A stretch of 64,000 nt of DNA, taken from positions 6,324,001 through 6,388,000 of the forward strand of contig NZ_AP018439.1 of assembly GCF_009937955.1 (NCBI RefSeq), in the 5' to 3' direction. This document shows positions 1 to 64,000 of the stretch, piece after piece. The DNA comes from Undibacterium sp. KW1 (GTDB taxonomy: Bacteria; Pseudomonadota; Gammaproteobacteria; Burkholderiales; Burkholderiaceae_D). The position numbers were made by a program, and so were the translations under genes. How positions within the stretch are numbered: the first letter of the stretch is position 1; the number at the start of each line of letters is the position of its first letter. Under the pieces are notes generated by a model, which had not been told where the DNA came from, did not search any database, and saw only the letters and a list, made by a program, of their open reading frames with translations.

Positions 1-15
1 GGCAAAGTGCCGGTG

Positions 16-44
16 AAAAAACGCCCGGCTTACCCAGCCCGGGC
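16..44 (-). terminator. Intrinsic terminator-like hairpin, minus strand
   Basis: Read on the minus strand, GCCCGGGCT and AGCCGGGC form a GC-rich stem around a five-base loop, followed at once by GTTTTTT. There is no T-tract on the plus strand, so it should end leftward transcription. No minus-strand gene is visible between here and 459, so the transcript it ends is unknown. Confidence 0.5.
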
Positions 45-137
45 ACAATACTGGCTGCACTGAGCAATGCTGAAGTTGATGGCGATAAATATGATAGGGA
101 GCTGCCTGCAAGGCAGCGTGCCACTTTGTATTAAGCC

Positions 138-317
138 GGACTTACGCAAAACCGCCCCAGCTGCGTTGCAGCTCCTTGCCGTACTAAAGTACTGTCTTCG
201 TCGCTGACGGTGTAGTCGGGTTTCAGACAACATGTTGTCTGCCGACGAAATGAACCTCCCCTGCAAGGGAGGTTTCCTAAAAGTGATAACCTTGCTGGGA
301 CAATTTTGCGTAACTCC
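138..317 (-). repeat. Family A inverted-repeat element, copy 1 (MITE-like, 180 bp)
   Basis: This 180-bp element is repeated in opposite orientation at 11549-11728. Its ends are imperfect terminal inverted repeats: GGACTTACGCAAAACCGCCCC on the left and, read inward from the right, GGAGTTACGCAAAATTGTCCC. Inside are an 18-bp perfect palindrome (224-241), a 22-bp near-palindrome (253-274) and a GTAC-TAAA-GTAC hairpin. No transposase and no clear target duplication are seen. The small size, terminal repeats and lack of coding capacity resemble a MITE or REP-type element. It lies upstream of the TraB-like gene. The rest of 1-459 holds no gene that I can support. Confidence 0.75.
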
Positions 318-459
318 TTTCCAGTAATCGATTGAGTTTAAAATCGTGTTTATTAGTAGTGCGCAAGCTTTCTGGTATCCTGTGCCGCCTGGCGCAATAT
401 CGTCACCAGCTCAGAACCAGCTCAGGGCCAGACCAAATAATTACATGGAACTTATGATA

Positions 460-1365
460 ATGAAATTCAAGCCTACGCTTACTCAGTTAATGCTCAAATG
501 CCTGACCGCATGTGGGCTGGCGATTGCCGCCAGCAGTGCCTTTGCCCAGGCAGAGACGCCTGCCAAAGGTGTTTTCTGGGAAGTGAAATCCGACAAAAAT
601 ACCGCCTATCTGTTTGGTTCCATCCACCTAGCCAAAGCCAGTTTCTATCCCTTGCCAGAGGCTGTCGATGCCGCCTATAAGCAGGCCGACACTCTGGTCG
701 TGGAAGTTGATACGACTGATACCAAGGCAGCAGAGAAAGCAATGCCTTTCTTTACCTATGCAGCACCAGACAAACTGGAAAACCATATCAGGAAGAGCAC
801 CTTTGAAAGCCTGCAATCCATGGTCGGCCCGGCGGCTGCGCAGTTCCAGAGCCTGAAACCCACGATAGTCGCCACTGCACTGAGCATAGGCGTATTCAGG
901 CAGCAAGGCTATGACGCTTCCAAAGGGGTCGATCTGCATTATGTCTTGCGTGCCAAGCAGGACAAGAAAAATATCATCGAACTCGAAAGCACGGCATTTC
1001 AAGCCAGTGTGCTGGGTGGTCTCTCCGATGAAGATGCAGACGCCATGCTGGCACAAACCCTGGAGGGCTTGAAAAGTGGCGATACCCTGCGTGAAACTGC
1101 GGGCATGATCGCCGCCTGGAAAAGTGGCGATGCAGAAGGTCTGGCAAAAATCCTGCAAGAGGCAGCCAGCAAGGATGTCGGTTCGAAAAAACTCATGAAA
1201 TTATTGCTCGATGACCGCAATCAGGGCATGGCAAAAAAAATCCTGGGCTTGCTGGAAGAAGGCAAGAAACTCTTTATCGTGGTCGGCGCAGGGCATTTGT
1301 CAGGTGCCAACAGCATTATCGAATTGCTGGAAAAGCAGGGCCTGGAAGTGAAGCAGATCAAATAA
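460..1365 (+). CDS. TraB/GumN family protein, exported
   Basis: About 301 residues. Residues 1-30 are a signal peptide (basic start, hydrophobic core, ending SSAFAQ), so the protein is periplasmic or membrane-associated. The TraB/GumN family signature is visible as a GSIH motif near residues 53-56 and a VVGAGHL motif near residue 274, the two conserved glycine/histidine blocks of the erythromycin-esterase/TIKI-like fold proposed to bind metal and hydrolyse peptides. The open frame extends upstream to 346, but a GGAA about ten bases before 460 and the signal peptide favour the ATG at 460 (445 and 454 are alternatives). The precise substrate is unknown. A strong terminator follows. Confidence 0.85.
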   Translation: MKFKPTLTQLMLKCLTACGLAIAASSAFAQAETPAKGVFWEVKSDKNTAYLFGSIHLAKASFYPLPEAVDAAYKQADTLVVEVDTTDTKAAEKAMPFFTYAAPDKLENHIRKSTFESLQSMVGPAAAQFQSLKPTIVATALSIGVFRQQGYDASKGVDLHYVLRAKQDKKNIIELESTAFQASVLGGLSDEDADAMLAQTLEGLKSGDTLRETAGMIAAWKSGDAEGLAKILQEAASKDVGSKKLMKLLLDDRNQGMAKKILGLLEEGKKLFIVVGAGHLSGANSIIELLEKQGLEVKQIK

Positions 1366-1384
1366 ACTGCTACATCCAATTTGC

Positions 1385-1422
1385 AAAAGGCGCAGGGCGT
1401 GAGCTCTGCGCCTTTTGTTTTT
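1385..1422 (+). terminator. Rho-independent terminator
   Basis: An 11-bp perfect stem (AAAAGGCGCAG with CTGCGCCTTTT) is followed by GTTTTT, 20 bases after the stop of the TraB/GumN gene. The A-rich left arm gives a weaker T-run on the minus strand, so it may also serve the convergent protease gene. Confidence 0.85.
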
Positions 1423-1434
1423 ATAGGTGTGTTG

Positions 1435-2982
1435 TTAGCCCAGCCACAAATTATATTCTATGCCGTTTTGTATGGAGCCCAGCACCTGTGCCTTGTTCTC
1501 TGCACTTTCACAAAAGCTCGCGAGTGCACTGGCAGGAGTGCTGACGCCGGAACTGAGTTCCTTATTCCAGTAATCAAAGCCAGCCTGGTCAGGTGCCCTG
1601 TGCAATACATTCTGGTAAAAATTTGTAATCAGCGTCGTTGTGGACGGGGTTGCACCATACAGCTTTTGAAATTCCGGTGACTGGAAGAACCCGGCAGCCA
1701 CCGTCAGCAGGCTGGAACCCTTGTCCATGTCCGCTATCCAGTAACCCAGACCTGCCGCATCGGGTTTGCGGTCAAACGCTGCCTGATACAGCCGGTACAT
1801 CTGTCCGGCGACACCTTCAATATCAAATGCAATCATCTTGTCGTTCAGTTGCACTCTTTCCACATTCAAGATAGAGGTGATGTCGCTGCTTACCATGTTG
1901 CGCAAGCTGATGTCCGTCGCATTTTTCTGTATCGTGAAGTTGGCGCGGTTGTCCTTGATGACGAGCAGGTCAAAACCTGCACCCCCATCCACGGTATCAC
2001 CACCGCCATTGCTTTCAAACCTGTTGTTCGCGCTATTACCTGTCATGACATCGCTGAAACGTGTGCCAACCACGTTTTCAATGACTGTATCGAAGGCAAT
2101 CGACAAATTGTTTTGCGATACCGTATCGCTGGCCAGCCTGCCCACCGAGCTGCTGGAGCCGGGTGTGAGATTGATCGTCGCCGCAACCGTCAGGGCCGAT
2201 AAATTGATGGTATCCACGCCACCAGTATCGTTGATGATTTTGAGCAGTATGCCGTCGGCGTCAGTCAGATTATAGGTAGTTGCATCAGCGTTATAAGCCT
2301 TGCCGCCATACAGGTATTTCAGGGCGAGGTAATCAAACTTGCCAAAGAAATCCCTCTCCTGGCCTTGTGGTGCTTTCACATAAGACATCACAGTATTGGC
2401 TTCGCTGTCTTCTGCCGCCGCCAGGAAATTGTCTGCTGTGGTTGACGCTGGTTCACCCGCATTGTAGTTACCAGGATGCTTGAGTCCGATTGCGTGGCCT
2501 ATTTCATGTACCAGCGTGGCCCAGCTATTGGTGCCGGGAACGATATTACTGAGATTGTCGCTGACTTCATTATTGAGATAAATGTCGCCGCTGGCCTTGG
2601 TATCTGCAGTATCTGGGTAAGTCGCATAACCGGCACTGGTAGAACCCTGGGCATTATTGCCCAGCCTGATGAAACCATAGCTGCTGTTGGTATCCGTCAC
2701 CTCCTTGAAGGTGATGCCAAATTGCTGGGAAATCAAATCAAAGATTTTGCGGGTAGCGACTTTCTGTTCATCGGTGAAAGTGCTGAAACCCTTCTTGTCA
2801 GAGTCTTGCGCATAATCCGGGGCGGTACTCATGAAGCTGTAACTGACTTCAACTGCCGTGCCCACCGGGCTGCCATTATTCCAGCGCGCCGTCGCTGAAG
2901 GCAGCAGCACATCTATCCTGTAGTCGCCGCTGTAGGGATTGACGATGACGGTATTTACTTGTGTTGAGACGGTGCCAGCCAT
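1435..2982 (-). CDS. Serralysin-like M10 metalloprotease with RTX-type and DUF4214 repeats
   Basis: 515 residues. The zinc-binding consensus HEIGHAIGLKHP is at residues 159-170, followed by a Met-turn VMSY at 198-201, the pair that defines metzincins of the serralysin type. A glycine/aspartate-rich RTX-like stretch follows (about 310-345, only partly canonical). The C-terminal 130 residues contain two copies of the DUF4214 repeat (YRLYQAAFDRKPDAAGLGYW and FYQNVLHRAPDQAGFDYW). There is no signal peptide, as expected for type I secretion with a C-terminal signal. No ABC/MFP/TolC exporter lies in this window, so the exporter must be elsewhere. AAGGAA stands eight bases before the ATG. It probably digests extracellular protein; the DUF4214 role is not established. 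Confidence 0.9.
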   Translation of the reverse strand: MAGTVSTQVNTVIVNPYSGDYRIDVLLPSATARWNNGSPVGTAVEVSYSFMSTAPDYAQDSDKKGFSTFTDEQKVATRKIFDLISQQFGITFKEVTDTNSSYGFIRLGNNAQGSTSAGYATYPDTADTKASGDIYLNNEVSDNLSNIVPGTNSWATLVHEIGHAIGLKHPGNYNAGEPASTTADNFLAAAEDSEANTVMSYVKAPQGQERDFFGKFDYLALKYLYGGKAYNADATTYNLTDADGILLKIINDTGGVDTINLSALTVAATINLTPGSSSSVGRLASDTVSQNNLSIAFDTVIENVVGTRFSDVMTGNSANNRFESNGGGDTVDGGAGFDLLVIKDNRANFTIQKNATDISLRNMVSSDITSILNVERVQLNDKMIAFDIEGVAGQMYRLYQAAFDRKPDAAGLGYWIADMDKGSSLLTVAAGFFQSPEFQKLYGATPSTTTLITNFYQNVLHRAPDQAGFDYWNKELSSGVSTPASALASFCESAENKAQVLGSIQNGIEYNLWLG

Positions 2983-3659
2983 GATGTTATTCCTTATAGT
3001 TGGGATAAAAAATCATCGTTGCGGTCAGGTCGTGCACCTTTTTCTCACTGTGACCTGGTGCCAAAATCTGGGTAAGTCTGGAGTCTGCAGCTTTGAGCAG
3101 GCGTCGCCTGACGCCACTATGCAGAATAGTTCAACGACCTGAAAATGAAAGCGCAAAGGATGTTAAAAAAAGTGACTTTATCGCATCAGCGTAAGTGCTT
3201 CGTAAGAGCAGTTTTTTGAAGAAAAGGGAAAATAAATACTACAGCGCGCGAGAAGTCTGTACAACATCCAGCCGGGTATAAAAAATGAAAAAAGTGAGGA
3301 AAATGTGTATCTGTTACAAAAAATATGAAAAATATTTTACTGGGATCAAATAAATTTATTTGCACCAGCATGAAGAGAAAACGCAATATTGGCGGGCTTT
3401 TCGGCAGAATTTGCACAAGCGTGGAGAATTTCGGTAGCAAATCAAACCAGCTTGCTGCACTAAATAAATGCGTCATGAGCATTATGTTTTTTGGAAATAA
3501 TGCCTATACGAATTATTGATTTTTTAGCGAAGTGCTGGCGACGTATATTGCATCCATCTGCCCATGATCAGCTCAATTCAGCGATGCACACATCGTAGTG
3601 AAAACGCAGCAAATATCATGATGCAGTTGCAAATTCATTCATAACCTGAGGAGTTTATT
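2983..3659. other. AT-rich intergenic region without a supportable gene
   Basis: This stretch separates divergent genes and must hold the promoters of the protease (minus) and the TonB-C protein (plus). Short open frames here (for example 3186-3482 minus) have no recognisable domain and no good ribosome binding site. A perfect 16-bp palindrome, CAAATAAATTTATTTG, at 3347-3362 could be an operator. Confidence 0.5.
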
Positions 3660-3998
3660 ATGTCCCCACATTTCCGCCTGTATGCCTTCGTCACTACCCT
3701 GGCTTTTGCCCTGGTCACCTTGCCTGCCTTTGCCATGGAAGCCAATGAGGCGTTTGCCGCATCTGGTTGCGAGGCACCGAGCTACGATCAACGTGCATTG
3801 AATGATGAAGAGCAGGGCCTGGTCAAGCTCAACTACCTGCTCAACGACAAGGGTGCTGTGATCGATGCAAAAATTATTGACTCCAGCGGTTTTCGCAAAC
3901 TCGACAAGGCATCCTTGCGTGCGCTGAAGGCATGCCGCTTCCAGGTCGGTGCAACACCAGGCTGGAACACCCTGGCATTCGCCTGGACGCTGAAATAA
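3660..3998 (+). CDS. Small periplasmic protein with a stand-alone TonB C-terminal domain
   Basis: 112 residues. A signal peptide (about 1-24, ending LPAFA) is followed directly by a single TonB C-terminal-like domain: a cysteine plus proline start (CEAPSY), an AALNDEEQG-type turn, the VIDAKIIDSSGFRKLDKAS strand-helix, and a second cysteine at ALKACRF. True TonB has an N-terminal membrane anchor and a proline-rich spacer; both are missing, so this cannot transduce energy on its own. The two cysteines could form a disulfide. A paralogue with the same layout lies at 36271-36615. TGAGGAG eight bases upstream fixes the ATG. Function unknown. Confidence 0.8.
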   Translation: MSPHFRLYAFVTTLAFALVTLPAFAMEANEAFAASGCEAPSYDQRALNDEEQGLVKLNYLLNDKGAVIDAKIIDSSGFRKLDKASLRALKACRFQVGATPGWNTLAFAWTLK

Positions 3999-4143
3999 TT
4001 GCATTCATTGCCTGAGAGCTTGCGCAGGGCTTCATTGCTTCATTGGCTTGCGCAAGCGTACCCTTGCTGTTGATGAAATCAGTTGCGGGTATTTGTGTCA
4101 GAATGCTGTTTCAGCCTCATGGCATGGAAACGAATACAGCAAA

Positions 4144-4560
4144 ATGATGTTAAATGACAAGCAGCAATCTGATCTGGCGCAAGATTTGCCAGAGCATCCG
4201 TGGGTATCTCTTGAAACTGCACTGGATGTTGACGCCTGGATGGATTTGCAGCACCGCGAATTACAGCAGGCCTTGGGTGACAAGCCAACTACTGGCCAAG
4301 GCATCTGCCTGACGCTGCTACATGGCGGCGAACTCTACCTGCATACCAATTCTGACGGCGATGTCATGCTGGATCTGACAGAAGAAGCACAATGGATAAC
4401 GCCGGTGCTGACAGCCGTGACCCGCAGTACGCCACCGAATGGACAAGTCTGGGGTTTGCCAGGACATGTACTGATACAACTGATATTGGGTTTGAATAGC
4501 CTGATCTCCAGCAGCCGTCTGGTATTACGCCATCAATACAAGGGTGCCCGCATAGCCTGA
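4144..4560 (+). CDS. Hypothetical protein
   Basis: 138 residues from the ATG at 4144; the frame is open back to a TTG at 4048, but those extra codons do not look like protein of this family and contain an inverted repeat (GCTTGCGCAAGC). The protein is acidic and without a signal peptide or membrane segment, so probably cytoplasmic. I recognise no domain. The C-terminal half (LLHGGELYLHTNSDGDVML and following) looks like a small alpha/beta fold. It follows the TonB-C gene by about 145 bases and is convergent with the binding-protein gene. The start is uncertain because only a weak GGAAA precedes it. Confidence 0.55.
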   Translation: MMLNDKQQSDLAQDLPEHPWVSLETALDVDAWMDLQHRELQQALGDKPTTGQGICLTLLHGGELYLHTNSDGDVMLDLTEEAQWITPVLTAVTRSTPPNGQVWGLPGHVLIQLILGLNSLISSSRLVLRHQYKGARIA

Positions 4561-4590
4561 GAGCACCCACTTCTGCACTCATCTCCGCAC

Positions 4591-5385
4591 TCACCTTGGT
4601 GTATAAATACGTGCCAGTTCACCACTCTGGCGACCCTGCATGATGGCCTTGTCGATTTTTTGCAGCAGGCTGGCGTTACCATCAGCTCGCATGGCAATAT
4701 GGATATCTACCGATGACACTGGTCTCGGCAATATGCAAAACAACTTGCCGTTTTCTTTGCTGTTTATTTTTTTGTCACCATATTCTGCCGCGTATTGCTG
4801 GTTGATATGGTTTTCCAGCCTGCCTATATTGCCACTTGCGCTATACAGCAAGAAGGCATCCATGCGGTGCATGCTCAGTTTCCTGAAACGCCCCAGGTTA
4901 TTGCTGGTGTCATCCTCGACCTTGAACAAGTCATTGCTGAGGCGGTCAAATTCTTCTCCATAGCTGGTGCCACGTACTATGCCTATGGTCTTGCCTTTCA
5001 GGTCGTTGATAGAATTAAAAGTAAACCTGGCATTGCAGAGTGTCACCAGCAGCGCCTGGTCGCTAAAGATGGGCGCGCTGAACTTGAAGTTGCGCTGGCG
5101 TTCACGGGTTTTGGACATACCAAAGATCAGGCCTTCACCCATTGCCGCATTTTCCACTGCTCTTTTCCAGGGGTAGCGCCGCACTTCAAATTTGAGCCTG
5201 GTATGTTGCTCAAGGTAGCGCAGCAATTCCACAACCTCTGCAGAAAGCGGAATGACATTGCCTTTGCCATCCAGTTCTTCGCTCATCAATAACACCACGC
5301 CAGACTTTGTTTGTGCATGTGCCACACTGAGCCAGCCAGAGCAAACCAGCAAGAGGCAACACAATAAGCGTGTATAACTTGGCAT
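4591..5385 (-). CDS. Periplasmic solute-binding protein, family 3 (orphan)
   Basis: 264 residues. Signal peptide about 1-24 ending VAHAQ. The mature part matches the bacterial extracellular solute-binding family 3 fold: an RRYPWKRAVENAAMGEG segment after the first lobe, then LKGKTIGIVRGTSYGEEF, typical of the hinge crossing in this family. It resembles the many betaproteobacterial stand-alone members found without an ABC permease, and no transporter genes are adjacent. The ligand cannot be named; amino acids or small organic acids are usual. The ribosome binding site is weak. Confidence 0.75.
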   Translation of the reverse strand: MPSYTRLLCCLLLVCSGWLSVAHAQTKSGVVLLMSEELDGKGNVIPLSAEVVELLRYLEQHTRLKFEVRRYPWKRAVENAAMGEGLIFGMSKTRERQRNFKFSAPIFSDQALLVTLCNARFTFNSINDLKGKTIGIVRGTSYGEEFDRLSNDLFKVEDDTSNNLGRFRKLSMHRMDAFLLYSASGNIGRLENHINQQYAAEYGDKKINSKENGKLFCILPRPVSSVDIHIAMRADGNASLLQKIDKAIMQGRQSGELARIYTPR

Positions 5386-5521
5386 GATCGACAGGGCTTT
5401 AAAGCATACGCTTTATCTTAGCGCAAATTATCTGCTTTGACTGTTGGCGGCTGTGCGCAAAAGCCGGTCGGGAGTGTAAAGCTTGTTAAATATGGCAAAT
5501 CATTGTTGCGCCTCCAAAAAC

Positions 5522-5556
5522 AAAAAAAGGGTCCATGCCATGCATGAACCCCTTTT
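5522..5556 (-). terminator. Rho-independent terminator
   Basis: On the minus strand AAAGGGGTTCATGC pairs with GCATGGACCCTTT around a short loop, with T7 continuing. It lies 20 bases after the stop of the DUF2807 lipoprotein gene. Confidence 0.8.
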
Positions 5557-5574
5557 GAACTCAGGTCAGTTTGT

Positions 5575-6774
5575 TTAATTCGCTACGCCATTCCTGTCTA
5601 TCTTGACGATGCGTGAGCCACCTGCTTTCTTGACATTCACTTCAGCCTCGCCTGGGCCGGTGACCTTGATACTGGCACTGTCGAGCAATAAATCACGGGC
5701 ATGCAAGTCACCACTGCCAGTCAGTCTGGCGCTCAGGCTTTTGGCTGTGCCTTTCAGGCGGGTTTCACCCGGGCCGTTCATCATGACTTCCAGCGCGGCT
5801 TCCGATTGCAATTCCACATCAAAATCACCAGAACCGGAATTTTCCAGCTTGAATATGCCTGTAATGCCGCGATAACTCTGGTTCGACGGACCATTGTTGA
5901 TGATCTGTAAATCCCTGATTTTCAAATGATCTGCATTGACATCGCCAGAGCCGCTGCTGGTCAGGGTCAGGACAGTAATCTCACCACTCAGACTCAGCTC
6001 ACCCGGGCCATTGCTGCGTATGCTGGCCTGTTCTGCCCTGATGTCCTCGATCTGGATATCGCCAGAGCCAGACATGTCCAGTTCCAGCGCCTTGATCGTT
6101 CCTCCCAGTTTCACGTCAGCAGAACCATGCTGCACGAGCTTGACGGGAACAGATTGCAGATTATCAACACTTAAGCCGCCGCTGCCGTTGATGCTGGCAT
6201 CCAGTGACTGGCTCACAATATTCATGTGCGTATCACCAGAACCATGGAATTCGACCTCAGCCTTGCCGGCCTGCAGTTGCTGCAAATCCATGTCGCCACT
6301 GCCGTTGGACATCAATTTCAGGGCATTCACCTTGCCGGTGATCTTCAGGTCGCCGGAGCCGTTCAGGTTCACGGCCAGGCTGTCTGCCTGCAGGTCACGT
6401 ACCTCTATATCACCGCTGCCATTATTATTGATACGGTTCAGGCCACTGGCAGTGACCCTGATCGTGCCGGGTCGGTTGGTCCAGGTAAAACTATAGGATT
6501 TACGCTTGCTGCGTATGATCAGGACCTTGTTTTCCACCACGGTTTCAATTTCCGGCACCAGATTGTCGTCACCGCTGACTTCCAGCGACGGGGTAGAACC
6601 ATTTGTGACCACCACATCAAAAAAACCGGAATTTTCTATGGCGCTGAACTCAGTCACCGCACGCTTCTCGGTAAGCTGTTTGCCACTACCCTTGATGGCA
6701 TCGCCATTGACCCTGACTTCGCAGCCGCCGAGCAAGACTGTCAACAGCGCCAGACATCCTAAAGATTTGATCAT
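5575..6774 (-). CDS. DUF2807 (GIN-domain) lipoprotein with an expanded beta-helix repeat
   Basis: 399 residues. The N-terminus is a lipoprotein signal with lipobox LLGGC (Cys18). Residues about 40-120 start like a normal GIN/DUF2807 domain (AIENSGFFDVVVTNG, SGLNRINNNGSGDIEV). After that a unit of about 20 residues with a conserved turn is repeated some twelve times, reading GSGD in most units and GPGE, GPSN or GSAD in others, with an alternating hydrophobic strand between turns. This predicts a long right-handed beta-helix. Typical DUF2807 proteins are 200-250 residues, so this one has grown by repeat gain. It is probably outer-membrane anchored and periplasm- or surface-facing; its role is unknown. 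Confidence 0.85.
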   Translation of the reverse strand: MIKSLGCLALLTVLLGGCEVRVNGDAIKGSGKQLTEKRAVTEFSAIENSGFFDVVVTNGSTPSLEVSGDDNLVPEIETVVENKVLIIRSKRKSYSFTWTNRPGTIRVTASGLNRINNNGSGDIEVRDLQADSLAVNLNGSGDLKITGKVNALKLMSNGSGDMDLQQLQAGKAEVEFHGSGDTHMNIVSQSLDASINGSGGLSVDNLQSVPVKLVQHGSADVKLGGTIKALELDMSGSGDIQIEDIRAEQASIRSNGPGELSLSGEITVLTLTSSGSGDVNADHLKIRDLQIINNGPSNQSYRGITGIFKLENSGSGDFDVELQSEAALEVMMNGPGETRLKGTAKSLSARLTGSGDLHARDLLLDSASIKVTGPGEAEVNVKKAGGSRIVKIDRNGVAN

Positions 6775-6967
6775 GATATCGTTTTGTAATAAGAGTTATT
6801 GGATGCTTCTAGTGTAATGTTGTTTTGTATGGAGATCACAAGGCAAAAAGACAGAATGCAAATTCTGTGTGACCAAGCGTAAATTTGCCGGATAAACCGC
6901 AGGGCTTTGATTATTATGGCGATATACACTAAGCTGGTTTTTATTTTATCAATCCTGAAATCATAGA

Positions 6968-7621
6968 ATGACGTTAACGCGCCGCCAATTACTAAAGAAT
7001 GGGCTCTTGCTCGGCAGTACCGCATTAGCTGGTCCGCATGCCATCCTGCATGCGGCTGACATTACCAACGCTGGCACTGAAAAACATGCGCAACCAACTC
7101 CACCGCCTGATCTGTTTGACTCACAGGCGCTGGACATAGAATTCTGGGTCAAGCCCCGCACCATGGACCTGATACGCCCTGCCACAGGCGAGCGCAGCAA
7201 GATACTGTACTGGAAAGACGGCGAAGTGCTGGAATCCGCCTACCAGCAACTGTGCCACATCCTGCGCGACGTCAATGGCAAGGAGACTGCACCCATAGAC
7301 CCCAAACTGCTGGAAACCCTGTGGGCCACCCAGGCTTATATCGCCCGTTTTGGCATGACCAGACCGCTGGAAATCCTGTCTGGCTACCGTACCCAGGCTT
7401 CGAATACCCGTCTCATAGAGCAAGGCGTGCCCGCAGCCCGCAAATCCCTGCACATGGAAGGCAAGGCCGCCGACATCCGCATCCCCCAGCTACATGAAGA
7501 AATCCTGGGTGAACTGATACAAAGCTTCCGCCAGGGCGGCGTCGGCTTTTATTACCGCCAGACCGCCCAGGGTGGCTGGATACATACTGACACTGGCCTG
7601 CAAAGAAGCTGGAAGGGCTGA
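6968..7621 (+). CDS. DUF882/M15-type murein endopeptidase, Tat-exported (YcbK/MepK-like)
   Basis: 217 residues. The start TRRQLLKNG plus a hydrophobic run is a twin-arginine signal, as in YcbK of E. coli. The body is the DUF882 (peptidase M15 superfamily) fold: SGYRT at 138-142, zinc ligands His162 and Asp169 in LHMEGKAADIR, and His206 in WIHTDTG. These are the metal site of LAS peptidases that cut peptidoglycan cross-links, so a periplasmic cell-wall endopeptidase is the likely role. It is transcribed divergently from the DUF2807 gene. The ribosome binding site is weak. Confidence 0.85.
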   Translation: MTLTRRQLLKNGLLLGSTALAGPHAILHAADITNAGTEKHAQPTPPPDLFDSQALDIEFWVKPRTMDLIRPATGERSKILYWKDGEVLESAYQQLCHILRDVNGKETAPIDPKLLETLWATQAYIARFGMTRPLEILSGYRTQASNTRLIEQGVPAARKSLHMEGKAADIRIPQLHEEILGELIQSFRQGGVGFYYRQTAQGGWIHTDTGLQRSWKG

Positions 7622-7636
7622 GCTGCCATCCTTCTG

Positions 7637-7667
7637 TCAAACCGGAAATCTGGCATTTCCGGTTTGA
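7637..7667. other. Perfect 13-bp stem-loop between convergent genes
   Basis: TCAAACCGGAAAT and ATTTCCGGTTTGA form a perfect 13-bp stem with a five-base loop. No T-tract follows on either strand, so it is not a standard intrinsic terminator. Its place between the stops of two convergent genes suggests a bidirectional transcript end or 3' stabiliser. Confidence 0.6.
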
Positions 7668-7680
7668 TGAAAAAACAAAA

Positions 7681-10437
7681 TTATTTCGCCACAGCCGCCT
7701 TGGCCTTGGCTTCGTCCGCAGCAATAAAGACACTCATTTTGGCCGGGTCTATATACCGGCGGAAGGCATCGTTCACCTGTTCCAGTGTCAGCGCCTGTAT
7801 CTTGTCGTCCATGGCTTGTGACCAGGCCCAGGTGCGCTTCAGGTACAGATTGCTGTTCCAGCCGCTGGCTACTGCACCATCGCTGCTGCGCCCTTGTACT
7901 CTTTGCTGCAAGAGCCCGGATTTGGCTTTGGCCAGTTCATCGGCAGTGAAGCCTTCTTTGAGGGCGCGTGCCAGTTCTTCCTTGACGGCGATTTCCAGTT
8001 TTTCCAAATTCTGTGGTGCCGCCGTGGCGTTGATACTGAAGCTACCGACCGGATCAATTTCCCCGGCAGTCAGGCTGGAACCGCCGCCATAAGACAGACC
8101 ATCTTTTTGACGTATGCGCTCCATGACGCGCGAGTTCATGCCGGCACCGCCACCAAAAATATAATTGGCCACACGCAGAGCAGGGAAGTCGGCATCGTCT
8201 TCACGCAAAGTCAGGTTCATGCGGCTGGAATAAACGCCATTTTCCTTGTCAGGTGTATTGAAGGTTTGGCGCACCACACTGACCTCCTGACGCTTGCTGG
8301 CCAGGCGGGTGTAAGGAGACTTGCTGGTCCAGCCATCAAACACTTTGGCAACCGTCTGTTTCGTGCTATCTACATCAAAATCACCGACGATGGACAATTC
8401 ACCCTTGGATACGCCATAGAAATCCTTATGGAAAGCCTTGATGTCTTCCAGCTTGAGATCGCGTATGGCTTTCAGCGATTCATCCAGTGTCATGGATGCA
8501 CGTACATCGCCTTTTGGATAGGTATTGAAATGCTGGGCCAGGGCGCGGCTCGCGACCGCAGATGGCTCATTGCGGGATGCCTCTATGCCGACCAGGGCTT
8601 TTTCTTTCAATTGTTTGAATTCGCTTTCCGGGAAATTGGCTTCCTTCAGGACATGCGCCACCAGTTCCAGTGCCGCAGGCAAATTTGCCTTGGTGGTCTG
8701 GAATGAATACAGGCCGCCACTCATTTTCAGCTTGGACATCTCATCAGACAGTTGTGCGCGGGAATATTTGCTGGTGCCTGTGCTCAACAAACCACCGGTA
8801 AAGCCCAAGACACTGGCTTTACCGAACAGGGTTTTTTCATCACCCCAATGCAAACTCAGCGAGACATTTACGGTTTCGCCCCTGGTCTTTTTAGGTAATA
8901 GGGCTACCTGCAGATTGCCTATGTTGCTCACTTGCGTGCGCTTGTCGATATTCGCCGGGGATGGGTCAAATACTTCTGCCGTCAGTGTTGCTTCTTTGGG
9001 TTTAAAGTCTTTCATGACTTCAGCAATACCAGGAGCCGTCGGTATTTCGGCACGCTGTGGATTATCTTCCGGGATAAAGCTGCCTACGGTACGGTTGTCA
9101 CGCACCAGATATTTTTTCACGGCAGCAGTGACTTCTTCGGCAGTGACTTTGCCTGCATCATCCCTGTCCTTGAACAGATAGCGCCAGTCACCCATGGCGA
9201 TATATTCAGACATGCTGATCCCTATGGATTCGTGGTTGTTCAGCAGTTTTTCATAGTAGTTGGCATTATCGCGTTTGATGCGTTCCAGCTCTTCCCTGGT
9301 CGGTGGATTATTCTTGAACTCTTCTATACCTGCCAGCAGCATATCTCTCGCCGCATCGACGGATTCGCCTTTCTTGACCACGGCACCAATGATCTTCAGG
9401 CCAGGCTCTACATGGCCCATGCTGCTGGAAAATACTTGTACCAGCTTGCCGGTTTCCACCAGTTGTTTATGCAGGCGGCCATGTGGTGCGCCAGCCAGTA
9501 TGCTGCCTGCATAACTCAGGGCATCACGGTCATGGTGCAGGCCAGCCGGTACTTTATAGGCGATCATGACCATCTGGCTGTCACCCTTGCGGCGCACGAC
9601 AAAGCTGCGTTCGCCATCCTGAGTTGGTTCTGTAGTCCAGAACTGTGGCAGGCTGCGCGTTGGTTTGGCGATCTTGCCAAAGGAGGCATTGATCCATTGC
9701 AGGGCTTTTTCAGCTTCAAACTTACCGGCTACCAGCAGCACGGCATTGTCTGGCTGGTAGTAGTTGCGATAAAAGGCTTGCAGGTTTTCTATCTTGACGT
9801 TTTCTATATCGCTGCGGTTACCTATGGTCGAATTGCCATAGTTATGCCAGTCAAAGGCCACGCTTTGCATGCGTTTCATGAGTACAGCTCCGGGTGAGTT
9901 CTCACCGCGTTCATATTCATTGCGCACGACCGTCATCTCGGTGTCGAGGTCTTTTCTGGCAATATTGGAATTGACCATGCGGTCAGCTTCCATCTCCAGT
10001 GCCCATTTCAGGTTGTCATCACTGGCCTGGAACAGTTCAAAATAATTGGTGCGGTCCAGTGAGGTGGTGCCATTGATGCGCATGCCACGCTTATTGAAAT
10101 CTTCCGTAATTTTAGGATTGGTAGGTGTGCCCTTGAACATCAGATGTTCCAGCAAATGCGCCATGCCGGTTTCGCCATAGTTTTCATGGCGTGAACCAAC
10201 CAGATAGGTGACATTCACCGTCACTGTCGGTTTGGATGCATCTGGCATCAGCAATACGCGCAGGCCATTGGGCAGACGGTATTCCGTGATTCCCTCAACA
10301 CTGGTCACCTGGCTGACACCTTTGGGCAGAGTGTCTGCCAGGGTGACCGGGGCGGTAAACAGGATAGCGCCGCCCAGTACCAAAGCGCGCAAGACGGGTT
10401 TGAGAGTAAGCTGCATGCCAGAGCGTAGTTGTTGCAT
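7681..10437 (-). CDS. M16 family zinc peptidase (pitrilysin-like), exported, two-lobe
   Basis: 918 residues with a signal peptide (about 1-35, ending TLAD). The inverted zinc motif HLLEH is at residues 94-98 with the third ligand Glu174 (RNEYE) 76 residues later, the standard M16 spacing. The second half carries the non-catalytic M16C-type lobe, including the GGGAGMNSRVMERIRQKDGLSY region. Active and inactive halves in one chain make the clam-shell that degrades peptides in the periplasm. A paralogue with the same plan lies at 21769-24543. AAGGA seven bases upstream supports the ATG. Confidence 0.93.
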   Translation of the reverse strand: MQQLRSGMQLTLKPVLRALVLGGAILFTAPVTLADTLPKGVSQVTSVEGITEYRLPNGLRVLLMPDASKPTVTVNVTYLVGSRHENYGETGMAHLLEHLMFKGTPTNPKITEDFNKRGMRINGTTSLDRTNYFELFQASDDNLKWALEMEADRMVNSNIARKDLDTEMTVVRNEYERGENSPGAVLMKRMQSVAFDWHNYGNSTIGNRSDIENVKIENLQAFYRNYYQPDNAVLLVAGKFEAEKALQWINASFGKIAKPTRSLPQFWTTEPTQDGERSFVVRRKGDSQMVMIAYKVPAGLHHDRDALSYAGSILAGAPHGRLHKQLVETGKLVQVFSSSMGHVEPGLKIIGAVVKKGESVDAARDMLLAGIEEFKNNPPTREELERIKRDNANYYEKLLNNHESIGISMSEYIAMGDWRYLFKDRDDAGKVTAEEVTAAVKKYLVRDNRTVGSFIPEDNPQRAEIPTAPGIAEVMKDFKPKEATLTAEVFDPSPANIDKRTQVSNIGNLQVALLPKKTRGETVNVSLSLHWGDEKTLFGKASVLGFTGGLLSTGTSKYSRAQLSDEMSKLKMSGGLYSFQTTKANLPAALELVAHVLKEANFPESEFKQLKEKALVGIEASRNEPSAVASRALAQHFNTYPKGDVRASMTLDESLKAIRDLKLEDIKAFHKDFYGVSKGELSIVGDFDVDSTKQTVAKVFDGWTSKSPYTRLASKRQEVSVVRQTFNTPDKENGVYSSRMNLTLREDDADFPALRVANYIFGGGAGMNSRVMERIRQKDGLSYGGGSSLTAGEIDPVGSFSINATAAPQNLEKLEIAVKEELARALKEGFTADELAKAKSGLLQQRVQGRSSDGAVASGWNSNLYLKRTWAWSQAMDDKIQALTLEQVNDAFRRYIDPAKMSVFIAADEAKAKAAVAK

Positions 10438-10626
10438 AAAATCCTTCTATGATTTCAGGGTACAAAAATAATAAATCCGCCGGGCGGATTACACCTGACG
10501 GATATGATTTATGAAAATAGGTAAAGTTGCAGCTATTTTGTAATAAAGATAGACGACATTTGCCGACCAGCACTAAATGACTCTACACTAGTCGAATTGT
10601 AACTATGTGTTAAATATAGTCATTTG

Positions 10627-11463
10627 TCAATTGTGTGCTGGATTGTGCGTGGACTTCACTTCCAGCGTCTGGCTGCCACTCCAGCTATCACCTGGTGCCA
10701 GCATGATGGGGCGTAATATCGTCGCTGCCTCCACACACAGCATATTGTTTTCACCGCCAGCATGCAGGTCATTGATCTTGGCAGCGCCTGCACCGGGATT
10801 CCAGACCACGGCATCAGCAAAACCGCTGCTGCGTATAAGGGTGCTTTGTTGTGGCTGACGCAATTCAAGCTGGGCCGGGACCTGACCATAGATGCGGTCG
10901 GTTTCGCGGGTGATGTGCAGGCTGGGCTCCGCTTCCAGGCAATGATCTGCCCCTGTAACGGTATCGCGGTAATACAGACCCTGCAGGCCATGCAGGCTGA
11001 CATCCGCAATGTCCTGCACCGCCAGGTAGGTATGCAGAGCCGTGCTGAAGCTGAAATTGGTGTCGCCCGTGTTGTGTATGTCCAACACGATTTGCAGGCT
11101 ATTGCCCAGTATGCTGACCCGCAATTCTGCGCGAAAGACATAAGGCCAGATAGTCAGTCGGGCGATGTTTTCTTTGAGCTCATAGACGGCCTGGGCCGCA
11201 CCGCTTTCCAGCAAGCCAGACTGCAAGAGCTTCCATTCAGAAGTGCGGGCAAAACCATGCTTGGGTAAAGTACCTTGATTGGAAAACTGCGGGAACACCA
11301 CCGGCACACCACCACGGATGGCGACACCATCCTGAAAGGCCGAGGTCTGGCTCATGAATAATTGCTCAACCCCGCCCGCAGGTATCCAGGAACACAGATG
11401 CGCGCCCTGGCTGGCAATTTTTGCGGTGGCACCGTCTTGGGATGTGAGGCTGAGGAAATTCAT
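10627..11463 (-). CDS. yeaD: D-hexose-6-phosphate mutarotase (aldose 1-epimerase family)
   Basis: 278 residues, the usual size for YeaD-type hexose-6-phosphate mutarotases. Family blocks seen are GAHLCSWIPAG near the start, IRGGVPVVFPQFSNQG (phosphate/sugar binding region), KHGFART, and ALHTYLAV with the catalytic histidine. It interconverts alpha and beta anomers of hexose-6-phosphate in the cytoplasm; there is no signal peptide. It is on the same strand as, and downstream of, the M16 gene but 163 bases after its start region, so probably separately expressed. Family A element copy 2 lies 86 bases upstream of its start. Confidence 0.9.
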   Translation of the reverse strand: MNFLSLTSQDGATAKIASQGAHLCSWIPAGGVEQLFMSQTSAFQDGVAIRGGVPVVFPQFSNQGTLPKHGFARTSEWKLLQSGLLESGAAQAVYELKENIARLTIWPYVFRAELRVSILGNSLQIVLDIHNTGDTNFSFSTALHTYLAVQDIADVSLHGLQGLYYRDTVTGADHCLEAEPSLHITRETDRIYGQVPAQLELRQPQQSTLIRSSGFADAVVWNPGAGAAKINDLHAGGENNMLCVEAATILRPIMLAPGDSWSGSQTLEVKSTHNPAHN

Positions 11464-11548
11464 GCAGGTTTTCTTTCAGTAAATGTTGACATGCATCAGT
11501 GTAATGGATAGTTGCGCAAATGGTATGAGTTTGCCATCTTCCAATACA

Positions 11549-11728
11549 GGACTTATGCAAAATTGTCCCAACGAGGCTAACGCATTTAGGAAACCGCCCT
11601 TGCAAGGGCGGTTCGTTTCGTTGGCATACAGCATGCTGTATGAAACTCCAACTACACCGCAGCGACGACGACAGTACTTTAGTACGGCTAGGAGCTGCAA
11701 CGCGGTTGAGGCGGTTTTGCATACGTCC
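11549..11728 (+). repeat. Family A inverted-repeat element, copy 2 (MITE-like, 180 bp)
   Basis: The same 180-bp element as at 138-317, in opposite orientation and of equal length. Terminal repeats are GGACTTATGCAAAATTGTCCC and, from the other end, GGACGTATGCAAAACCGCCTC. Internal palindromes are at 11592-11613 (perfect, 22 bp) and 11625-11642 (perfect, 18 bp). Where the two copies differ inside these palindromes, both partners of a pair have changed. It separates the divergent mutarotase and SirB2-like genes. Short open frames across it are shadows. Confidence 0.75.
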
Positions 11729-11801
11729 TGACACGACAAAAAAAGCTGGCTTTCGGTTAGTATGGCAGACACAAAAATCTACCACGGAAACCAGACCCAC
11801 C

Positions 11802-12185
11802 ATGTCCATCAACTATCTCGCCATTAAACACCTGCATCTGACTTGTGTGGGATTGAGCGGCAGCTTGTTCCTGCTACGCGGCATCTGGAAAATGCGTGAC
11901 TCTGCGATGCTGGATAAGCGCTGGGTAAAAGTGTTGCCGCATGTGATAGATACGCTCTTGCTGGCCAGCGCCCTGACGCTGGCAGTATTGAGCGGGCAAT
12001 ATCCCTTCCAGCAAAACTGGCTGACCGCAAAATTATTTGCCCTGATACTGTATATCGTTCTTGGCACAGTCGCCTTGAAACGTGGCAAGACACCCGCCAT
12101 ACGCACTGCTGCTTTCATCGCTGCCGTCCTGGTTTTTGCTTATATCATCAGCGTTGCCCTGAGCAAGCAAGTCATACCATTCTGA
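11802..12185 (+). CDS. SirB2-like integral membrane protein
   Basis: 127 residues from the ATG at 11802; the frame is open further upstream but that part is family A repeat DNA. Four hydrophobic segments are visible (about 12-30, 42-65, 72-95 and 103-122). The motifs KHLHLTCVGLSGSLFLLRG, MLDKRWVKVLPHVIDTLLL and ALKRGKTPAIRTAAF are those of the SirB2 family, named for an invasion-gene regulator in Salmonella but of unknown biochemical function and broadly found in proteobacteria. It is followed 26 bases later by the amidase and may be cotranscribed. Confidence 0.8.
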   Translation: MSINYLAIKHLHLTCVGLSGSLFLLRGIWKMRDSAMLDKRWVKVLPHVIDTLLLASALTLAVLSGQYPFQQNWLTAKLFALILYIVLGTVALKRGKTPAIRTAAFIAAVLVFAYIISVALSKQVIPF

Positions 12186-12211
12186 TCAATGAGACGTAAG
12201 AGATATTTTTC

Positions 12212-13774
12212 ATGAGCATCTATTTTTGCAAACCAAAGTTCAGTCTCAGCCTGCTTGCTGCTCTGCCCCTGCTATATGGTCAGCAAGTCTTTGCCAGCGA
12301 GACCCTGCATGAACTGGCGCAAGATTTGCAGGCCGGTAAAACCACGGCACAGCAGATTTTTGATAGCTATGATGCGCGCATACAAATATATAACCAGGGC
12401 ATACAGGCGGTGACCACACGTAATCCGCAAGCCCGGGCAGACGCATTGGCAGTAGATCTGCAAAAAACACCACGTGGCAGCCTGGCGGGTTTGCCCTTGC
12501 TTTTGAAAGATAATATCGCCGCGCGCGGCATGGTGACCACCGCCGGTTCACTGGCGCTGGCAGACAATCTGGCAGTGCAGGATGCACCTGTGGTAGCCCG
12601 TTTGCGCGCCGCCGGAGCCATCATTCTTGGCAAGGCCAATCTCAGTGAATGGGCGAATCTGCGTTCATCCCAATCAACCAGTGGCTGGAGCAGTGCCGGC
12701 GGACAAACCCGCAACCCCTATGCACCTGAGCGTAGCCCCTGCGGTTCCAGCGCTGGTTCAGGTGCTGCGGTAGCTGCGCGTTTGATCCCTGCTGCCATCG
12801 GTACAGAAACCGATGGTTCCATCGTTTGCCCGGCATCGGTGAATGGTCTGGTCGGTTTGAAACCCACCATAGGCCTGGTCAGCCGCACCGGCATCGTCCC
12901 GCTCAGCCATAGCCAGGATACGGCTGGCCCCATGACCCTGAACGTGCGCGATGCGGCGATGTTATTGAATGTCATGGCTGGCAGCGATGCGCAAGACCCG
13001 GCCACCCGCGCTGCCAACCGCCACCGCAGCAAGGACTATACCGCAGGCTTGCACACCAGCGCCTTGCAAGGCAAGCGCCTGGGCATAGTACGCAAACTGG
13101 TAGATGGTTATGACACCGCGACCAAGATGTTGTTCGACCAGACCCTGGTCACCCTGATTGCGCAAGGCGCTACCGTCGTAGATCAGATAGACCTGCCTTA
13201 TCTCGAAGAACTGGATAAAGATGAATTGACGGTCTTGCTGTATGAATTCAAGGCAGACCTGAACGCCTACCTGGCTAAAACCCCAGCCACCGTCAAAACT
13301 CGCAGCATGGAAGACGTAATTGCCTTCAATAAACAACATGCAGACACCGTAATGCCCTATTTCGCGCAGGAACTGATGGAGCAGGCTCAAGCCAAAGGCA
13401 AGCTCAGTGATGCCGCCTATCGCCAGGCCAGTGCCCGCATCAAGCTGCGCGCTGGCAAGCAGGGCATAGATGCCGTACTCAAAAAATACAAGCTCGATGC
13501 CCTGATTGCGCCAACGACCGGTACCGCCTGGCTCATCGACTACAAGGCCGGTGACGTGCTCGAAGGCAGTGCCAGCAGCCCGGCAGCAATCGCCGGTTAC
13601 CCACACCTGACCGTACCCATGGGGACAGTCAGGGGTTTGCCGGTTGGCTTGTCACTGTTTGCCGGTGCCTGGTCAGAAGCAAAATTGCTGAACATGGGCT
13701 ATGCCTTTGAGCAGGCCAGACCAGCCCTGCCCGCGCCCAGCCTGGCAACTACAGCAACGGCTGCAAATAAATAG
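12212..13774 (+). CDS. Exported amidase, amidase-signature family
   Basis: 520 residues with a signal peptide (about 1-29, ending QVFAS). The amidase-signature triad is complete: Lys99 in LLLKDNIA, cis-Ser179 in the glycine/serine-rich loop GSSAGSG, and nucleophile Ser203 in [11 protein letters not shown], with the usual 24-residue spacing between the serines. Such enzymes hydrolyse amides to carboxylate and ammonia. Export and the lack of gatB/gatC nearby argue against a role in tRNA amidation and for catabolism of an extracellular amide or amino-acid derivative. It ends 14 bases from the end of the convergent GMC gene. Confidence 0.9.
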
Positions 13775-13788
13775 CCTGCCTTTTTTGA

Positions 13789-15387
13789 CTACAAGGCAGC
13801 CCTGATCATATCCGCCGCCTTTTCCCCTATCATCATGGTAGGGGCATTGGTATTGCCGCCGATCAGGGTGGGCATGATGGACGCATCAACGACGCGCAAA
13901 CCTGTCATGCCATGTACGCGCAATTGCGGATCGACCACGGCCATCGCATCCACACCCATCTTGCAAGTGCCTATGGGGTGATACACGGTATCGCTGGTCT
14001 GGCGAAGGACTGCACGTATCTCATCATCAGTATGCACATTCGCCGTCTGGAAGTCACTGGTGCGGGCTGCTACCAGAGCCGGTGCATCCATGAGTTTGCG
14101 CGTCAGTTTAAAGCCCTTGACCATGTTTTCTATATCATCCGGATGCTCCAGGAAGCGTGGGTTGATCAGCGGCGCAGCCATGGGGTCTTTGCTGTCTAGC
14201 GTCACTTCACCGACACTCTTAGGGCGTAACAGGCACATATGACAGGAATAGCCATGACCCAGATGCAATTTGCGTGCATGGTCATCCAGCATGGCGAGCA
14301 CAAAATGCAGTTGTATGTCAGGCGCGCTCAGACTGGGATCAGTCTTCAAAAAGCCACCGCCTTCAGCTCCGTTTGAAGTCAGCAAGCCACGTCGTTGGCT
14401 TTGATAGCGGCGGAACTCTTTCACCATACGCAGGCTGCCGCCAGCGGATACACCGAGCAAGTCCAGGCTTTTGGCGCGGTATTTAAAAACGAAATCCGGG
14501 TGATCCTGCAAATTCTGGCCGACGCCAGGCAAGTCATGTACCACGGGTATCCCCAGCGCTTGCAAGGACTTGCCATCACCCACGCCAGACAGCATCAGCA
14601 ATTGTGGCGTCTGGAAAGCACCTGCCGCCAGCAAGACTTCCTTGCCTGCCTTCAGGGTCTTGGTCTGTCCGCCTTGCCGGTATTCCACACCAACGGCACG
14701 TTTTCCTTCAAACAATATGCGCGTCACATGGCAGCCGGTTTCCACTTGCAGATTACTGCGCTTGCCCATGTGCGGATGCAGGTAGCCACGTGCCGCAGTC
14801 CAACGTTCCCCATTATGCTGGGTGACCTGGTAGATGCCCACGCCTTCCTGCTCTTCACCGTTGAAATCCGTATTGATATTGAAGCCAGCCTGGCGGGCCG
14901 CTTCGAGATAAATTTGCTGGTAGGGATTATCGCTGCGCAGTTCACTGACATGCAGCGGGCCAGACTGACCATGGTAATGGCCGCCATGGGTTTCATTGTT
15001 TTCTGATTTTTTGAAGTAGGGCAAGACTTCATCATAAGACCAGCCAGTATTGCCGAGCGCTGCCCACTGGTCATAATCCTGCTTGTGACCACGGATATAC
15101 ACCATGGCATTGATGCCCGACGAGCCACCAAGCATCTTGCCGCGTGGCTGGTAACCACGCCTGCCATTCAGGCCGGGTTGTGGCACGGTTTCAAAGGCCC
15201 AGTTATTCAACTTGGTCGGCAGCATCGCCACTACACCCGTCGGGGTATTGACTACCCAGCTATCCCCCTTGCCACCGGATTCGAGGATGGTCACATGCAG
15301 ATTCGGGTCTTCCGTCAGGCGGCCAGCCACGGCACAAGCGCCGGAGCCGCCACCGACGACGATGTAGTCGGGTGTAGTAGTTGTCAT
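13789..15387 (-). CDS. GMC family FAD-dependent oxidoreductase (choline/alcohol dehydrogenase type)
   Basis: 532 residues. The FAD-binding Rossmann motif VVGGGSGACAVAGRL is at about 10-24, with ILESGG as the ribose-binding acidic end, the GMC signature GGSSGINAMVYIRG near 88-101, and the second signature GAFQTPQLLMLSG. The catalytic His470 sits in HPIGTCKMG and the FAD-binding C-terminus is VVDASIMPTLIGGNTNAP. The sequence is nearest to choline dehydrogenase-like primary alcohol dehydrogenases, but the substrate cannot be read from it. There is no signal peptide. A divergent AraC-type gene 129 bases away probably controls it. Confidence 0.92.
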   Translation of the reverse strand: MTTTTPDYIVVGGGSGACAVAGRLTEDPNLHVTILESGGKGDSWVVNTPTGVVAMLPTKLNNWAFETVPQPGLNGRRGYQPRGKMLGGSSGINAMVYIRGHKQDYDQWAALGNTGWSYDEVLPYFKKSENNETHGGHYHGQSGPLHVSELRSDNPYQQIYLEAARQAGFNINTDFNGEEQEGVGIYQVTQHNGERWTAARGYLHPHMGKRSNLQVETGCHVTRILFEGKRAVGVEYRQGGQTKTLKAGKEVLLAAGAFQTPQLLMLSGVGDGKSLQALGIPVVHDLPGVGQNLQDHPDFVFKYRAKSLDLLGVSAGGSLRMVKEFRRYQSQRRGLLTSNGAEGGGFLKTDPSLSAPDIQLHFVLAMLDDHARKLHLGHGYSCHMCLLRPKSVGEVTLDSKDPMAAPLINPRFLEHPDDIENMVKGFKLTRKLMDAPALVAARTSDFQTANVHTDDEIRAVLRQTSDTVYHPIGTCKMGVDAMAVVDPQLRVHGMTGLRVVDASIMPTLIGGNTNAPTMMIGEKAADMIRAAL

Positions 15388-15516
15388 ATTGTCTCTTAAT
15401 ATTATTGTGGTTCACACTATATTGCCGAAATCTGAGTTCCGGTGTAGCTTAGGATATTAAATCTTCAGACTCCAGAACGTAAGGACAAATCCTGCCAGCT
15501 TGCAGCGAATGCGCAG

Positions 15517-16536
15517 ATGAACAACAAAGTGCTCTCAGTACAGGACGCAGTATTTCCGGCTCACCCGTTTTCGGGTCTGCTGGCGATAGGCCGTGAGCGT
15601 GACTGGCGTTTGCAGGACATGTTCCCGGCGCTGGGCCTCAATGCAGAAGGCCGCCCGCCTGAGGATGTACGCATCAGCTATGCGCAAGCCAGGGAGAGTT
15701 TGCTGCAGGCACGGCATCATGGTGGCGCAGATCTGGGAATATTATCCGGTGCCCGCAAGTCCCTGCCAGCACTCGGTGCGATGGCGAGCGGCATGCTGGC
15801 ACAAGCGACATTGTCAGAGGCCATGCATTTTGGCCTGGAGTACCAGTTGATCGCCGGTGCCATGGTGCAATTGCAACTGGAGCCTGGTGAACACACATCG
15901 GTATTGACAGCGCAACCCCTGTTTGATGATAGCGAGTTACAGGATTTCCTGGATGCAGATCACCTGGCAACCGCCATCAACGTCAGCCGTGCCCTGTGTG
16001 GCGCGGCCCTGCACATCGACAGAGTGGAGTTGCGTGGTAACAGGCAAGCCAGTCGTTCTGTTGCCGAAGGTTTCTTTGGATGTCCCGTCGTCTATGGTGC
16101 CGATGTCAGCCGTGTCATCGTCAGCAACAAGGTACTCGATACCTTCTTGATCAACCCTGACCCTGGCCTCGCCGCCAACAGCAAAATGCGCTGCGATGCA
16201 GAGCTGGCCGCAGTCGGCCTGACAGGCAGGCAAAGCCTTTTGCACAAACTGGTCAGCCTGCAATGTGATTACCGCAGTGTGCCGGAACTGGCGAGCGCAT
16301 TGGGCATTAGCGAGCGTTCCCTGCATAGATTGCTGGCGCGTGAAGGCTGCTCTTACTTCCAGATCGCAGAAAGCCTGCGCATGGAAAAAGCCAGGCATTA
16401 TTTGCGTAACACCGACATGAGCCTGGACGACATCGCCGCACAATTACATTATTCAGACAGCCGCAGTTTTCGCCGCGCTTTTAAGCGGGCAGTAAATCTG
16501 ACGCCTTCAGAATTCAGACTGAATAATCTTATCTAA
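15517..16536 (+). CDS. AraC-family regulator with arabinose-binding-like N-terminal domain
   Basis: 339 residues. The N-terminal 200 residues match the Arabinose_bd-type sensor found in OruR/ArgR-like AraC proteins (EAMHFGLEYQLIAGAMV region). The C-terminal 90 residues hold two helix-turn-helix units (VPELASALGISERSLHRLLAREG and LDDIAAQLHYSDSRSFRRAFKRA), ending in the family TPSEFR motif. Its position, divergent from the GMC oxidoreductase, makes it the likely regulator of that gene. The stop codon directly abuts the stop of the convergent kinase gene, with no base between. Confidence 0.9.
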   Translation: MNNKVLSVQDAVFPAHPFSGLLAIGRERDWRLQDMFPALGLNAEGRPPEDVRISYAQARESLLQARHHGGADLGILSGARKSLPALGAMASGMLAQATLSEAMHFGLEYQLIAGAMVQLQLEPGEHTSVLTAQPLFDDSELQDFLDADHLATAINVSRALCGAALHIDRVELRGNRQASRSVAEGFFGCPVVYGADVSRVIVSNKVLDTFLINPDPGLAANSKMRCDAELAAVGLTGRQSLLHKLVSLQCDYRSVPELASALGISERSLHRLLAREGCSYFQIAESLRMEKARHYLRNTDMSLDDIAAQLHYSDSRSFRRAFKRAVNLTPSEFRLNNLI

Positions 16537-18870
16537 TCAACGATACACATCAAACTCAAACCAGAACGTTGAGCCCTGACCCGCTGTGCTGACAAAGCCG
16601 ATTTGTCCGTGCATTTTTTCCAGCATGGCTTTGGTGATGGACAGGCCCAGACCTGTGCCGCCTTTTTGCCGGGTGTCGGTACCATCGGCCTGGGTGAATG
16701 GTTCGAACAGGTGTTCCTGGAATTCCGGGGCGATGCCTACGCCTCTGTCCCGGACTTCAACACGGTAACGCGGGCCTTTGCCAAACACACGCAATAACAC
16801 TGTTTCACCTTCACGGGAAAACTTGGCGGCATTGGAAATCAGGTTGGCCATGACTTGCATGAGCCTGTCATGGTCAGCCAGTATCCAGGCTTGTTGCGGG
16901 TGGTGGTCGAGTACCAGGTTGACCTTGAGTGAGCTGGCATACGATGTATGCAGTTCCAGCGCATTTTGTACCAGTGCAACGAGGTCCAGTGCTTCTGAGC
17001 GGAAGATCATTTTGCCGCTGGCCAGCTTGTCCATGTCCAGGATGTCATTGACCAGGGTGATCAGGCGTTTGCTGTTATTGTGGGCGATGCGTATCAGGTG
17101 CTCGGCCTGTTTGGGCAAGACGCCGCTGACGCCGGATTCCAGCAAACTCAGGGACCCACGTATCGAAGTCAGCGGGGTGCGCAATTCATGGCTGACGACG
17201 GAAATGAATTCCGTCTTCAAACGGTTCATGCGCAGCCTGTCACTGATATCCATCGCAAAGGCGACCCAGCCACGCTCAGAATTTTCCAGATGGCTGAGAC
17301 CGACCAGGATGGGTACGCCGGTATTCCCGCTTTGCAGCAGCATGATTTCGAAAGGGGCGGTGGTGCCGGTATGTATCAGGTCTTTATAGGCTTGCTGGCA
17401 GATCTTCAAATCCTGTGGTGACAACAGGGTTGCCCAGGCGCTGTCCTGGGTCAGCAGGTAATCCCTGTCATAGCCGCTGAACTGGGTAAATACATCATTC
17501 ACCTCCAGTATCTGGCCTGCTTCGTTACCCTGGATAATGCCGATCAGGCTGGAATTCATCAACCTTTGCAGGCGCTGTTCGCTGGTGCGCAAGGCGTCCA
17601 GAGTTGCCCTTTGTTCAGTCACATCTTCTATCATCCACACGGCACCGCGCACATAGCTCTCGGTCGGCAGGGCACGTCCGGCCACGCGGCCAGTGAAAGA
17701 TTCGCCATTGAAGCGGCGCAAATGCCATTCAAGTTCCACCAGCTCATCAGCCAGCAAGCCAGGCGTGACCTGGGCACTGAAGGCTTGATAATCCTCTGGC
17801 CCCTGATACAGGAAAGTGGTTTTGACACCTATCATGGCTTGGGCATCAGGGAAGCGGCATAGCTCTGCCAGTGCCTTGTTGGCCCTGACGATGACACCAT
17901 CGCTGACAAACATGATGCCCACCGGGGCATTGGTGATGAGGATTTCCAGTTCCCTGGCAAGTTCCTTATAACGGTTTTTGTTGGACTCGAGCAGCTCCTG
18001 GTTTTGCCTCAGCATTTCCTCGGTCTGTTTGCGCTCGGTGATATCGATGTGGGTGCCAACCATGCGCAAGGGCTTGCCCTTGCTGTCCCACTCAACAATG
18101 CTGCCTAGAGACATGATCCAGCGCCATTCGCCCGCCTTGTTTTTTTGCCTGAACTCGGCGTGATAGTCTGCCCCGCCTTGTGCCGCTGCATGGGCTTTGT
18201 AAGCGTGTTTGAGATTCGCGACATCATCGGGATGGACGCCCGTACCCCAGAAATAATCCCAGAACTGTTGTGGATGGCTAAAGTCGCCAGGTTCATAGCC
18301 CAGCATCTGCAAATATTCAGGGCTGAAGCTGCCTTCGCCGGTTTGCAGGTTGATGTCATACAAACCCTGGTTCGAGGCTTTCATGACCAGGCTGCGCTGG
18401 CGCTCTGCGGCCAGCAGTCTTTGCTCGGTCAGTTTGCGTTCGGTATTGTCACTCAGGAAGCCATGCCAGAGTACACTGCCATCAGGCAGGCGTTCCGGTG
18501 TGGCGTCGCCTACTACCCAGCGATCGGGTTGGCCATCTGCAATGATGCGGTATTCCTGGTGCCAGGGGCTGAGTTCGACAAAGGACTTGCGCACGGCCGC
18601 GATCATCTTTGGCAAGTCATCGGGATGGATTTTGGCAAACATGAAGCTGGCATCTTCACGCAATTGCTCAGCCTTGACACCAAAAAAAGTTTCTACCGCT
18701 TCACTGGCATAGGGCAGGCAAAAGCGGGCGTCCGGATAGCGGCGGAATTGATAAAACATGCCCGGCAGGCAGCGCGAGAAATTGGACAGCAAGGCGTGGC
18801 TGCGTTGCAATGCCGCCAGCTCGGTTTCTTCTGGTGCAAGCTCGGCTGACATTGCAGGTAACTCAGACAT
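16537..18870 (-). CDS. Multi-PAS sensor histidine kinase, cytoplasmic
   Basis: 777 residues with no membrane segment. Four PAS/PAC units cover about 15-545; the second ends with a PAC motif (NKAGEWRWIMSLGSIVEWD). The phosphoacceptor is His561 in VSHELRTPL. The ATPase shows the N box (NLISNAAKFS), G1 (DRGVGIAP), F box (LFEPFTQADG) and G2 (GGTGLGLSI). It should autophosphorylate in response to a cytoplasmic or diffusible cue such as redox or a small ligand. No response regulator gene is adjacent, so it is an orphan. The ATG at 18852 is an alternative start. Confidence 0.92.
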   Translation of the reverse strand: MSELPAMSAELAPEETELAALQRSHALLSNFSRCLPGMFYQFRRYPDARFCLPYASEAVETFFGVKAEQLREDASFMFAKIHPDDLPKMIAAVRKSFVELSPWHQEYRIIADGQPDRWVVGDATPERLPDGSVLWHGFLSDNTERKLTEQRLLAAERQRSLVMKASNQGLYDINLQTGEGSFSPEYLQMLGYEPGDFSHPQQFWDYFWGTGVHPDDVANLKHAYKAHAAAQGGADYHAEFRQKNKAGEWRWIMSLGSIVEWDSKGKPLRMVGTHIDITERKQTEEMLRQNQELLESNKNRYKELARELEILITNAPVGIMFVSDGVIVRANKALAELCRFPDAQAMIGVKTTFLYQGPEDYQAFSAQVTPGLLADELVELEWHLRRFNGESFTGRVAGRALPTESYVRGAVWMIEDVTEQRATLDALRTSEQRLQRLMNSSLIGIIQGNEAGQILEVNDVFTQFSGYDRDYLLTQDSAWATLLSPQDLKICQQAYKDLIHTGTTAPFEIMLLQSGNTGVPILVGLSHLENSERGWVAFAMDISDRLRMNRLKTEFISVVSHELRTPLTSIRGSLSLLESGVSGVLPKQAEHLIRIAHNNSKRLITLVNDILDMDKLASGKMIFRSEALDLVALVQNALELHTSYASSLKVNLVLDHHPQQAWILADHDRLMQVMANLISNAAKFSREGETVLLRVFGKGPRYRVEVRDRGVGIAPEFQEHLFEPFTQADGTDTRQKGGTGLGLSITKAMLEKMHGQIGFVSTAGQGSTFWFEFDVYR

Positions 18871-18904
18871 GTCCGGTAGTCTTTTCCATATCTGTCTACG
18901 CTAT

Positions 18905-19375
18905 TCAGCGGTAAAGGGCAGTGATTTCGTCAAAAAAATCATACACGCCCTGTTCACTCATCTTGCGTGCATTCGACAATTCGCCACCTTTGGAGGCGAA
19001 CAGTACGCTATTGTCCGGCCTCAGCAAGACAGCAGCGGGTATGCCTTTCTTGGTAGGATTGCCATAGAAATCCACCAGCTCTTTGTTCTTGTCAAACTGG
19101 CCCACGTTCACTTTAACGGTGATGAACTTGGTGGCCAGCAGAGGCTCATTCTTGCCATGCATGGATTTGTCGAGCTCCAGGCAATCCTTGCACCAGTTGG
19201 CACCAAAGATGACAAGGACTTTTTTATCGACTTTTTTGGCTTCTGCCAGGGCCTTGTTGATCGCTGCCTGGGCGTCGGCAGTTTCATCATAAGCCTGAGG
19301 TGGGGCAGCACTGGCCGGGCTGACAGCCAGTACCAGACTGAATGCAAAAAGCAGGGAAAGCAGTTTTTTCATCAT
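18905..19375 (-). CDS. Periplasmic thioredoxin-like protein
   Basis: 156 residues from the ATG at 19375. Signal peptide about 1-23 (ending SPASAA). The redox motif WCKDC is at residues 61-65 (Cys62, Cys65), in the context VLVIFGANWCKDC, which matches the thioredoxin_7/DsbD-gamma-like group. A conserved cis-proline region follows (KKGIPAAVLL). It probably reduces or exchanges disulfides in periplasmic proteins. The open frame extends upstream to 19408, but the signal peptide fits the inner start. It lies 34 bases beyond the kinase start on the same strand and could be the first gene of a transcript with it. Confidence 0.85.
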   Translation of the reverse strand: MMKKLLSLLFAFSLVLAVSPASAAPPQAYDETADAQAAINKALAEAKKVDKKVLVIFGANWCKDCLELDKSMHGKNEPLLATKFITVKVNVGQFDKNKELVDFYGNPTKKGIPAAVLLRPDNSVLFASKGGELSNARKMSEQGVYDFFDEITALYR

Positions 19376-19687
19376 TAATCCATTAGAAAACGCAGGAAAA
19401 AGCGACAAATGCAGGATGAGTCTATCTTAGCTTAAACAGTATGTGGCTGTAATTCTCTGTTTGATGAAAAATCGGGTTTTGCTGTATGGATGTTCAGTTA
19501 TTTGCGCAATTCAGGATAAAATAGCTTGTTCCTGTTTTAATCCAGTTTTTGATCTTGCTTTTCATTTTATTAATTCTTTAAGTGGCGCCGTTCTTGAAAA
19601 TGTTTATACAGTGTGACGTTCTTGCTACCCAGTGGCAGCTAATGATCAGTCGCACGACGCAGACCATGATGCATTGCAAGGCAATGC

Positions 19688-20854
19688 TTGATTGCCATGA
19701 ATACTAAACCACGCAGGATTGCCCATCTGGACATGGATGCTTTTTATGCATCTGTGGAATTGTTGCGTTATCCAGAACTCAAAGGCCAGGCTGTACTCAT
19801 AGGCGGCGGTTCTTCACATCGTCCGATTCCCAAAGGGGATGGCACGCATGAGTTTTCGCGCATCAAAGACTATGTAGGGCGCGGTGTCGCTACTACCTCG
19901 ACCTATGCAGCACGGGCGCTCGGTATATTTTCTGCGATGGGTATCATGAAAGCAGCAAAGCTGGCACCGGATGTGTATTTGCTGCCGACAGATTTTGATT
20001 CCTATCGTCATTATTCCCGGCTGTTTAAAGAAGCGGTCGGCAAGATTGCACCCAAAATTGAAAATCGCGGCATAGATGAAATCTATATTGACCTGAGCGA
20101 CCATCCGCAAGAAACGCGCGAACTGGCAAATAGCCTGAAGCGGGCCGTTGCTGAGGCAACCGGTCTGACCTGCTCAATTTGTGTCGCTCCTAACAAGCTG
20201 TTGGCAAAGATAGGCTCTGACCTGGACAAACCTGACGGTCTTACCATATTGAATATGGAAGACGTGCCAACTCGGATATGGCCCTTACCGGTAAAAAAAG
20301 TGAATGGCATAGGGCCAAAAGCAACCGAGCGCCTGGCAAGCCTGGGTATTAACACCGTGGGCGAACTGTTCAATGCGGACCTTGGGTTGCTGCAAACGAC
20401 TTTTGGCAGTAATTATGCTGGCTGGCTATATAACGCCGCGCGTGGCATTGATGACAGGGAGATTTCTACAGAGTCAGAGCCCAAGGTCATCAGCAGGGAA
20501 ACCACCTTTGACCGCGACTTGCATGCCGTGCATGACAGGGCGGTATTGACCGAGATTTTTACTGATCTCTGCACGCGCCTGGCGAGGGATTTAACAAAAA
20601 AGGGTTACCGCTGCAAAACCGTTGGTATCAAGATTCGTTATACCGATTTTCGTATCTCTACGCGTGACATCACCATTCCTGTTGCAACGGCTGATCCTGC
20701 TGTCATACGCAGGACGGCCGGGGAATGCCTGCGCCGGGTGGCGCTGGAACACCGCTTTCGCCTGTTAGGCGTCAGGGCCAGTGCCCTGGTCAGAGAGGCC
20801 GATGTCAGCAATGAGCGACAAGTCAGCCAGGGCATGCTGTTTGATGATCTCTGA
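19688..20854 (+). CDS. dinB: DNA polymerase IV (Y family), DinB-like
   Basis: 388 residues. Catalytic acidic residues lie in HLDMDAFYASVE and RGIDEIYIDLS; the thumb HhH region is VKKVNGIGPKATERLASLGI; and the little-finger domain follows (SRETTFDRDL). The C-terminus QGMLFDDL contains a beta-clamp binding motif of the QxxLF type. Compared with E. coli DinB there are about 20-25 extra residues after the first strand-turn (SSHRPIPKGDGTHEFSRIKDY region). The best-spaced AAGG sits six bases before a TTG at 19688; an ATG at 19697 is the other choice. No clear LexA box (CTGT-N8-ACAG) was found upstream. Translesion synthesis is the expected role. Confidence 0.93.
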   Translation: MIAMNTKPRRIAHLDMDAFYASVELLRYPELKGQAVLIGGGSSHRPIPKGDGTHEFSRIKDYVGRGVATTSTYAARALGIFSAMGIMKAAKLAPDVYLLPTDFDSYRHYSRLFKEAVGKIAPKIENRGIDEIYIDLSDHPQETRELANSLKRAVAEATGLTCSICVAPNKLLAKIGSDLDKPDGLTILNMEDVPTRIWPLPVKKVNGIGPKATERLASLGINTVGELFNADLGLLQTTFGSNYAGWLYNAARGIDDREISTESEPKVISRETTFDRDLHAVHDRAVLTEIFTDLCTRLARDLTKKGYRCKTVGIKIRYTDFRISTRDITIPVATADPAVIRRTAGECLRRVALEHRFRLLGVRASALVREADVSNERQVSQGMLFDDL

Positions 20855-20898
20855 TATTTGTGAACGGTAATTCGGGGTGGGACAATGTTAAGAGCCAG

Positions 20899-21420
20899 TT
20901 ACATACCTGCTGCGTTCCAGTCTGTCACTGCCCCAGCGGCTATGGTTTCAAATGCGTCGTCAAGCGTGGTGAAAATATCCCAGTGATCGACTTGCTTTTG
21001 TAGTGCGATAGCCTGTATCAGTTTCATTTCGAGCTCAGCCTCGCGCTTGCCCTTCCATAACTTGTCTGCTGTAGCGACGGCTAATTCTTCCAGGCTCAAG
21101 CCTTCTCCCTGCCATTGTGCGTGAGTTACACAGCAGCGGGCGACGATACTCTGCACGCCTTGTTCCAGCAGCATTTTTTCACCAGCAGGCTCATGCTGTG
21201 AGCCAGGGCCATCCAGCTCATGGGGATGCAGGATTTTCCCGGCGTCATGGATGGCGGCACCTAGACGTATCAGATTTGCATCGAATGTCAGGTCCATGTC
21301 TTCAAATTGTGCGATCAGCAAATCTGCCGCTTCACCGACCAGTTTGACATGGGTAAGCAGGCGTTCTGTTGCGCCAAGTTTTGACAGCAACTGGTAAGCG
21401 TCAGTGGTGGTGTTGAGCAT
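20899..21420 (-). CDS. HD-domain protein, predicted phosphohydrolase
   Basis: 173 residues, cytoplasmic. The metal-binding HD pair is His58-Asp59 in AAIHDAGKI, with a preceding histidine (His24 in LLTHVKLVGEAA) and a later THAQW that fit the H...HD...H/D pattern of the HD superfamily. Such proteins hydrolyse phosphate esters of nucleotides; the substrate is not evident. It is convergent with dinB (44 bases apart). The upstream region is short: family B element copy 1 begins only 20 bases before the ATG, so the promoter must lie within or beyond the element. No good Shine-Dalgarno sequence is visible. Confidence 0.8.
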   Translation of the reverse strand: MLNTTTDAYQLLSKLGATERLLTHVKLVGEAADLLIAQFEDMDLTFDANLIRLGAAIHDAGKILHPHELDGPGSQHEPAGEKMLLEQGVQSIVARCCVTHAQWQGEGLSLEELAVATADKLWKGKREAELEMKLIQAIALQKQVDHWDIFTTLDDAFETIAAGAVTDWNAAGM

Positions 21421-21439
21421 GATGAGCAGTGAGGATGGG

Positions 21440-21708
21440 TAGAACTCATTTCATAAATAGGGATGAGTGCGAACAAGGCGATTTGGGATGCAGTGCAAGG
21501 TGTGGCCTTTGCTAAGGCTCATGCCTTAGCAAAGGACGCAACGCAGCAATGCACCCAAATCGTCAGTTCCCGAAGGGTTCGCCTCATAACACGTATCAGA
21601 CAACATTGGATTTATTAAAAATAGTGCCACAATTGACAACCACAAACGTGTTACCGGTCCGTGTTATGAGGCAAACGCATCTCATTCATATTTATGAAAT
21701 GAGTTCTA
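21440..21708 (+). repeat. Family B inverted-repeat element, copy 1 (MITE-like, 269 bp)
   Basis: The ends are perfect 20-bp terminal inverted repeats: TAGAACTCATTTCATAAATA and its reverse complement. A second copy is at 41283-41550. Internal structure: a 13-bp perfect hairpin (CCTTTGCTAAGGC with GCCTTAGCAAAGG, loop TCAT, 21506-21535) inside an outer CGATTTGGG/CCCAAATCG stem, and a second pair of arms GCCTCATAACACG/CGTGTTATGAGGC. It has no coding capacity and no transposase. A MITE is the simplest reading. Confidence 0.8.
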
Positions 21709-21710
21709 AT

Positions 21711-21742
21711 AAAAAAGGCTTGCACAGAATCACGTGCAAGCC
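21711..21742 (-). terminator. Rho-independent terminator
   Basis: On the minus strand GGCTTGCAC pairs perfectly with GTGCAAGCC around an eight-base loop and is followed by T6. It lies 26 bases past the stop of the M16 peptidase gene, directly next to the family B element. Confidence 0.9.
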
Positions 21743-21768
21743 CACTTTTTAAAAACTACTAAAACTGA

Positions 21769-24543
21769 TTATTTAAAATCACCCGCAAACACGCGCACGG
21801 TTTTTTCATATCCTAGGTGTCTGGCCATGGCTTCTTTTACCTGTGTCACGGTCAATGCCTGTATTTTTTTCTCTACTTCAGCACGGTATTGCATATTGCG
21901 GCCCAGGTAGAGATTGTTCGCCAGTGTTGGTGCCAGCGCGGCGTCCTGGCTGCGTTCGAGTTGATATTGCTGGATCAGGCTCTTCTTGCCATCTTCCAGT
22001 TCTGCCTGTGTGTAGCCTTCAGTCAGTACCCGGTTGATTTCTTCGCGTATGCCGGTTTCCAGCTTGGCACGGTTTTGCGGTGCATAAATAGCGCCTACGG
22101 AAAAAGTAGCCACTTCATCGAGGGCAGAAGCATTGAAACCAGAACCACCACCATAGCTGACACCATCTTTTTGACGGATACGGTTCAAAATACGTGAGTT
22201 AGCGCTGCCACCCAGCAGGTAGTTACCCAAAACCAGCGCAGGATAATCAGGGTGCTTGATGCCCAGCGGCAGTTGCATGCCAGCATAGAAGAAGGCGTTT
22301 GCCTTGTCCGGTGTGATGATTTGTTTATCATCTGCCTTGGTGGCCTGATAAGTTCGGGCAACTCGGGTGAATTTTTTCTGCGTATTCCAGTCGCCAAAGG
22401 CAGTTTGCAATTCTGCTTTTACTTTGTTGGCATCAAACTCACCCACGACGGCAATTTGCGCCTGGCCTGGATGATTGGCACCATAGAACTCTTTCCAGAA
22501 TGCCTTGGCATCGGCCAGTTTGGCCGTTTTCAGGTAGGCAATCTGTTCATCGATGCTGCGATAGTAGCGCGGGTCATCGCTGGAATAAATGTTTTGGGCT
22601 TTTTTACCGGCATCAACAGCGACTGACTGCGGTTCTTTGCGGGACTCTTCCAGTTGTGCCAGTTGCGAATTCAGCAGTTGCGTGAATTCAGCTTCATTGA
22701 AAGCAGGCTGGCGCAGGGCATCGCGCACCAGTTCCAGTACGCGTGGCAGATTGTCGCGTATGGTTTCTACCTGGACATTAACCATTGTCGCATTGCCATT
22801 GATTTGCAGCTTGGCCTTGAGCTTGTCGAGTTCTTCGGTAAATTGCTGATGACTCAGTTTTTCTGTACCACGGCTGAGCATGGCCGCAGCCAGCTCGGCG
22901 GCACCGGCTTTGCCCTTCAAACTATTTTCATCACCCAGGTTGATATGCATGGACAGCACGACAGTATTACCGCGTGTGGTCTTAGGCAACAGCGCATACT
23001 TCAAGCCATTGCTAAGTGCGCCTGTCACAGTACGTTTATCGATATTGTCGGCAGAGGCGACAAAGTTTTCTGCCTGGGCGATTGCTACGCCGGGTTTGAA
23101 TTGCTTGATCTGCTCATCCACTGCAACCTTGGCAGGCGCTGGAGAGCGGTCAGGTTTCTCGGTAGGAATAAAACTGCCCGAGGTGCGGTTGCTGGATTTG
23201 AGCCAGGTAGTGGCAACGCGTTGCACATCGTCCACTTTAAGTGCCTTGACGCGGTCACGGAACAGGAAGAACAAGCGCCAGTCGCCAGAGGCGATGTTTT
23301 CAGACAGGGATACTGCAAATTTTTCAGGATCATTGAAGACCTGGGCAATGTCTGAATCCAGCTTGGCTTTTGCCCTTGCCAGTTCTGCTTCAGTGACTGG
23401 TGACTTGTCGAAGCTTTCTATGGTTTCCAGCAAGATCTTCTTGGCTTCTGGCAGGTTTTGCTCGGTACGCAAGTTTGCCCCCAACATCAAAAAGCCTGGT
23501 TCTTCGAGATTGGCTGCCCAGGGGAAGACATCCGCAGTTTTCTTGGTTTCAACCAGGGCTTTATACAGACGGCCATTCGGTGTGTCACCGAGGATCAGGG
23601 CCAGCGCTTCTGTCGCGGCATAATCTGGGTGGGCTGCAGGCACGGTGTGATACAGCGCGGCGATCACTTGTGAATCACCGACGCGGCGCACGATGACATC
23701 GCGTTCGCCATCCTGCACAGGGTCTAATGTATACGTGGTTTCCAGCGCACGTTTTGGCTTAGGTATTTTGCCAAACTGGGTGGCAATCAATTGCAGCGCC
23801 TGTTTGGCATCAAAGGCACCCGCCACGATCAGGGTGGCATTGTCAGGTTGGTAGTATTTACGCCAGAAGGCTTGCAGGTGCGGGATATTGACATTCTCGA
23901 CGTCAGTGCGCGCGCCTATGGTGTCCTTGCCATAGTTATGCCATTGATGGGCGGCTGACATGATGCGCTGCATGAGGATGCCGACGCCGGAATTCTCATT
24001 CTTTTCCATTTCATTGCGAACGACCGAGAATTCTGTCTTCAAGTCTTCACCAGAAATGCGGGAATTGACCATGCGGTCAGCTTCCATGCTGATGGCCCAG
24101 GCCAGGGTTTCAGGCTTGGCCGCAAAGGTTTCATAGTAATTAGTGCGGTCCAGCCAGGTTGTACCATTGAATTGCACGCCGCGTTGCGACATTTCTTCCC
24201 ATAGGCGGGGATGGGCCTTGCTGCCTTTGAACATCAGATGTTCGAGCAAATGCGCCATGCCGGTTTCGCCATAATTCTCATGGCGCGAGCCAACGCGGTA
24301 GGTAATGTTAACGGTCGTGGTTGGTTTGCTGGCGTCCTGTACCAGCAAGACACGCATGCCATTCGCCAACTGGTATTCATCTATGCCCTCAACCTGACGC
24401 ACAAACTGCACTCCTGCTGGCAGCGCGGCTTTGGCCGTTGCCGCGTTTTCTGCCGCGATGGCGGGCGGGATATGCACCAGGGTAGTGAAAGCCAGTGCCA
24501 GGGACAGACTCAAGCTGCTGAGTTGCATGCGCGATGATTTCAT
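21769..24543 (-). CDS. M16 family zinc peptidase, exported (paralogue of the gene at 7681)
   Basis: 924 residues with a signal peptide (about 1-30, ending PAIAA). The inverted zinc motif HLLEH is at residues 98-102, followed by RNEMEKNEN with the third ligand glutamate. The second, non-catalytic lobe contains NSRILNRIRQKDGVSYGGGS. It shares long blocks with the peptidase at 7681-10437 (GSRHENYGETGMAHLLEHLM is identical), so the two are paralogues kept on the same strand about 11 kb apart. Periplasmic peptide degradation is expected. AAGGTCAC before the ATG is a good ribosome binding site. Confidence 0.93.
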   Translation of the reverse strand: MKSSRMQLSSLSLSLALAFTTLVHIPPAIAAENAATAKAALPAGVQFVRQVEGIDEYQLANGMRVLLVQDASKPTTTVNITYRVGSRHENYGETGMAHLLEHLMFKGSKAHPRLWEEMSQRGVQFNGTTWLDRTNYYETFAAKPETLAWAISMEADRMVNSRISGEDLKTEFSVVRNEMEKNENSGVGILMQRIMSAAHQWHNYGKDTIGARTDVENVNIPHLQAFWRKYYQPDNATLIVAGAFDAKQALQLIATQFGKIPKPKRALETTYTLDPVQDGERDVIVRRVGDSQVIAALYHTVPAAHPDYAATEALALILGDTPNGRLYKALVETKKTADVFPWAANLEEPGFLMLGANLRTEQNLPEAKKILLETIESFDKSPVTEAELARAKAKLDSDIAQVFNDPEKFAVSLSENIASGDWRLFFLFRDRVKALKVDDVQRVATTWLKSSNRTSGSFIPTEKPDRSPAPAKVAVDEQIKQFKPGVAIAQAENFVASADNIDKRTVTGALSNGLKYALLPKTTRGNTVVLSMHINLGDENSLKGKAGAAELAAAMLSRGTEKLSHQQFTEELDKLKAKLQINGNATMVNVQVETIRDNLPRVLELVRDALRQPAFNEAEFTQLLNSQLAQLEESRKEPQSVAVDAGKKAQNIYSSDDPRYYRSIDEQIAYLKTAKLADAKAFWKEFYGANHPGQAQIAVVGEFDANKVKAELQTAFGDWNTQKKFTRVARTYQATKADDKQIITPDKANAFFYAGMQLPLGIKHPDYPALVLGNYLLGGSANSRILNRIRQKDGVSYGGGSGFNASALDEVATFSVGAIYAPQNRAKLETGIREEINRVLTEGYTQAELEDGKKSLIQQYQLERSQDAALAPTLANNLYLGRNMQYRAEVEKKIQALTVTQVKEAMARHLGYEKTVRVFAGDFK

Positions 24544-24721
24544 GTAGTGACCTTTATGATGAACATAGTAAATACCAGGTAAGGACGATGCCGGAGTTCA
24601 GACCACCAAATCAGGCCTGGCTCAAACCCAAAGCAGTCAAGCTTAGTACAAATATATCAAGAAAAGCAACTGGGACGTGCAAAGATGCCGGGTACAGGGC
24701 GGGGAAATGAGAGAGAAATGA

Positions 24722-24798
24722 TGGCGCGCCAGACACGAATCGAACGTGCGACCCCAGCCTTCGGAGGGCTGTACTCTATCCAACTGAGCTACTGGCGC
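24722..24798 (-). tRNA. tRNA-Arg (anticodon CCG)
   Basis: A 77-base cloverleaf read on the minus strand: acceptor stem GCGCCAG/CTGGCGC, D-arm GCTCAGTTGGATAGAGT, anticodon stem CAGCC/GGCTG with loop CTCCGAA (anticodon CCG, reads CGG), T-arm with TTCGATT, discriminator G and an encoded CCA end. Confidence 0.96.
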
Positions 24799-24951
24799 GT
24801 AAATTATGCATGGATATGCACAAGTGATACAGGGTGATGCAAGGGCAACATTCTAACCCAAATTGAGCCAGACCTTGCGTATCAAAGCAGGGAAATTGTC
24901 GTTAAAGCAGCCAGATTTTCCCGAATCTTGACTGGTACAGGCTGCTTTTCA

Positions 24952-24980
24952 TTCCAAACACGATGCTTTCGCACTATAAT
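24952..24980 (+). promoter_or_regulatory. Candidate sigma-70 promoter for the cytochrome c gene
   Basis: A perfect TATAAT (24975-24980) is preceded 17 bases earlier by a poor -35 (TTCCAA). It lies about 90 bases before the cytochrome start. Prediction only. Confidence 0.45.
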
Positions 24981-25067
24981 CCCAAGCTTTGGCATCTGCG
25001 GTTTAACTTGCCTGCCAGCATAGGCAAACAGATTTTCTGTATCTAATTTATTTGCATTGAGGAAACC

Positions 25068-25619
25068 ATGAGCGACGCGCACGACGAACACGAATCAGCG
25101 ATCAAGACCCCTAAGCAACTCATCGTTGCAGTTCTTGCCGGATTCCTGGTCCCCATTATCGCCATTGTCTTGCTGGTACAGTATGTATCGAATGACAAAA
25201 AAGTCGGCGCAGGTTCGTCTGCACTGACGCCAGAGGCTGTTGCTGCCCGTATCGCCCCAGTGGCTGACCAGGGTTTCAATTTCAAGGATGCCAATGGTCC
25301 TAAAACTCTGCAATCTGGCGAAACCGTCTATAAAACGATTTGCGCTGCATGCCATGACAGCGGTGCCGCTGGCGCTCCGAAATTTGGCGATGCTGCTGCC
25401 TGGGGCCCACGCATTGCCCAGGGTTATGACAAGGTAGTTGCCAATGCTTTGGGTGGCCTGCGTGCCATGCCGGCCAAAGGCGGTAATCCTGACCTGGATG
25501 ATATTGAAGTTGCCCGTGCCGTTGTTCATCTGGCCAATGCCGGTGGTGCCAAGTTCAAGGAACCTGAAGTCAAGGCAGCTGCTCCAGCAGCAGCTTCTGC
25601 AGAAGCCTCGGCAAAATAA
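25068..25619 (+). CDS. Membrane-anchored c-type cytochrome (cytochrome c5-like)
   Basis: 183 residues. One N-terminal transmembrane anchor (about 18-41, LIVAVLAGFLVPIIAIVLLVQYV) without a cleavage site, then a single haem c domain: haem-binding CAACH (about 92-96) and a candidate axial methionine in LRAMPAKGG near 132. A low-complexity Ala/Glu/Lys tail follows. The arrangement is that of monohaem cytochromes c5 that carry electrons to terminal oxidases in the periplasm of betaproteobacteria. TTGAGGAAACC gives a strong ribosome binding site. It has its own terminator and is a single-gene unit. Confidence 0.9.
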   Translation: MSDAHDEHESAIKTPKQLIVAVLAGFLVPIIAIVLLVQYVSNDKKVGAGSSALTPEAVAARIAPVADQGFNFKDANGPKTLQSGETVYKTICAACHDSGAAGAPKFGDAAAWGPRIAQGYDKVVANALGGLRAMPAKGGNPDLDDIEVARAVVHLANAGGAKFKEPEVKAAAPAAASAEASAK

Positions 25620-25651
25620 GTTTTCCGTATTCGCCGGTAGCTCAGGCAAAC

Positions 25652-25679
25652 AAAAAACCCCGGTGCGCCGGGGTTTTTT
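25652..25679 (+). terminator. Rho-independent terminator
   Basis: AAAAAACCCCGG and CCGGGGTTTTTT form a perfect 12-bp stem with a TGCG tetraloop, 32 bases after the cytochrome stop. Confidence 0.95.
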
Positions 25680-26193
25680 GTTTGTATTTCCTGTATTGAG
25701 CAGTCGTTTAGATGAGAAAGTTGCAGGAATTTCAGTTAAATATAGTCAAAATAAACTATTCAGTGGTACAAACTGTTTTATTTTGATACATTTTGGTGCA
25801 AAATTTTCCCTGATTATTCCCATTCCAAAAAGGATGGGATATTCGGAAAATATTTCTTTGGCGGCAATGTTTCCATTGATCACTATTAATTTAAAAATTT
25901 CAGCTTTCTGTGGAACTTCCCTCTGTTTCCATAGTCAAAAGCAGACGCTGCGCTATGTCTGTAGCTTGTCATATTTCCATATTGTTGTTTTTTTGCTGCA
26001 TGCATTCTATCAATATTGACAATGGAATCTCTTAGATGTTCTCATGCTGAGGCAAATTTTTTGAAAGTAATTTCTCAGAATTTCCCACGCGTAAAAAAAA
26101 ATTTCCATATTATTTGGTAATTTTGCAATCTGGCAAAGTTTGTTTGGTTTTTGCCGGATTTTGTTTAGAACATATAAAGAACGGAGCGCAATA
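25680..26193 (+). other. AT-rich leader upstream of TonB-dependent receptor 1
   Basis: About 500 bases of A/T-rich sequence with no supportable gene (an open frame 25438-26019 overlaps the cytochrome gene and has no family features). It must contain the receptor's promoter; I could not assign -35/-10 boxes or a Fur box with confidence. Confidence 0.4.
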
Positions 26194-28974
26194 GTGATAA
26201 AAGAAAAAACAATTTCAAGATCGGTAAGACTGATCTGTTCCAGTGGTTTGTTGTTGAGCATGGGTATGATGGCTCAGCCAACTTTCGCACAAGAAGGCGT
26301 ACAGAAAGTTGAAATTACCGGTTCCAGTATTAAACGTACTGAAACAGAAGGTGTTGCAACGACTCAAATCCTGAGCCGCAAAGACATCGAACAAACAGGC
26401 AAAACTTCTATCGCTGATGTGGTCCGCAGTATCTCTGCCGACAATAACGGTAGTATCAGTGGCTCTTTCACTAACGGTTTCGCTGGTAGTGCTTCCGGTG
26501 TTTCCCTGCGTGGTCTGAGCGTCAGCTCCACTCTGGTGCTGATCAATGGCCGCCGCACAGCACCGTATGGTTTCGGTGATGACGGTCAACGCAGCTTCGT
26601 CGATCTGAACTCTATCCCTCTGGATGCAGTTGATCGTATCGAGATCCTGAAAGATGGCGCATCCGCGATTTACGGTTCTGACGCTATCGCTGGCGTGGTT
26701 AACGTGATCCTGCGTCAAAACTACGTTGGTCAATCTGTTGCCGCCAATATCGGCCAGTCTTCCCGTGGCGATGGCCGCAACCTGAGCGCTTCCGCTGCGA
26801 TCGGTTTCGGTAATCTGCAACAAGACAAGTACAACGTCTTCATGACGATTGATGCGAAGAAACAAGAAAAAATCTGGCAAAAAGACCGCAGTGACTACAT
26901 CGGCCAGGCTGATGCACGTCCATGGGGTGGCCGTGATCAACGCGGTGGCTTCATCACTTCCGGTAATGCCGGTGGTAGCAATATGCTGGGTACAGTGCGT
27001 CCTGTAAATGCTGCTGGCGGTACTATCGCTGGCCGTGGCGTTCAGCAATTGCCAGGTACTTGCTCTGCTACAAACCTGGATCCAGTCGGCGGCACGTCCC
27101 TGGATAATGCTGGCGGCGGTTGCTTGTTTGATCCAGTTGCCTACCAGACTATTCAGCCAGAAACACAAAACCTGAATCTGTACGCACGCGGTACTTTTGC
27201 CATCAATGACAAAACTACAGCTTACACAGAACTCGGTTTGTTCAATAGCAAGGCAAAAACACAGACTACACCATCTGGCCTGACTGGTGCTGGTTTCGAT
27301 CTGGTCAATGCACGTGTCAACAATACTGGTACAGGTCCTGACCAGTTGTTGCTGCCTATCGGCCATCCAGACAATCCATTTGCTGATGCGCGCGCACGTC
27401 CACGCTGGATTGACGCTGCACGTCCACGTACTGCCGATCTGGAAACAACTGTTACCCGTTTCCTGGCTGGCGTAAAAGGCACCGTTGCTGAGTGGGATTA
27501 TGATGCAGGCTTCCTGTATGCTGAAAGCAAAACAGACAAGACTCAAAATGGTTACTACCGTCAATCTGCTTTGAAAGCAGCCGTGGCGAATGGTACTTTC
27601 CGTATTGGTCAAGGCCGTGTCAATACACCTGAAGTACTGGCACTGGTTTCTCCAACGTTGAAAAACTCTGGTGTGACGAAGAGCACTTCTGTCGATTTCA
27701 AGGCAACCCGTGAACTGACACAACTGCCAGGCGGTCCATTGGCGATTGCGGTAGGTGCTGAGTACCGTAAAGAAGAAACCAACAGCGAAGCAACACCATT
27801 CACTAACACGAATGACATCGCTGGTCTGGGTTACTCTGCTGCCAAAGGTTCACGCAACGTTAGCGCGATCTACACAGAATTGGCGATCCCGGTATTGAAA
27901 TCCCTGGAATTCCAACTGGCTGCCCGTTCAGACAAGTACTCTGACTATGGCCGCTCCACTACACCTAAAGCTGGTTTCAAATTCACGCCTACCAATACCA
28001 TTGCATTCCGTGGTACGTATGCTGAAGGTTTCCGTGCTCCTAGCGCGGCAGAGAATGGTGATTCCGCTGTAGCTGCATTTACCAACATCGCCAGCGATCC
28101 TATCCGTTGCGCGGTAACTAAATTGCCAGCTGATTGCTCATCACAACAAGTTGGTGCTATCACAATCGGCAACAAAAACATCAAGCCTGAAACATCCAAG
28201 AGCTATAGCCTTGGCTTTGTTGTAGAACCAGTCAAGAACTTCAGTATCTCTCTGGACTGGTGGAAAATTGTTCGTGATGGCGAAATTGGCGGTTCTGACC
28301 CAGGTGCGATTGTTAACAATCCAGCTGGCTATCCAGATGCACAAATTGTCCGTGGCGAACCAACTACCAACTTCCCTGGCCTGGTTGGTCCTATCCTGAT
28401 GGTGAAAGCGCCTTACCTGAATGCTGGTAAGACACAAACTTCCGGTCTGGATCTGGATATGCGTGCGAAGTACGACATGGGCAGCAATGGCAAGTTGAAT
28501 GCTGGTATGGTTGTTACTTACATGAACGAGTTCAAGAGAACTGATGCCGATGGTACTACGCATGAATTTGCTGGTACTCACGGTGACGTGAACTTGTCTG
28601 GTGACGGCGGTACTCCACGTACTAAAGTCAGCGTCAGCCTGGGTTGGGAACGTGGTCCTTGGACATTGTCCGGTAACGTCAACCATGTGTCCAGTATCAG
28701 CGACACCAATGAAATCGGTGGTGACTGCCTCGACGTTGATGCCAATGGTAAGCCTTACCTCGGTTGCCGTATTGCTTCCTTCACGACAGTTGACGTGTTC
28801 GGTAAATGGAAATATTCCAAAAACCTGGAATTCACAGCATCCATCACCAACCTGTTCGACAAGATGGCACCGTTGGACGTCCAGACTTATGGCCGTATCA
28901 ACTACAACCCATCCCTGCATCAGTCCGGCGCAGTTGGCCGTTACTGGAACATCGGTGGACGTTACACATTCTAA
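26194..28974 (+). CDS. TonB-dependent outer-membrane receptor 1
   Basis: 926 residues. The GTG at 26194 is chosen because CGGAG lies seven bases before it and it begins a clean signal peptide (about 1-33, ending PTFAQ). The mature N-terminus VQKVEITGSSIKR is the TonB-box-like motif of this receptor group. The plug domain (about 50-180) has SRKDIEQTG, GVSLRGLS, LVLINGRR and ASAIYGSDAIAGVVN. The 22-strand barrel follows, with an AEGFRAPS motif and the C-terminal signature ending in aromatic residues (GGRYTF). It is related to the receptor at 30941-33805. The substrate is not evident; no transporter or siderophore genes are adjacent. Confidence 0.93.
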   Translation: MIKEKTISRSVRLICSSGLLLSMGMMAQPTFAQEGVQKVEITGSSIKRTETEGVATTQILSRKDIEQTGKTSIADVVRSISADNNGSISGSFTNGFAGSASGVSLRGLSVSSTLVLINGRRTAPYGFGDDGQRSFVDLNSIPLDAVDRIEILKDGASAIYGSDAIAGVVNVILRQNYVGQSVAANIGQSSRGDGRNLSASAAIGFGNLQQDKYNVFMTIDAKKQEKIWQKDRSDYIGQADARPWGGRDQRGGFITSGNAGGSNMLGTVRPVNAAGGTIAGRGVQQLPGTCSATNLDPVGGTSLDNAGGGCLFDPVAYQTIQPETQNLNLYARGTFAINDKTTAYTELGLFNSKAKTQTTPSGLTGAGFDLVNARVNNTGTGPDQLLLPIGHPDNPFADARARPRWIDAARPRTADLETTVTRFLAGVKGTVAEWDYDAGFLYAESKTDKTQNGYYRQSALKAAVANGTFRIGQGRVNTPEVLALVSPTLKNSGVTKSTSVDFKATRELTQLPGGPLAIAVGAEYRKEETNSEATPFTNTNDIAGLGYSAAKGSRNVSAIYTELAIPVLKSLEFQLAARSDKYSDYGRSTTPKAGFKFTPTNTIAFRGTYAEGFRAPSAAENGDSAVAAFTNIASDPIRCAVTKLPADCSSQQVGAITIGNKNIKPETSKSYSLGFVVEPVKNFSISLDWWKIVRDGEIGGSDPGAIVNNPAGYPDAQIVRGEPTTNFPGLVGPILMVKAPYLNAGKTQTSGLDLDMRAKYDMGSNGKLNAGMVVTYMNEFKRTDADGTTHEFAGTHGDVNLSGDGGTPRTKVSVSLGWERGPWTLSGNVNHVSSISDTNEIGGDCLDVDANGKPYLGCRIASFTTVDVFGKWKYSKNLEFTASITNLFDKMAPLDVQTYGRINYNPSLHQSGAVGRYWNIGGRYTF

Positions 28975-29007
28975 TGTTGACGTAACTGACAGCATGGCCT
29001 GAGTTCA

Positions 29008-29035
29008 GGCATCACCAGTTTGCACTGATGATGCC
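29008..29035 (+). other. Stem-loop after receptor 1
   Basis: GGCATCACCAGT and ACTGATGATGCC pair at 11 of 12 positions around a TTGC loop. It has no T-tract and stands before a true terminator. Possibly a 3' stability element. Confidence 0.5.
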
Positions 29036-29056
29036 AGTACCAAGGCAGGTTGAAAG

Positions 29057-29093
29057 ACAAAACCCCCACAAGCTTGCTTGTGGGGGTTTTTGT
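29057..29093 (+). terminator. Rho-independent terminator
   Basis: Long stem ACAAAACCCCCACAAG with CTTGTGGGGGTTTTTGT and a four-base loop, about 85 bases past the receptor 1 stop. Confidence 0.93.
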
Positions 29094-29107
29094 TTATGAC
29101 CTGCGGC

Positions 29108-30089
29108 ATGCGTATGTGTATATGTATATGCAGTCCAGCCTGGCTGGCGACTGCTGCTCAGCGACATGGGTCTCAACCCCGATCACTTGTTGCGTCTGGC
29201 GCAGTTGCCGGCAGCCCAGTATTTCGGCTTGTGGCAAGCCATAGAGGCCTCGGCTGGAGCAGCATCACTGCCGCTGCTGGTTGGCGCGGCCATCTCGGTT
29301 GAAGCATTTGACCCACCGATTTTCGCGAGCTTGTGCAGCCCCAACCTGAATGTCGCCATGCAGCGCTTGTCTGCATTCAAGAAGCTGGTCGGGCCAATGA
29401 CACTGAACGTGCAGGCCGGGCAGGCCAAGACTGTCATAACGCTGGAATGCTATGGCAATGAAGGCCATATTCCCAAGAGCCTGGCGATGACAGAACGGGT
29501 CTTTCTGACGCAACTCATCCGCTTGGGCACACGCTACCGTGTCATTCCACTGGAGGTGATGCTGCCGGAAGTTCCTGCAAACCTGGACGACTATGCCGCA
29601 TACTTTGGCCTCCCGCCAAAAAAAGGGGCGCTCATACGGCTGACATTTTCTGCCCGGGATGCAGCCAGACCCTTCCTGACTGCCAATGAAGCCATGTGGG
29701 ATATTTCGAGCCGGGTTTGCGCAAGCGGCTATCTACACTGGATGCGACGGCAAAGATCAGTGAACGTGTCAGGGCCGTATTGCTCGAGGGCTTGCCGGCA
29801 GGCGAGTATTCGATAGAGGGCTGTCGCCAGACATCTGGCCCTCAGCAAGCGTAGCCTGCAGCGGCAACTGAGTGAGGAATCCACCAGTTTCAAGGACGTA
29901 CTCAACGCCACCCGCCAGCAACTGGCGCAGCATTACCTGAGTACCGCCTCTGTCTCACAGGTAGAAATTGCTTACCTCCTGGGATTTCAGGAAGTGAATT
30001 CCTTTATCAGGGCATTTAAGGACTGGACCGGTAATACCCCTGCAGCCTACCGGCATGACTTGAATGACCTGGTCAACACCGCGCATTGA
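29108..30089 (+). pseudogene. AraC-family regulator, broken by three frameshifts
   Basis: The pieces join into one AraC protein with an arabinose-binding-like N-terminal domain. From 29108 one frame gives WLATAAQRHG; a one-base gain near 29168-29171 moves to the frame giving LNPDHLLRLAQLP through TANEAMW; a one-base loss near 29702-29706 moves to YFEPGLRKRLSTLDATAKISERV; a one-base gain near 29821-29825 moves to VARHLALSKRSLQRQLSEE, which continues to the second helix-turn-helix (VEIAYLLGFQEVNSFIRAF) and the final TPAAYR. The last three fragments fit the family well; the first is less sure. Sequencing error is possible, but three independent shifts favour a decaying gene. It lies between the two receptor genes and may once have controlled one of them. 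Confidence 0.8.
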
Positions 30090-30940
30090 GTTTGCAATGC
30101 AATAGTACCGGTTGATTGACAAATCTGCCCGGAGTATCAAACGCTCCCATCGACTTGCCGCCTCCACAATTGCTGAGGCAGGCACATATTGTTGACTAAG
30201 CATGTGCGGGATTTGCTGGCTTTTTGGTGACTTATTGCCAGTTTAAGCACGCGTATTCCAATTTGATGACGGTGACTAGGGAAAGAAAGTTGTTACTAAA
30301 ACACATAACATTTCATGCCTGAAGCATAACGTGTTGTCATTAAGAGACAGCTCAAGTCATTGAATGAAGCTCTCTATAGTACTTGTCGGAAAGATTGTTC
30401 CCTTTCTCAAATTGCTGAAATCAGTCGAAATTGTACATACAAATTTCAGATGATGAAAAAAGCAAGGGCATTTTAAGTCCAAAATGGTGCAAGGTCTATA
30501 AACGCCCATTTTTTATCCTGTCATTTCAGCTTTTAGCCGCGTGCAAATTCTTGGATATGAATAATTGGCTAAATTAAATATAAATATCGCAGGCCGACGT
30601 TATTACACAACAGTTGATCTTGCGTAAATTTATGACATGTACATTTTTAACAATTCCACTTAAAGGCAAGAAAATTTACGTTTTCCAAACGAAATGAGCG
30701 GTCTTGACATCAAAGTTTTCAAATGGTTCCATGACAAGGAGATTTTTTTTCGGAAAATGCGGCGGTAATTGAAACAGACAAATGATGAACAAATTGCGAC
30801 GAATTGCTTTTGATCATTTTCCGGCAGAAAAAATCTAAAAAAGAAATCTGGCTGCTTTGGGCAAATAGGGGGTTCTGGTTACCAACCGGGATCTTGTCCA
30901 GGCAGCCTCGCTCATTAGTTACATTTTTGGGGGTTTAGTC
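30090..30940 (+). other. 850-bp AT-rich gene-free region before receptor 2
   Basis: No coding sequence is supportable on either strand. It holds a weak terminator-like hairpin (AAAATGG/CCATTTT followed by TT, 30481-30514) and a TTGACA box at 30704-30709 without a convincing -10. It may carry the remains of a lost gene, a small RNA, or a long leader of receptor 2. Confidence 0.4.
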
Positions 30941-33805
30941 ATGGTAGAAAAAATGTTGGCCCGATCAGTACGCCTGATGTTCCTGGGTGGTGTCGCGGTC
31001 GGTGCAGGTTTGCTGGCACAACCAGCGATGTCGCAAGACGTACAAAAAGTGGAAATCACTGGTTCCTCGATCAAACGGATAGCACAAGAAGGCGCATTGC
31101 CTGTACAAACACTGAGCCGTAAAGATATCGAACAAAGTGGCGCCAATAATGTTGCCGACCTCGTCGCTGCCCTCCCTGCCATGCAGGGCTTTATCACTGC
31201 ATCCACTTCCGTCAATGGTGGTGGTGCCGGTCGTCAATCCGCCTCCATCCACGCGATTGGTACTGACTACACCCTGGTATTGTTGAATGGCCGCCGCATG
31301 GCACCGTATGGCACAGGCAGTGCCGTCAACCTTGGCAGTATTCCTTTGTCTGCAGTAGAACGCGTCGAGATCCTGACTGACGGTGCTTCCACATTGTATG
31401 GCTCTGATGCGATTGCCGGTGTCGTCAACTTCATCCTGAAAAAGAACCAGACTGACCTGAATGTAGAAGCCACCCTGACCAGCCCGCAACAAAGCGGTGG
31501 CCGTAGCGGTAACTTCTCTATTTCCAAAGGTTTTGGCGATCCTGAAAAAGACGGCTTCAATGTCTTGTTTGCGTATAGCCATGATGAACAAAAACCGTTG
31601 GAAGCAACACAGCGCAGCTTCGCCAATTCCGGCGTCCAGAAGTTCATGAAGGATGGCAAGATGTACGCCACCTGGCAGACCAGTATCAACTCGATACCTG
31701 CGAATGCCGATATCTATGATTCCAAGGGCAATAACGCAACCTTCTCGGTTGATCTGGTGAACACAGGCAAATGTAATGGCCCTAACACTTTCGAGCGCGG
31801 TGGTGTTTGCCGCTATGACTACGCCTCTACCGTGCAATTGCTGCCAGAACTGAAACGTGACAGTTTCTTCGCTTCCGGTAACCTGAAGATAGGCAAGGAC
31901 ACTACCCTGTTCGGTGAACTGGTCATGTCCAACTTCTCCAACAAGGCACGCTATGCAGCGCCAGCCCAGCCTTTAACGACTTTCAGTACAGATCCGGTTA
32001 CAGGCCAGAAGGTCATCAACCCGAACTACATCGGTGCCTATAATAAGTCTGTCGTGCCACTGCTGGCCGGACAAGGTATCAATCCTGCTGATGTGACGGA
32101 TGCATTCTTTTATTTCCGTGCGCGCGATGCAGGTGGCCGTGCCGACGAATATAAAACTGAAGCACGTCATCTGGTTCTGGGCATAGACAGCAATTACCTG
32201 GGCTGGGATTTGAGCGCCAGCTATACGCATTCCGAAAATACAGAGAAAGATGACGCTGTTTCCGGTTACATGAGTGCTAACCGTTTTGATGCTCTGGTCA
32301 AATCCGGTGCTTACAATCCTTACATCGTCAATGCCAATGCTTCTGCCATCCTGGCACCGGCAGTGTTGAACGAAAACCTCAGTGTCACCAAATCCAAGAT
32401 TGATGTCCTGAGCGCTCACGCCTCCAAAGAACTCTTTGATATGAGTGGCGGCAAGGCACAACTGGGTCTGGGTGCAGACACAACCAAGCAGTCATTCAAT
32501 GATGCGCCTACTGAACTGGTACAAGGTCCTGGTCCTCAGCATCCTGCCTGGACAGACGTCATCATTGGTGGTGCTACCGGTTCCCAAGGTCTGGTTGCGT
32601 CCCGCAAGAGCTGGGGTACCTTCGGCGAATTGCTGATGCCTGTCATCAAAAACATGGACCTGACAGCTGCTGTGCGTTATGACAGCTATGATGCTGTCAA
32701 GAAAGACAATGTCAGCTATGACGTCAATGGTAATGCTTCACAGCCTGGTACTCAGGGTGTGTCCGTTTCCAAGGCAACTTACAAATTGTCAGCACGTTAT
32801 CAGCCTATCCAAAGCCTGATGCTGCGCGGTTCTTATGGCACAGGCTTCAAGGCACCAACGCTGAATGATATTTCTGATCCATTGAAAAATGATGGTTCTT
32901 CAAATTTCTTCCCTTGCCCTATTACCAAAGCAACTGACCCACGCTTCCCATATTGCCGTGGTACCTCTGAATACGGCTTGTTGAAAAAAGGTAATCCAAG
33001 TACAGGTGCAGATGCACTGAAAGCAGAAGAGTCCAAACAGGCAGCATTCGGCTTCCGCCTTGAACCAACCAGCAACCTGTCCCTGGGGCTGGACTGGTGG
33101 GATGTGAAACTGAAAAACCAGATCCAGAAATTGTCTCAGGATTTGATTTTCACGACACCTTCATTGGCTGATCAATACATCTCCCTGTATTACGATCCTA
33201 TCCAGAAATCCAAAGTTCTGGTGGCTAACCGTAGCCCTGTGAATCTGGCCAGCTCCCGTTATTCCGGTGTGGATTGGGACGCGACACTCAAATCAGCAAC
33301 ACCTATCGGCAAGCTGAACGTGAACTGGTCTGGTACTTATATGCTCACAGCAGAAAAAGATGTGCCAGGTGCCAAGAAAGAAAGCAGCATAGGTCGTTTT
33401 GACTCTTATGATGACGTGACTTTCCGTATCATTTCCAGGCTGGTTGCTTCTCTGAAAGTGTCGGATCAGTACACACATAGCCTGACCATGAACTACCGTT
33501 CTGGTTACCATGACAAAGTCGCCTCTGCTGATGATGGCTATGTCCGTTCCGTCAATGCTGATGGCAGCGTAGGTGGCTATGTAGATATGAACCGTGATGT
33601 CAGCAACTACACCACTTTTGATTACCAGTTGCAAGCCAAGGTCATCAAAAACCTGACCATCACTGGCGGTATCCGCAACCTGTTCAATGTTGATCCTCCA
33701 TTCACTATCCGCAATACTGGTGGTGGTAATCAAGTTGGTTACGATGGACGCTATACTGACCCTCTGGGCCGTACCTTCTATGTAACAGCTCAATACAAAT
33801 ATTGA
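30941..33805 (+). CDS. TonB-dependent outer-membrane receptor 2
   Basis: 954 residues. Signal peptide about 1-31 (ending PAMSQ). The mature start VQKVEITGSSIKR is identical to receptor 1. Plug motifs are LSRKDIEQSG, LVLLNGRRMAPYG and GASTLYGSDAIAGVVNF; the barrel shows YGTGFKAPT and ends with the aromatic-terminated strand TAQYKY. A GGGGG run eight bases before the ATG serves as ribosome binding site. The two receptors diverge strongly in the barrel loops, so different substrates are likely. The group is common in proteobacteria that take up oligosaccharides or peptides, but no substrate can be named here. Confidence 0.93.
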   Translation: MVEKMLARSVRLMFLGGVAVGAGLLAQPAMSQDVQKVEITGSSIKRIAQEGALPVQTLSRKDIEQSGANNVADLVAALPAMQGFITASTSVNGGGAGRQSASIHAIGTDYTLVLLNGRRMAPYGTGSAVNLGSIPLSAVERVEILTDGASTLYGSDAIAGVVNFILKKNQTDLNVEATLTSPQQSGGRSGNFSISKGFGDPEKDGFNVLFAYSHDEQKPLEATQRSFANSGVQKFMKDGKMYATWQTSINSIPANADIYDSKGNNATFSVDLVNTGKCNGPNTFERGGVCRYDYASTVQLLPELKRDSFFASGNLKIGKDTTLFGELVMSNFSNKARYAAPAQPLTTFSTDPVTGQKVINPNYIGAYNKSVVPLLAGQGINPADVTDAFFYFRARDAGGRADEYKTEARHLVLGIDSNYLGWDLSASYTHSENTEKDDAVSGYMSANRFDALVKSGAYNPYIVNANASAILAPAVLNENLSVTKSKIDVLSAHASKELFDMSGGKAQLGLGADTTKQSFNDAPTELVQGPGPQHPAWTDVIIGGATGSQGLVASRKSWGTFGELLMPVIKNMDLTAAVRYDSYDAVKKDNVSYDVNGNASQPGTQGVSVSKATYKLSARYQPIQSLMLRGSYGTGFKAPTLNDISDPLKNDGSSNFFPCPITKATDPRFPYCRGTSEYGLLKKGNPSTGADALKAEESKQAAFGFRLEPTSNLSLGLDWWDVKLKNQIQKLSQDLIFTTPSLADQYISLYYDPIQKSKVLVANRSPVNLASSRYSGVDWDATLKSATPIGKLNVNWSGTYMLTAEKDVPGAKKESSIGRFDSYDDVTFRIISRLVASLKVSDQYTHSLTMNYRSGYHDKVASADDGYVRSVNADGSVGGYVDMNRDVSNYTTFDYQLQAKVIKNLTITGGIRNLFNVDPPFTIRNTGGGNQVGYDGRYTDPLGRTFYVTAQYKY

Positions 33806-33853
33806 TTGAGATATTGATCAAGATACTGATTGTATTGATATTTGCAGATGAAC

Positions 33854-33883
33854 AAAAAACCCGGATGCGTCCGGGTTTTTTTT
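33854..33883 (+). terminator. Rho-independent terminator
   Basis: AAAAAACCCGGA and TCCGGGTTTTTT form a perfect 12-bp stem with a TGCG loop and extra T residues, about 50 bases past the receptor 2 stop. Confidence 0.95.
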
Positions 33884-34370
33884 CAAAAAAATTTCAGATT
33901 TCCACAAAATTTGAAAATATATTTTCTTGACTGTCATATAAGACCACTGGTTATTCTGGCAAGAGAGTCATTTGCCAACAAAACGATATTGCCATGGGGA
34001 AAGCGGGAAAAACGTGAACAAAATTTAGTCAGTTGCAGGAGCTGGCAAGTATAGTTAATCTGCATAAAAAATAAGCAAATTTTTATTGCTGCATAAATGT
34101 AAATAAATTCGCCTGAATTTGGTTTCCACAGAGGATGAATACCAGTAAAAAGCCCTTGCTAGTGAGCAAAATTCGAGTATATTTCTAACTTTGTCGTTTG
34201 CTTTTCCCTTGATTGAACATCGTTTTTTCAATAAATGCAGGCTTCGTCAGGTATTTGTAAAAAAAAGTGTCCTGACGGCAATTTTGTTAGCAAATGTAAG
34301 CATTCAGAGTAGTATTTCATAACACTTGTGTTCCCACCTTCCTCAACCATTTTTCACACCAGCCAAGCAA
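33884..34370 (+). other. AT-rich intergenic region before the chemoreceptor
   Basis: About 490 bases without a supportable gene on either strand. It presumably holds the chemoreceptor promoter. I could not identify a clear sigma-70 or sigma-28 promoter in it. Confidence 0.4.
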
Positions 34371-36140
34371 ATGAATTTATCAAAAATGACAGTAAGTAGG
34401 CGTCTGGGACTGGGCTTTGCTCTGGTTTTGACGTTTTTAATTGCCGTGACCCTCGTCGGCATTTCAAGAATGTCGCAGATTCAGGGGCGGCTGGAAAAAA
34501 TAGTGAACGTCAGCAATGCCGAGACCCGTCTGGCACTGGACATGCGTGCGATCGTGTATGACCGCATGGTTTCTCTGCGAAATCTGACCCTGCTCAATGA
34601 TGCTGGCGATATGGAGCCAGAACTGAAAAAGATTGCCGAGCAATCCAAACAATATGCAACGGCTGATGAAAAATTAAGCAAGATGGCTGCTGAAGAAGGC
34701 AACGTCTCTGCAGAGAAAAAAACCTTGCTGGCCAAGTTGAAAGAGGCAGAAACCGCTGCTGCTGCCCTGCCTGCCAAAGCGCAGGAACTGGGCCTGGCAA
34801 ATAATGCCGAGGCTGCGACGATCACCCTGATCAAGAAACTGCGTCCGGTACAGAAAAAATGGCTGGATACGCTGGATGAACTCGTTACGCTGGAAGATAA
34901 ACTCAATACCCAGACCGCAGAAGAGGCAAGTTCAGCCTTTAAAGCCGCGACCAGCATGATGACAATACTGGGTGTGCTGGCAGTTGCTGCCGGTGTTTTT
35001 GCAGCCTTTGTGATTAGCCGCAGCCTGCTCAGGCAACTTGGTGGCGAGCCAGATTATGCTGCCACTATCGCTGGCCAGATTGCTGCTGGTGACTTGACTG
35101 CGCCGATTGAATTGAAGCATGGTGACGATGCCAGCCTGCTGTATGAAATGAAAAACATGCGCGATAGCCTGGTGAATATCGTCGCCCAGGTACGCAATGG
35201 TACTGACACTATCGCCACGGCATCGAGTGAAATCACGACCGGTAACCTGGATTTGTCTTCCCGTACTGAGCAGCAGGCCAGCTCGCTGGAAAAAACCACG
35301 TCGTCGATGAAAGAACTGACGACCACGGTCAAACAAAATGCCGACAATGCACGTGAAGCAAATCAACTGGCTGCCTCTGCATCTGAAGTAGCGCGCCAGG
35401 GTGGTGTAGTAGTTGCCCAGGTGGTGGATACCATGGGTTCCATCAATGAGTCTTCGAAGAAAATTGTCGATATCATCAGCGTCATTGATGGCATTGCATT
35501 CCAGACCAATATCCTGGCCTTGAATGCGGCGGTAGAAGCCGCACGCGCCGGTGAACAAGGCCGTGGTTTTGCCGTGGTTGCGGCAGAAGTGCGTAACCTG
35601 GCACAACGCAGCGCTGCAGCCGCCAAAGAGATCAAAACCCTGATCGGTACCTCGGTGGAGAAAGTCGAAATTGGTACCAAGCTGGTGGGCCAGGCAGGCG
35701 TTACGATAGACCAGGTAGTCTCCAGTGTTAAACATGTGACAGACATCATTGCCGAAATCAGTGCAGCGAGCCAGGAACAAAGCGTGGGTATTGAGCACGT
35801 TAATCACGCCATCATAGAAATGGACGGCATGACCCAGCAAAATGCCGCCCTTGTTGAACAAGCTGCAGCAGCTGCCCAGAGCTTGCAGGATCAGGCTTCT
35901 GAACTGGCGAAAGTGGTCAGTGTCTTCAAACTGCAGGCAGGTGAACGCAGCCAGTATATTGCTCCGTCGATGGCACAAGCGCCGTTACGCCGTGTCGAAC
36001 CTGTGGCCTCGATCAAAACCAAATCAAGAAGCAACGCTGTCAAATCATTGCCTGCCGCTAAAACGGTAATCAAAGCTTCACCCAAGGCAACTCCTAAAAA
36101 GGCGGCTTCTGCAAGCGCTGATGAATGGGAAGAATTCTGA
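34371..36140 (+). CDS. Methyl-accepting chemotaxis protein with CheR-docking pentapeptide
   Basis: 589 residues from the ATG at 34371 (a TTG at 34326 is in frame but unlikely). TM1 about 12-31, a periplasmic four-helix-bundle-like sensor to about 194, TM2 about 195-216, then HAMP and the long coiled-coil signalling domain. The conserved hairpin tip [20 protein letters not shown] binds CheA/CheW; flanking Gln/Glu-rich helices carry methylation sites. The last residues, DEWEEF, fit the xWxxF pentapeptide that tethers CheR/CheB in Tsr and Tar, separated from the core by a basic, alanine-rich flexible linker. Ligand unknown. The gene stands alone. Confidence 0.93.
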
Positions 36141-36147
36141 TGTTGCC

Positions 36148-36189
36148 GGTTTTCAGTGATGAGGAGATCAATCCATGTCACTGAAAACC
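36148..36189 (+). other. Perfect 12-bp stem-loop after the chemoreceptor gene
   Basis: GGTTTTCAGTGA and TCACTGAAAACC are perfect inverted repeats separated by 18 bases. No T-tract follows, so it is either a weak terminator or a transcript-end element between the chemoreceptor and the TonB-C gene. Confidence 0.5.
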
Positions 36190-36270
36190 TCAATTGTTGC
36201 GAATAGTGTCTGGCCTTGAAATCTGTTGGAAGTTTTTTATACTGAATAGAAAATGCATAAGAAGAGTCCT

Positions 36271-36615
36271 ATGAAACCACAAATATCCTTACTCATCTCA
36301 TCCTTGTTGCTATGCGCCAGTGCCTCCGTCATGGCCGCAGAAACTGCTCCAGTCATGGACAGCAAGTCATGCGAACCACCCAAGTATCCAAAAGCAGCAT
36401 TGATGAATGAAGAAACCGGCACTGTTACCATGGGTTTCCTGATTGCGGCAGATGGCAAGGTCGTTGAATCCAAAGTAGAAAAGTCCAGCGGCTCCAAGAG
36501 CCTGGACAAGGCTGCACTGACGGCATTGAGTCAATGCAAATTCAAACCAGGCACCAAGGATGGCAAAGCTGATCAATTATGGGCCAAGGTCGATTTTGTC
36601 TGGAAGCTTGAGTAA
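36271..36615 (+). CDS. Small periplasmic protein with a stand-alone TonB C-terminal domain (second copy)
   Basis: 114 residues from the ATG at 36271, which has AGAAGAG upstream and opens a signal peptide (about 1-23, ending SVMAAE); an ATG at 36253 is in frame. The mature protein is only a TonB C-terminal-like domain: CEPPKYPKAALMNEETG, ADGKVVESKVEKSSGSKSLD, then a second cysteine in LSQCKF. As in the protein at 3660-3998, the membrane anchor and proline-rich spacer of TonB are absent and the two cysteines are kept. The PKYP-type start resembles genuine TonB C-domains. Role unknown; it could bind a periplasmic or outer-membrane partner. Confidence 0.82.
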   Translation: MKPQISLLISSLLLCASASVMAAETAPVMDSKSCEPPKYPKAALMNEETGTVTMGFLIAADGKVVESKVEKSSGSKSLDKAALTALSQCKFKPGTKDGKADQLWAKVDFVWKLE

Positions 36616-36667
36616 TCAGTTTGAAGTTCAGTATCTTGATTAACTGAACAGCAAACCAGAATATACA

Positions 36668-36707
36668 AACAGGAAGGGGACACATGATCGTGTCCCCTTC
36701 CTGTTTT
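36668..36707 (+). terminator. Rho-independent terminator
   Basis: CAGGAAGGGGACAC and GTGTCCCCTTCCTG form a perfect 14-bp stem followed by TTTTAT. A weaker T-run on the other strand may let it serve the convergent efflux gene. Confidence 0.88.
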
Positions 36708-36819
36708 ATGAATCAAGCTTATGAATCAAAATTTGAGATGCACTCTGGCTGACAAATAAAACCGATTCTGAGGCTCTACGAACTGGCAGGTTTTGAAACC
36801 GCAAGTCTGTTCACACCTA

Positions 36820-38040
36820 TCAGACTCGCCGTACCTCCCTGGGTAACAGCGCAGCCACCACGCCCAGTAGCGGCAGGTAGGCTATGGTCTGATAGACAAA
36901 GGCAATGCTGGTACGGTCAGCGAAGATACCCAGCACCGCAGCACCCAGCCCCCCCATGCCGAAGGCAAAACCGAAGAACAGGCCAGACACCATGCCTACC
37001 TTGCCAGGCATGAGTTCCTGCGCATACACCAGGATAGCGGAGAACGCTGAAGACAGCACCAGTCCGATCACGATGGTCAGCGCCGTTGTCCAGAACAGAT
37101 TGGCATACGGCAGCATCAGCGCGAACGGCGCCACTCCCAGTATCGACACCCAGATAACGGGCTTGCGGCCTATGCGGTCACCAACAGGCCCACCCAGCAC
37201 CGTACCAAGCGCAGAGGCAAACAGGAAGAAAAAAAGATGCAACTGCGCATTTTGTACCGTCAGGCCAAAACGTTCCATCAGATAGAAGGTGTAAAAACTG
37301 CTGATGCCTGCAACGTAGAAATACTTTGAAAAAATCAGTATCAGCAAGATTGCGATGGCGCCAATAACCACCTTGCGGGAATACGGTGCCACGTTGACAG
37401 GTTTCTTGCTGCCAGCAGAGGCAATGTGGTGTGCTGCATACCAGCGGCTCACCTGTAGCAGCAGTCCTATGCCCAGTATGGCGGCCAGTCCGAACCAGGC
37501 CACACTGCGCTGACCATAAGGTACGATAACGATGGCCGCCAGCAATGGCCCTATCGCCGTGCCCATATTGCCGCCAACCTGGAATACCGACTGCGCAAAC
37601 CCATGCTGCCCGCCCGAAGCCAGCCGTGCAATGCGCGAAGACTCGGGATGGAAGATGGATGATCCTATGCCGACAAAGGCGGCGGCCAGCAGCACGAAGC
37701 CAAAGCTGGGGGCAAACGCCAGCAGTATCAACCCGATCAGCGTCGACGTCATGCCGAAAGGCAGTGAATATCGTTGTGGCCGGCGGTCGGTAAAAACACC
37801 CACCAGCGGTTGCAGCAGCGAGGCCGTCAGTTGATAGGTCAGGGTAATCAGCCCCACCTGGCTGAAGCTCAGCGAGAACTCACCCTTCAAGATAGGATAC
37901 ATCGCCAGTATCAGCGATTGCATCATGTCGTTGATCATGTGCGCACTGCTGATGGCACCCAGGATGCCGAACGCAGGTTTGCTCTTTGCAGGGGGCGCGG
38001 TGGGTTTGCCAGTGTCAGATGTTGTTGCGGAAATTGTCAT
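36820..38040 (-). CDS. fsr: MFS efflux transporter, fosmidomycin-resistance (Fsr) type
   Basis: 406 residues from the ATG at 38040 (an in-frame GTG at 38055 is possible). Twelve hydrophobic segments after a proline/alanine-rich cytoplasmic N-terminus. Family blocks include SAHMINDMMQSLILAMYPILK in TM1, LTYQLTASLLQPLVG in TM2, and the IFHPESSRIARLASGG loop, all typical of Fsr-type drug/proton antiporters. It should export small toxic compounds; the true substrate is untested. The divergent AraC gene 150 bases away has the layout of the nimR/nimT pair of E. coli. Confidence 0.87.
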   Translation of the reverse strand: MTISATTSDTGKPTAPPAKSKPAFGILGAISSAHMINDMMQSLILAMYPILKGEFSLSFSQVGLITLTYQLTASLLQPLVGVFTDRRPQRYSLPFGMTSTLIGLILLAFAPSFGFVLLAAAFVGIGSSIFHPESSRIARLASGGQHGFAQSVFQVGGNMGTAIGPLLAAIVIVPYGQRSVAWFGLAAILGIGLLLQVSRWYAAHHIASAGSKKPVNVAPYSRKVVIGAIAILLILIFSKYFYVAGISSFYTFYLMERFGLTVQNAQLHLFFFLFASALGTVLGGPVGDRIGRKPVIWVSILGVAPFALMLPYANLFWTTALTIVIGLVLSSAFSAILVYAQELMPGKVGMVSGLFFGFAFGMGGLGAAVLGIFADRTSIAFVYQTIAYLPLLGVVAALLPREVRRV

Positions 38041-38190
38041 GGAGATGGCTTTCACTTTAGAATGGGATCAGGCTGCCGATAGTAAAACTGACTATCTGCA
38101 CTGCTGCCTTGGTACCGGTATGGCAGAATTATCCCCCGTACTGGATAGCCTGTCTCGCGCCAATCCGCCAACAACCCTTGAGAAAAGGAC

Positions 38191-38994
38191 ATGGATACAT
38201 CCCGCAAGCCCAAGGCCCTGGCTCAAGCGCTCAAAGAGATTGATGAGCTGCCTTCACCTGTCAGTGGCAGGGCTACTGACTATCCAGCCAACTGGCACAT
38301 TGCGCCGCATCTGCATGCCAGGCATCAACTGATTTATGCGGTACGTGGTGTGATGGTGGTGCAGACGGAAGTCGGTCGCTGGGTGGTGCCGCCTACCCGT
38401 GCCATCTGGATGGTGGCTGGCATGACGCATGAGATACGCTGTATAGGCGAAGTGCACATGCGCAGCGTGACTGTGGCGACGGATGCAGCCTCCGGTTTAC
38501 CCGGCTTTACCCAGGCAGTCGGTATCTCTCCCTTATTGCGCGAGCTGATCCGCGCTGCGATGGAATTAAGTCAGCCCGATTTGCCCTATATACCCGATAG
38601 CCGCGATGGCCGTGTCATGCGATTGATACTTGATGAAATACGTGCCCTGCCTGTGCTGCCCTTGCATCTGCAAATGCCATCCGACCCGCGTTTGTTGAGG
38701 ATTTGCGGGCTGCTCCAGCAGCAACTCGATGATTCCTCTACGATGGCGGACTGGGCGCGACGCCTGGCCGTGGATGTGAAGACCATACAGCGCCTGTTCG
38801 TGAAAGAAACCGGCATGACCTTTGGTCAATGGCGGCAACAGGCCCGCTTGCTGCGGGCGCTGGAATTGCTGGCGACGGGTGAGAAAATCATCGACGTCGC
38901 CCTGGCACTGGGCTATGACAGCCCCAGTGCCTTCTCTACCATGTTCCGCAAACAGTTTGACCAGACACCCAGCCAGTTCTTTGCTGAAAACTGA
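38191..38994 (+). CDS. AraC-family regulator with cupin sensor domain (NimR-like)
   Basis: 267 residues. The N-terminal cupin barrel (HIAPHLHARHQLIYAVRG, then WVVPPTRAIWMVAGMTHEI) is the effector-sensing part; the C-terminal 100 residues carry two helix-turn-helix units (MADWARRLAVDVKTIQRLF and IIDVALALGYDSPSAFSTMFR) and end TPSQFF. Size and layout are those of YeaM/NimR-type repressors, which control a neighbouring exporter. Here the divergent partner is the Fsr-type pump, so it is the likely regulator of that gene. Confidence 0.9.
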   Translation: MDTSRKPKALAQALKEIDELPSPVSGRATDYPANWHIAPHLHARHQLIYAVRGVMVVQTEVGRWVVPPTRAIWMVAGMTHEIRCIGEVHMRSVTVATDAASGLPGFTQAVGISPLLRELIRAAMELSQPDLPYIPDSRDGRVMRLILDEIRALPVLPLHLQMPSDPRLLRICGLLQQQLDDSSTMADWARRLAVDVKTIQRLFVKETGMTFGQWRQQARLLRALELLATGEKIIDVALALGYDSPSAFSTMFRKQFDQTPSQFFAEN

Positions 38995-39057
38995 CCGGGC
39001 TCGTCAGCGAGAAAAACCAGCGCTTATTCATCACTGAACGAGCACTGCCTACACTGC

Positions 39058-41226
39058 TTATTTAGAGCCTGATTGCAAGCCGCGACGTATCAGCAATGGT
39101 TCTATCTTTGGTTCGCGTCCACGGAAATTACGGAAAGACTCCAGCGGGTCCATGCTGCCACCCTTGGACAATAATTGCTGGCGGAACCAGTCACCATTCT
39201 TGCGGTTCAGGCCGCCGTTTTCCTTGAACCATTCCACGCTCTCGGCGTCCAGCACTTCACTCCACAGATAAGCGTAGTAACCGGCTGAATAGCCACCACC
39301 AAAGATGTGCGAGAAATAAGTACTGCGGTAACGCGGTGGCACGGGTGCAAAATCGACACCCGCCTGTTTCAATGCATCAGCTTCAAAGGCCAGCGCATCT
39401 TTTGGTATCTGCGCAGGTGTCAATTGATGCCAGCGTTGGTCCAGCAGCGATGCTGCCAGATATTCCGTGGTTGCAAAACCCTGATTGAATTTATTGGCTG
39501 CCGTGATTTTATCCACCAGGGTCTGCGGTATCACTTCGCCATTTTGATAGTGTCTGGCATAGTTTTTTAATACCTCAGGCCAGGTTGCCCACATCTCGTT
39601 AACCTGGGATGGATATTCGACAAAGTCACGCGGTACATTGGTGCCAGAAAAACGCGGGTATTTCACATTCGAGAATAGCCCGTGCAAGGCATGACCAAAT
39701 TCATGGAAAGCGGTGCGCACTTCATCAAAGGTCAGCAGGGTAGGCTGGCCTGCTGGTGGTTGCGGGATATTGAGATGGTTGGCAAGCACAGGGTGGGTAC
39801 CAAACAGCGTGGATTGCTCCACATAGGCATTCATCCAGGCACCACCGCGCTTGGTGTCGCGCGCATACATGTCGGCGATGAACAAGGCCATTCTCTTGCC
39901 ATCTGCATCAAATATCTCATACACCTTGACGCTGGGGTGATACACCGGCAAGTCAGTGCGTTCTTTGAAAGTGATGCCATACAGTTTGGTGGCAGCAAAG
40001 AAGACACCGTTTTCCAGCACATTCTTCAATTCAAAATAAGGGCGTAACTGGCTGTCGTCAAAGCTGTATTTTGCCTTGCGTAATTGCTCGGTATAAAACG
40101 CCCAGTCCCATGCCGCCAGTTTGAAATTGCCTTGCTGTGCATCGATGATTTTTTGCAGCTCTGCGCCTTCGGCTTTTGCGTTATTGACTGCTGCCGGTGC
40201 CAGCTCGCCCAGCATCTTGTTGACTGCGGTGGTAGTCTTGGCAGTTTCATCTTCCAGGCCATAGGCGGCATGGTTGGCATAACCCAGCAGGGCCGCACGT
40301 TCAGCACGCAGGCGTGCCAGGTCGATGGCTACCTGACGGTTATCAAACTCACCACCATGGCTGCCACGGTTGACCGATGCTTCATGCAGGCGCTGGCGCA
40401 GGGCGCGGTTTGCCAGGCTGGCCTCGAATGGCTGGCCGGTGGTATTCATGAGCGGTATTACGAATTTGTCTTTCAGGCCGCGTGTTTTGGCTGCTTCAGC
40501 CGCGCTGGCGATTTCTTCTTCAGACAAACCTTGCAGCTCGGCCTTGCTATCAACAATGATGGCCGAGGCATTGGTTTCTTTCAGTACATTCTGGCTGAAC
40601 TTGGTCGCCAGGCTGGCCAGTTGCGCATTCAGACTCTTGAGTTTTTGTTTATCCTTGTCACCCAGCTTGGCACCTGCGCGTACAAAGTCTGTGTAATAGC
40701 GTTCCAGCAAGCGCCCGGATTCTGCATCCAGGTTCAATGCCTGACGTGCTTCATATAATTTGCTGATGCGCTGGAACAGGCGCGCATTCAGGAAAATCTG
40801 GTCCTGATGGGCCGCCAGCTTGGGTGCCAGGTCGCGTGACAGCGCTTCCAGCGTAGGGTTGGTATTCGCACCAGTCAGACTGAAAAAGACGATGGAAACC
40901 CGGTTCAGCATCTGGCCCGCACGTTCCATGGCGACTACGGTATTGTCAAAAGTAGGTGCGGCATGGCTGCCCGCGATGAGCGCGATTTCGGCAGCATGCT
41001 GGCGCATGCCCTCGGTGAAGGCAGGACCGTAGTGTTCATTCTTGATCTGGTCAAAAGCCGGATAGTGGTAAGGCAGTTTGCTGGCACTGGCAAAGGGATT
41101 GCTCGCCAGTTTGCCAGCGGTCTTCTTCGGCGTGAAGCTGGCAGAATCAGCTGGTGCGGCTGTGACATAAGTGGCAGGACTGGCCAGGGCAGTACCCAGC
41201 AAAATGAGCAGTAGATGTTTGTTCAT
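39058..41226 (-). CDS. dcp: M3 family peptidyl-dipeptidase (Dcp/OpdA family), exported
   Basis: 722 residues with a signal peptide (about 1-23, ending VTAAP), so periplasmic. The zinc motif HEFGH is at residues 508-512 in TAFHEFGHALHGLFSN, the M3A signature; the conserved downstream block FSHIFGGGYSAGYYAYLWSE follows near 640-660. M3A enzymes act on short peptides; Dcp removes dipeptides from C-termini. The export signal fits the Dcp-like branch of this group rather than cytosolic OpdA. Family B element copy 2 begins 56 bases upstream of the ATG. Confidence 0.9.
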   Translation of the reverse strand: MNKHLLLILLGTALASPATYVTAAPADSASFTPKKTAGKLASNPFASASKLPYHYPAFDQIKNEHYGPAFTEGMRQHAAEIALIAGSHAAPTFDNTVVAMERAGQMLNRVSIVFFSLTGANTNPTLEALSRDLAPKLAAHQDQIFLNARLFQRISKLYEARQALNLDAESGRLLERYYTDFVRAGAKLGDKDKQKLKSLNAQLASLATKFSQNVLKETNASAIIVDSKAELQGLSEEEIASAAEAAKTRGLKDKFVIPLMNTTGQPFEASLANRALRQRLHEASVNRGSHGGEFDNRQVAIDLARLRAERAALLGYANHAAYGLEDETAKTTTAVNKMLGELAPAAVNNAKAEGAELQKIIDAQQGNFKLAAWDWAFYTEQLRKAKYSFDDSQLRPYFELKNVLENGVFFAATKLYGITFKERTDLPVYHPSVKVYEIFDADGKRMALFIADMYARDTKRGGAWMNAYVEQSTLFGTHPVLANHLNIPQPPAGQPTLLTFDEVRTAFHEFGHALHGLFSNVKYPRFSGTNVPRDFVEYPSQVNEMWATWPEVLKNYARHYQNGEVIPQTLVDKITAANKFNQGFATTEYLAASLLDQRWHQLTPAQIPKDALAFEADALKQAGVDFAPVPPRYRSTYFSHIFGGGYSAGYYAYLWSEVLDAESVEWFKENGGLNRKNGDWFRQQLLSKGGSMDPLESFRNFRGREPKIEPLLIRRGLQSGSK

Positions 41227-41282
41227 GTAGTTTTACCAAAATCTTTGATCAAAAGGAAACACAGTGTAGCAGACCGTAAAGC

Positions 41283-41550
41283 TAGAACTCATTTCATCAA
41301 TAGGATGAGTGCGAACAAGGCGATTTGGGATGCAGTGCAAGGCGTGGCGCGCAGCTAAGGCGTCCGCCTTAGCAAGCGGCACAACGCAGCAATGCGCCCA
41401 AATCGTCAGTTCCCGAAGGGTTTGTCTCATAACGCGTGCTTGACTGCGTTGGATTCGTTAACAATAGCACCGATATTGACCGCCTCGCCCGCCTTGCCAA
41501 GTTACGTTATGAGGCAAACGCATCTCACCCTATTGATGAAATGAGTTCTA
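41283..41550 (+). repeat. Family B inverted-repeat element, copy 2 (MITE-like, 268 bp)
   Basis: The same element as at 21440-21708 and in the same orientation. Perfect terminal inverted repeats TAGAACTCATTTCATCAATA/reverse complement, differing from copy 1 at the same position on both ends. The outer CGATTTGGG/CCCAAATCG stem and the inner GCTAAGGC/GCCTTAGC hairpin are kept, though the flanking bases have changed; the second arm pair (GTTTGTCTCATAACG and CGTTATGAGGCAAAC) is also kept. No coding capacity. Confidence 0.8.
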
Positions 41551-41570
41551 CCATATCGTTCACGCCAGGC

Positions 41571-41595
41571 AAAAAAATAGCGCCCCGAGGCGCTA
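41571..41595 (-). terminator. Rho-independent terminator
   Basis: On the minus strand TAGCGCC pairs with GGCGCTA around a four-base loop and is followed by T7. It lies 25 bases past the stop of the 45-codon gene, so it ends the MFS-microprotein transcript. Confidence 0.85.
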
Positions 41596-41619
41596 AAAGT
41601 GCGTAGCAAAAATGGGTCT

Positions 41620-41757
41620 TCAACACATGACAAAACGATTCGCCAGGTCAAGTACAAAAGACGGACGCAGATAGGCGATAAACACCAGGGCCAGCACCAC
41701 AACGATGATGCTGCCCCACAGTAACCGCAATAATCTGCGTGATAATTGTTTGATCAT
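41620..41757 (-). CDS. Small single-pass membrane protein (45 residues)
   Basis: Translated from the minus strand: a basic N-terminus (MIKQLSRRLLRLL), one hydrophobic segment of about 18 residues (IIVVVLALVFIAYL) and a short tail LRPSFVLDLANRFVMC. It starts 17 bases after the MFS transporter stop on the same strand and is followed directly by an intrinsic terminator, which is good evidence for a real second cistron. The positive-inside rule places the N-terminus in the cytoplasm. The ribosome binding site is weak (AAAG). Function unknown; a small partner of the transporter is one possibility. Confidence 0.65.
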   Translation of the reverse strand: MIKQLSRRLLRLLWGSIIVVVLALVFIAYLRPSFVLDLANRFVMC

Positions 41758-41774
41758 GAGTTATTCGACTTTGT

Positions 41775-43010
41775 TCAGGCCATAGCTTCACCCGCGCGGG
41801 CTATCGGTTTTTCGCTGATAGGCAAATTCACGAGTGCGGCAAAGATACCCAGTCCCAGGACTATGCCCCAGACCATGTTGTAGCTGCCGGTCTTGGTGTA
41901 AATATAGCCACCCAGCCAGACACCGATAAAACTGCCGACCTGATGCGAGAAAAACACAAAGCCTGACAGCATCGACAAATACTTGACGCCAAAAATCCCG
42001 GCAATGACGCCATTCGTCAGCGGCACGGTAGATAACCATAACAAGCCCAGCGCTGCGGCAAAAAGATACACAGAATACGGTGACAGCGGCGCCAGCAAGA
42101 ACAGGGCGATGACCAGGCTACGCGCCAGATAGATACCCGATAACAGATAAGGTTTGGGGAACATGCCGCCCAGCTTGCCGGCATAGTAAGAACCAAAGAT
42201 ATTGAACAGGCCAATCAGCGCCAGCGCATACACTGCCACGCTGGGGTCCATGACACCTTTGTCTTTCAGATAAGCAGGCATGTGTACGCCGATGAAAACC
42301 AGCTGGAAGCCGCAGACGAAATAGCCAGCTACCAGCAGCAAAAAGGGTTTGTAGGCAAAGGCTTCACGTATCGCTTCGCTGATACTTTGCTGCGGGCCTG
42401 TAACTTGTTGCAGTGCCGGTTCACGCAGCTTCATCGCCATAGGCACCATCAGCAAAATGACCAGGGCCGCCAGCACATAGAAGGCATTTTGCCAGCCTGC
42501 ACGGTCTATCAATTGCTGCTCTATCGGCATCATGACGAACTGGCCAAAGGAGCCTGCGGCAGAAGAAATACCAAAGGCCCAGGAACGTTTTTCCAGCGGT
42601 GCCGTGCGGCCTATGATGCCGCTGACTGCGCCAAACGAAGTACAGGCCAGTGCTGCACCTATCAGTATCCCGGTGCCGACTATGAACAGCACAGGCTGGT
42701 CTATCAGCGCCATCCATAACAAACCGGCGGCATACAAAAATGCACCCAGCACCATCATTTTTGTTGTGCCTACCTTGTCTATCACCATGCCTGCAAGTGG
42801 GCCAAACACGCCCCACATCAGGTTTTGCATGGCCATCGCCATAGAGAAGGTTTCTCTGGTCCAGCCGTGTTGTTGTGAGATGGGTTGCATCCAGAAACCA
42901 AAACCATGCCTGACACCCATGGACAAGGTGATCACAATACCGCTGGCCAGCAGCACGGTTTTCAGGTCGGGAGCGCGTTGAGTTGTCATGGCGATATCTG
43001 TTTTGCTCAT
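41775..43010 (-). CDS. MFS transporter, monocarboxylate/OFA-like
   Basis: 411 residues from the ATG at 43010 (the frame is open to 43037; ATG 42989 is another choice). Twelve transmembrane segments. The N-terminal half has GVRHGFGFWMQPISQQHGW and the loop PLAGMVIDKVGTTKM between TM2 and TM3; the C-terminal half has YYAGKLGGMFPKPYLL. This resembles MFS carriers of the monocarboxylate/oxalate-formate group, which take up or exchange organic acids. Substrate unknown. A 45-codon gene follows in the same transcript. A TAGAACTCATTT sequence, identical to the end of the family B element, stands directly before the start. Confidence 0.85.
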   Translation of the reverse strand: MSKTDIAMTTQRAPDLKTVLLASGIVITLSMGVRHGFGFWMQPISQQHGWTRETFSMAMAMQNLMWGVFGPLAGMVIDKVGTTKMMVLGAFLYAAGLLWMALIDQPVLFIVGTGILIGAALACTSFGAVSGIIGRTAPLEKRSWAFGISSAAGSFGQFVMMPIEQQLIDRAGWQNAFYVLAALVILLMVPMAMKLREPALQQVTGPQQSISEAIREAFAYKPFLLLVAGYFVCGFQLVFIGVHMPAYLKDKGVMDPSVAVYALALIGLFNIFGSYYAGKLGGMFPKPYLLSGIYLARSLVIALFLLAPLSPYSVYLFAAALGLLWLSTVPLTNGVIAGIFGVKYLSMLSGFVFFSHQVGSFIGVWLGGYIYTKTGSYNMVWGIVLGLGIFAALVNLPISEKPIARAGEAMA

Positions 43011-43061
43011 TAGAAAATGAGTTCTAGTGTATGCCAATCCAGAAAATCATGTGGACTGCCC

Positions 43062-43084
43062 AAAACACCATGACGGTATGGTGT
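43062..43084 (-). terminator. Probable terminator of the TPR-GAF kinase gene
   Basis: On the minus strand ACACCAT and ATGGTGT form a stem with a six-base loop, followed by only a short TTTT. It lies 39 bases past the kinase stop. Confidence 0.45.
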
Positions 43085-43122
43085 CTTGCAGCAGTCAGGG
43101 TACCTGGATGGGGTTCAGGAAT

Positions 43123-46020
43123 TCAGGGATTCAGAGGCAGGTTCAAGGTAAACCGCGTGCCCATGCCGGGTGCGCTATCGACAGCGATGCTGCCATGCAT
43201 GATGGTGGTCACCAGGTTGTGGACTATGCTGAGCCCCAGCCCGCTGCCACCCTGGCCCAGCTTGGTGGTGAAGAAGGGGTCGAAAATCCTGCGCAAATCC
43301 TGAGCCTCTATGCCCTTGCCATTGTCACTGAAGATGACCTGCACCTGATTGTCTGGCGTCTTGTGGGCGCGCAACAGCATCTTGCCATTTTCGCGGTTTT
43401 CAAAGGCGTGCAGGATGGCATTGTTGATGAAATTAGTCAGCACCTGTCCATAAGGACCGGGAAAGCTGTTGAACTCTATGTCATCGGGGATATCAATTTC
43501 CAGCGTATGGCCGCGCTTGTGTATCAGGTTGTGCAGGGTGCGTATGACTTCCAGGGTAGTCTTGCGCAAGTTGAACAGCCTGCGCTTCTGGCTGGTTTGG
43601 TCTACCGAGACTTGCTTGAAACTGCTGACCAGGTCACTCGCGCTCATCAGGTTGCGCAGCAATAATTCATTGGCATTATGGATGGTGGCCGTAAACTGGT
43701 TCAGGTCAGAACGCTTCACGGTATTTTCTGTCAGCTTGCGCAAAAAAATGACAGACTGTTCTTGCAGCGTAGTGGCAGTCAGCAGGCTGTTGCCTATGGG
43801 GGTATTCAGTTCATGGGCGATACCCGCCACCAGTGAACCCAGTGCCGCCAGTTTTTCTTGCGAAATCAGGATTTGCTGGGCTTTGAGCAATTGCTGATAA
43901 GTCTCGGCATTCTCCACCGCAATCGCGGTATAGGCGGCCAGCATCATGGCAATATCCAGATGCATGCGCTGGAAGGCATTTTTTTGTGTACTCTGTATGG
44001 CGATCAAGCCTATGGTGCGGCCCTTGATCATCAGCGGCACATAGATGTGCGAGATGGGGATGATTTTTTCCAGACCGGCAAAATAGGCGCTATCGACGGT
44101 CAGCTTGCTCAGGCCTGCTGCACTGATGTAGTTCAGGTATTCGCCATAGATATCGCTGATAAAGATGGGTTGCTGATGTGTGACACACCATACTGATAAT
44201 AGATCCTCGTCCCTGATATCGCGTATATACGGCAACATGCGCTGGCCGCGCAGGATATTGCAGGGAAACTCTATGGTTTCCTGCTCTGGCCGGTACAGGC
44301 CTACGGCGAATACTTCTGCCCCCATCTGCTCATGTACGTGGCGATAGACGATCTCCATGATGGTATCGCGGTCCAGGCTGGACGTGACTTCTCTGCCTAT
44401 CTCGCTGAGCCGGTAAATATGCTTGTGTGCCTGTTGTAATTGCTCGGTCTGCAATTGCAGGCTGGCGGTGCGCTCCAGCACCCTGGCTTCGAGTTGCTTC
44501 TGGGTCTGGGCATGTTCGGCATGGCTGAGTACCTGTTGTACCAGGTTACCCAGGTGGCGGCCAAACAGCACATCTTCACGCGACCAGTTCCTGCTGCCGC
44601 TGGTATGGGCGAAACAGATCAGGCCTACGCTTTTACCATGCAGGCGCAGAGAGATTTTCAAGGCCGAATGCAATTCTTCCTGCCCCAGCAAAGCACGCAT
44701 TTCATTTGCTACCACGTGCAAACGCATATCATGCCCAACCAGTGGCACTTCATCCTGCTGCAGTATGTGCATCAGTAATGGCAGGTTCTGGCAAGGCATT
44801 TCTGCCCTGATCAGGCCATGCTTGCTGCCAGCCCTGGCGTGACAATGCAGACCTACTCCATTGCCATCAATCAGGAAGATGGCTGCCAGCTCGGTATTCA
44901 GGATGGCCAGCGAGGTATCGGTAATCAGTTGCAATACTTCAGCTTGCGGGCCTTCTTCCAGCAAGCGGTTTGATGACAGTTCCAGCAAAATTTCTACCGG
45001 CGGCTTGTGAGACAAATCATAGGCCCGCAATTCATGGAGCCTGTCCATCGTCCCCAGTTCACTGAGCTCGCTGGTGGTTTGCTGATGCAGGCGGGCAAAA
45101 TGCAGGGCCTGTTGCCAGTTGCCCTGTTGTTCATGGATTTCAGACAGTGCTGCCAGGCTGCGTACTTTTTGCCTGCGTGAAGCGACTTTATCTGAATAGC
45201 TCAGAGCCTTGCCATAGACATCCAGCGCCTCATCGAATTGCCCTGCTGCACGCAGGATGTCGGCCAGGGTATCCTGCACGGCGCCTTTGAGCCACACATA
45301 ATTGCAGGCATCGGCGAGTTCCAGTGCGGTGCGGATATGGGTCTCAGCGATCTCCAGTTGCGTATTCCTGCCGGCGACCTGACCCAGGTACCAGTAAGTC
45401 TCAGCCAGGTATTCATGGATGGCATGTTGCTCAGCCAATACTTTCGCTTTCAGAAAGCAATCCTGGGCTGCCTGCAATTCACCAGTATGGAGTTCATTGA
45501 CACCCAGGTTGATGATTTGCTTGCACAGCAGGTAAGGCTCGTTCAGTTGCTCCAGCAGGCTACCGGCATCGGTATGAAAACGCGCCGCAGTTTTGCCATC
45601 ACCGAGGGCATCATAAATCTGCCCCAGCCCTATATGCGCTTCGACCAGTGTTACCTGGTCGCGGTTGAACTTGCTCAGATCAACGCAGCGCGTCCAGTAC
45701 ATCAGGGCGTCACGGTAGGCACCCTGGGTATAACAGATACGGCCAAGGGCCAGCAACATCAGCCCGGCAGGGCGTGTCAGTTGCTGTTGTTCAGCGATGT
45801 GCAAGCCTTGTTCGAGTTCGCTTTGCATGGAATGCGCCTGCCCCAGCCTCTCCAGTATCAGATAGCGCTGGTAACAGGCGTCAAGCTGTAAGCCGGTTTG
45901 CCCGGCTGTAGCTGCCTGCACGCTCAATTGCCCGAGTAAGCAAGTCGCCAGCCGCGGATGTCTGCGCGCGGTCTTGACGATGCGGAGTAAATTGCGATTC
46001 AAATTCAGCGCCTGGCGCAT
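43123..46020 (-). CDS. Cytoplasmic TPR-GAF sensor histidine kinase
   Basis: 965 residues, no membrane segment. Residues about 20-330 are tetratricopeptide-like helical repeats (GLGQIYDALGDGKTAARFH, then LAETYWYLGQVAG). Two GAF-type domains follow (about 345-500 and 560-700), then a coiled coil and the kinase core: phosphoacceptor His736 in GIAHELNTPIG, N box NFINNAILHAFENR, G1 SDNGKGI, and G2 GGSGLGLSIV. The TPR part suggests a protein or peptide partner, as in LuxR-type MalT sensors, and GAF suggests a small ligand. No response regulator is adjacent. Confidence 0.9.
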   Translation of the reverse strand: MRQALNLNRNLLRIVKTARRHPRLATCLLGQLSVQAATAGQTGLQLDACYQRYLILERLGQAHSMQSELEQGLHIAEQQQLTRPAGLMLLALGRICYTQGAYRDALMYWTRCVDLSKFNRDQVTLVEAHIGLGQIYDALGDGKTAARFHTDAGSLLEQLNEPYLLCKQIINLGVNELHTGELQAAQDCFLKAKVLAEQHAIHEYLAETYWYLGQVAGRNTQLEIAETHIRTALELADACNYVWLKGAVQDTLADILRAAGQFDEALDVYGKALSYSDKVASRRQKVRSLAALSEIHEQQGNWQQALHFARLHQQTTSELSELGTMDRLHELRAYDLSHKPPVEILLELSSNRLLEEGPQAEVLQLITDTSLAILNTELAAIFLIDGNGVGLHCHARAGSKHGLIRAEMPCQNLPLLMHILQQDEVPLVGHDMRLHVVANEMRALLGQEELHSALKISLRLHGKSVGLICFAHTSGSRNWSREDVLFGRHLGNLVQQVLSHAEHAQTQKQLEARVLERTASLQLQTEQLQQAHKHIYRLSEIGREVTSSLDRDTIMEIVYRHVHEQMGAEVFAVGLYRPEQETIEFPCNILRGQRMLPYIRDIRDEDLLSVWCVTHQQPIFISDIYGEYLNYISAAGLSKLTVDSAYFAGLEKIIPISHIYVPLMIKGRTIGLIAIQSTQKNAFQRMHLDIAMMLAAYTAIAVENAETYQQLLKAQQILISQEKLAALGSLVAGIAHELNTPIGNSLLTATTLQEQSVIFLRKLTENTVKRSDLNQFTATIHNANELLLRNLMSASDLVSSFKQVSVDQTSQKRRLFNLRKTTLEVIRTLHNLIHKRGHTLEIDIPDDIEFNSFPGPYGQVLTNFINNAILHAFENRENGKMLLRAHKTPDNQVQVIFSDNGKGIEAQDLRRIFDPFFTTKLGQGGSGLGLSIVHNLVTTIMHGSIAVDSAPGMGTRFTLNLPLNP

Positions 46021-46165
46021 GGTTCTCGATTTGTTTGTCCGAAAATGGCTAGAAGAGTGGCTGGCACTCGCGTATAACTATTCCTGAAGATAGTAATGCA
46101 GTTTGCAAATTGGGTACATAATTTTAACTATCCCGGAATTGATTACGCACAAGAAAGTGGCGGCT

Positions 46166-47746
46166 ATGGAACAGCAGATACCTACCATGCAGGGCAAAGC
46201 TCAGGCGGCAGTGCCGCCCGATGCGACCAGCCTGATGCTGACTGAGGCCAGTGAGGGTTTGACGCAAAAGCAATGTTATTACCGTGCCCTCGCCGCCAAG
46301 GACAGCCGTTTCGATGGGGTGTTTTTTACCGGCGTTAAAACCACCGGTGTGTATTGCCGCCCGGTGTGTGGCGTCAAGACGCCGCGTGAATCGTCCTGCG
46401 AGTTTTTCAGCAGCGCAGCAGCGGCAGAGGCTGCCGGTTTTCGCCCCTGCCTGCGTTGCCGCCCTGAGCTGGCACCGTATGCGATACAGCAAAATCTTGC
46501 CCATGCGATCTGGCAAAGAATCGCTGATGGTGCCCTGAATGAAACCGATATAGAAAGCTTCTCTGAACAGATTGGCCTGTCTTCACGCCAGTTGCGCCGC
46601 GTCATGCTGCAAGAGTTTGGCGTGACACCGGTAGAACTAGCCCAGACCCAGCGCCTGTTGTTTGCCAAAAAACTGTTGCAAGAGACTCAGCTAGGCATGG
46701 CAGAGATCGCCTTTGCTGCCGGTTTTGGCAGTGTCAGGCGTTTCAATGCCCTGTTTTCAGAACGCTATCAAATGGCCCCGGGATCAATACGGCGTGCTGC
46801 CGACAGCGCAGGCGAAGGTGTTTGCCTGAAGCTGGCTTACCGCCCACCCTATGCATGGGACGCAGTGATCACTTACCTTGCCGGGCGCGCCATGCCGGGG
46901 CTGGAAGCCGTCATCGATGAAAAAGGCGGGAAGGCCTATGTACGCAGCGTACAGATGGAAGGGCTGGAAGGCTGGCTCAAAGTCGCCCATCTGCCCTCCA
47001 AACAGCAACTCAGCCTGCAAGTCTCACCTTCACTGGCACCGGTACTCATGCCACTCATGGCGAGAGTCAGGCAGCAATTTGATCTGGAGGCCAATCCCGC
47101 CGTCATCCAGAGCCATTTGCAATCAGACAGCCTGCTGGCCGGGCAAATCCTGCGCACGCCCGGCATGCGTGTGCCCGGTGCCTTCAACAGTTTTGAGCTG
47201 GCCATCCGTGCCGTGCTGGGCCAGCAAGTCAGCGTGGCCGGCGCTACCACGGTAGCGGGCAGGCTGGTGACCCGCTTTGGTCAGCCAGTGCTTACCCCGT
47301 TTGCTACTGTCACCCATCATTTCCCCAGCCCGCAAACCATTGTTGGCTTGTCGATAGACCAACTGGCGGGCATAGGCATACCCGGTGCCCGCGCTGCCAC
47401 ACTGCAAAACATTGCCCGGTTTGCCCTTGAAGGTGGCTTGCAAAGGCAGTTGGCGGCCAGCTCGGACGAGATGGTAGCCAGGCTCAAGACCGTCAAAGGC
47501 ATAGGTGAGTGGACCGCACAATATATTGCCATGCGCGCCCTGCGTTTTTCGGATGCCTTTCCGGCAGGTGACCTGGGTCTGCAAAAAGCTGCCGCAATAC
47601 TGGCAACCCCGGCAAGCCCGACGACACCAACAACACCAGCAAGCGAGCGCCTGACTGAAAAACAATTACTGGCTGTCGCCCAGCCCTGGGCACCGTGGCG
47701 GGCTTATGCGGCACTGCTGTTATGGCAATCATTAAGTCAACAATAA
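46166..47746 (+). CDS. alkA: Ada N-terminal/AraC/AlkA fusion: DNA-3-methyladenine glycosylase II
   Basis: 526 residues from the ATG at 46166 (AAGAAAG upstream; the open frame begins at a TTG at 46103). Three parts: an Ada-type zinc domain with Cys64, Cys68, Cys95 and Cys98 at Ada spacing (the Cys38 methyl-acceptor equivalent is Cys64); an AraC helix-turn-helix; and an AlkA glycosylase with the HhH motif (KTVKGIGEWTAQYIAMRAL) and catalytic aspartate in FPAGDLGL. The protein can thus sense methyl phosphotriesters, bind DNA and excise alkylated bases. ogt follows after nine bases, making a complete alkylation response unit. Confidence 0.95.
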   Translation: MEQQIPTMQGKAQAAVPPDATSLMLTEASEGLTQKQCYYRALAAKDSRFDGVFFTGVKTTGVYCRPVCGVKTPRESSCEFFSSAAAAEAAGFRPCLRCRPELAPYAIQQNLAHAIWQRIADGALNETDIESFSEQIGLSSRQLRRVMLQEFGVTPVELAQTQRLLFAKKLLQETQLGMAEIAFAAGFGSVRRFNALFSERYQMAPGSIRRAADSAGEGVCLKLAYRPPYAWDAVITYLAGRAMPGLEAVIDEKGGKAYVRSVQMEGLEGWLKVAHLPSKQQLSLQVSPSLAPVLMPLMARVRQQFDLEANPAVIQSHLQSDSLLAGQILRTPGMRVPGAFNSFELAIRAVLGQQVSVAGATTVAGRLVTRFGQPVLTPFATVTHHFPSPQTIVGLSIDQLAGIGIPGARAATLQNIARFALEGGLQRQLAASSDEMVARLKTVKGIGEWTAQYIAMRALRFSDAFPAGDLGLQKAAAILATPASPTTPTTPASERLTEKQLLAVAQPWAPWRAYAALLLWQSLSQQ

Positions 47747-47755
47747 GGAAAGATC

Positions 47756-48238
47756 ATGAAATACCTGAACTACAACAGCCAGATAGGGCAATTACTGTTA
47801 GCCGCCAGTGAGCGTGGCCTCAGTGGTGTGTATTTTGAAAATCACAAACACTTCAAAGGCAGCGCAGGCTGGCAGGAGGATGAATCTGATCCCATCCTGA
47901 ACCAGGCACGTCAGCAACTGCAGGAATACTTCGCCGGGCAGCGCCAGGATTTTGATTTGCCGCTGGACTTATCGGCAGGCACGGACTTTCAGCAAGAAGT
48001 ATGGGCAGCCTTGCGTCGCATCCCGTTTGCCCAGACCAGCAGTTATCTGGCACTGGCACAGGGTATAGCCAGACCCAGGGCGGTGCGCGCAGTGGGGGCG
48101 GCGAATGGGCGTAATCCTTTATCCATCATCGTTCCCTGCCACAGGGTCATCGCCAGCAATGGCGCATTGACCGGTTATGCGGGTGGCTTACAGAATAAAG
48201 AGGCCTTATTGATGCTGGAGAGAAAATTTTCAAAATAG
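47756..48238 (+). CDS. ogt: Methylated-DNA-[protein]-cysteine S-methyltransferase
   Basis: 160 residues, the usual size for Ogt. The acceptor cysteine is Cys128 in IIVPCHRVI, preceded by the helix-turn-helix QEVWAALRRIPFAQTSSYLALA and the arginine-finger region AVRAVGAANGRNP. It removes methyl from O6-methylguanine or O4-methylthymine in a suicide reaction. AAGGAAAG before the ATG and a nine-base gap after the alkA stop show an operon. In E. coli Ada the two methyl-transfer domains are in one chain; here the phosphotriester part is fused to AlkA and the O6 part is this separate protein. Confidence 0.95.
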   Translation: MKYLNYNSQIGQLLLAASERGLSGVYFENHKHFKGSAGWQEDESDPILNQARQQLQEYFAGQRQDFDLPLDLSAGTDFQQEVWAALRRIPFAQTSSYLALAQGIARPRAVRAVGAANGRNPLSIIVPCHRVIASNGALTGYAGGLQNKEALLMLERKFSK

Positions 48239-48348
48239 CAATATTGGTGGGTCGCGTCCATGTCAGGTGGATGCCTAAAGAGTAAGCAGGGTGAGTAATG
48301 ACAGGAAAAGCAGATAGATATCTGAAAATATCATTTAGCTAATTTTGG

Positions 48349-48357
48349 TGCGATGCA
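48349..48357 (+). promoter_or_regulatory. TGCGATGCA site upstream of the phasin promoter
   Basis: A TGCGRTGCA sequence that recurs at 48405-48413, one on each side of the promoter. TGC/GCA dyads of this kind are known as sites for PhaR-type repressors of phasin genes. The assignment is inferred from position and motif. Confidence 0.45.
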
Positions 48358-48367
48358 CAAAAAGTGC

Positions 48368-48395
48368 TTGACGTTTTAAATTCTAAGTGTAAAAT
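48368..48395 (+). promoter_or_regulatory. Sigma-70 promoter of the phasin gene
   Basis: TTGACG (48368-48373) and TAAAAT (48390-48395) with a 16-base spacer, about 95 bases before the phasin ATG. It is flanked by two copies of a TGCGRTGCA dyad. Confidence 0.6.
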
Positions 48396-48404
48396 CGTAT
48401 TTGT

Positions 48405-48413
48405 TGCGGTGCA
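48405..48413 (+). promoter_or_regulatory. TGCGGTGCA site at the phasin transcription start
   Basis: Second copy of the TGCGRTGCA dyad, starting ten bases past the -10 box, where a bound repressor would block initiation. See the copy at 48349. Confidence 0.45.
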
Positions 48414-48490
48414 CCATTCAATAATTCGTGGAAAGCGCTGCCGATCATTAACGCTGTTAAGCCACTTAATTCCATTTACCGGAGAATGTT

Positions 48491-49054
48491 ATGACTACCA
48501 ATACACCAGAACAATTTATCGCTACGACGAAAGCTAACCTGGAAGCGCAATTCGCTTCCCTGACTTCCCTGAACAAAAAAGCATTTGAAGGTCTGGAGCA
48601 GTTGTTTGCCCTGAACGTCAATGCTGCTAAAGCCAGCCTGGAAGAAGGTACTGCTGCTGCCAAGCAATTGCTGAGCGCCAAAGACCCACAAGAATTTTTC
48701 ACTTTGTCTGCAGCACAAGCTCAGCCAAACGCTGAAAAAGCACTGGCTTATGGCCGTCACCTGGCAAGCATCACTACAGCAACTCAGCAAGAATTCACTA
48801 AAGCTGTTGAAGCGCACATCGCTGAAACAAACACTAAAGTGATTTCCCTGATCGACGAAGTAACTAAAAATGCACCAGCTGGTTCCGAACAAGCTGTTAC
48901 AGCCTTGAAATCTGTTGTTGGCAACATCAACGCAGGCTACGAGCAACTGTCCAAAACAACCAAGCAAGCTGTACAAACTCTGGAAGAAAACCTGACCAAG
49001 GCTACCCAGCAGTTCACACAAGCGGCTGAAAAAGCAACTGCTAAAAAGAAATAA
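48491..49054 (+). CDS. phaP: Phasin (polyhydroxyalkanoate granule-associated protein)
   Basis: 187 residues, highly helical and free of cysteine, with heptad-like repeats and a lysine-rich end (AEKATAKKK). It has the phasin family profile of betaproteobacteria: N-terminal TPEQFIATTKANLEAQFA, then LTSLNKKAFEGLEQLFALNV and AKQLLSAKDPQEFFTLS. Phasins coat polyhydroxyalkanoate granules and limit their size. Codon use is strongly biased to a few codons, as expected for an abundant protein. It has its own promoter and terminator. The thiolase at 52592 may supply the same pathway. Confidence 0.95.
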   Translation: MTTNTPEQFIATTKANLEAQFASLTSLNKKAFEGLEQLFALNVNAAKASLEEGTAAAKQLLSAKDPQEFFTLSAAQAQPNAEKALAYGRHLASITTATQQEFTKAVEAHIAETNTKVISLIDEVTKNAPAGSEQAVTALKSVVGNINAGYEQLSKTTKQAVQTLEENLTKATQQFTQAAEKATAKKK

Positions 49055-49098
49055 TTTAGCAATTGCAGATTCAGACTCAATGTAAATTGAGTTGCAGT

Positions 49099-49134
49099 AA
49101 AAAATCCCCTGATGTTCGCATGAGGGGATTTTTT
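49099..49134 (+). terminator. Rho-independent terminator
   Basis: AAAAAATCCCCT and AGGGGATTTTTT form the stem, extended by GATG/CATG with one mismatch around TTCG. It lies 44 bases past the phasin stop. Confidence 0.9.
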
Positions 49135-49150
49135 CATGGGTAGCTGGAAT

Positions 49151-49543
49151 TCAGGTTGACGCTTGCTGATTCGGTTGTTTACCCAATAAATAAATCAAAT
49201 ACAGCACCACGCAAGCACCATCAAAAAAAGCGGCAGTGTGCAGACCCTGCAAGGCTGGCTCTGCCCAGTTGATGGCGACCATGATCACCAGCCCCAGTTT
49301 CTCAACTGCTGCTGCCAATAAAATCGCCCTTCTTGCCTGCGTTTGTCTAACCGCATAGATAATCAGCGCACCCAACACTAAAGCCATCAAACCCCAGTGC
49401 CGTGCAAAGAACAGGCCAGTCACATCACCTACCTGCATGCCTGATGCCTGCAGGAACAACGTGGGCGCGATAAACTGCACGCCCGCCAGCATGGTGACAG
49501 TGCCGCTGACATACAGGATCTTGCGTATTATTTTTTCTTGCAT
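49151..49543 (-). CDS. Hypothetical four-helix membrane protein
   Basis: 130 residues with four hydrophobic segments (about 8-30, 44-63, 72-92 and 100-120), so an inner-membrane protein. Short blocks such as FFARHWGLMALVLGALIIYA recall small uncharacterised membrane families, but I cannot name one. GGGGAG before the ATG is a good ribosome binding site. It begins 26 bases after the sulfatase stop on the same strand and is probably cotranscribed with it. Confidence 0.75.
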   Translation of the reverse strand: MQEKIIRKILYVSGTVTMLAGVQFIAPTLFLQASGMQVGDVTGLFFARHWGLMALVLGALIIYAVRQTQARRAILLAAAVEKLGLVIMVAINWAEPALQGLHTAAFFDGACVVLYLIYLLGKQPNQQAST

Positions 49544-49569
49544 GGTCTCCCCTACTTATTGGCTTTTTA

Positions 49570-51372
49570 TTAGCTTTCTCTCTGTTGATATAAAAATGCA
49601 GGCCCTGGTAATTCCCTGCCCAGATCATCTCCCACTTCAGTACTGATCAATGTATTCAATCTCTGATTCAAGTCCAGCAGCAAATCCTTGTGCTGCTCAG
49701 GGCTGGCGGCCAGGTTGGTGATTTCATTCGGGTCGGTTTGCGTATCATAAAGCTCTAGCTGGTTACGTGTCCTCAGATTTTGCCAGTCACGTGGCTGGTG
49801 ATGATCGGCAGGTTTGAAATAACGGGCAAATTTATAACGGCCATCATGGATGCCGCGGAACAGGGCCGGGTTTTCCAGACTAGGTAAAAACTGGCCGCTT
49901 TCAAAACCGATGAAAAGCGAGTTCAGCTTGTTATATATCTTGCCGGTTTTTGCCCCCTTGCGTGAAAATTCCGGGTCCATATACAGAGGGACGCCGTAGT
50001 TGAACAAGATACCTTTTTTATCGCGCTCTGTGGTCGCGCCAGTTGTGCTGATGGCGGCACTGATATCGACACCCTTCAGATAAGGATATTTTTCTGCAAG
50101 TGCATGCGCATCTACGCCAGCCATGCCAAGGATGGTGGGCACTAAGTCCATATGTGAACCCAGTGCATTCGTCATCTTGCCACCCGCCACATCAGGGTGG
50201 CGCACGATGAAGGGCAGGCGCATGTTTTCCTTATACATGAAGGGCCCCTTCTGGCGCAGCTTGTGGGCACCTGCCATTTCTCCATGGTCCGATGTATAGA
50301 TGACGATGGTGTCCTTATCCATGCCCAGCTTTTTCAGTGCCTGCAATACCGTCAGGGCATGGCTATCAACATCGCGTACGCAATTGAAGTAATAACTTTG
50401 ATAGGCGCGCCAGGCCGCTTCATCGTTGGGGTCTATATGGCCGTATAGCCAGTTACACATTTCTATGTAAGAGCTGGTGGCCCAGGGTTTGCCGATCAAT
50501 TTATCCTGGTAATAACTGTCTGGCAAAGGCAGATCCCAGTATTTGTCGTAAACACCGCCTGTGGGTGGGGTCGATAAGGGCGACAACATATTGCGCTGCT
50601 GCCGGCTGGCCACTTGTGCATCGCCAGTGCTGACATACATGACATCATGTGGATTCACAAAATTCACCGCCAGAAACCAGGGCTGCTTGCCGCGCATGGC
50701 GCGCCCTTTCGTGCTCAACCACTGTACCGCATTGCTGGCGATTTGCCCGTCATAGCGGTAGCCGGTCCAGGTAGAACCATGGGGATCGCCATCGGCGTTG
50801 TAGTCAGAAAAACCGTAGGGTTCAAGCGCATTTTCTGTCGTTGGATAAGGTCCATACACCAGGCCAGAATCAGGGCGTACATGGCTTAAATGCCATTTAC
50901 CCTTGTAGGCGGTGTAATAAGCCTGGGCCCTCAACAAATGCCCGAGGCTGGGCAAGTCATCTGCCAGTTTGGGAAAAGAAGGTGGCGCATCGACATTTGC
51001 CGTCATCAGGGTGTGCTGGGTATGTTGGCCAAAATACATATTCGAGCGTGAAGGCGAACAAGGCGTGGTATTTGCATGGAAATTCATCATGCCTGTGCCT
51101 TGTTCCAGCAGCATTTCATGGGCAGACAAGCCCAGGCCAGACGGCAAGTCTTGCCAGTGGCGTAACTGATCATTCACGATCAGCAGGATATTCGGCCGCC
51201 GCTGGCGCAAGCCTTGGGCTGTCATTGCTCCCGGCACCTTGGGTATGCTGCTCGGCCTGTGTTGCCGGTCGGCCACGTCGCCAAAGGCTGCCGCCAGGCC
51301 TGTGCCCGCCATCGCGGCCAGTACTTTTCTGCGGCTGATATTACCTGACCGATTGTCTGACTGATCTGCCAT
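49570..51372 (-). CDS. Tat-exported sulfatase (type I, formylglycine-dependent)
   Basis: 600 residues from the ATG at 51372, which has GGGGGGAG upstream. The twin-arginine signal is SRRKVLAAMAG at about 14-24. The sulfatase signature CSPSR starts at Cys105, the residue converted to formylglycine; metal-binding blocks include RPNILLIVNDQ near 59-69, KGKWHLS and TSDHGEMAGAH. It is an alkaline-phosphatase-superfamily enzyme that should remove sulfate from sulfated carbohydrates or other esters outside the cytoplasm. The Tat route fits the need for cytoplasmic cysteine modification. No modifying enzyme gene is in this window. A divergent LysR gene probably controls it. Confidence 0.9.
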   Translation of the reverse strand: MADQSDNRSGNISRRKVLAAMAGTGLAAAFGDVADRQHRPSSIPKVPGAMTAQGLRQRRPNILLIVNDQLRHWQDLPSGLGLSAHEMLLEQGTGMMNFHANTTPCSPSRSNMYFGQHTQHTLMTANVDAPPSFPKLADDLPSLGHLLRAQAYYTAYKGKWHLSHVRPDSGLVYGPYPTTENALEPYGFSDYNADGDPHGSTWTGYRYDGQIASNAVQWLSTKGRAMRGKQPWFLAVNFVNPHDVMYVSTGDAQVASRQQRNMLSPLSTPPTGGVYDKYWDLPLPDSYYQDKLIGKPWATSSYIEMCNWLYGHIDPNDEAAWRAYQSYYFNCVRDVDSHALTVLQALKKLGMDKDTIVIYTSDHGEMAGAHKLRQKGPFMYKENMRLPFIVRHPDVAGGKMTNALGSHMDLVPTILGMAGVDAHALAEKYPYLKGVDISAAISTTGATTERDKKGILFNYGVPLYMDPEFSRKGAKTGKIYNKLNSLFIGFESGQFLPSLENPALFRGIHDGRYKFARYFKPADHHQPRDWQNLRTRNQLELYDTQTDPNEITNLAASPEQHKDLLLDLNQRLNTLISTEVGDDLGRELPGPAFLYQQRES

Positions 51373-51494
51373 ATCTCCCCCCCTCTTAACCGGCTCGTGA
51401 TCGGCTCGTGATACTGAGCAGTGTCGGACACTTAAGCCCATACGTCCAGTGCATTATAATCATCGCGTTGATGCCTTAAAGGTATGGTCTGCTG

Positions 51495-52388
51495 ATGAAC
51501 CTGAAAAAACTCCGACATGTCGTCGTACTTGCAGAGCAAGGCAATTTTGCCCGTGCCGCTGACAAGCTCAATCTTAGCCAGCCGGCATTGAGCCGTAGTA
51601 TTTCGGGTCTCGAAGATGAGCTGGGCATGCGCCTGTTTGACCGTGACCAGGCTGGTGCCACGGCCACTGCTGCTGGCAGGCAACTGATTACGCGCGCCCG
51701 TGATTTGCTGTATGCGGCAAATAACCTCAAACAGGAAATGGCACAACTGCGCGATGGTGAAAGTGGCCAGATCATTTTTGGGGCCGGGCCTTTTCCTGCC
51801 GCCAGTTTTTTGCCAGCGGTACTGACTGAACTGGCTAGTAACTACCCACGCATGCGTACCGTGCTCGAAGTCAATAATAGCGACACCCTGATGGAACATC
51901 TGCTGGCAGAAAAGCTGGAATTTTTTATCGCCGACACCCGCAGCCTGAGACCGGACAAGCATATACAGCTCAGGCCTCTTACCCGGCAAACCGGTGGTCT
52001 GTATTGCCGCCGTGAGCACCCACTGACCTTGAAAGCGAAATTGAGCCTGCAAGACTTGCAAAGCGCCAGTTATGCCAGCGTGTATCTGGCAGATATTTTC
52101 ATGCCTGCCATGCGCAAGGCGTTTGGCCTGGAGTCCGGCCAGGACCTGCCACTGGTGACGACTTGCGACAATATCTATGTACTCAAACATGTGGTCAGAC
52201 ATAGCGACGCAATACTCCTGTGTACTCAGGCAGCGGTGGCAGAAGAACTCGGTTCCGGTGAGCTGATTGAGCTCAAGGCCGATGGCTGGCAAACCATGCA
52301 GGCAGAAATTGGTGTGGTCAGCCTGGCAAGACGTAGCCTGTCACCAATGGCAGAACTGGTATTGGCCAGGGTCGCAGCGCATGTATAA
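51495..52388 (+). CDS. LysR-family transcriptional regulator
   Basis: 297 residues. The winged helix-turn-helix is at about 3-62 (HVVVLAEQGNFARAADKLN, then SQPALSRSISGLEDELG), followed by the linker helix and the two-lobe periplasmic-binding-like effector domain. It starts 122 bases from the divergent sulfatase, so autoregulation plus control of the sulfatase operon is the natural expectation. The end of the gene lies in a 13-bp tandem repeat (GCGCATGTATAAA-like) that covers the stop codon. Effector unknown. Confidence 0.92.
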   Translation: MNLKKLRHVVVLAEQGNFARAADKLNLSQPALSRSISGLEDELGMRLFDRDQAGATATAAGRQLITRARDLLYAANNLKQEMAQLRDGESGQIIFGAGPFPAASFLPAVLTELASNYPRMRTVLEVNNSDTLMEHLLAEKLEFFIADTRSLRPDKHIQLRPLTRQTGGLYCRREHPLTLKAKLSLQDLQSASYASVYLADIFMPAMRKAFGLESGQDLPLVTTCDNIYVLKHVVRHSDAILLCTQAAVAEELGSGELIELKADGWQTMQAEIGVVSLARRSLSPMAELVLARVAAHV

Positions 52389-52591
52389 AGCGCATGTATA
52401 AAGCGCATGGTTTTGAGCAGGATCAAGAACCACACATGGCAAAACACTATCTTTTTTAAAGCCCGTAAACTCAGCCGGGCGCGAGCAGTGGTAAGCTAGA
52501 GCATGTATTCTATATGCAGGACTTAGTACAGAATTAAGCAGCATTTATTTGACCATCCCCTGAACTCAGGGACAAAACCAGGAGAATTCAC

Positions 52592-53767
52592 ATGCAAGAC
52601 GTGGTAATCGTAGCTGCAGGCCGTACTGCAGTAGGCAAATTTGGTGGCTCTTTGGCAAAAACCGCTGCTTCCGACCTGGGCTCCCATGTCATCAAGGCCT
52701 TGCTGGCAAAAACCGGCCTGAGCGGCGATCTGATCAGTGAAGTCATCCTGGGTCAGGTACTGACCGCCGGCGTAGGCCAGAATGCCGCCCGCCAGGCTGT
52801 CATCCGTGCCGGTTTGCCAGACATGGTACCGGCTTTCACCATCAACAAGGTATGCGGCAGCGGCCTCAAAGCGACTCATCTGGCAGCACAAGCCATCAAG
52901 GCTGGCGATGCTGACATCATCATCGCCGGCGGTCAGGAAAACATGAGCGCTTCTCCACATGTATTGAATGGCTCGCGTGATGGCTTCCGCATGGGCGACG
53001 CCAAGCTGGTCGATACCATGATCGTTGACGGCCTGTGGGATGTGTATAACCAATACCACATGGGTATCACGGCAGAAAACGTCGCCAAGAAATACGGTGT
53101 GACGCGTGAAGAGCAAGACCTGTTTGCCCTGGCATCCCAAAACAAGGCAGAAGCCGCGCAAAAAGCCGGCAAGTTCAAGGATGAAATCATACCTTTTGAA
53201 CTGGTCAGCAAAAAAGGCACGACAGTGTTTGATACTGATGAATTCATCAAGCATGGCACCACGCTGGAATCTTTGGCATCCCTGCGCCCGGCATTTGACA
53301 AGAATGGTACCGTCACTGCAGGTAATGCATCTGGCCTCAATGATGGTGCTGCTGCAGTCATCATGATGACTGCACAAAGAGCCGAGCAACTGGGTTTGCC
53401 AGTGCTGGCCCGTATCAAGGCCTACTCTTCTGCCGGTGTCGATCCTACCATCATGGGCATGGGCCCGGTACCCGCCGCCCAGCTCTGCCTCAAAAAAGCA
53501 GGCTGGACACATCAGGACCTGGATTTGATGGAAATCAATGAAGCCTTTGCCGCACAGGCAATCGGCGTCAATAAAGAAATGGGCTGGGACACCAGCAAGA
53601 TCAATGTCAATGGCGGTGCGATTGCGATTGGTCACCCTATCGGCGCATCAGGTGCCCGCATCCTGGTCAGCCTGATCCATGAAATGATACGACGCGATGC
53701 CAAAAAAGGCCTGGCGAGCTTGTGTATCGGTGGTGGCATGGGTGTGGCGCTGGCGATAGAACGTTAA
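52592..53767 (+). CDS. phaA: Acetyl-CoA acetyltransferase (biosynthetic thiolase)
   Basis: 391 residues, the normal thiolase length. Active residues are all present: nucleophile Cys88 in INKVCGSG, histidine in [12 protein letters not shown] near 348 and the second cysteine in SLCIGGGMG near 378. The NEAFAAQA motif of the thiolase family is also seen. It condenses two acetyl-CoA to acetoacetyl-CoA, the first step of polyhydroxybutyrate synthesis, or the reverse in degradation. No phaB or phaC is next to it, so the direction of use is not settled. AGGAGAA precedes the ATG. Confidence 0.9.
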
Positions 53768-53777
53768 TCGATTGAGC

Positions 53778-53813
53778 AAAGCAGCTCAGTAAAAATACTG
53801 AGCTGTGCTTTAT
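53778..53813 (+). terminator. Rho-independent terminator
   Basis: AAAGCAGCTCAGTA and TACTGAGCTGTGCTTT form a long, nearly perfect stem with a four-base loop, ten bases after the thiolase stop; the T-tract is short (TTTATT). Confidence 0.7.
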
Positions 53814-53897
53814 TGACCCCAATATTTCAAAACAACTATCCTGTGATTTTTTAATGTTATTGCTAATTTCAATAAAAAAGTGCTCTGTAAATAGCAA

Positions 53898-54722
53898 TTA
53901 AGCTATCACTGATATTCCATCTTGTTCATCTTTTATAAGCTGATCTATTGCGTCAAGAAAGGGTGAAATAGGACATGCTGTAATAATATGTGATTCAGGA
54001 AACCATCCGCTTTGCATAGCCACTAATTTGACGCCAAATTTACCATCTTCGTTTTTATAAAGACCGAATATAGGTCCACCGCTCATTCCATCCAGATCAA
54101 TAACCTCGCTATTAGGCACTTTTGATAGCGCAAGTTTTCCAAATAGTGAGTGAACGTTTTTATCTTTTTCTAGATTAGTCGGTCTGGCAGTGGGTGTGGC
54201 TTCCACAAAAAAATGTTTTTGTTTAATTCTTGTGCCATCTTTTTGCAAAAATTGAGATGGAAATCCAGTTACGACCCATTTGTCAGCAGTTTTTGCATCA
54301 CCAATCATTTCACGATTTATTGCCCTTACCCCACTTTGGCTCATGTTCTTGATGGCTAACTCTTCGACTTGAATCAAACAATAATCTAATCCAAGATCGT
54401 CGTTTCGTATTCTTAACTGATTTCGTTTAGTAATGTCGAACGGATATGCGAAGGAGTTTTCATTTTTAGAAAAAACGTCATTAATATGCCATTTTGAAAG
54501 TGAGATTCCTTTGGCTGATAGTTTTTCGATGTCATCCAGAATATGAGCTGCAGTGCACATTACCCAAACGCCGTTAATTATTAAGAAAAAGCAAGAACAA
54601 GAAATTATCCGAGGCGGGTCTTGATCGTGAACTGCAAATCCGAAACTAGTGACAATTGATTCAATTGCCTTCTTAAATTCTTCTGAATCTACAAGATTAG
54701 AAGTTTGGGTATCGTGTTTCAT
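53898..54722 (-). CDS. Cytosolic trypsin-fold serine peptidase in an AT-rich insert
   Basis: 274 residues. The chymotrypsin-fold triad can be placed: His60 in MCTAAHIL, Asp113 in LGLDYCLIQV and Ser214 in DGMSGGPIFG, close to the usual GDSGGP. There is no signal peptide or membrane segment, unlike most bacterial trypsin-like proteases, so it seems to act in the cytoplasm. The gene is visibly richer in A/T than its neighbours and uses different codons, a sign of transfer. AAGG eight bases before the ATG supports the start. Single cytosolic proteases of this fold occur in phage-defence modules; no partner gene is seen here, so that link is only a hypothesis. Confidence 0.8.
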   Translation of the reverse strand: MKHDTQTSNLVDSEEFKKAIESIVTSFGFAVHDQDPPRIISCSCFFLIINGVWVMCTAAHILDDIEKLSAKGISLSKWHINDVFSKNENSFAYPFDITKRNQLRIRNDDLGLDYCLIQVEELAIKNMSQSGVRAINREMIGDAKTADKWVVTGFPSQFLQKDGTRIKQKHFFVEATPTARPTNLEKDKNVHSLFGKLALSKVPNSEVIDLDGMSGGPIFGLYKNEDGKFGVKLVAMQSGWFPESHIITACPISPFLDAIDQLIKDEQDGISVIA

Positions 54723-54823
54723 ATATATTGCCTTAGCAATTTTTGATTTTTCATCATATCAAAGATGCGATTAAAAAAAATAGGCATTTAAATGAAATTG
54801 CAAGTTTATTGTTATCTAAAAAT

Positions 54824-54855
54824 AAAAAAATCCCAGCTGGAGTAAGCTGGGATTT
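54824..54855 (-). terminator. Rho-independent terminator
   Basis: On the minus strand AAATCCCAGCT pairs with AGCTGGGATTT around a six-base loop, followed by more T. It lies 30 bases past the S9 peptidase stop and marks the edge of the AT-rich insert. Confidence 0.85.
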
Positions 54856-54884
54856 CATACAAAAATCATCGATACTAATAATAT

Positions 54885-57296
54885 TTATTTCTTCAGGCAT
54901 TTTTCCAGGAACTGATCCTGTTCCCACAACAAATGCATAATGTTTTCCCTGGCTGCATAACTATGGCTTTCCTTCGGTAGTATCACCATGCGTACCGGTG
55001 CGCCCAGGCCTTTCAGGGCCTGGAAATAGCGCTCGGTCTGCAGGGTAAATGTACCGGGATTATTATCGGCTTCGCCATGTACCAGCAACAGTGGCGTCTT
55101 CATTTTGTCTGCATTCATGAATGGTGACATCTTGGTATACACCTCAGGGCTTTCCCAGTAATTGCGTTGCTCACTCTGGAAGCCAAATGGCGTCAGCGTA
55201 CGGTTATAAGCACCACTGCGTGCAATACCGCAGGCAAACAGTTTTGAATGCGTCAACAGGTTTGCTGTCATGAAGGCACCATAAGAATGGCCGCCAACGG
55301 CAACACGCTTGCGGTCTATATAACCCAGAGCATCCACAGCATCAATCGCCGCTTCGGCATTATCGACCAGTTGCGGGATGAAGTTATCGTTCGGCTCGGT
55401 CTTGCCCTCGCCGATGATGGGGAAGGCCGCGTCATCGAGTACTGCATAGCCGCGTGCTACCCAATAGATGAATGATGCGTAGCTGGGGAAGGTGAACAGG
55501 TTTTCATTATGCTTGCTTTGTCCTGCAGAATTCTTGTCCTTGAATTCTGCCGGGTAGGCCCAGATCAGCAAAGGCAGTTTGTCTTTCTTGCTCTTGTCGT
55601 AATTGGCAGGCAGGTACAGGGTGCCAGACAATTCCACGCCGTCCTTGCGCTTGTATTTGATGACTTCTTTCGAGACATCCTTCAAGCCCATGAATGGGTT
55701 CTTGAATTGCGTTACGGGTGTGAGTTGATTGCCGCCCTTGATATTACGGAAGTAATAATTCGGGTATTCAGTCTTCGACTGTATCTGCACCAGCACATCG
55801 CCTTTTTTGACATCTTCTATCGAGACGATGTTTTCTACCTTGTCGGTATAAGTCGATTGATACAGGCGGTTCTTTTTCAGGCTGGCCAGATCGAGTTCAT
55901 CGATGAAAGGGAACTGACCTTTTTTGGTATGACCAGCGCCCAGCAGATAGGCCTTGTTATCTTCTATCGCCAGCACACGGCGGTGATACTGGTTGTATTT
56001 GGTTTCAAAGCGGCCAGGATCAGAATAGATATCCTGCATGTTACGGTCAGAGATCAGGCGTGGTGCTTCTGCCGGATTGGACGGGTTGAACAGATAGGCC
56101 TTGGTATTGCGTGTGTCATACCAGCCATCACTGACAACCGCCAAATTGTCATTACCCCAGACGATGCCGTTATAACGCTGCGCGACTTTTACCAGCGAGA
56201 TAGCTGGCTTGTCGAAAGGCGCATCCCAGGAAAACACTTCATCGCGGAACTCTGTCTTATTGGCCGGGTCACCGCCATCAAGCGCCTGTACATAAGTCAG
56301 GCTGGCTGCCTTGTCTGCGCGCCAGTCCAGCTGCCGTTTGCCAACTGCAACAGCACTAAAACCCTTGGGGATGATTTCATGCAAAGGTGATTCATCAACG
56401 ACCTTGATCTGCTTGCCAGCCAAATCGCTGACGATGGTTTTTGATGGGAAACGATCAAGCGGAACCACGTAAGAGAAAGGTTTTTGTATGGTACTGATCT
56501 GCAGGTATTTGCCGTCAGGAGAAAAGCTGACTCCAGCAAACATATCAGCCTTCTTGAATAAACTGCTCTTGCCATTCAGGCTGACTTTATGCAGCTCAGA
56601 AGTTGTCAGGTTGACGAAATTGCTTTCGTCATTCTGGTTCTTCAACAGATCAGCATAAGTGCGGTTCTGCGATGCCGCACCGCTGGATGTGGAGATGATA
56701 GGGCCGCTTGGCAAATCCTTGCTGGCATCCAGCAAGGCCGGGCGGTTCTTGGGCAAGACCTTGATGAGCAGGCCGTCACTATCCCTGTACCAGTCAAACG
56801 GCGCGCCCAGATTGGCATTCAGGTTGGCTTCTGTCAGTTTTTTTGCTGTTGCTGTTTCCACATCGATGACCCACAGCTCTACACCTTTGGCTGCTGTATT
56901 GGTGAAGGCAATCTTCTTTTCATTCGGCGACCATTTGACATGGCTGATCAGCGGGTTTTGTGGCAAACCTTTGACCTGTATTTCTTCTGTCGCATCGACT
57001 TTACGTAGCTTCAGATTATTGACATACGTTAGCGTACTGGAGATGTTGGTAACCGGGTTGATGCGCAAACCGGCCAGACGCATTTCAGTCTGGCTCAGAT
57101 CATTCAGTGATTTATAAGTATTGCGATAACTGAGCAGCAGCATCTTTCTGTGACTATCCATGCTCACGACAGGTGCGCGCTGGAAGTCAGCCAGCTCCAG
57201 TATCGCTTGCGGCGGTTTTTGATAGTTCAGATTTTCCTGCGCACCCGCATTGGCACCCAGCGCAGCCAGCAAGAGCAGACTCAGTTTGCTTTTCAT
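54885..57296 (-). CDS. S9 family serine peptidase (glutamyl-endopeptidase-like), exported
   Basis: 803 residues. Signal peptide about 1-19 (ending NAGAQ). The N-terminal two thirds is a beta-propeller; the C-terminal third is an alpha/beta hydrolase with nucleophile serine in VGGHSYGAFM, aspartate in HGEADNNPGTF and histidine in PKESHSYAAREN. The blocks GIARSGAYNRTLTPFGFQ and ADNNPGTFTLQ match the branch that includes plant chloroplast glutamyl endopeptidase. Periplasmic or secreted peptide breakdown is likely. It is probably transcribed alone, since a terminator follows. Confidence 0.92.
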   Translation of the reverse strand: MKSKLSLLLLAALGANAGAQENLNYQKPPQAILELADFQRAPVVSMDSHRKMLLLSYRNTYKSLNDLSQTEMRLAGLRINPVTNISSTLTYVNNLKLRKVDATEEIQVKGLPQNPLISHVKWSPNEKKIAFTNTAAKGVELWVIDVETATAKKLTEANLNANLGAPFDWYRDSDGLLIKVLPKNRPALLDASKDLPSGPIISTSSGAASQNRTYADLLKNQNDESNFVNLTTSELHKVSLNGKSSLFKKADMFAGVSFSPDGKYLQISTIQKPFSYVVPLDRFPSKTIVSDLAGKQIKVVDESPLHEIIPKGFSAVAVGKRQLDWRADKAASLTYVQALDGGDPANKTEFRDEVFSWDAPFDKPAISLVKVAQRYNGIVWGNDNLAVVSDGWYDTRNTKAYLFNPSNPAEAPRLISDRNMQDIYSDPGRFETKYNQYHRRVLAIEDNKAYLLGAGHTKKGQFPFIDELDLASLKKNRLYQSTYTDKVENIVSIEDVKKGDVLVQIQSKTEYPNYYFRNIKGGNQLTPVTQFKNPFMGLKDVSKEVIKYKRKDGVELSGTLYLPANYDKSKKDKLPLLIWAYPAEFKDKNSAGQSKHNENLFTFPSYASFIYWVARGYAVLDDAAFPIIGEGKTEPNDNFIPQLVDNAEAAIDAVDALGYIDRKRVAVGGHSYGAFMTANLLTHSKLFACGIARSGAYNRTLTPFGFQSEQRNYWESPEVYTKMSPFMNADKMKTPLLLVHGEADNNPGTFTLQTERYFQALKGLGAPVRMVILPKESHSYAARENIMHLLWEQDQFLEKCLKK

Positions 57297-57452
57297 TAAT
57301 ATCCCCGGTTGAATTTATATGCACCAGCCCTGGCAATCAACCAGAGTCAGAAGCTTTATTCTAGCACCGCAATATATTTAAAATATGCTGTTTTCTACTG
57401 CACTCATAACCATATCGGTATAAATAGAAAACAGCCGGGGACAGGTCTGTAG

Positions 57453-58601
57453 TTAAGATGAAATCAGACGCATGTTGAAGGCACGCTCGATGAACCACAG
57501 CAGCGCAATCAGGATGATCAGCACTGAACCCACCTGCACGATGGCGCGCTGATGCAGCCAGTGGCGGCGCAGCAGATAAGCCAGCGGTAAAAAGCCTGCA
57601 ACGATGGTCAGTTGCCCTATTTCCACACCCAGGTTAAAGCCAACCAATGCCAGCATCAGTGCCGATTGCGGCAAGCCAAGGTCAGCCAGCACGCTGGCAA
57701 AACCAAAGCCGTGGATAAGACCAAAAGTAAATGCCACCAGCCAGCGCCTGCCCTGGAACAGCGGCAACAAATTATTCAGCGCTGCCAAAATGACGGATGC
57801 GGCAATCGCGGATTCCACCAGCCGTGATGGCAACGCCAGTACATTCAGCGCAGCCAGTGTCAGGGTAATCGAGTGGGCAACAGTAAATGCCGTGACTATC
57901 TTCAAGACATCGATGGCGGCTGCTTTAAAGCTGCTGGCAGCTTGCCATTTACCTGCCTGCAGTACCAGTACCGCAGGCAATAACAAGGACAATAAAAACA
58001 GGATGTGATCAAAACCTATCCAGATATGCCAGATACCATGAAAAATATAATCGCTGAATTGCTGCCACTTGTTGACCTCTGCCGCGACAAATTCCTGGCT
58101 GGCCTGTTCGGGGCTGAAGATCGCGGTGCTTGTTACATCCTTCTGGTTCACCAGACGCAGCAAGCCTTTGTGCTGGGTATCGAGGTCAAAAAATAACTGG
58201 TACTGCACTTTGATTTTTTCAGCAATGCAGGTGCTGTCAAACATCAATACGGTATAAGCACCATCGCTATGCTGGTCTATCAATTGTTGGCCTGCTGTCA
58301 ACGGGCATGGCTGCTCACCCGCAGTGATCTTCAGCCTGGCGAGTGCATAGGCGGCGATGTCTGCATGCTTGCTGCGTACTTCATCCCAGGTAAGCTCGCC
58401 ATTGCCGTCTTCATCCAGGCCTATGGCAAAGTCGAGGTCGCGCAAGGCGATATCCCATTGACCATGGATACCAGTCTGGTCGGCACGCAAGGTCAGGTAA
58501 CTGTCGCTGGGCTTGTGGGCATGGGCAGGCAAGCTGAACATACTGAACAGCAGTGCCAGAATAAAACTGCGTGCAAGCAAGCGCTTGGTGATGAATGTCA
58601 T
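57453..58601 (-). CDS. HupE/UreJ-like membrane protein with periplasmic EF-hand domain
   Basis: 382 residues. Signal peptide about 1-28 (ending PAHAH). A periplasmic domain (about 29-185) contains a textbook 12-residue EF-hand loop, DEDGNGELTWDE at 63-74, with ligands at positions 1, 3, 5, 7, 9 and 12. Then come six or seven membrane helices with the HupE/UreJ_2 motifs: HGIWHIWIGFDHILFLLSLL, TAFTVAHSITL and TFGLIHGFGFASVL, whose histidines could bind metal. Its start overlaps the stop of the upstream TPR gene by four bases, so they are translationally coupled. Metal or calcium transport is possible but unproven. Confidence 0.88.
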   Translation of the reverse strand: MTFITKRLLARSFILALLFSMFSLPAHAHKPSDSYLTLRADQTGIHGQWDIALRDLDFAIGLDEDGNGELTWDEVRSKHADIAAYALARLKITAGEQPCPLTAGQQLIDQHSDGAYTVLMFDSTCIAEKIKVQYQLFFDLDTQHKGLLRLVNQKDVTSTAIFSPEQASQEFVAAEVNKWQQFSDYIFHGIWHIWIGFDHILFLLSLLLPAVLVLQAGKWQAASSFKAAAIDVLKIVTAFTVAHSITLTLAALNVLALPSRLVESAIAASVILAALNNLLPLFQGRRWLVAFTFGLIHGFGFASVLADLGLPQSALMLALVGFNLGVEIGQLTIVAGFLPLAYLLRRHWLHQRAIVQVGSVLIILIALLWFIERAFNMRLISS

Positions 58602-59791
58602 GAGTTGGCTCCCAGTCTGGCGAGCACAGGTTTAAGCGTCAGGTCTTGCAGTTTATTTTGCTTCAGCCATGCCAGTGCTGGTGCAGCAGCCTGAGGTTCA
58701 TGTGCAGCGGCGGCTTCCAGCAAGATACGCAAGTCTGCGGTTTCTTTTTGTATGGCCCAATTCAGTTGCGCCAGTTTCAGGGCGATGGCCGGGTGGTTTT
58801 TTAAATGTAATTCATAGCGCGCCTGCTCGCGCTGGTGCACAGTGTCGCCGCGCAGCATGGCGGCTTCAAAACGCTGATCGAGCAAGCTGATTTGCCCGGC
58901 TGCAAGCGGCGATTTTTGTACTTTCAAGGCCAGCGCATAGCGCAGCAATAATGCATCGACCCTGGTTTTTTCTTTCAACAGCTTGACGACTTCAGCAGGT
59001 CTTTGTTGATCCAGTAAAAAGTCGGCATAAGAACCCAGCAGATAGCTGTCTGGTGATGCCAGTGTCAGGGCTGTCTGATACCAGGCTTCGGCTGCAATGA
59101 CATCGCCCAGTCTGGCAGCCATTTCTGCCAGCAGTGTCGTGACCCAGATTTTTGTCCCTGCATCGCTATCTGCATTTTTTTCATATTTTTTGTAGGCTGT
59201 AGCAAGCGTTGCATAACTGTTGGTAGCGTCGCCATTCAGGCTGCCGACATTATGCAGGCAGGTCAGCGTGACCACTTCAGGTGCCAGAGGATAAAGGTGC
59301 ATGCAACTGGCTTTGGCCTGGGCAAACTGGCCCTGTACTTGCAAGACCGTGGCACGCGTTAGCCAGGCCTGGGCATTGTCCCTGTCCTGCTTCAAGACAT
59401 TGTTCAGGTCTAGCAGGGCTTCAGGAAATTGGTGTGTACTTTGCAGTATGGTGGCACGCAACACCAACACGCTGATGGGTGGATTTGGCAAACTCCACCA
59501 GGGTTTCAATACTGCCTGTGCATAGCCTAGATAACGCGGGTCACCGTCATTGCGGGCAGCATTGATATAAGTTTGTGCCAGTTCGCTTGTAACGGCGGGG
59601 TTGTTTGGGTTTGCTGCCAGACGTTTGCGCAATTCGGCAAAGGCACGTTGCGCCGGGTCTGTGCGGGATGGCAATTGTTCCAGCACCTGCTTGCCATTGC
59701 TCGGAATAAATGGCGTTGCTTGCGCATCAAAGGCAAGGCTGACAAGGCTGAACATGATCAACAGCGCAGAAAAGAATCGAGGCAGGTGCAT
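58598..59791 (-). CDS. Periplasmic tetratricopeptide-repeat protein
   Basis: 397 residues with a signal peptide (about 1-25, ending FDAQA). The mature part is helical repeats of the TPR type (LVLRATILQSTHQFPEALL, then WLTRATVLQVQGQFAQAKA). It has no catalytic motif and is likely a scaffold. It overlaps the HupE-like gene by four bases (ATGA) and follows the lipoprotein gene by 93 bases that contain a strong hairpin. The grouping with DUF4331 and HupE-like genes suggests a shared periplasmic process. Confidence 0.85.
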   Translation of the reverse strand: MHLPRFFSALLIMFSLVSLAFDAQATPFIPSNGKQVLEQLPSRTDPAQRAFAELRKRLAANPNNPAVTSELAQTYINAARNDGDPRYLGYAQAVLKPWWSLPNPPISVLVLRATILQSTHQFPEALLDLNNVLKQDRDNAQAWLTRATVLQVQGQFAQAKASCMHLYPLAPEVVTLTCLHNVGSLNGDATNSYATLATAYKKYEKNADSDAGTKIWVTTLLAEMAARLGDVIAAEAWYQTALTLASPDSYLLGSYADFLLDQQRPAEVVKLLKEKTRVDALLLRYALALKVQKSPLAAGQISLLDQRFEAAMLRGDTVHQREQARYELHLKNHPAIALKLAQLNWAIQKETADLRILLEAAAAHEPQAAAPALAWLKQNKLQDLTLKPVLARLGANS

Positions 59792-59816
59792 ATTTTTTGC
59801 ATCTCAAAATTCATGG

Positions 59817-59858
59817 GCGGACTCAAGACATGCAGAAAATAACATGTCCTGAGCCCGC
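59817..59858 (-). other. Intergenic hairpin inside the DUF4331 transcription unit
   Basis: GCGGACTCAAGACATG and CATGTCCTGAGCCCGC pair at 14 of 16 positions with a ten-base A-rich loop. It lies between the lipoprotein and TPR genes with no T-tract, so it may act as a processing or partial-termination point that lowers expression of the downstream pair. Confidence 0.55.
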
Positions 59859-59884
59859 AACTTCAGTTGGCTACCACGGTCTGT

Positions 59885-60148
59885 CTAGTTGACACTGACA
59901 GGTTCAGTTGCTTCCGGCGCTGTGACTACCACTGCATCGATGGATTGCGGTTCTGCCGTATCCGCTGCACCGAACAGGTTCAGCACATACTGCGTGAAGG
60001 TATCGATGACCGTAGGTGTGGTCGTCCCTGTTCCGGTGCCAGTACCGGGCGTCGTGGTACTGGTTGCGGGGCTGGAACTACCGCCACAGCCTGCCAGCAT
60101 GAGCGTCAGCACTGTGCTGGCGATCAGATAAGTATGTCTTGCTTTCAT
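59885..60148 (-). CDS. Small lipoprotein
   Basis: 87 residues. Lipoprotein signal with lipobox LMLAGC (Cys21), then a Ser/Thr/Gly/Pro-rich linker (GTGTGTGTTTP) and a short acidic end. AAGGAGTAATC before the ATG is an excellent ribosome binding site. It starts 41 bases after the DUF4331 stop on the same strand. No function can be read from the sequence; the linker suggests a surface or periplasmic tether. Confidence 0.8.
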   Translation of the reverse strand: MKARHTYLIASTVLTLMLAGCGGSSSPATSTTTPGTGTGTGTTTPTVIDTFTQYVLNLFGAADTAEPQSIDAVVVTAPEATEPVSVN

Positions 60149-60189
60149 GATTACTCCTTGAGTATGGTGTGCAAAATGAACCGAAACGT

Positions 60190-61692
60190 TTAGCGTTTCA
60201 GTGCGCCAGCCACAGGGGTTTTCAGGTAAGGGAAGGCATTGTCGATGAAGCTGCTATCCAGATAGGCGCCATCAGTGAAATCGATGCTGCCGGCTGGGGC
60301 ATCAGCTGGTACGCAACCTATGCTGAGTGTGCACAAGCGACCCATGACTACACGCAAGGCGATATCTACCACGTCATCGCCTGGACGGCGGCCATTAGGG
60401 AAACCCGCACTGTCACCAGCGATGACACCCAGGCGATTTTGCGTTGCACTGACAGGCGTTGTGGTATTCAGACGCAGCATTTCAGATGGTGTGACTGTTG
60501 CTGGCTGATTGACACCCTTGATACCTGTCAGGAAAGCGGCGACCAGATCATTACGCGGGAAGTTGGTTGGTGCCTTGACACCAGCGCTGCCAAACAATAC
60601 TTCTACCAATGCAGGCAGGGTAGGGTTGGTCACATAGTTGATGAACTGTGCATCGCCACTAGGTTTGCTATGGTTGAATTGATCCTTCTCCTTGAGACCA
60701 ATCACGACTTCATTCACCAGTGGCATGCCCAGACGTGATACCTGCGTCCATGCGCCACCTTCCTTCGATGCCGCACCTGTGCTGCTTGGGGTCGGGTTAA
60801 TCGCACGGCCCTGGCGCAAGCTGGCTGTCGTCCAGCCACCGATGACGGCTTCCTTGCCATTGGTCAGGCAACTGGTGGGTACTTCCATTTCTATCGCAGT
60901 GACGTTCTTCATGGCGAGGTCATCATGGCCAGCTTTTTCTGCATTTGGATCAAATGCAGTGGCAGGAGCCTTGATGTTGATCAAGTCAAAAGTTTCACCC
61001 AGGTTGACCACGAAGGGGTCTTTACGCTGGCCGACAAACACTTTACCCGGTGTCGTACAACCAGGAATATTGACGGAAAACACATGCTTGGCTGCATAGC
61101 TGGCGTAGTCAGGAATCGATTTATTACCGATGTAATCAACTGGTTTGTCAAAGGTGCTGGAGCCAGTGGTGGCATTGGTCACCGCCTGGCGGGTGCCAGT
61201 GCGGCGGTCGCCTGTCACCATGGTGACGGTATAGGTTTCACGTACATTCAAACCAGCAGGGTTCACACCGTCAATGGCACCGCCATTGATGACCAGCGGG
61301 ATAGAAACTTTCTTGCCGCCAACAGTAAACTGCGCATCATTATTGGTATTGGTGAAGCGGAACTGGAAAGTCAGATGTTCTTTGCCATCACCGACATTGT
61401 CGATGTGGATTTCATACAGCGCGTCCGGGTCCATGGAGAAATAGTTCGGGCCGCCATAAGAATCTTGCAAGGGGGAGTAATTGGCAATCAGGGTAGTAAA
61501 GGCTGCGCGGTTGGCCTCATAGCTACGGAACATATAGAAGTCGGCAGCATCGACTTTGGGGTGGCGCGTAATAAACGGTGCTTCGCGGTGGCTGGAAGCC
61601 TGCGCTGGCAGCGAGGCAATGCCATTCAGACTACCTGCCGTGACCAGGGCGAGCAGGATTTTTTGATTGAACTTCGATGTTACTTGTCTCAT
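60190..61692 (-). CDS. DUF4331 family exported protein
   Basis: 500 residues from the ATG at 61692, with AGGAG six bases before (a TTG at 61698 is in frame). Signal peptide ends near PAQAS. The mature protein opens with SSHREAPFITRHPKVDAADFYMF, the defining DUF4331 block, and continues with SYGGPNYFSMDPDALYEIHIDN and other conserved stretches. Its role is unknown; the early SHREAP histidine suggests metal binding. It is the first gene of a unit running on through the lipoprotein, TPR protein and HupE-like protein, a grouping that hints at one exported system. Confidence 0.9.
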   Translation of the reverse strand: MRQVTSKFNQKILLALVTAGSLNGIASLPAQASSHREAPFITRHPKVDAADFYMFRSYEANRAAFTTLIANYSPLQDSYGGPNYFSMDPDALYEIHIDNVGDGKEHLTFQFRFTNTNNDAQFTVGGKKVSIPLVINGGAIDGVNPAGLNVRETYTVTMVTGDRRTGTRQAVTNATTGSSTFDKPVDYIGNKSIPDYASYAAKHVFSVNIPGCTTPGKVFVGQRKDPFVVNLGETFDLINIKAPATAFDPNAEKAGHDDLAMKNVTAIEMEVPTSCLTNGKEAVIGGWTTASLRQGRAINPTPSSTGAASKEGGAWTQVSRLGMPLVNEVVIGLKEKDQFNHSKPSGDAQFINYVTNPTLPALVEVLFGSAGVKAPTNFPRNDLVAAFLTGIKGVNQPATVTPSEMLRLNTTTPVSATQNRLGVIAGDSAGFPNGRRPGDDVVDIALRVVMGRLCTLSIGCVPADAPAGSIDFTDGAYLDSSFIDNAFPYLKTPVAGALKR

Positions 61693-61802
61693 GACCAACT
61701 CCTGAAGTGTAGGAAAAATGACCGTCGAAATTTAAAAAACTTTACGGGCACTGTTCTTACGCAGGAGATTTGGTTTTGGATGCAATTATTTAAAAATAAT
61801 GT

Positions 61803-62720
61803 TTATTCCAGTTTGTCACCCGGCAAAGGGCTCAGCGCTGCCTGGCTTTGCAGCCAGTTGCAAAACAGGTCCAGTTTTTTATCTTGCTTACGGCTGCGCC
61901 GGGCGACATAGCGATAAGTGCTGGCACTGAAACCCAGTGGCGCGATCAGTCTGCCGCTGCGTATATCGTCTATTACCAGATGCCAGGGAGCAATGCAGAC
62001 ACCCAGACCGGCAATGGCGGCCTCCAGGGTAAAGTAATAGTGCTCGAATTCCCTGCCCTCTGCCGCAGGTGCCGCGCAACCAGCCGCCAGCCCCCACATT
62101 TGCCAGGCATTTGCCCTGGTGCGTGTATGCAATAGAGTTTTTCCGTTAAGGTCATTTGCTGCCGCTATCCTGATGCTGGCAGCCAGCGTGGGTGCAAGTA
62201 CCGGCCCCAGCCATTCCTGAAACAGTGGCAAGATCCTGTCACTATCATCTGATTCTTCACCCGTTTCATCGACAATGATCACCAGGTCATAGCGCTCATG
62301 TTCAGTGTCTGTTGTGGCGTAGGGGCGACGGTCAGTGGAACTGAGCCTGACATCAATATCCGGATACCTGGAATTGAAATCATACAAACGTGGTATCAGC
62401 CATTTCACCGTGAAAGTGTTGAAACAGCAAACATCCAGCGTACCTCTATTGTCACTGCGCACCGCATTCACGGCAACATCGATCTGGTCAAAAGCAGCAG
62501 TCAGCGCGGGCAGCAATTGCCTGCCCATGGCACTCAGTTGCGGGCGGTTCTTGGAGCCTTCAAACAAGACCGTACCCAGGCTTTGTTCCAGTTGCTGGAC
62601 CTGGCGGCTGATGGCGCCGGGTGTCACCGCCAGCTCATCGGCAGCGGTCGTCATGCGCCCCAGCCTGGCGGCGGCTTCAAAGGCGCGGAGTGCATTCAAG
62701 GGTGGCAGGCGACGTTTCAT
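61803..62720 (-). CDS. LysR-family regulator, GcvA-like
   Basis: 305 residues. The N-terminus LPPLNALRAFEAAARLGRMT and the helix-turn-helix (AADELAVTPGAISRQVQQLEQ) are those of the GcvA/AmpR branch of LysR regulators. The effector domain follows with a typical C-terminal block. It is transcribed divergently from the tautomerase, 117 bases away, so that gene is its likely target. It could also influence the DUF4331 unit downstream on the same strand, but a separate promoter is expected there. Confidence 0.92.
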   Translation of the reverse strand: MKRRLPPLNALRAFEAAARLGRMTTAADELAVTPGAISRQVQQLEQSLGTVLFEGSKNRPQLSAMGRQLLPALTAAFDQIDVAVNAVRSDNRGTLDVCCFNTFTVKWLIPRLYDFNSRYPDIDVRLSSTDRRPYATTDTEHERYDLVIIVDETGEESDDSDRILPLFQEWLGPVLAPTLAASIRIAAANDLNGKTLLHTRTRANAWQMWGLAAGCAAPAAEGREFEHYYFTLEAAIAGLGVCIAPWHLVIDDIRSGRLIAPLGFSASTYRYVARRSRKQDKKLDLFCNWLQSQAALSPLPGDKLE

Positions 62721-62837
62721 TATGTGAGTTTATCGCACATACGGGCGAGTGAATATCGATTTTCTTTCAGATTACTTTGTCTGAAAATGCTCTTTGTTGC
62801 CTTAACTTTCCATCCTATCAATTACAGGAAATATCAC

Positions 62838-63242
62838 ATGCCATTCATCCGCACCCATGTCAGCAAAAGTACCAGCCAGGAACAACGCCAGGCTATCGTC
62901 GAAGGCATACACCAGGCACTGGTCAGCAGCATAGGCATGCCGCAAGACGAATTATTCAATCTTGTCAGCAGTTATGAGGCCGAAGATTTTTTCTATAGCC
63001 GCAGCTTCAACGGCGTTACGCGTTCAGACAGGCTGGTGGTCATCGACATCAGCCTCAGGCGCGGTCGTAGCGATGCCATGAAGCGTGATCTGTATGCCCA
63101 TATTGCAGAAAACCTCGTTGCCAATGCGGGTGTGGCAAAGGGTGATGTTTTCATTTTCATGCATGAAAACGATTATTCTGACTGGTCCACAGGCAATGGC
63201 AAATTCGCCATGGCGCTGGTGCAGCAGGTGGCCGCTGGCTGA
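62838..63242 (+). CDS. Tautomerase-superfamily protein
   Basis: 134 residues from the ATG at 62838, with AGGAA seven to nine bases before it; the longer open frame back to 62298 runs antisense to the LysR gene and is not real. After removal of Met1 the N-terminal Pro is the catalytic base typical of the superfamily. The size and the blocks IVEGIHQALVSSIGMPQDE and FFYSRSFNGVTRSDRLVVIDI fit single-chain relatives of 4-oxalocrotonate tautomerase. Substrate unknown. The neighbouring divergent LysR gene is the likely regulator. Confidence 0.88.
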   Translation: MPFIRTHVSKSTSQEQRQAIVEGIHQALVSSIGMPQDELFNLVSSYEAEDFFYSRSFNGVTRSDRLVVIDISLRRGRSDAMKRDLYAHIAENLVANAGVAKGDVFIFMHENDYSDWSTGNGKFAMALVQQVAAG

Positions 63243-63248
63243 AAAGCA

Positions 63249-63273
63249 GGGAATGCTGGCAAGAGACATTCCC
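63249..63273 (+). other. Hairpin after the tautomerase gene
   Basis: GGGAATG and CATTCCC form a seven-base stem with an 11-base loop, just past the tautomerase stop. No T-tract follows; possible weak transcript end. Confidence 0.4.
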
Positions 63274-63285
63274 CTGACAAATTGT

Positions 63286-63313
63286 TTGCAGATGCAGCAA
63301 TTTTAGTTATACT
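63286..63313 (+). promoter_or_regulatory. Candidate sigma-70 promoter of rtcB
   Basis: TTGCAG (63286-63291) and TATACT (63308-63313) with a 16-base spacer. It would give an rtcB leader of about 80 bases that contains the inverted repeat at 63335-63401. Confidence 0.45.
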
Positions 63314-63334
63314 AAAAATCTCCCTCTTGGCGCT

Positions 63335-63401
63335 GCTGCTAGAGGTACAAATGCCCCCGAATCGCCGGAGGCGCACCTGTACTTCAAATTTTGGTAGCAG
63401 C
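63335..63401 (+). promoter_or_regulatory. Inverted repeat in the rtcB leader ending at the start codon
   Basis: GCTGCTA (63335-63341) is repeated inverted as TAGCAGC (63395-63401), which lies two bases before the ATG where a Shine-Dalgarno sequence would normally be; none is seen. Pairing would fold about 65 bases into a closed structure that holds the ribosome entry region. Whether it regulates translation is inference. Confidence 0.4.
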
Positions 63402-63402
63402 T

Positions 63403-64000
63403 ATGACTTCTATTTCACGTTTACAATCTGCCCTGCAAAGACAGGGCATACGCGTTGAACATGCCAATGGCATTTTTCAACTTCATCATGAACATGCGCA
63501 GGCCACTGTCTTATTGCCTGAAAGTCTTCCTCTGGAAGAAAAGGCAGTAAAACAGTTAATGGCATTTGCCGCAGTCAAATCGGCGGACGGGCATCATGCG
63601 GTGTGCAAGGCTTGTGCAACGCCAGACTTTCATCCTGGCAGTATTGCGCCGGTAGGTTCCATCGTTGCCACCGATGCTGGCTTTGTGATTCCCGCAGCGA
63701 TAGGTACGGATATCAATTGCGGCATGCGCTTGTTGACTACAGGCTTTAATTTGTCCCAGGCTAGCCAGCACAAGCCTGCACTGATACGTCAGTTGCAACG
63801 TGTCTTGCTGGAAAATGGCCGGGATGTGCCTGCCCATGCCAAGGCCTTTGCCGCACTCAGCGATGCGGGTCCATCGGCTTTTCTCGACAGCTTGCCTGAC
63901 GGCGGCATCTGGGCCACAGCCGACCGCAACCGCCTGCAACAAGAACTTGCTGCCTGCATAGGCTTGCAGGAATTTGCAGGTGCCAGCCGCTATGCACCTG
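63403..64000 (+). CDS. rtcB: RtcB-type RNA ligase, N-terminal part (runs off the window)
   Basis: The first 199 codons are present; no stop before 64000. RtcB family blocks are visible: CKACATPDFHPGSIAPVGSI, which matches the PD(F/Y)HPG motif with a metal ligand, and IGTDINCGMRLL, matching the GxDIxCGM motif with a metal-binding cysteine. RtcB joins RNA 2',3'-cyclic phosphate or 3'-phosphate ends to 5'-hydroxyl ends using GTP and manganese. The divergent details of the motifs point to a variant branch of the family. Start chosen at the first ATG after the leader; the ribosome binding site is poor. Confidence 0.85.
   Translation, partial: MTSISRLQSALQRQGIRVEHANGIFQLHHEHAQATVLLPESLPLEEKAVKQLMAFAAVKSADGHHAVCKACATPDFHPGSIAPVGSIVATDAGFVIPAAIGTDINCGMRLLTTGFNLSQASQHKPALIRQLQRVLLENGRDVPAHAKAFAALSDAGPSAFLDSLPDGGIWATADRNRLQQELAACIGLQEFAGASRYAP

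Follow-up and report, generated by a model that had tools for sequence, protein, structure and literature searches.

Matched base changes in the stems of a small MITE-like repeat of Undibacterium and its hairpin module

The palindromes considered here are the inner hairpins of a small MITE-like repeat of Undibacterium, and the stems of this repeat change in matched pairs. The element is flanked by 5-bp target duplications, can fold from one end to the other, and contains between zero and three copies of a structured hairpin unit that we refer to as module M. Two copies lie within the window, by which we mean the whole 64,000-nucleotide stretch of Undibacterium sp. KW1 that was analysed (contig NZ_AP018439.1, positions 6,324,001 to 6,388,000). 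Taken as a whole, the best explanation, which we hold about as readily as we doubt it, is that a folded strand matters for the spread of the element, that module M is a separate unit, and that recombination reshuffles the parts.

A foldback element and its insertions

Both copies are instances of a repeat of about 180 nt and were paired by a repeat search within the window. Their parts are listed here; the palindromes were located by direct reading.

138..317, + strand: copy 1 of the MITE-like element, long form with one module; a 5-bp target duplication is not visible
138..161, + strand: left terminal arm of copy 1 (5′ strand of P1)
294..317, + strand: right terminal arm of copy 1 (3′ strand of P1)
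168..208, + strand: core hairpin P2 of copy 1, with inner stem GTACTAAAGTAC at 181-192
209..278, + strand: hairpin module M of copy 1, in the order GGTGTAG, P3, GGTTTC, A, P3′, B
215..246, + strand: stem P3 of copy 1, in which 215-219 pairs with 242-246 and encloses palindrome A
224..241, + strand: palindrome A of copy 1, CAGACAACATGTTGTCTG
253..274, + strand: palindrome B of copy 1, AACCTCCCCTGCAAGGGAGGTT
11549..11728, − strand: copy 2, inverted relative to copy 1, long form, without a clear 5-bp duplication
11705..11728, − strand: 5′ terminal arm of copy 2
11549..11572, − strand: 3′ terminal arm of copy 2
11588..11658, − strand: hairpin module M of copy 2
11625..11642, − strand: palindrome A of copy 2, CATACAGCATGCTGTATG
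11592..11613, − strand: palindrome B of copy 2, AACCGCCCTTGCAAGGGCGGTT

The element has the ends TAGGACTTACGCAAAA and the arms TAGGACTTACGCAAAACCGCCCCAGC ... GCTGGGACAATTTTGCGTAAGTCCTA, inside which lies the core hairpin GCCGTACTAAAGTACTGTC. Arms of 24 nt, forming terminal inverted repeats, are present in 87 long copies and in 62 of the 64 rows of a set of short copies. Long forms add a module of about 80 nt, in which stem P3 encloses palindrome A and is followed by hairpin B; short forms of 99–113 nt are without it, and forms of 63 nt extend hardly beyond the arms themselves. The overall size is thus 63 to about 200 nt with zero or one module and longer with two or three. Two or three tandem modules were seen by eye in 9 of 11 fetched loci (one of them cut by a contig end), which had been chosen because most hinted at more than one module; in one (L293) three compensated pairs and a single unpaired change distinguish the tandem modules, again by eye. 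Very small relatives of 63 to about 90 nt (L194, L195, L351, L362, L370) have the same ends, with inner hairpins that are different or missing. The host genome also contains a sister family (L039, L041, L042) with ends AGGCTG..CAAAATT(A/G)ACCTGGC that, by eye, has the core GCCGTACTAAAGTACTGTC in common.

The repeat is represented by 47 blast pieces in its own genome and by matches in 34 of 60 searched genomes (own included), which fall in 3 of 25 genera; a pattern scan gave matches in U. pigrum, U. hunanense, U. umbellatum, U. aquatile, sp. TS12 and one Burkholderiales MAG. Of 114 copies, 110 were examined for a flanking repeat, and in 33 of these an exact 5-bp direct repeat surrounds the TA-bounded element, where permuted flanks predict 1.1. 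The figure is for the best among the 25 end offsets and 6 lengths that were tried, and one copy (L012) entered it in the wrong orientation. A bare TA duplication was considered as the target signature and is superseded by the 5-bp duplication outside the TA end. At the matching loci of four relatives (G027, G032, G019, G035) neither window copy is present; bases there are replaced and no clean empty site is left. Joined-flank searches found relatives' sites for 12 other own copies: one (L025) fits a 5-bp duplication, one (L023) fits with one mismatch in the empty site, two of the 12 (L031 and L037) show no duplication, and eight are unclear because their flanks have diverged.

With respect to genes, 28 of 30 own loci are flanked on each side by a simple open frame (8 convergent, 16 tandem, 4 divergent), and in these 28 the element has no orientation preference. 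In 15 of the 30 own loci, for example L013, L018, L024 and L031, a flanking open frame ends no more than 10 nt from the element, which suggests that the element either inserts directly behind stop codons or itself provides the stop.

Transposases of the IS630 type (PF13358) and IS5 type (PF13340) were examined as candidate movers at 33 of 38 matches' loci (8 genomes, the two families) and rejected, since the element ends were not found around them; no resemblance to the ends went beyond 11 of 14, a level like that of chance. A search for a longer element started from 29 ends in one genome: 26 have a clear partner end within about 300 nt and so belong to small elements, one has a weak partner, and two have none in the sequence covered. 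A 540-bp stretch with similar ends (L193) was rejected as a longer element because, by eye, it contains no transposase-like frame. Phage records gave no match, and viral contigs scanned with a window protein gave no relative. Plasmids gave one partial match to the core in Massilia and, for the module, Cupriavidus metallidurans; two other modules had no plasmid match.

It is informative to compare the element with known repeats, keeping in mind that these sources were available in part. The Correia/NEMIS MITEs of Neisseria occur in forms of about 107 and 155 bp that differ by an internal stretch, and have 24-bp terminal inverted repeats, TA ends, a target duplication and a foldback structure (PMC2229807). 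By description only, the Undibacterium element resembles them in its two length forms, 24-nt arms, TA ends, duplication and foldback, but it differs in having a 5-bp duplication and a tandem structured module, and no transposase relative was found for it. The ERIC/IRU repeat, an intergenic palindrome in the same partial source (PMC2229807), shares TA ends and target duplication with our element, although its terminal repeats are 7 bp and the arms here are 24 nt. BrickBuilt, a MITE of Porphyromonas gingivalis with an internal minisatellite of 23-nt repeats (PMC4596501), is likewise a MITE with an internal tandem array, but the part of that source available to us describes no covarying hairpin modules. 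We found no description of the element family itself in the literature surveyed, which lay largely outside subscription journals.

Matched changes in the stems

The original prediction held that palindromes A and B show three compensated pairs between the two window copies, and that copy 1 has a C/A mismatch that copy 2 repairs. Direct reading found the palindromes where they had been placed, with the compensated pairs and the copy 1 mismatch as described, and the covariation proved stronger than had been noted, with six compensated pairs between the copies. Specifically, the whole-element alignment has 179 aligned bases with 27 substitutions and 2 gap columns. Twelve of the substitutions form the six pairs: the terminal arms hold two (columns 8/205 and 23/189), P3 one (217-244 versus 11650-11622), palindrome A two and palindrome B one. 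The others comprise five one-sided pairs and ten substitutions at unpaired sites. When the 27 substitutions are placed at random and a doubly hit pair is allowed to match with a chance of 1/3, the mean is 0.41 compensated pairs and the maximum 4 in 20,000 draws.

The earlier claim, that the hairpin is what is conserved, whether as DNA or as RNA, is supported. It had named as its refutation a larger alignment in which arm changes are paired no more often than chance; in the larger alignments, paired changes exceed chance in both long and short copies. An alignment of 87 long copies (7 own, 80 of relatives) with 54 pairs contains 296 cells in which both partners have changed and pairing is preserved, compared with 73.6 (sd 6.1) after shuffling and with 14–52 when partners are slid by 1–3 columns, and 37 pairs carry a double change against 21.5 expected. 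The module stems are 94–99% paired. Among minority states, the compensated share is 71% in P3, 75% in A and 87% in B (leaving out the innermost B pair, in which 29 of 87 cells are unpaired), compared with 23% in the terminal arms (leaving out three fixed C.A pairs) and 37% in P2. In the short set of 64 copies, two rows of which are doubtful (L039 and L040), 42 arm cells are compensated against 6.1 after permutation, with a maximum of 16 in 2,000.

The module structure also emerges when none is supplied: given 45 of the 83 distinct modules, RNAalifold arrives at P3, A and B, and 16 of the 22 pairs covary. In a set of 14 divergent modules, 12 of them from outside the element, covariation is seen in 17 of 23 pairs. 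A pseudoknot joining GGTTTC to G-AAC is not supported, as the partners do not covary.

The frequency of a state is informative about where pairing is filtered. In the module stems, states present in at least four copies are Watson-Crick in 16 of 16 cases, compared with 2 of 15 for states in two or three copies and 7 of 30 for singletons; this count leaves out the innermost B pair, whose common states in an earlier alignment, CA (19 copies) and CT (4), are unpaired. Singleton changes occur at 0.34–0.65% per base in module stems versus 0.69% at unpaired positions. Since stem singletons are not much rarer than unpaired ones, the hairpin appears to be kept in spreading lineages and not guarded in each copy, and pairing looks to be filtered in the lineages that spread, at least for the module. 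The corresponding Watson-Crick counts for states in at least four copies are 5 of 14 in the terminal arms and 3 of 5 in P2; because the arms do not share the module's frequency pattern, our confidence in an explanation through spreading is lowered. Two further observations stand against such a filter. Mismatch load does not rise with the decay of the target duplication (Spearman 0.01 and 0.09), and it was rejected as an age clock. Furthermore, the short copies are without the module, which sits awkwardly with a part for the module in spreading.

Explanations for paired change

In the explanation that we prefer, a folded single strand, more likely the one opposite to copy 1 as read, would be needed at some step of spreading, perhaps for recognition or as a folded intermediate. 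Lineages that lose pairing would cease to spread, while resident copies would drift. Module M would be a separate, order-wide structured unit, like the tagged REP palindromes, that entered this and other foldback repeats, and recombination between copies would swap cores and add or remove modules in place.

The strongest rival, which we think improbable but worth about one part in four of our belief, is a mutational origin, in which template switching or the repair of a folded strand makes one arm a copy of the other, so that matched changes arise in a single step and with no selection for structure. Matched transversions with few intermediates are what such copying would leave, and at columns 137/152 the states are CG 42, AT 31, TA 6 and GC 3, with 4 mismatches. 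The excess of matched arm states in short copies also fits, as does the occurrence of the same variant at both ends in 6 of 13 small copies with one variant per end (by eye, among the matches listed). In one short copy (L315) the interior is, by eye, inverted between the arms, which counts on the same side. However, of the 261 cells at three C.A mismatches in the terminal arms, 226 still carry the mismatch, and most rare stem states lack a matching change, so resident copies are not corrected quickly. The element family constitutes a natural experiment on hairpin pairing, with 293 ends of at most one mismatch in four genomes; the resource also includes several species, shared insertions, the element-free sites of relatives and tandem units within one element, and selection on the fold versus hairpin-templated mutation becomes directly testable.

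Somewhat less probable still is that the element is transcribed and works through RNA hairpins, either on adjacent mRNAs or as a small RNA. The fold of copy 1 is better than all of 200 shuffles on both strands (z −5.46 and −6.94), and the terminal-arm mismatches are compatible with wobble pairing if the bottom strand is read. RNA stems usually show an excess of G.U, whereas the module stems do not: among 1,735 cells there are 24 G.T and 15 A.C, with no strand signal, and in 12 module rows outside the element only 6 of 266 stem cells are G.T. Further evidence against a structured RNA is the lack of preferred orientation to genes in the 28 own loci, the absence of the window copies in the four relatives, and the Rfam result: the window and nine module loci gave no match at gathering score, and a lax threshold at five loci gave only SmY (E 0.4, below gathering score).

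The same wobble argument bears on which strand would fold. With RNA parameters, the fold of the bottom strand is the better one for 78 of the 87 long copies and for 20 of the 22 own short ones; DNA parameters give 79 of 87 and 20 of 22. These copies do not amount to many independent observations, because the three fixed C.A pairs are shared by descent. Read on the top strand, terminal-arm mismatches are A.C:G.T = 61:27 in long copies and 31:8 in the arms of 62 short copies (35:14 with the two doubtful rows kept), and an A.C on top is a wobble if the bottom strand is the one that folds. Counted as distinct arm states, A.C/G.T is 15/16 in long and 11/6 in short copies; as these are near even in long copies, a small number of successful states accounts for the excess of A.C there. 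No strand bias is seen where bases are unpaired (213 changes at 41 sites versus 136 at 28). Should one strand matter, the bottom strand is the likelier of the two.

Gene conversion alone, by which dispersed copies exchange blocks that are already matched, is a much poorer candidate. Six insertions are common to species on both flanks (L014/L118, L020/L099, L031/L100, L033/L085, L090/L123, L112/L120), and at these a core, module or stem differs in place: by eye, cores are replaced or lost, modules are present or absent, differences are matched in B (L014/L118 and L112/L120) and in the arms (L033/L085), and unmatched ones break pairs in A (L020) and in B (L123). Conversion between copies together with drift can explain such in-place changes, but it spreads matched states and creates none. 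Finally, chance or an artefact of relatedness among few copies is very hard to credit: kinship does inflate the cell counts, and under a home-made tree-based null (not R-scape) only four pairs lie above all 40 null alignments, the rest having E >1, but slid partners reach at most 52 against the 296 double-changed cells, the short-set excess far outruns its permutations, and modules from other genera have the same structure.

Module M beyond the element

To return to the preferred explanation, its treatment of module M as a separate unit draws on copies outside the element. A first covariance model (R1) found at least 24 modules in the host genome (25 candidates scored), of which 8 are known element copies and 16 lie elsewhere, three of these having been inspected (L392, L394, L040). 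Across the order, R1 matched at least 8 of 200 genomes, own included, and at least six other genera; these are lower bounds, as that scan scored 25 candidates per genome under stricter filters. A second model (R2), built from 17 rows, gave 84.6 bits to a copy in Cupriavidus metallidurans CH34 that was outside its training and found within the window only the two known copies. The window modules score 88.4 bits (R1) and 77 bits (R2) in copy 1, and 92.4 and 84.7 bits in copy 2.

In the 14 divergent modules the motifs GGTGTAG, GGTTTC and CG-AAC are largely kept. Flanking inverted repeats beat all of 300 block shuffles in 10 of 17 outside modules, which places these inside unrelated inverted repeats, comprising 6 of 6 from Undibacterium or the MAG and 4 of 11 from elsewhere; three were borderline (L377, L379, L395) and four negative (L378, L384, L385, L386). 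By eye, the flanking arms fall into five kinds by sequence, including a CT-rich one. For the CT-rich arms (L380-L382), intrastrand triplex repeats, as treated in the available part of PMC4666352, were considered. The element draws attention to a hairpin module that is embedded in foldback repeats of more than one kind. An extension of this, which we regard as possible but rather less than even in probability, is that module M is an order-wide selfish structured unit that moves between, and multiplies inside, unrelated foldback repeats, its stems free in sequence but paired and its unpaired motifs largely kept, so that the mosaic elements would inherit a fold and not a sequence.

There are precedents for parts of this arrangement, again in sources available in part. 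Compensatory stem changes are reported as common in REPINs (PMC3116915). In GTAG-tagged REPs, GTAG precedes the hairpin and some dimers lie inside long palindromes; the terminal GTAG is conserved in over 90% of members in most families, and some are degenerate (PMC3733652). Module M is similar in its compensatory changes, in often having GTAG before a hairpin and, for some copies, in sitting within long palindromes. In contrast to the GTAG REPs, however, it has two dissimilar hairpins per unit and the tag is GTAG in 60 of 87 module rows (GCAG in 9; outside the element, GTAG in 6 of 12), and its carrier, unlike those of REPs, has a target duplication.

Three minor observations concern other carriers. 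On the Cupriavidus metallidurans CH34 megaplasmid (1431601-1434666; L395), module M is followed, by eye, by an inverted core like GCCGTACT..AGTACTGTC of the Undibacterium element. The window itself holds a second foldback repeat family, at 21425-21637 and 41268-41561, that starts near TAGAACTCATTTCATNAATAGG and whose inner hairpins differ between the two copies in what by eye seem to be matched changes. Two further loci (L183 and L260) have a start similar to that of this second family, and both contain module M.
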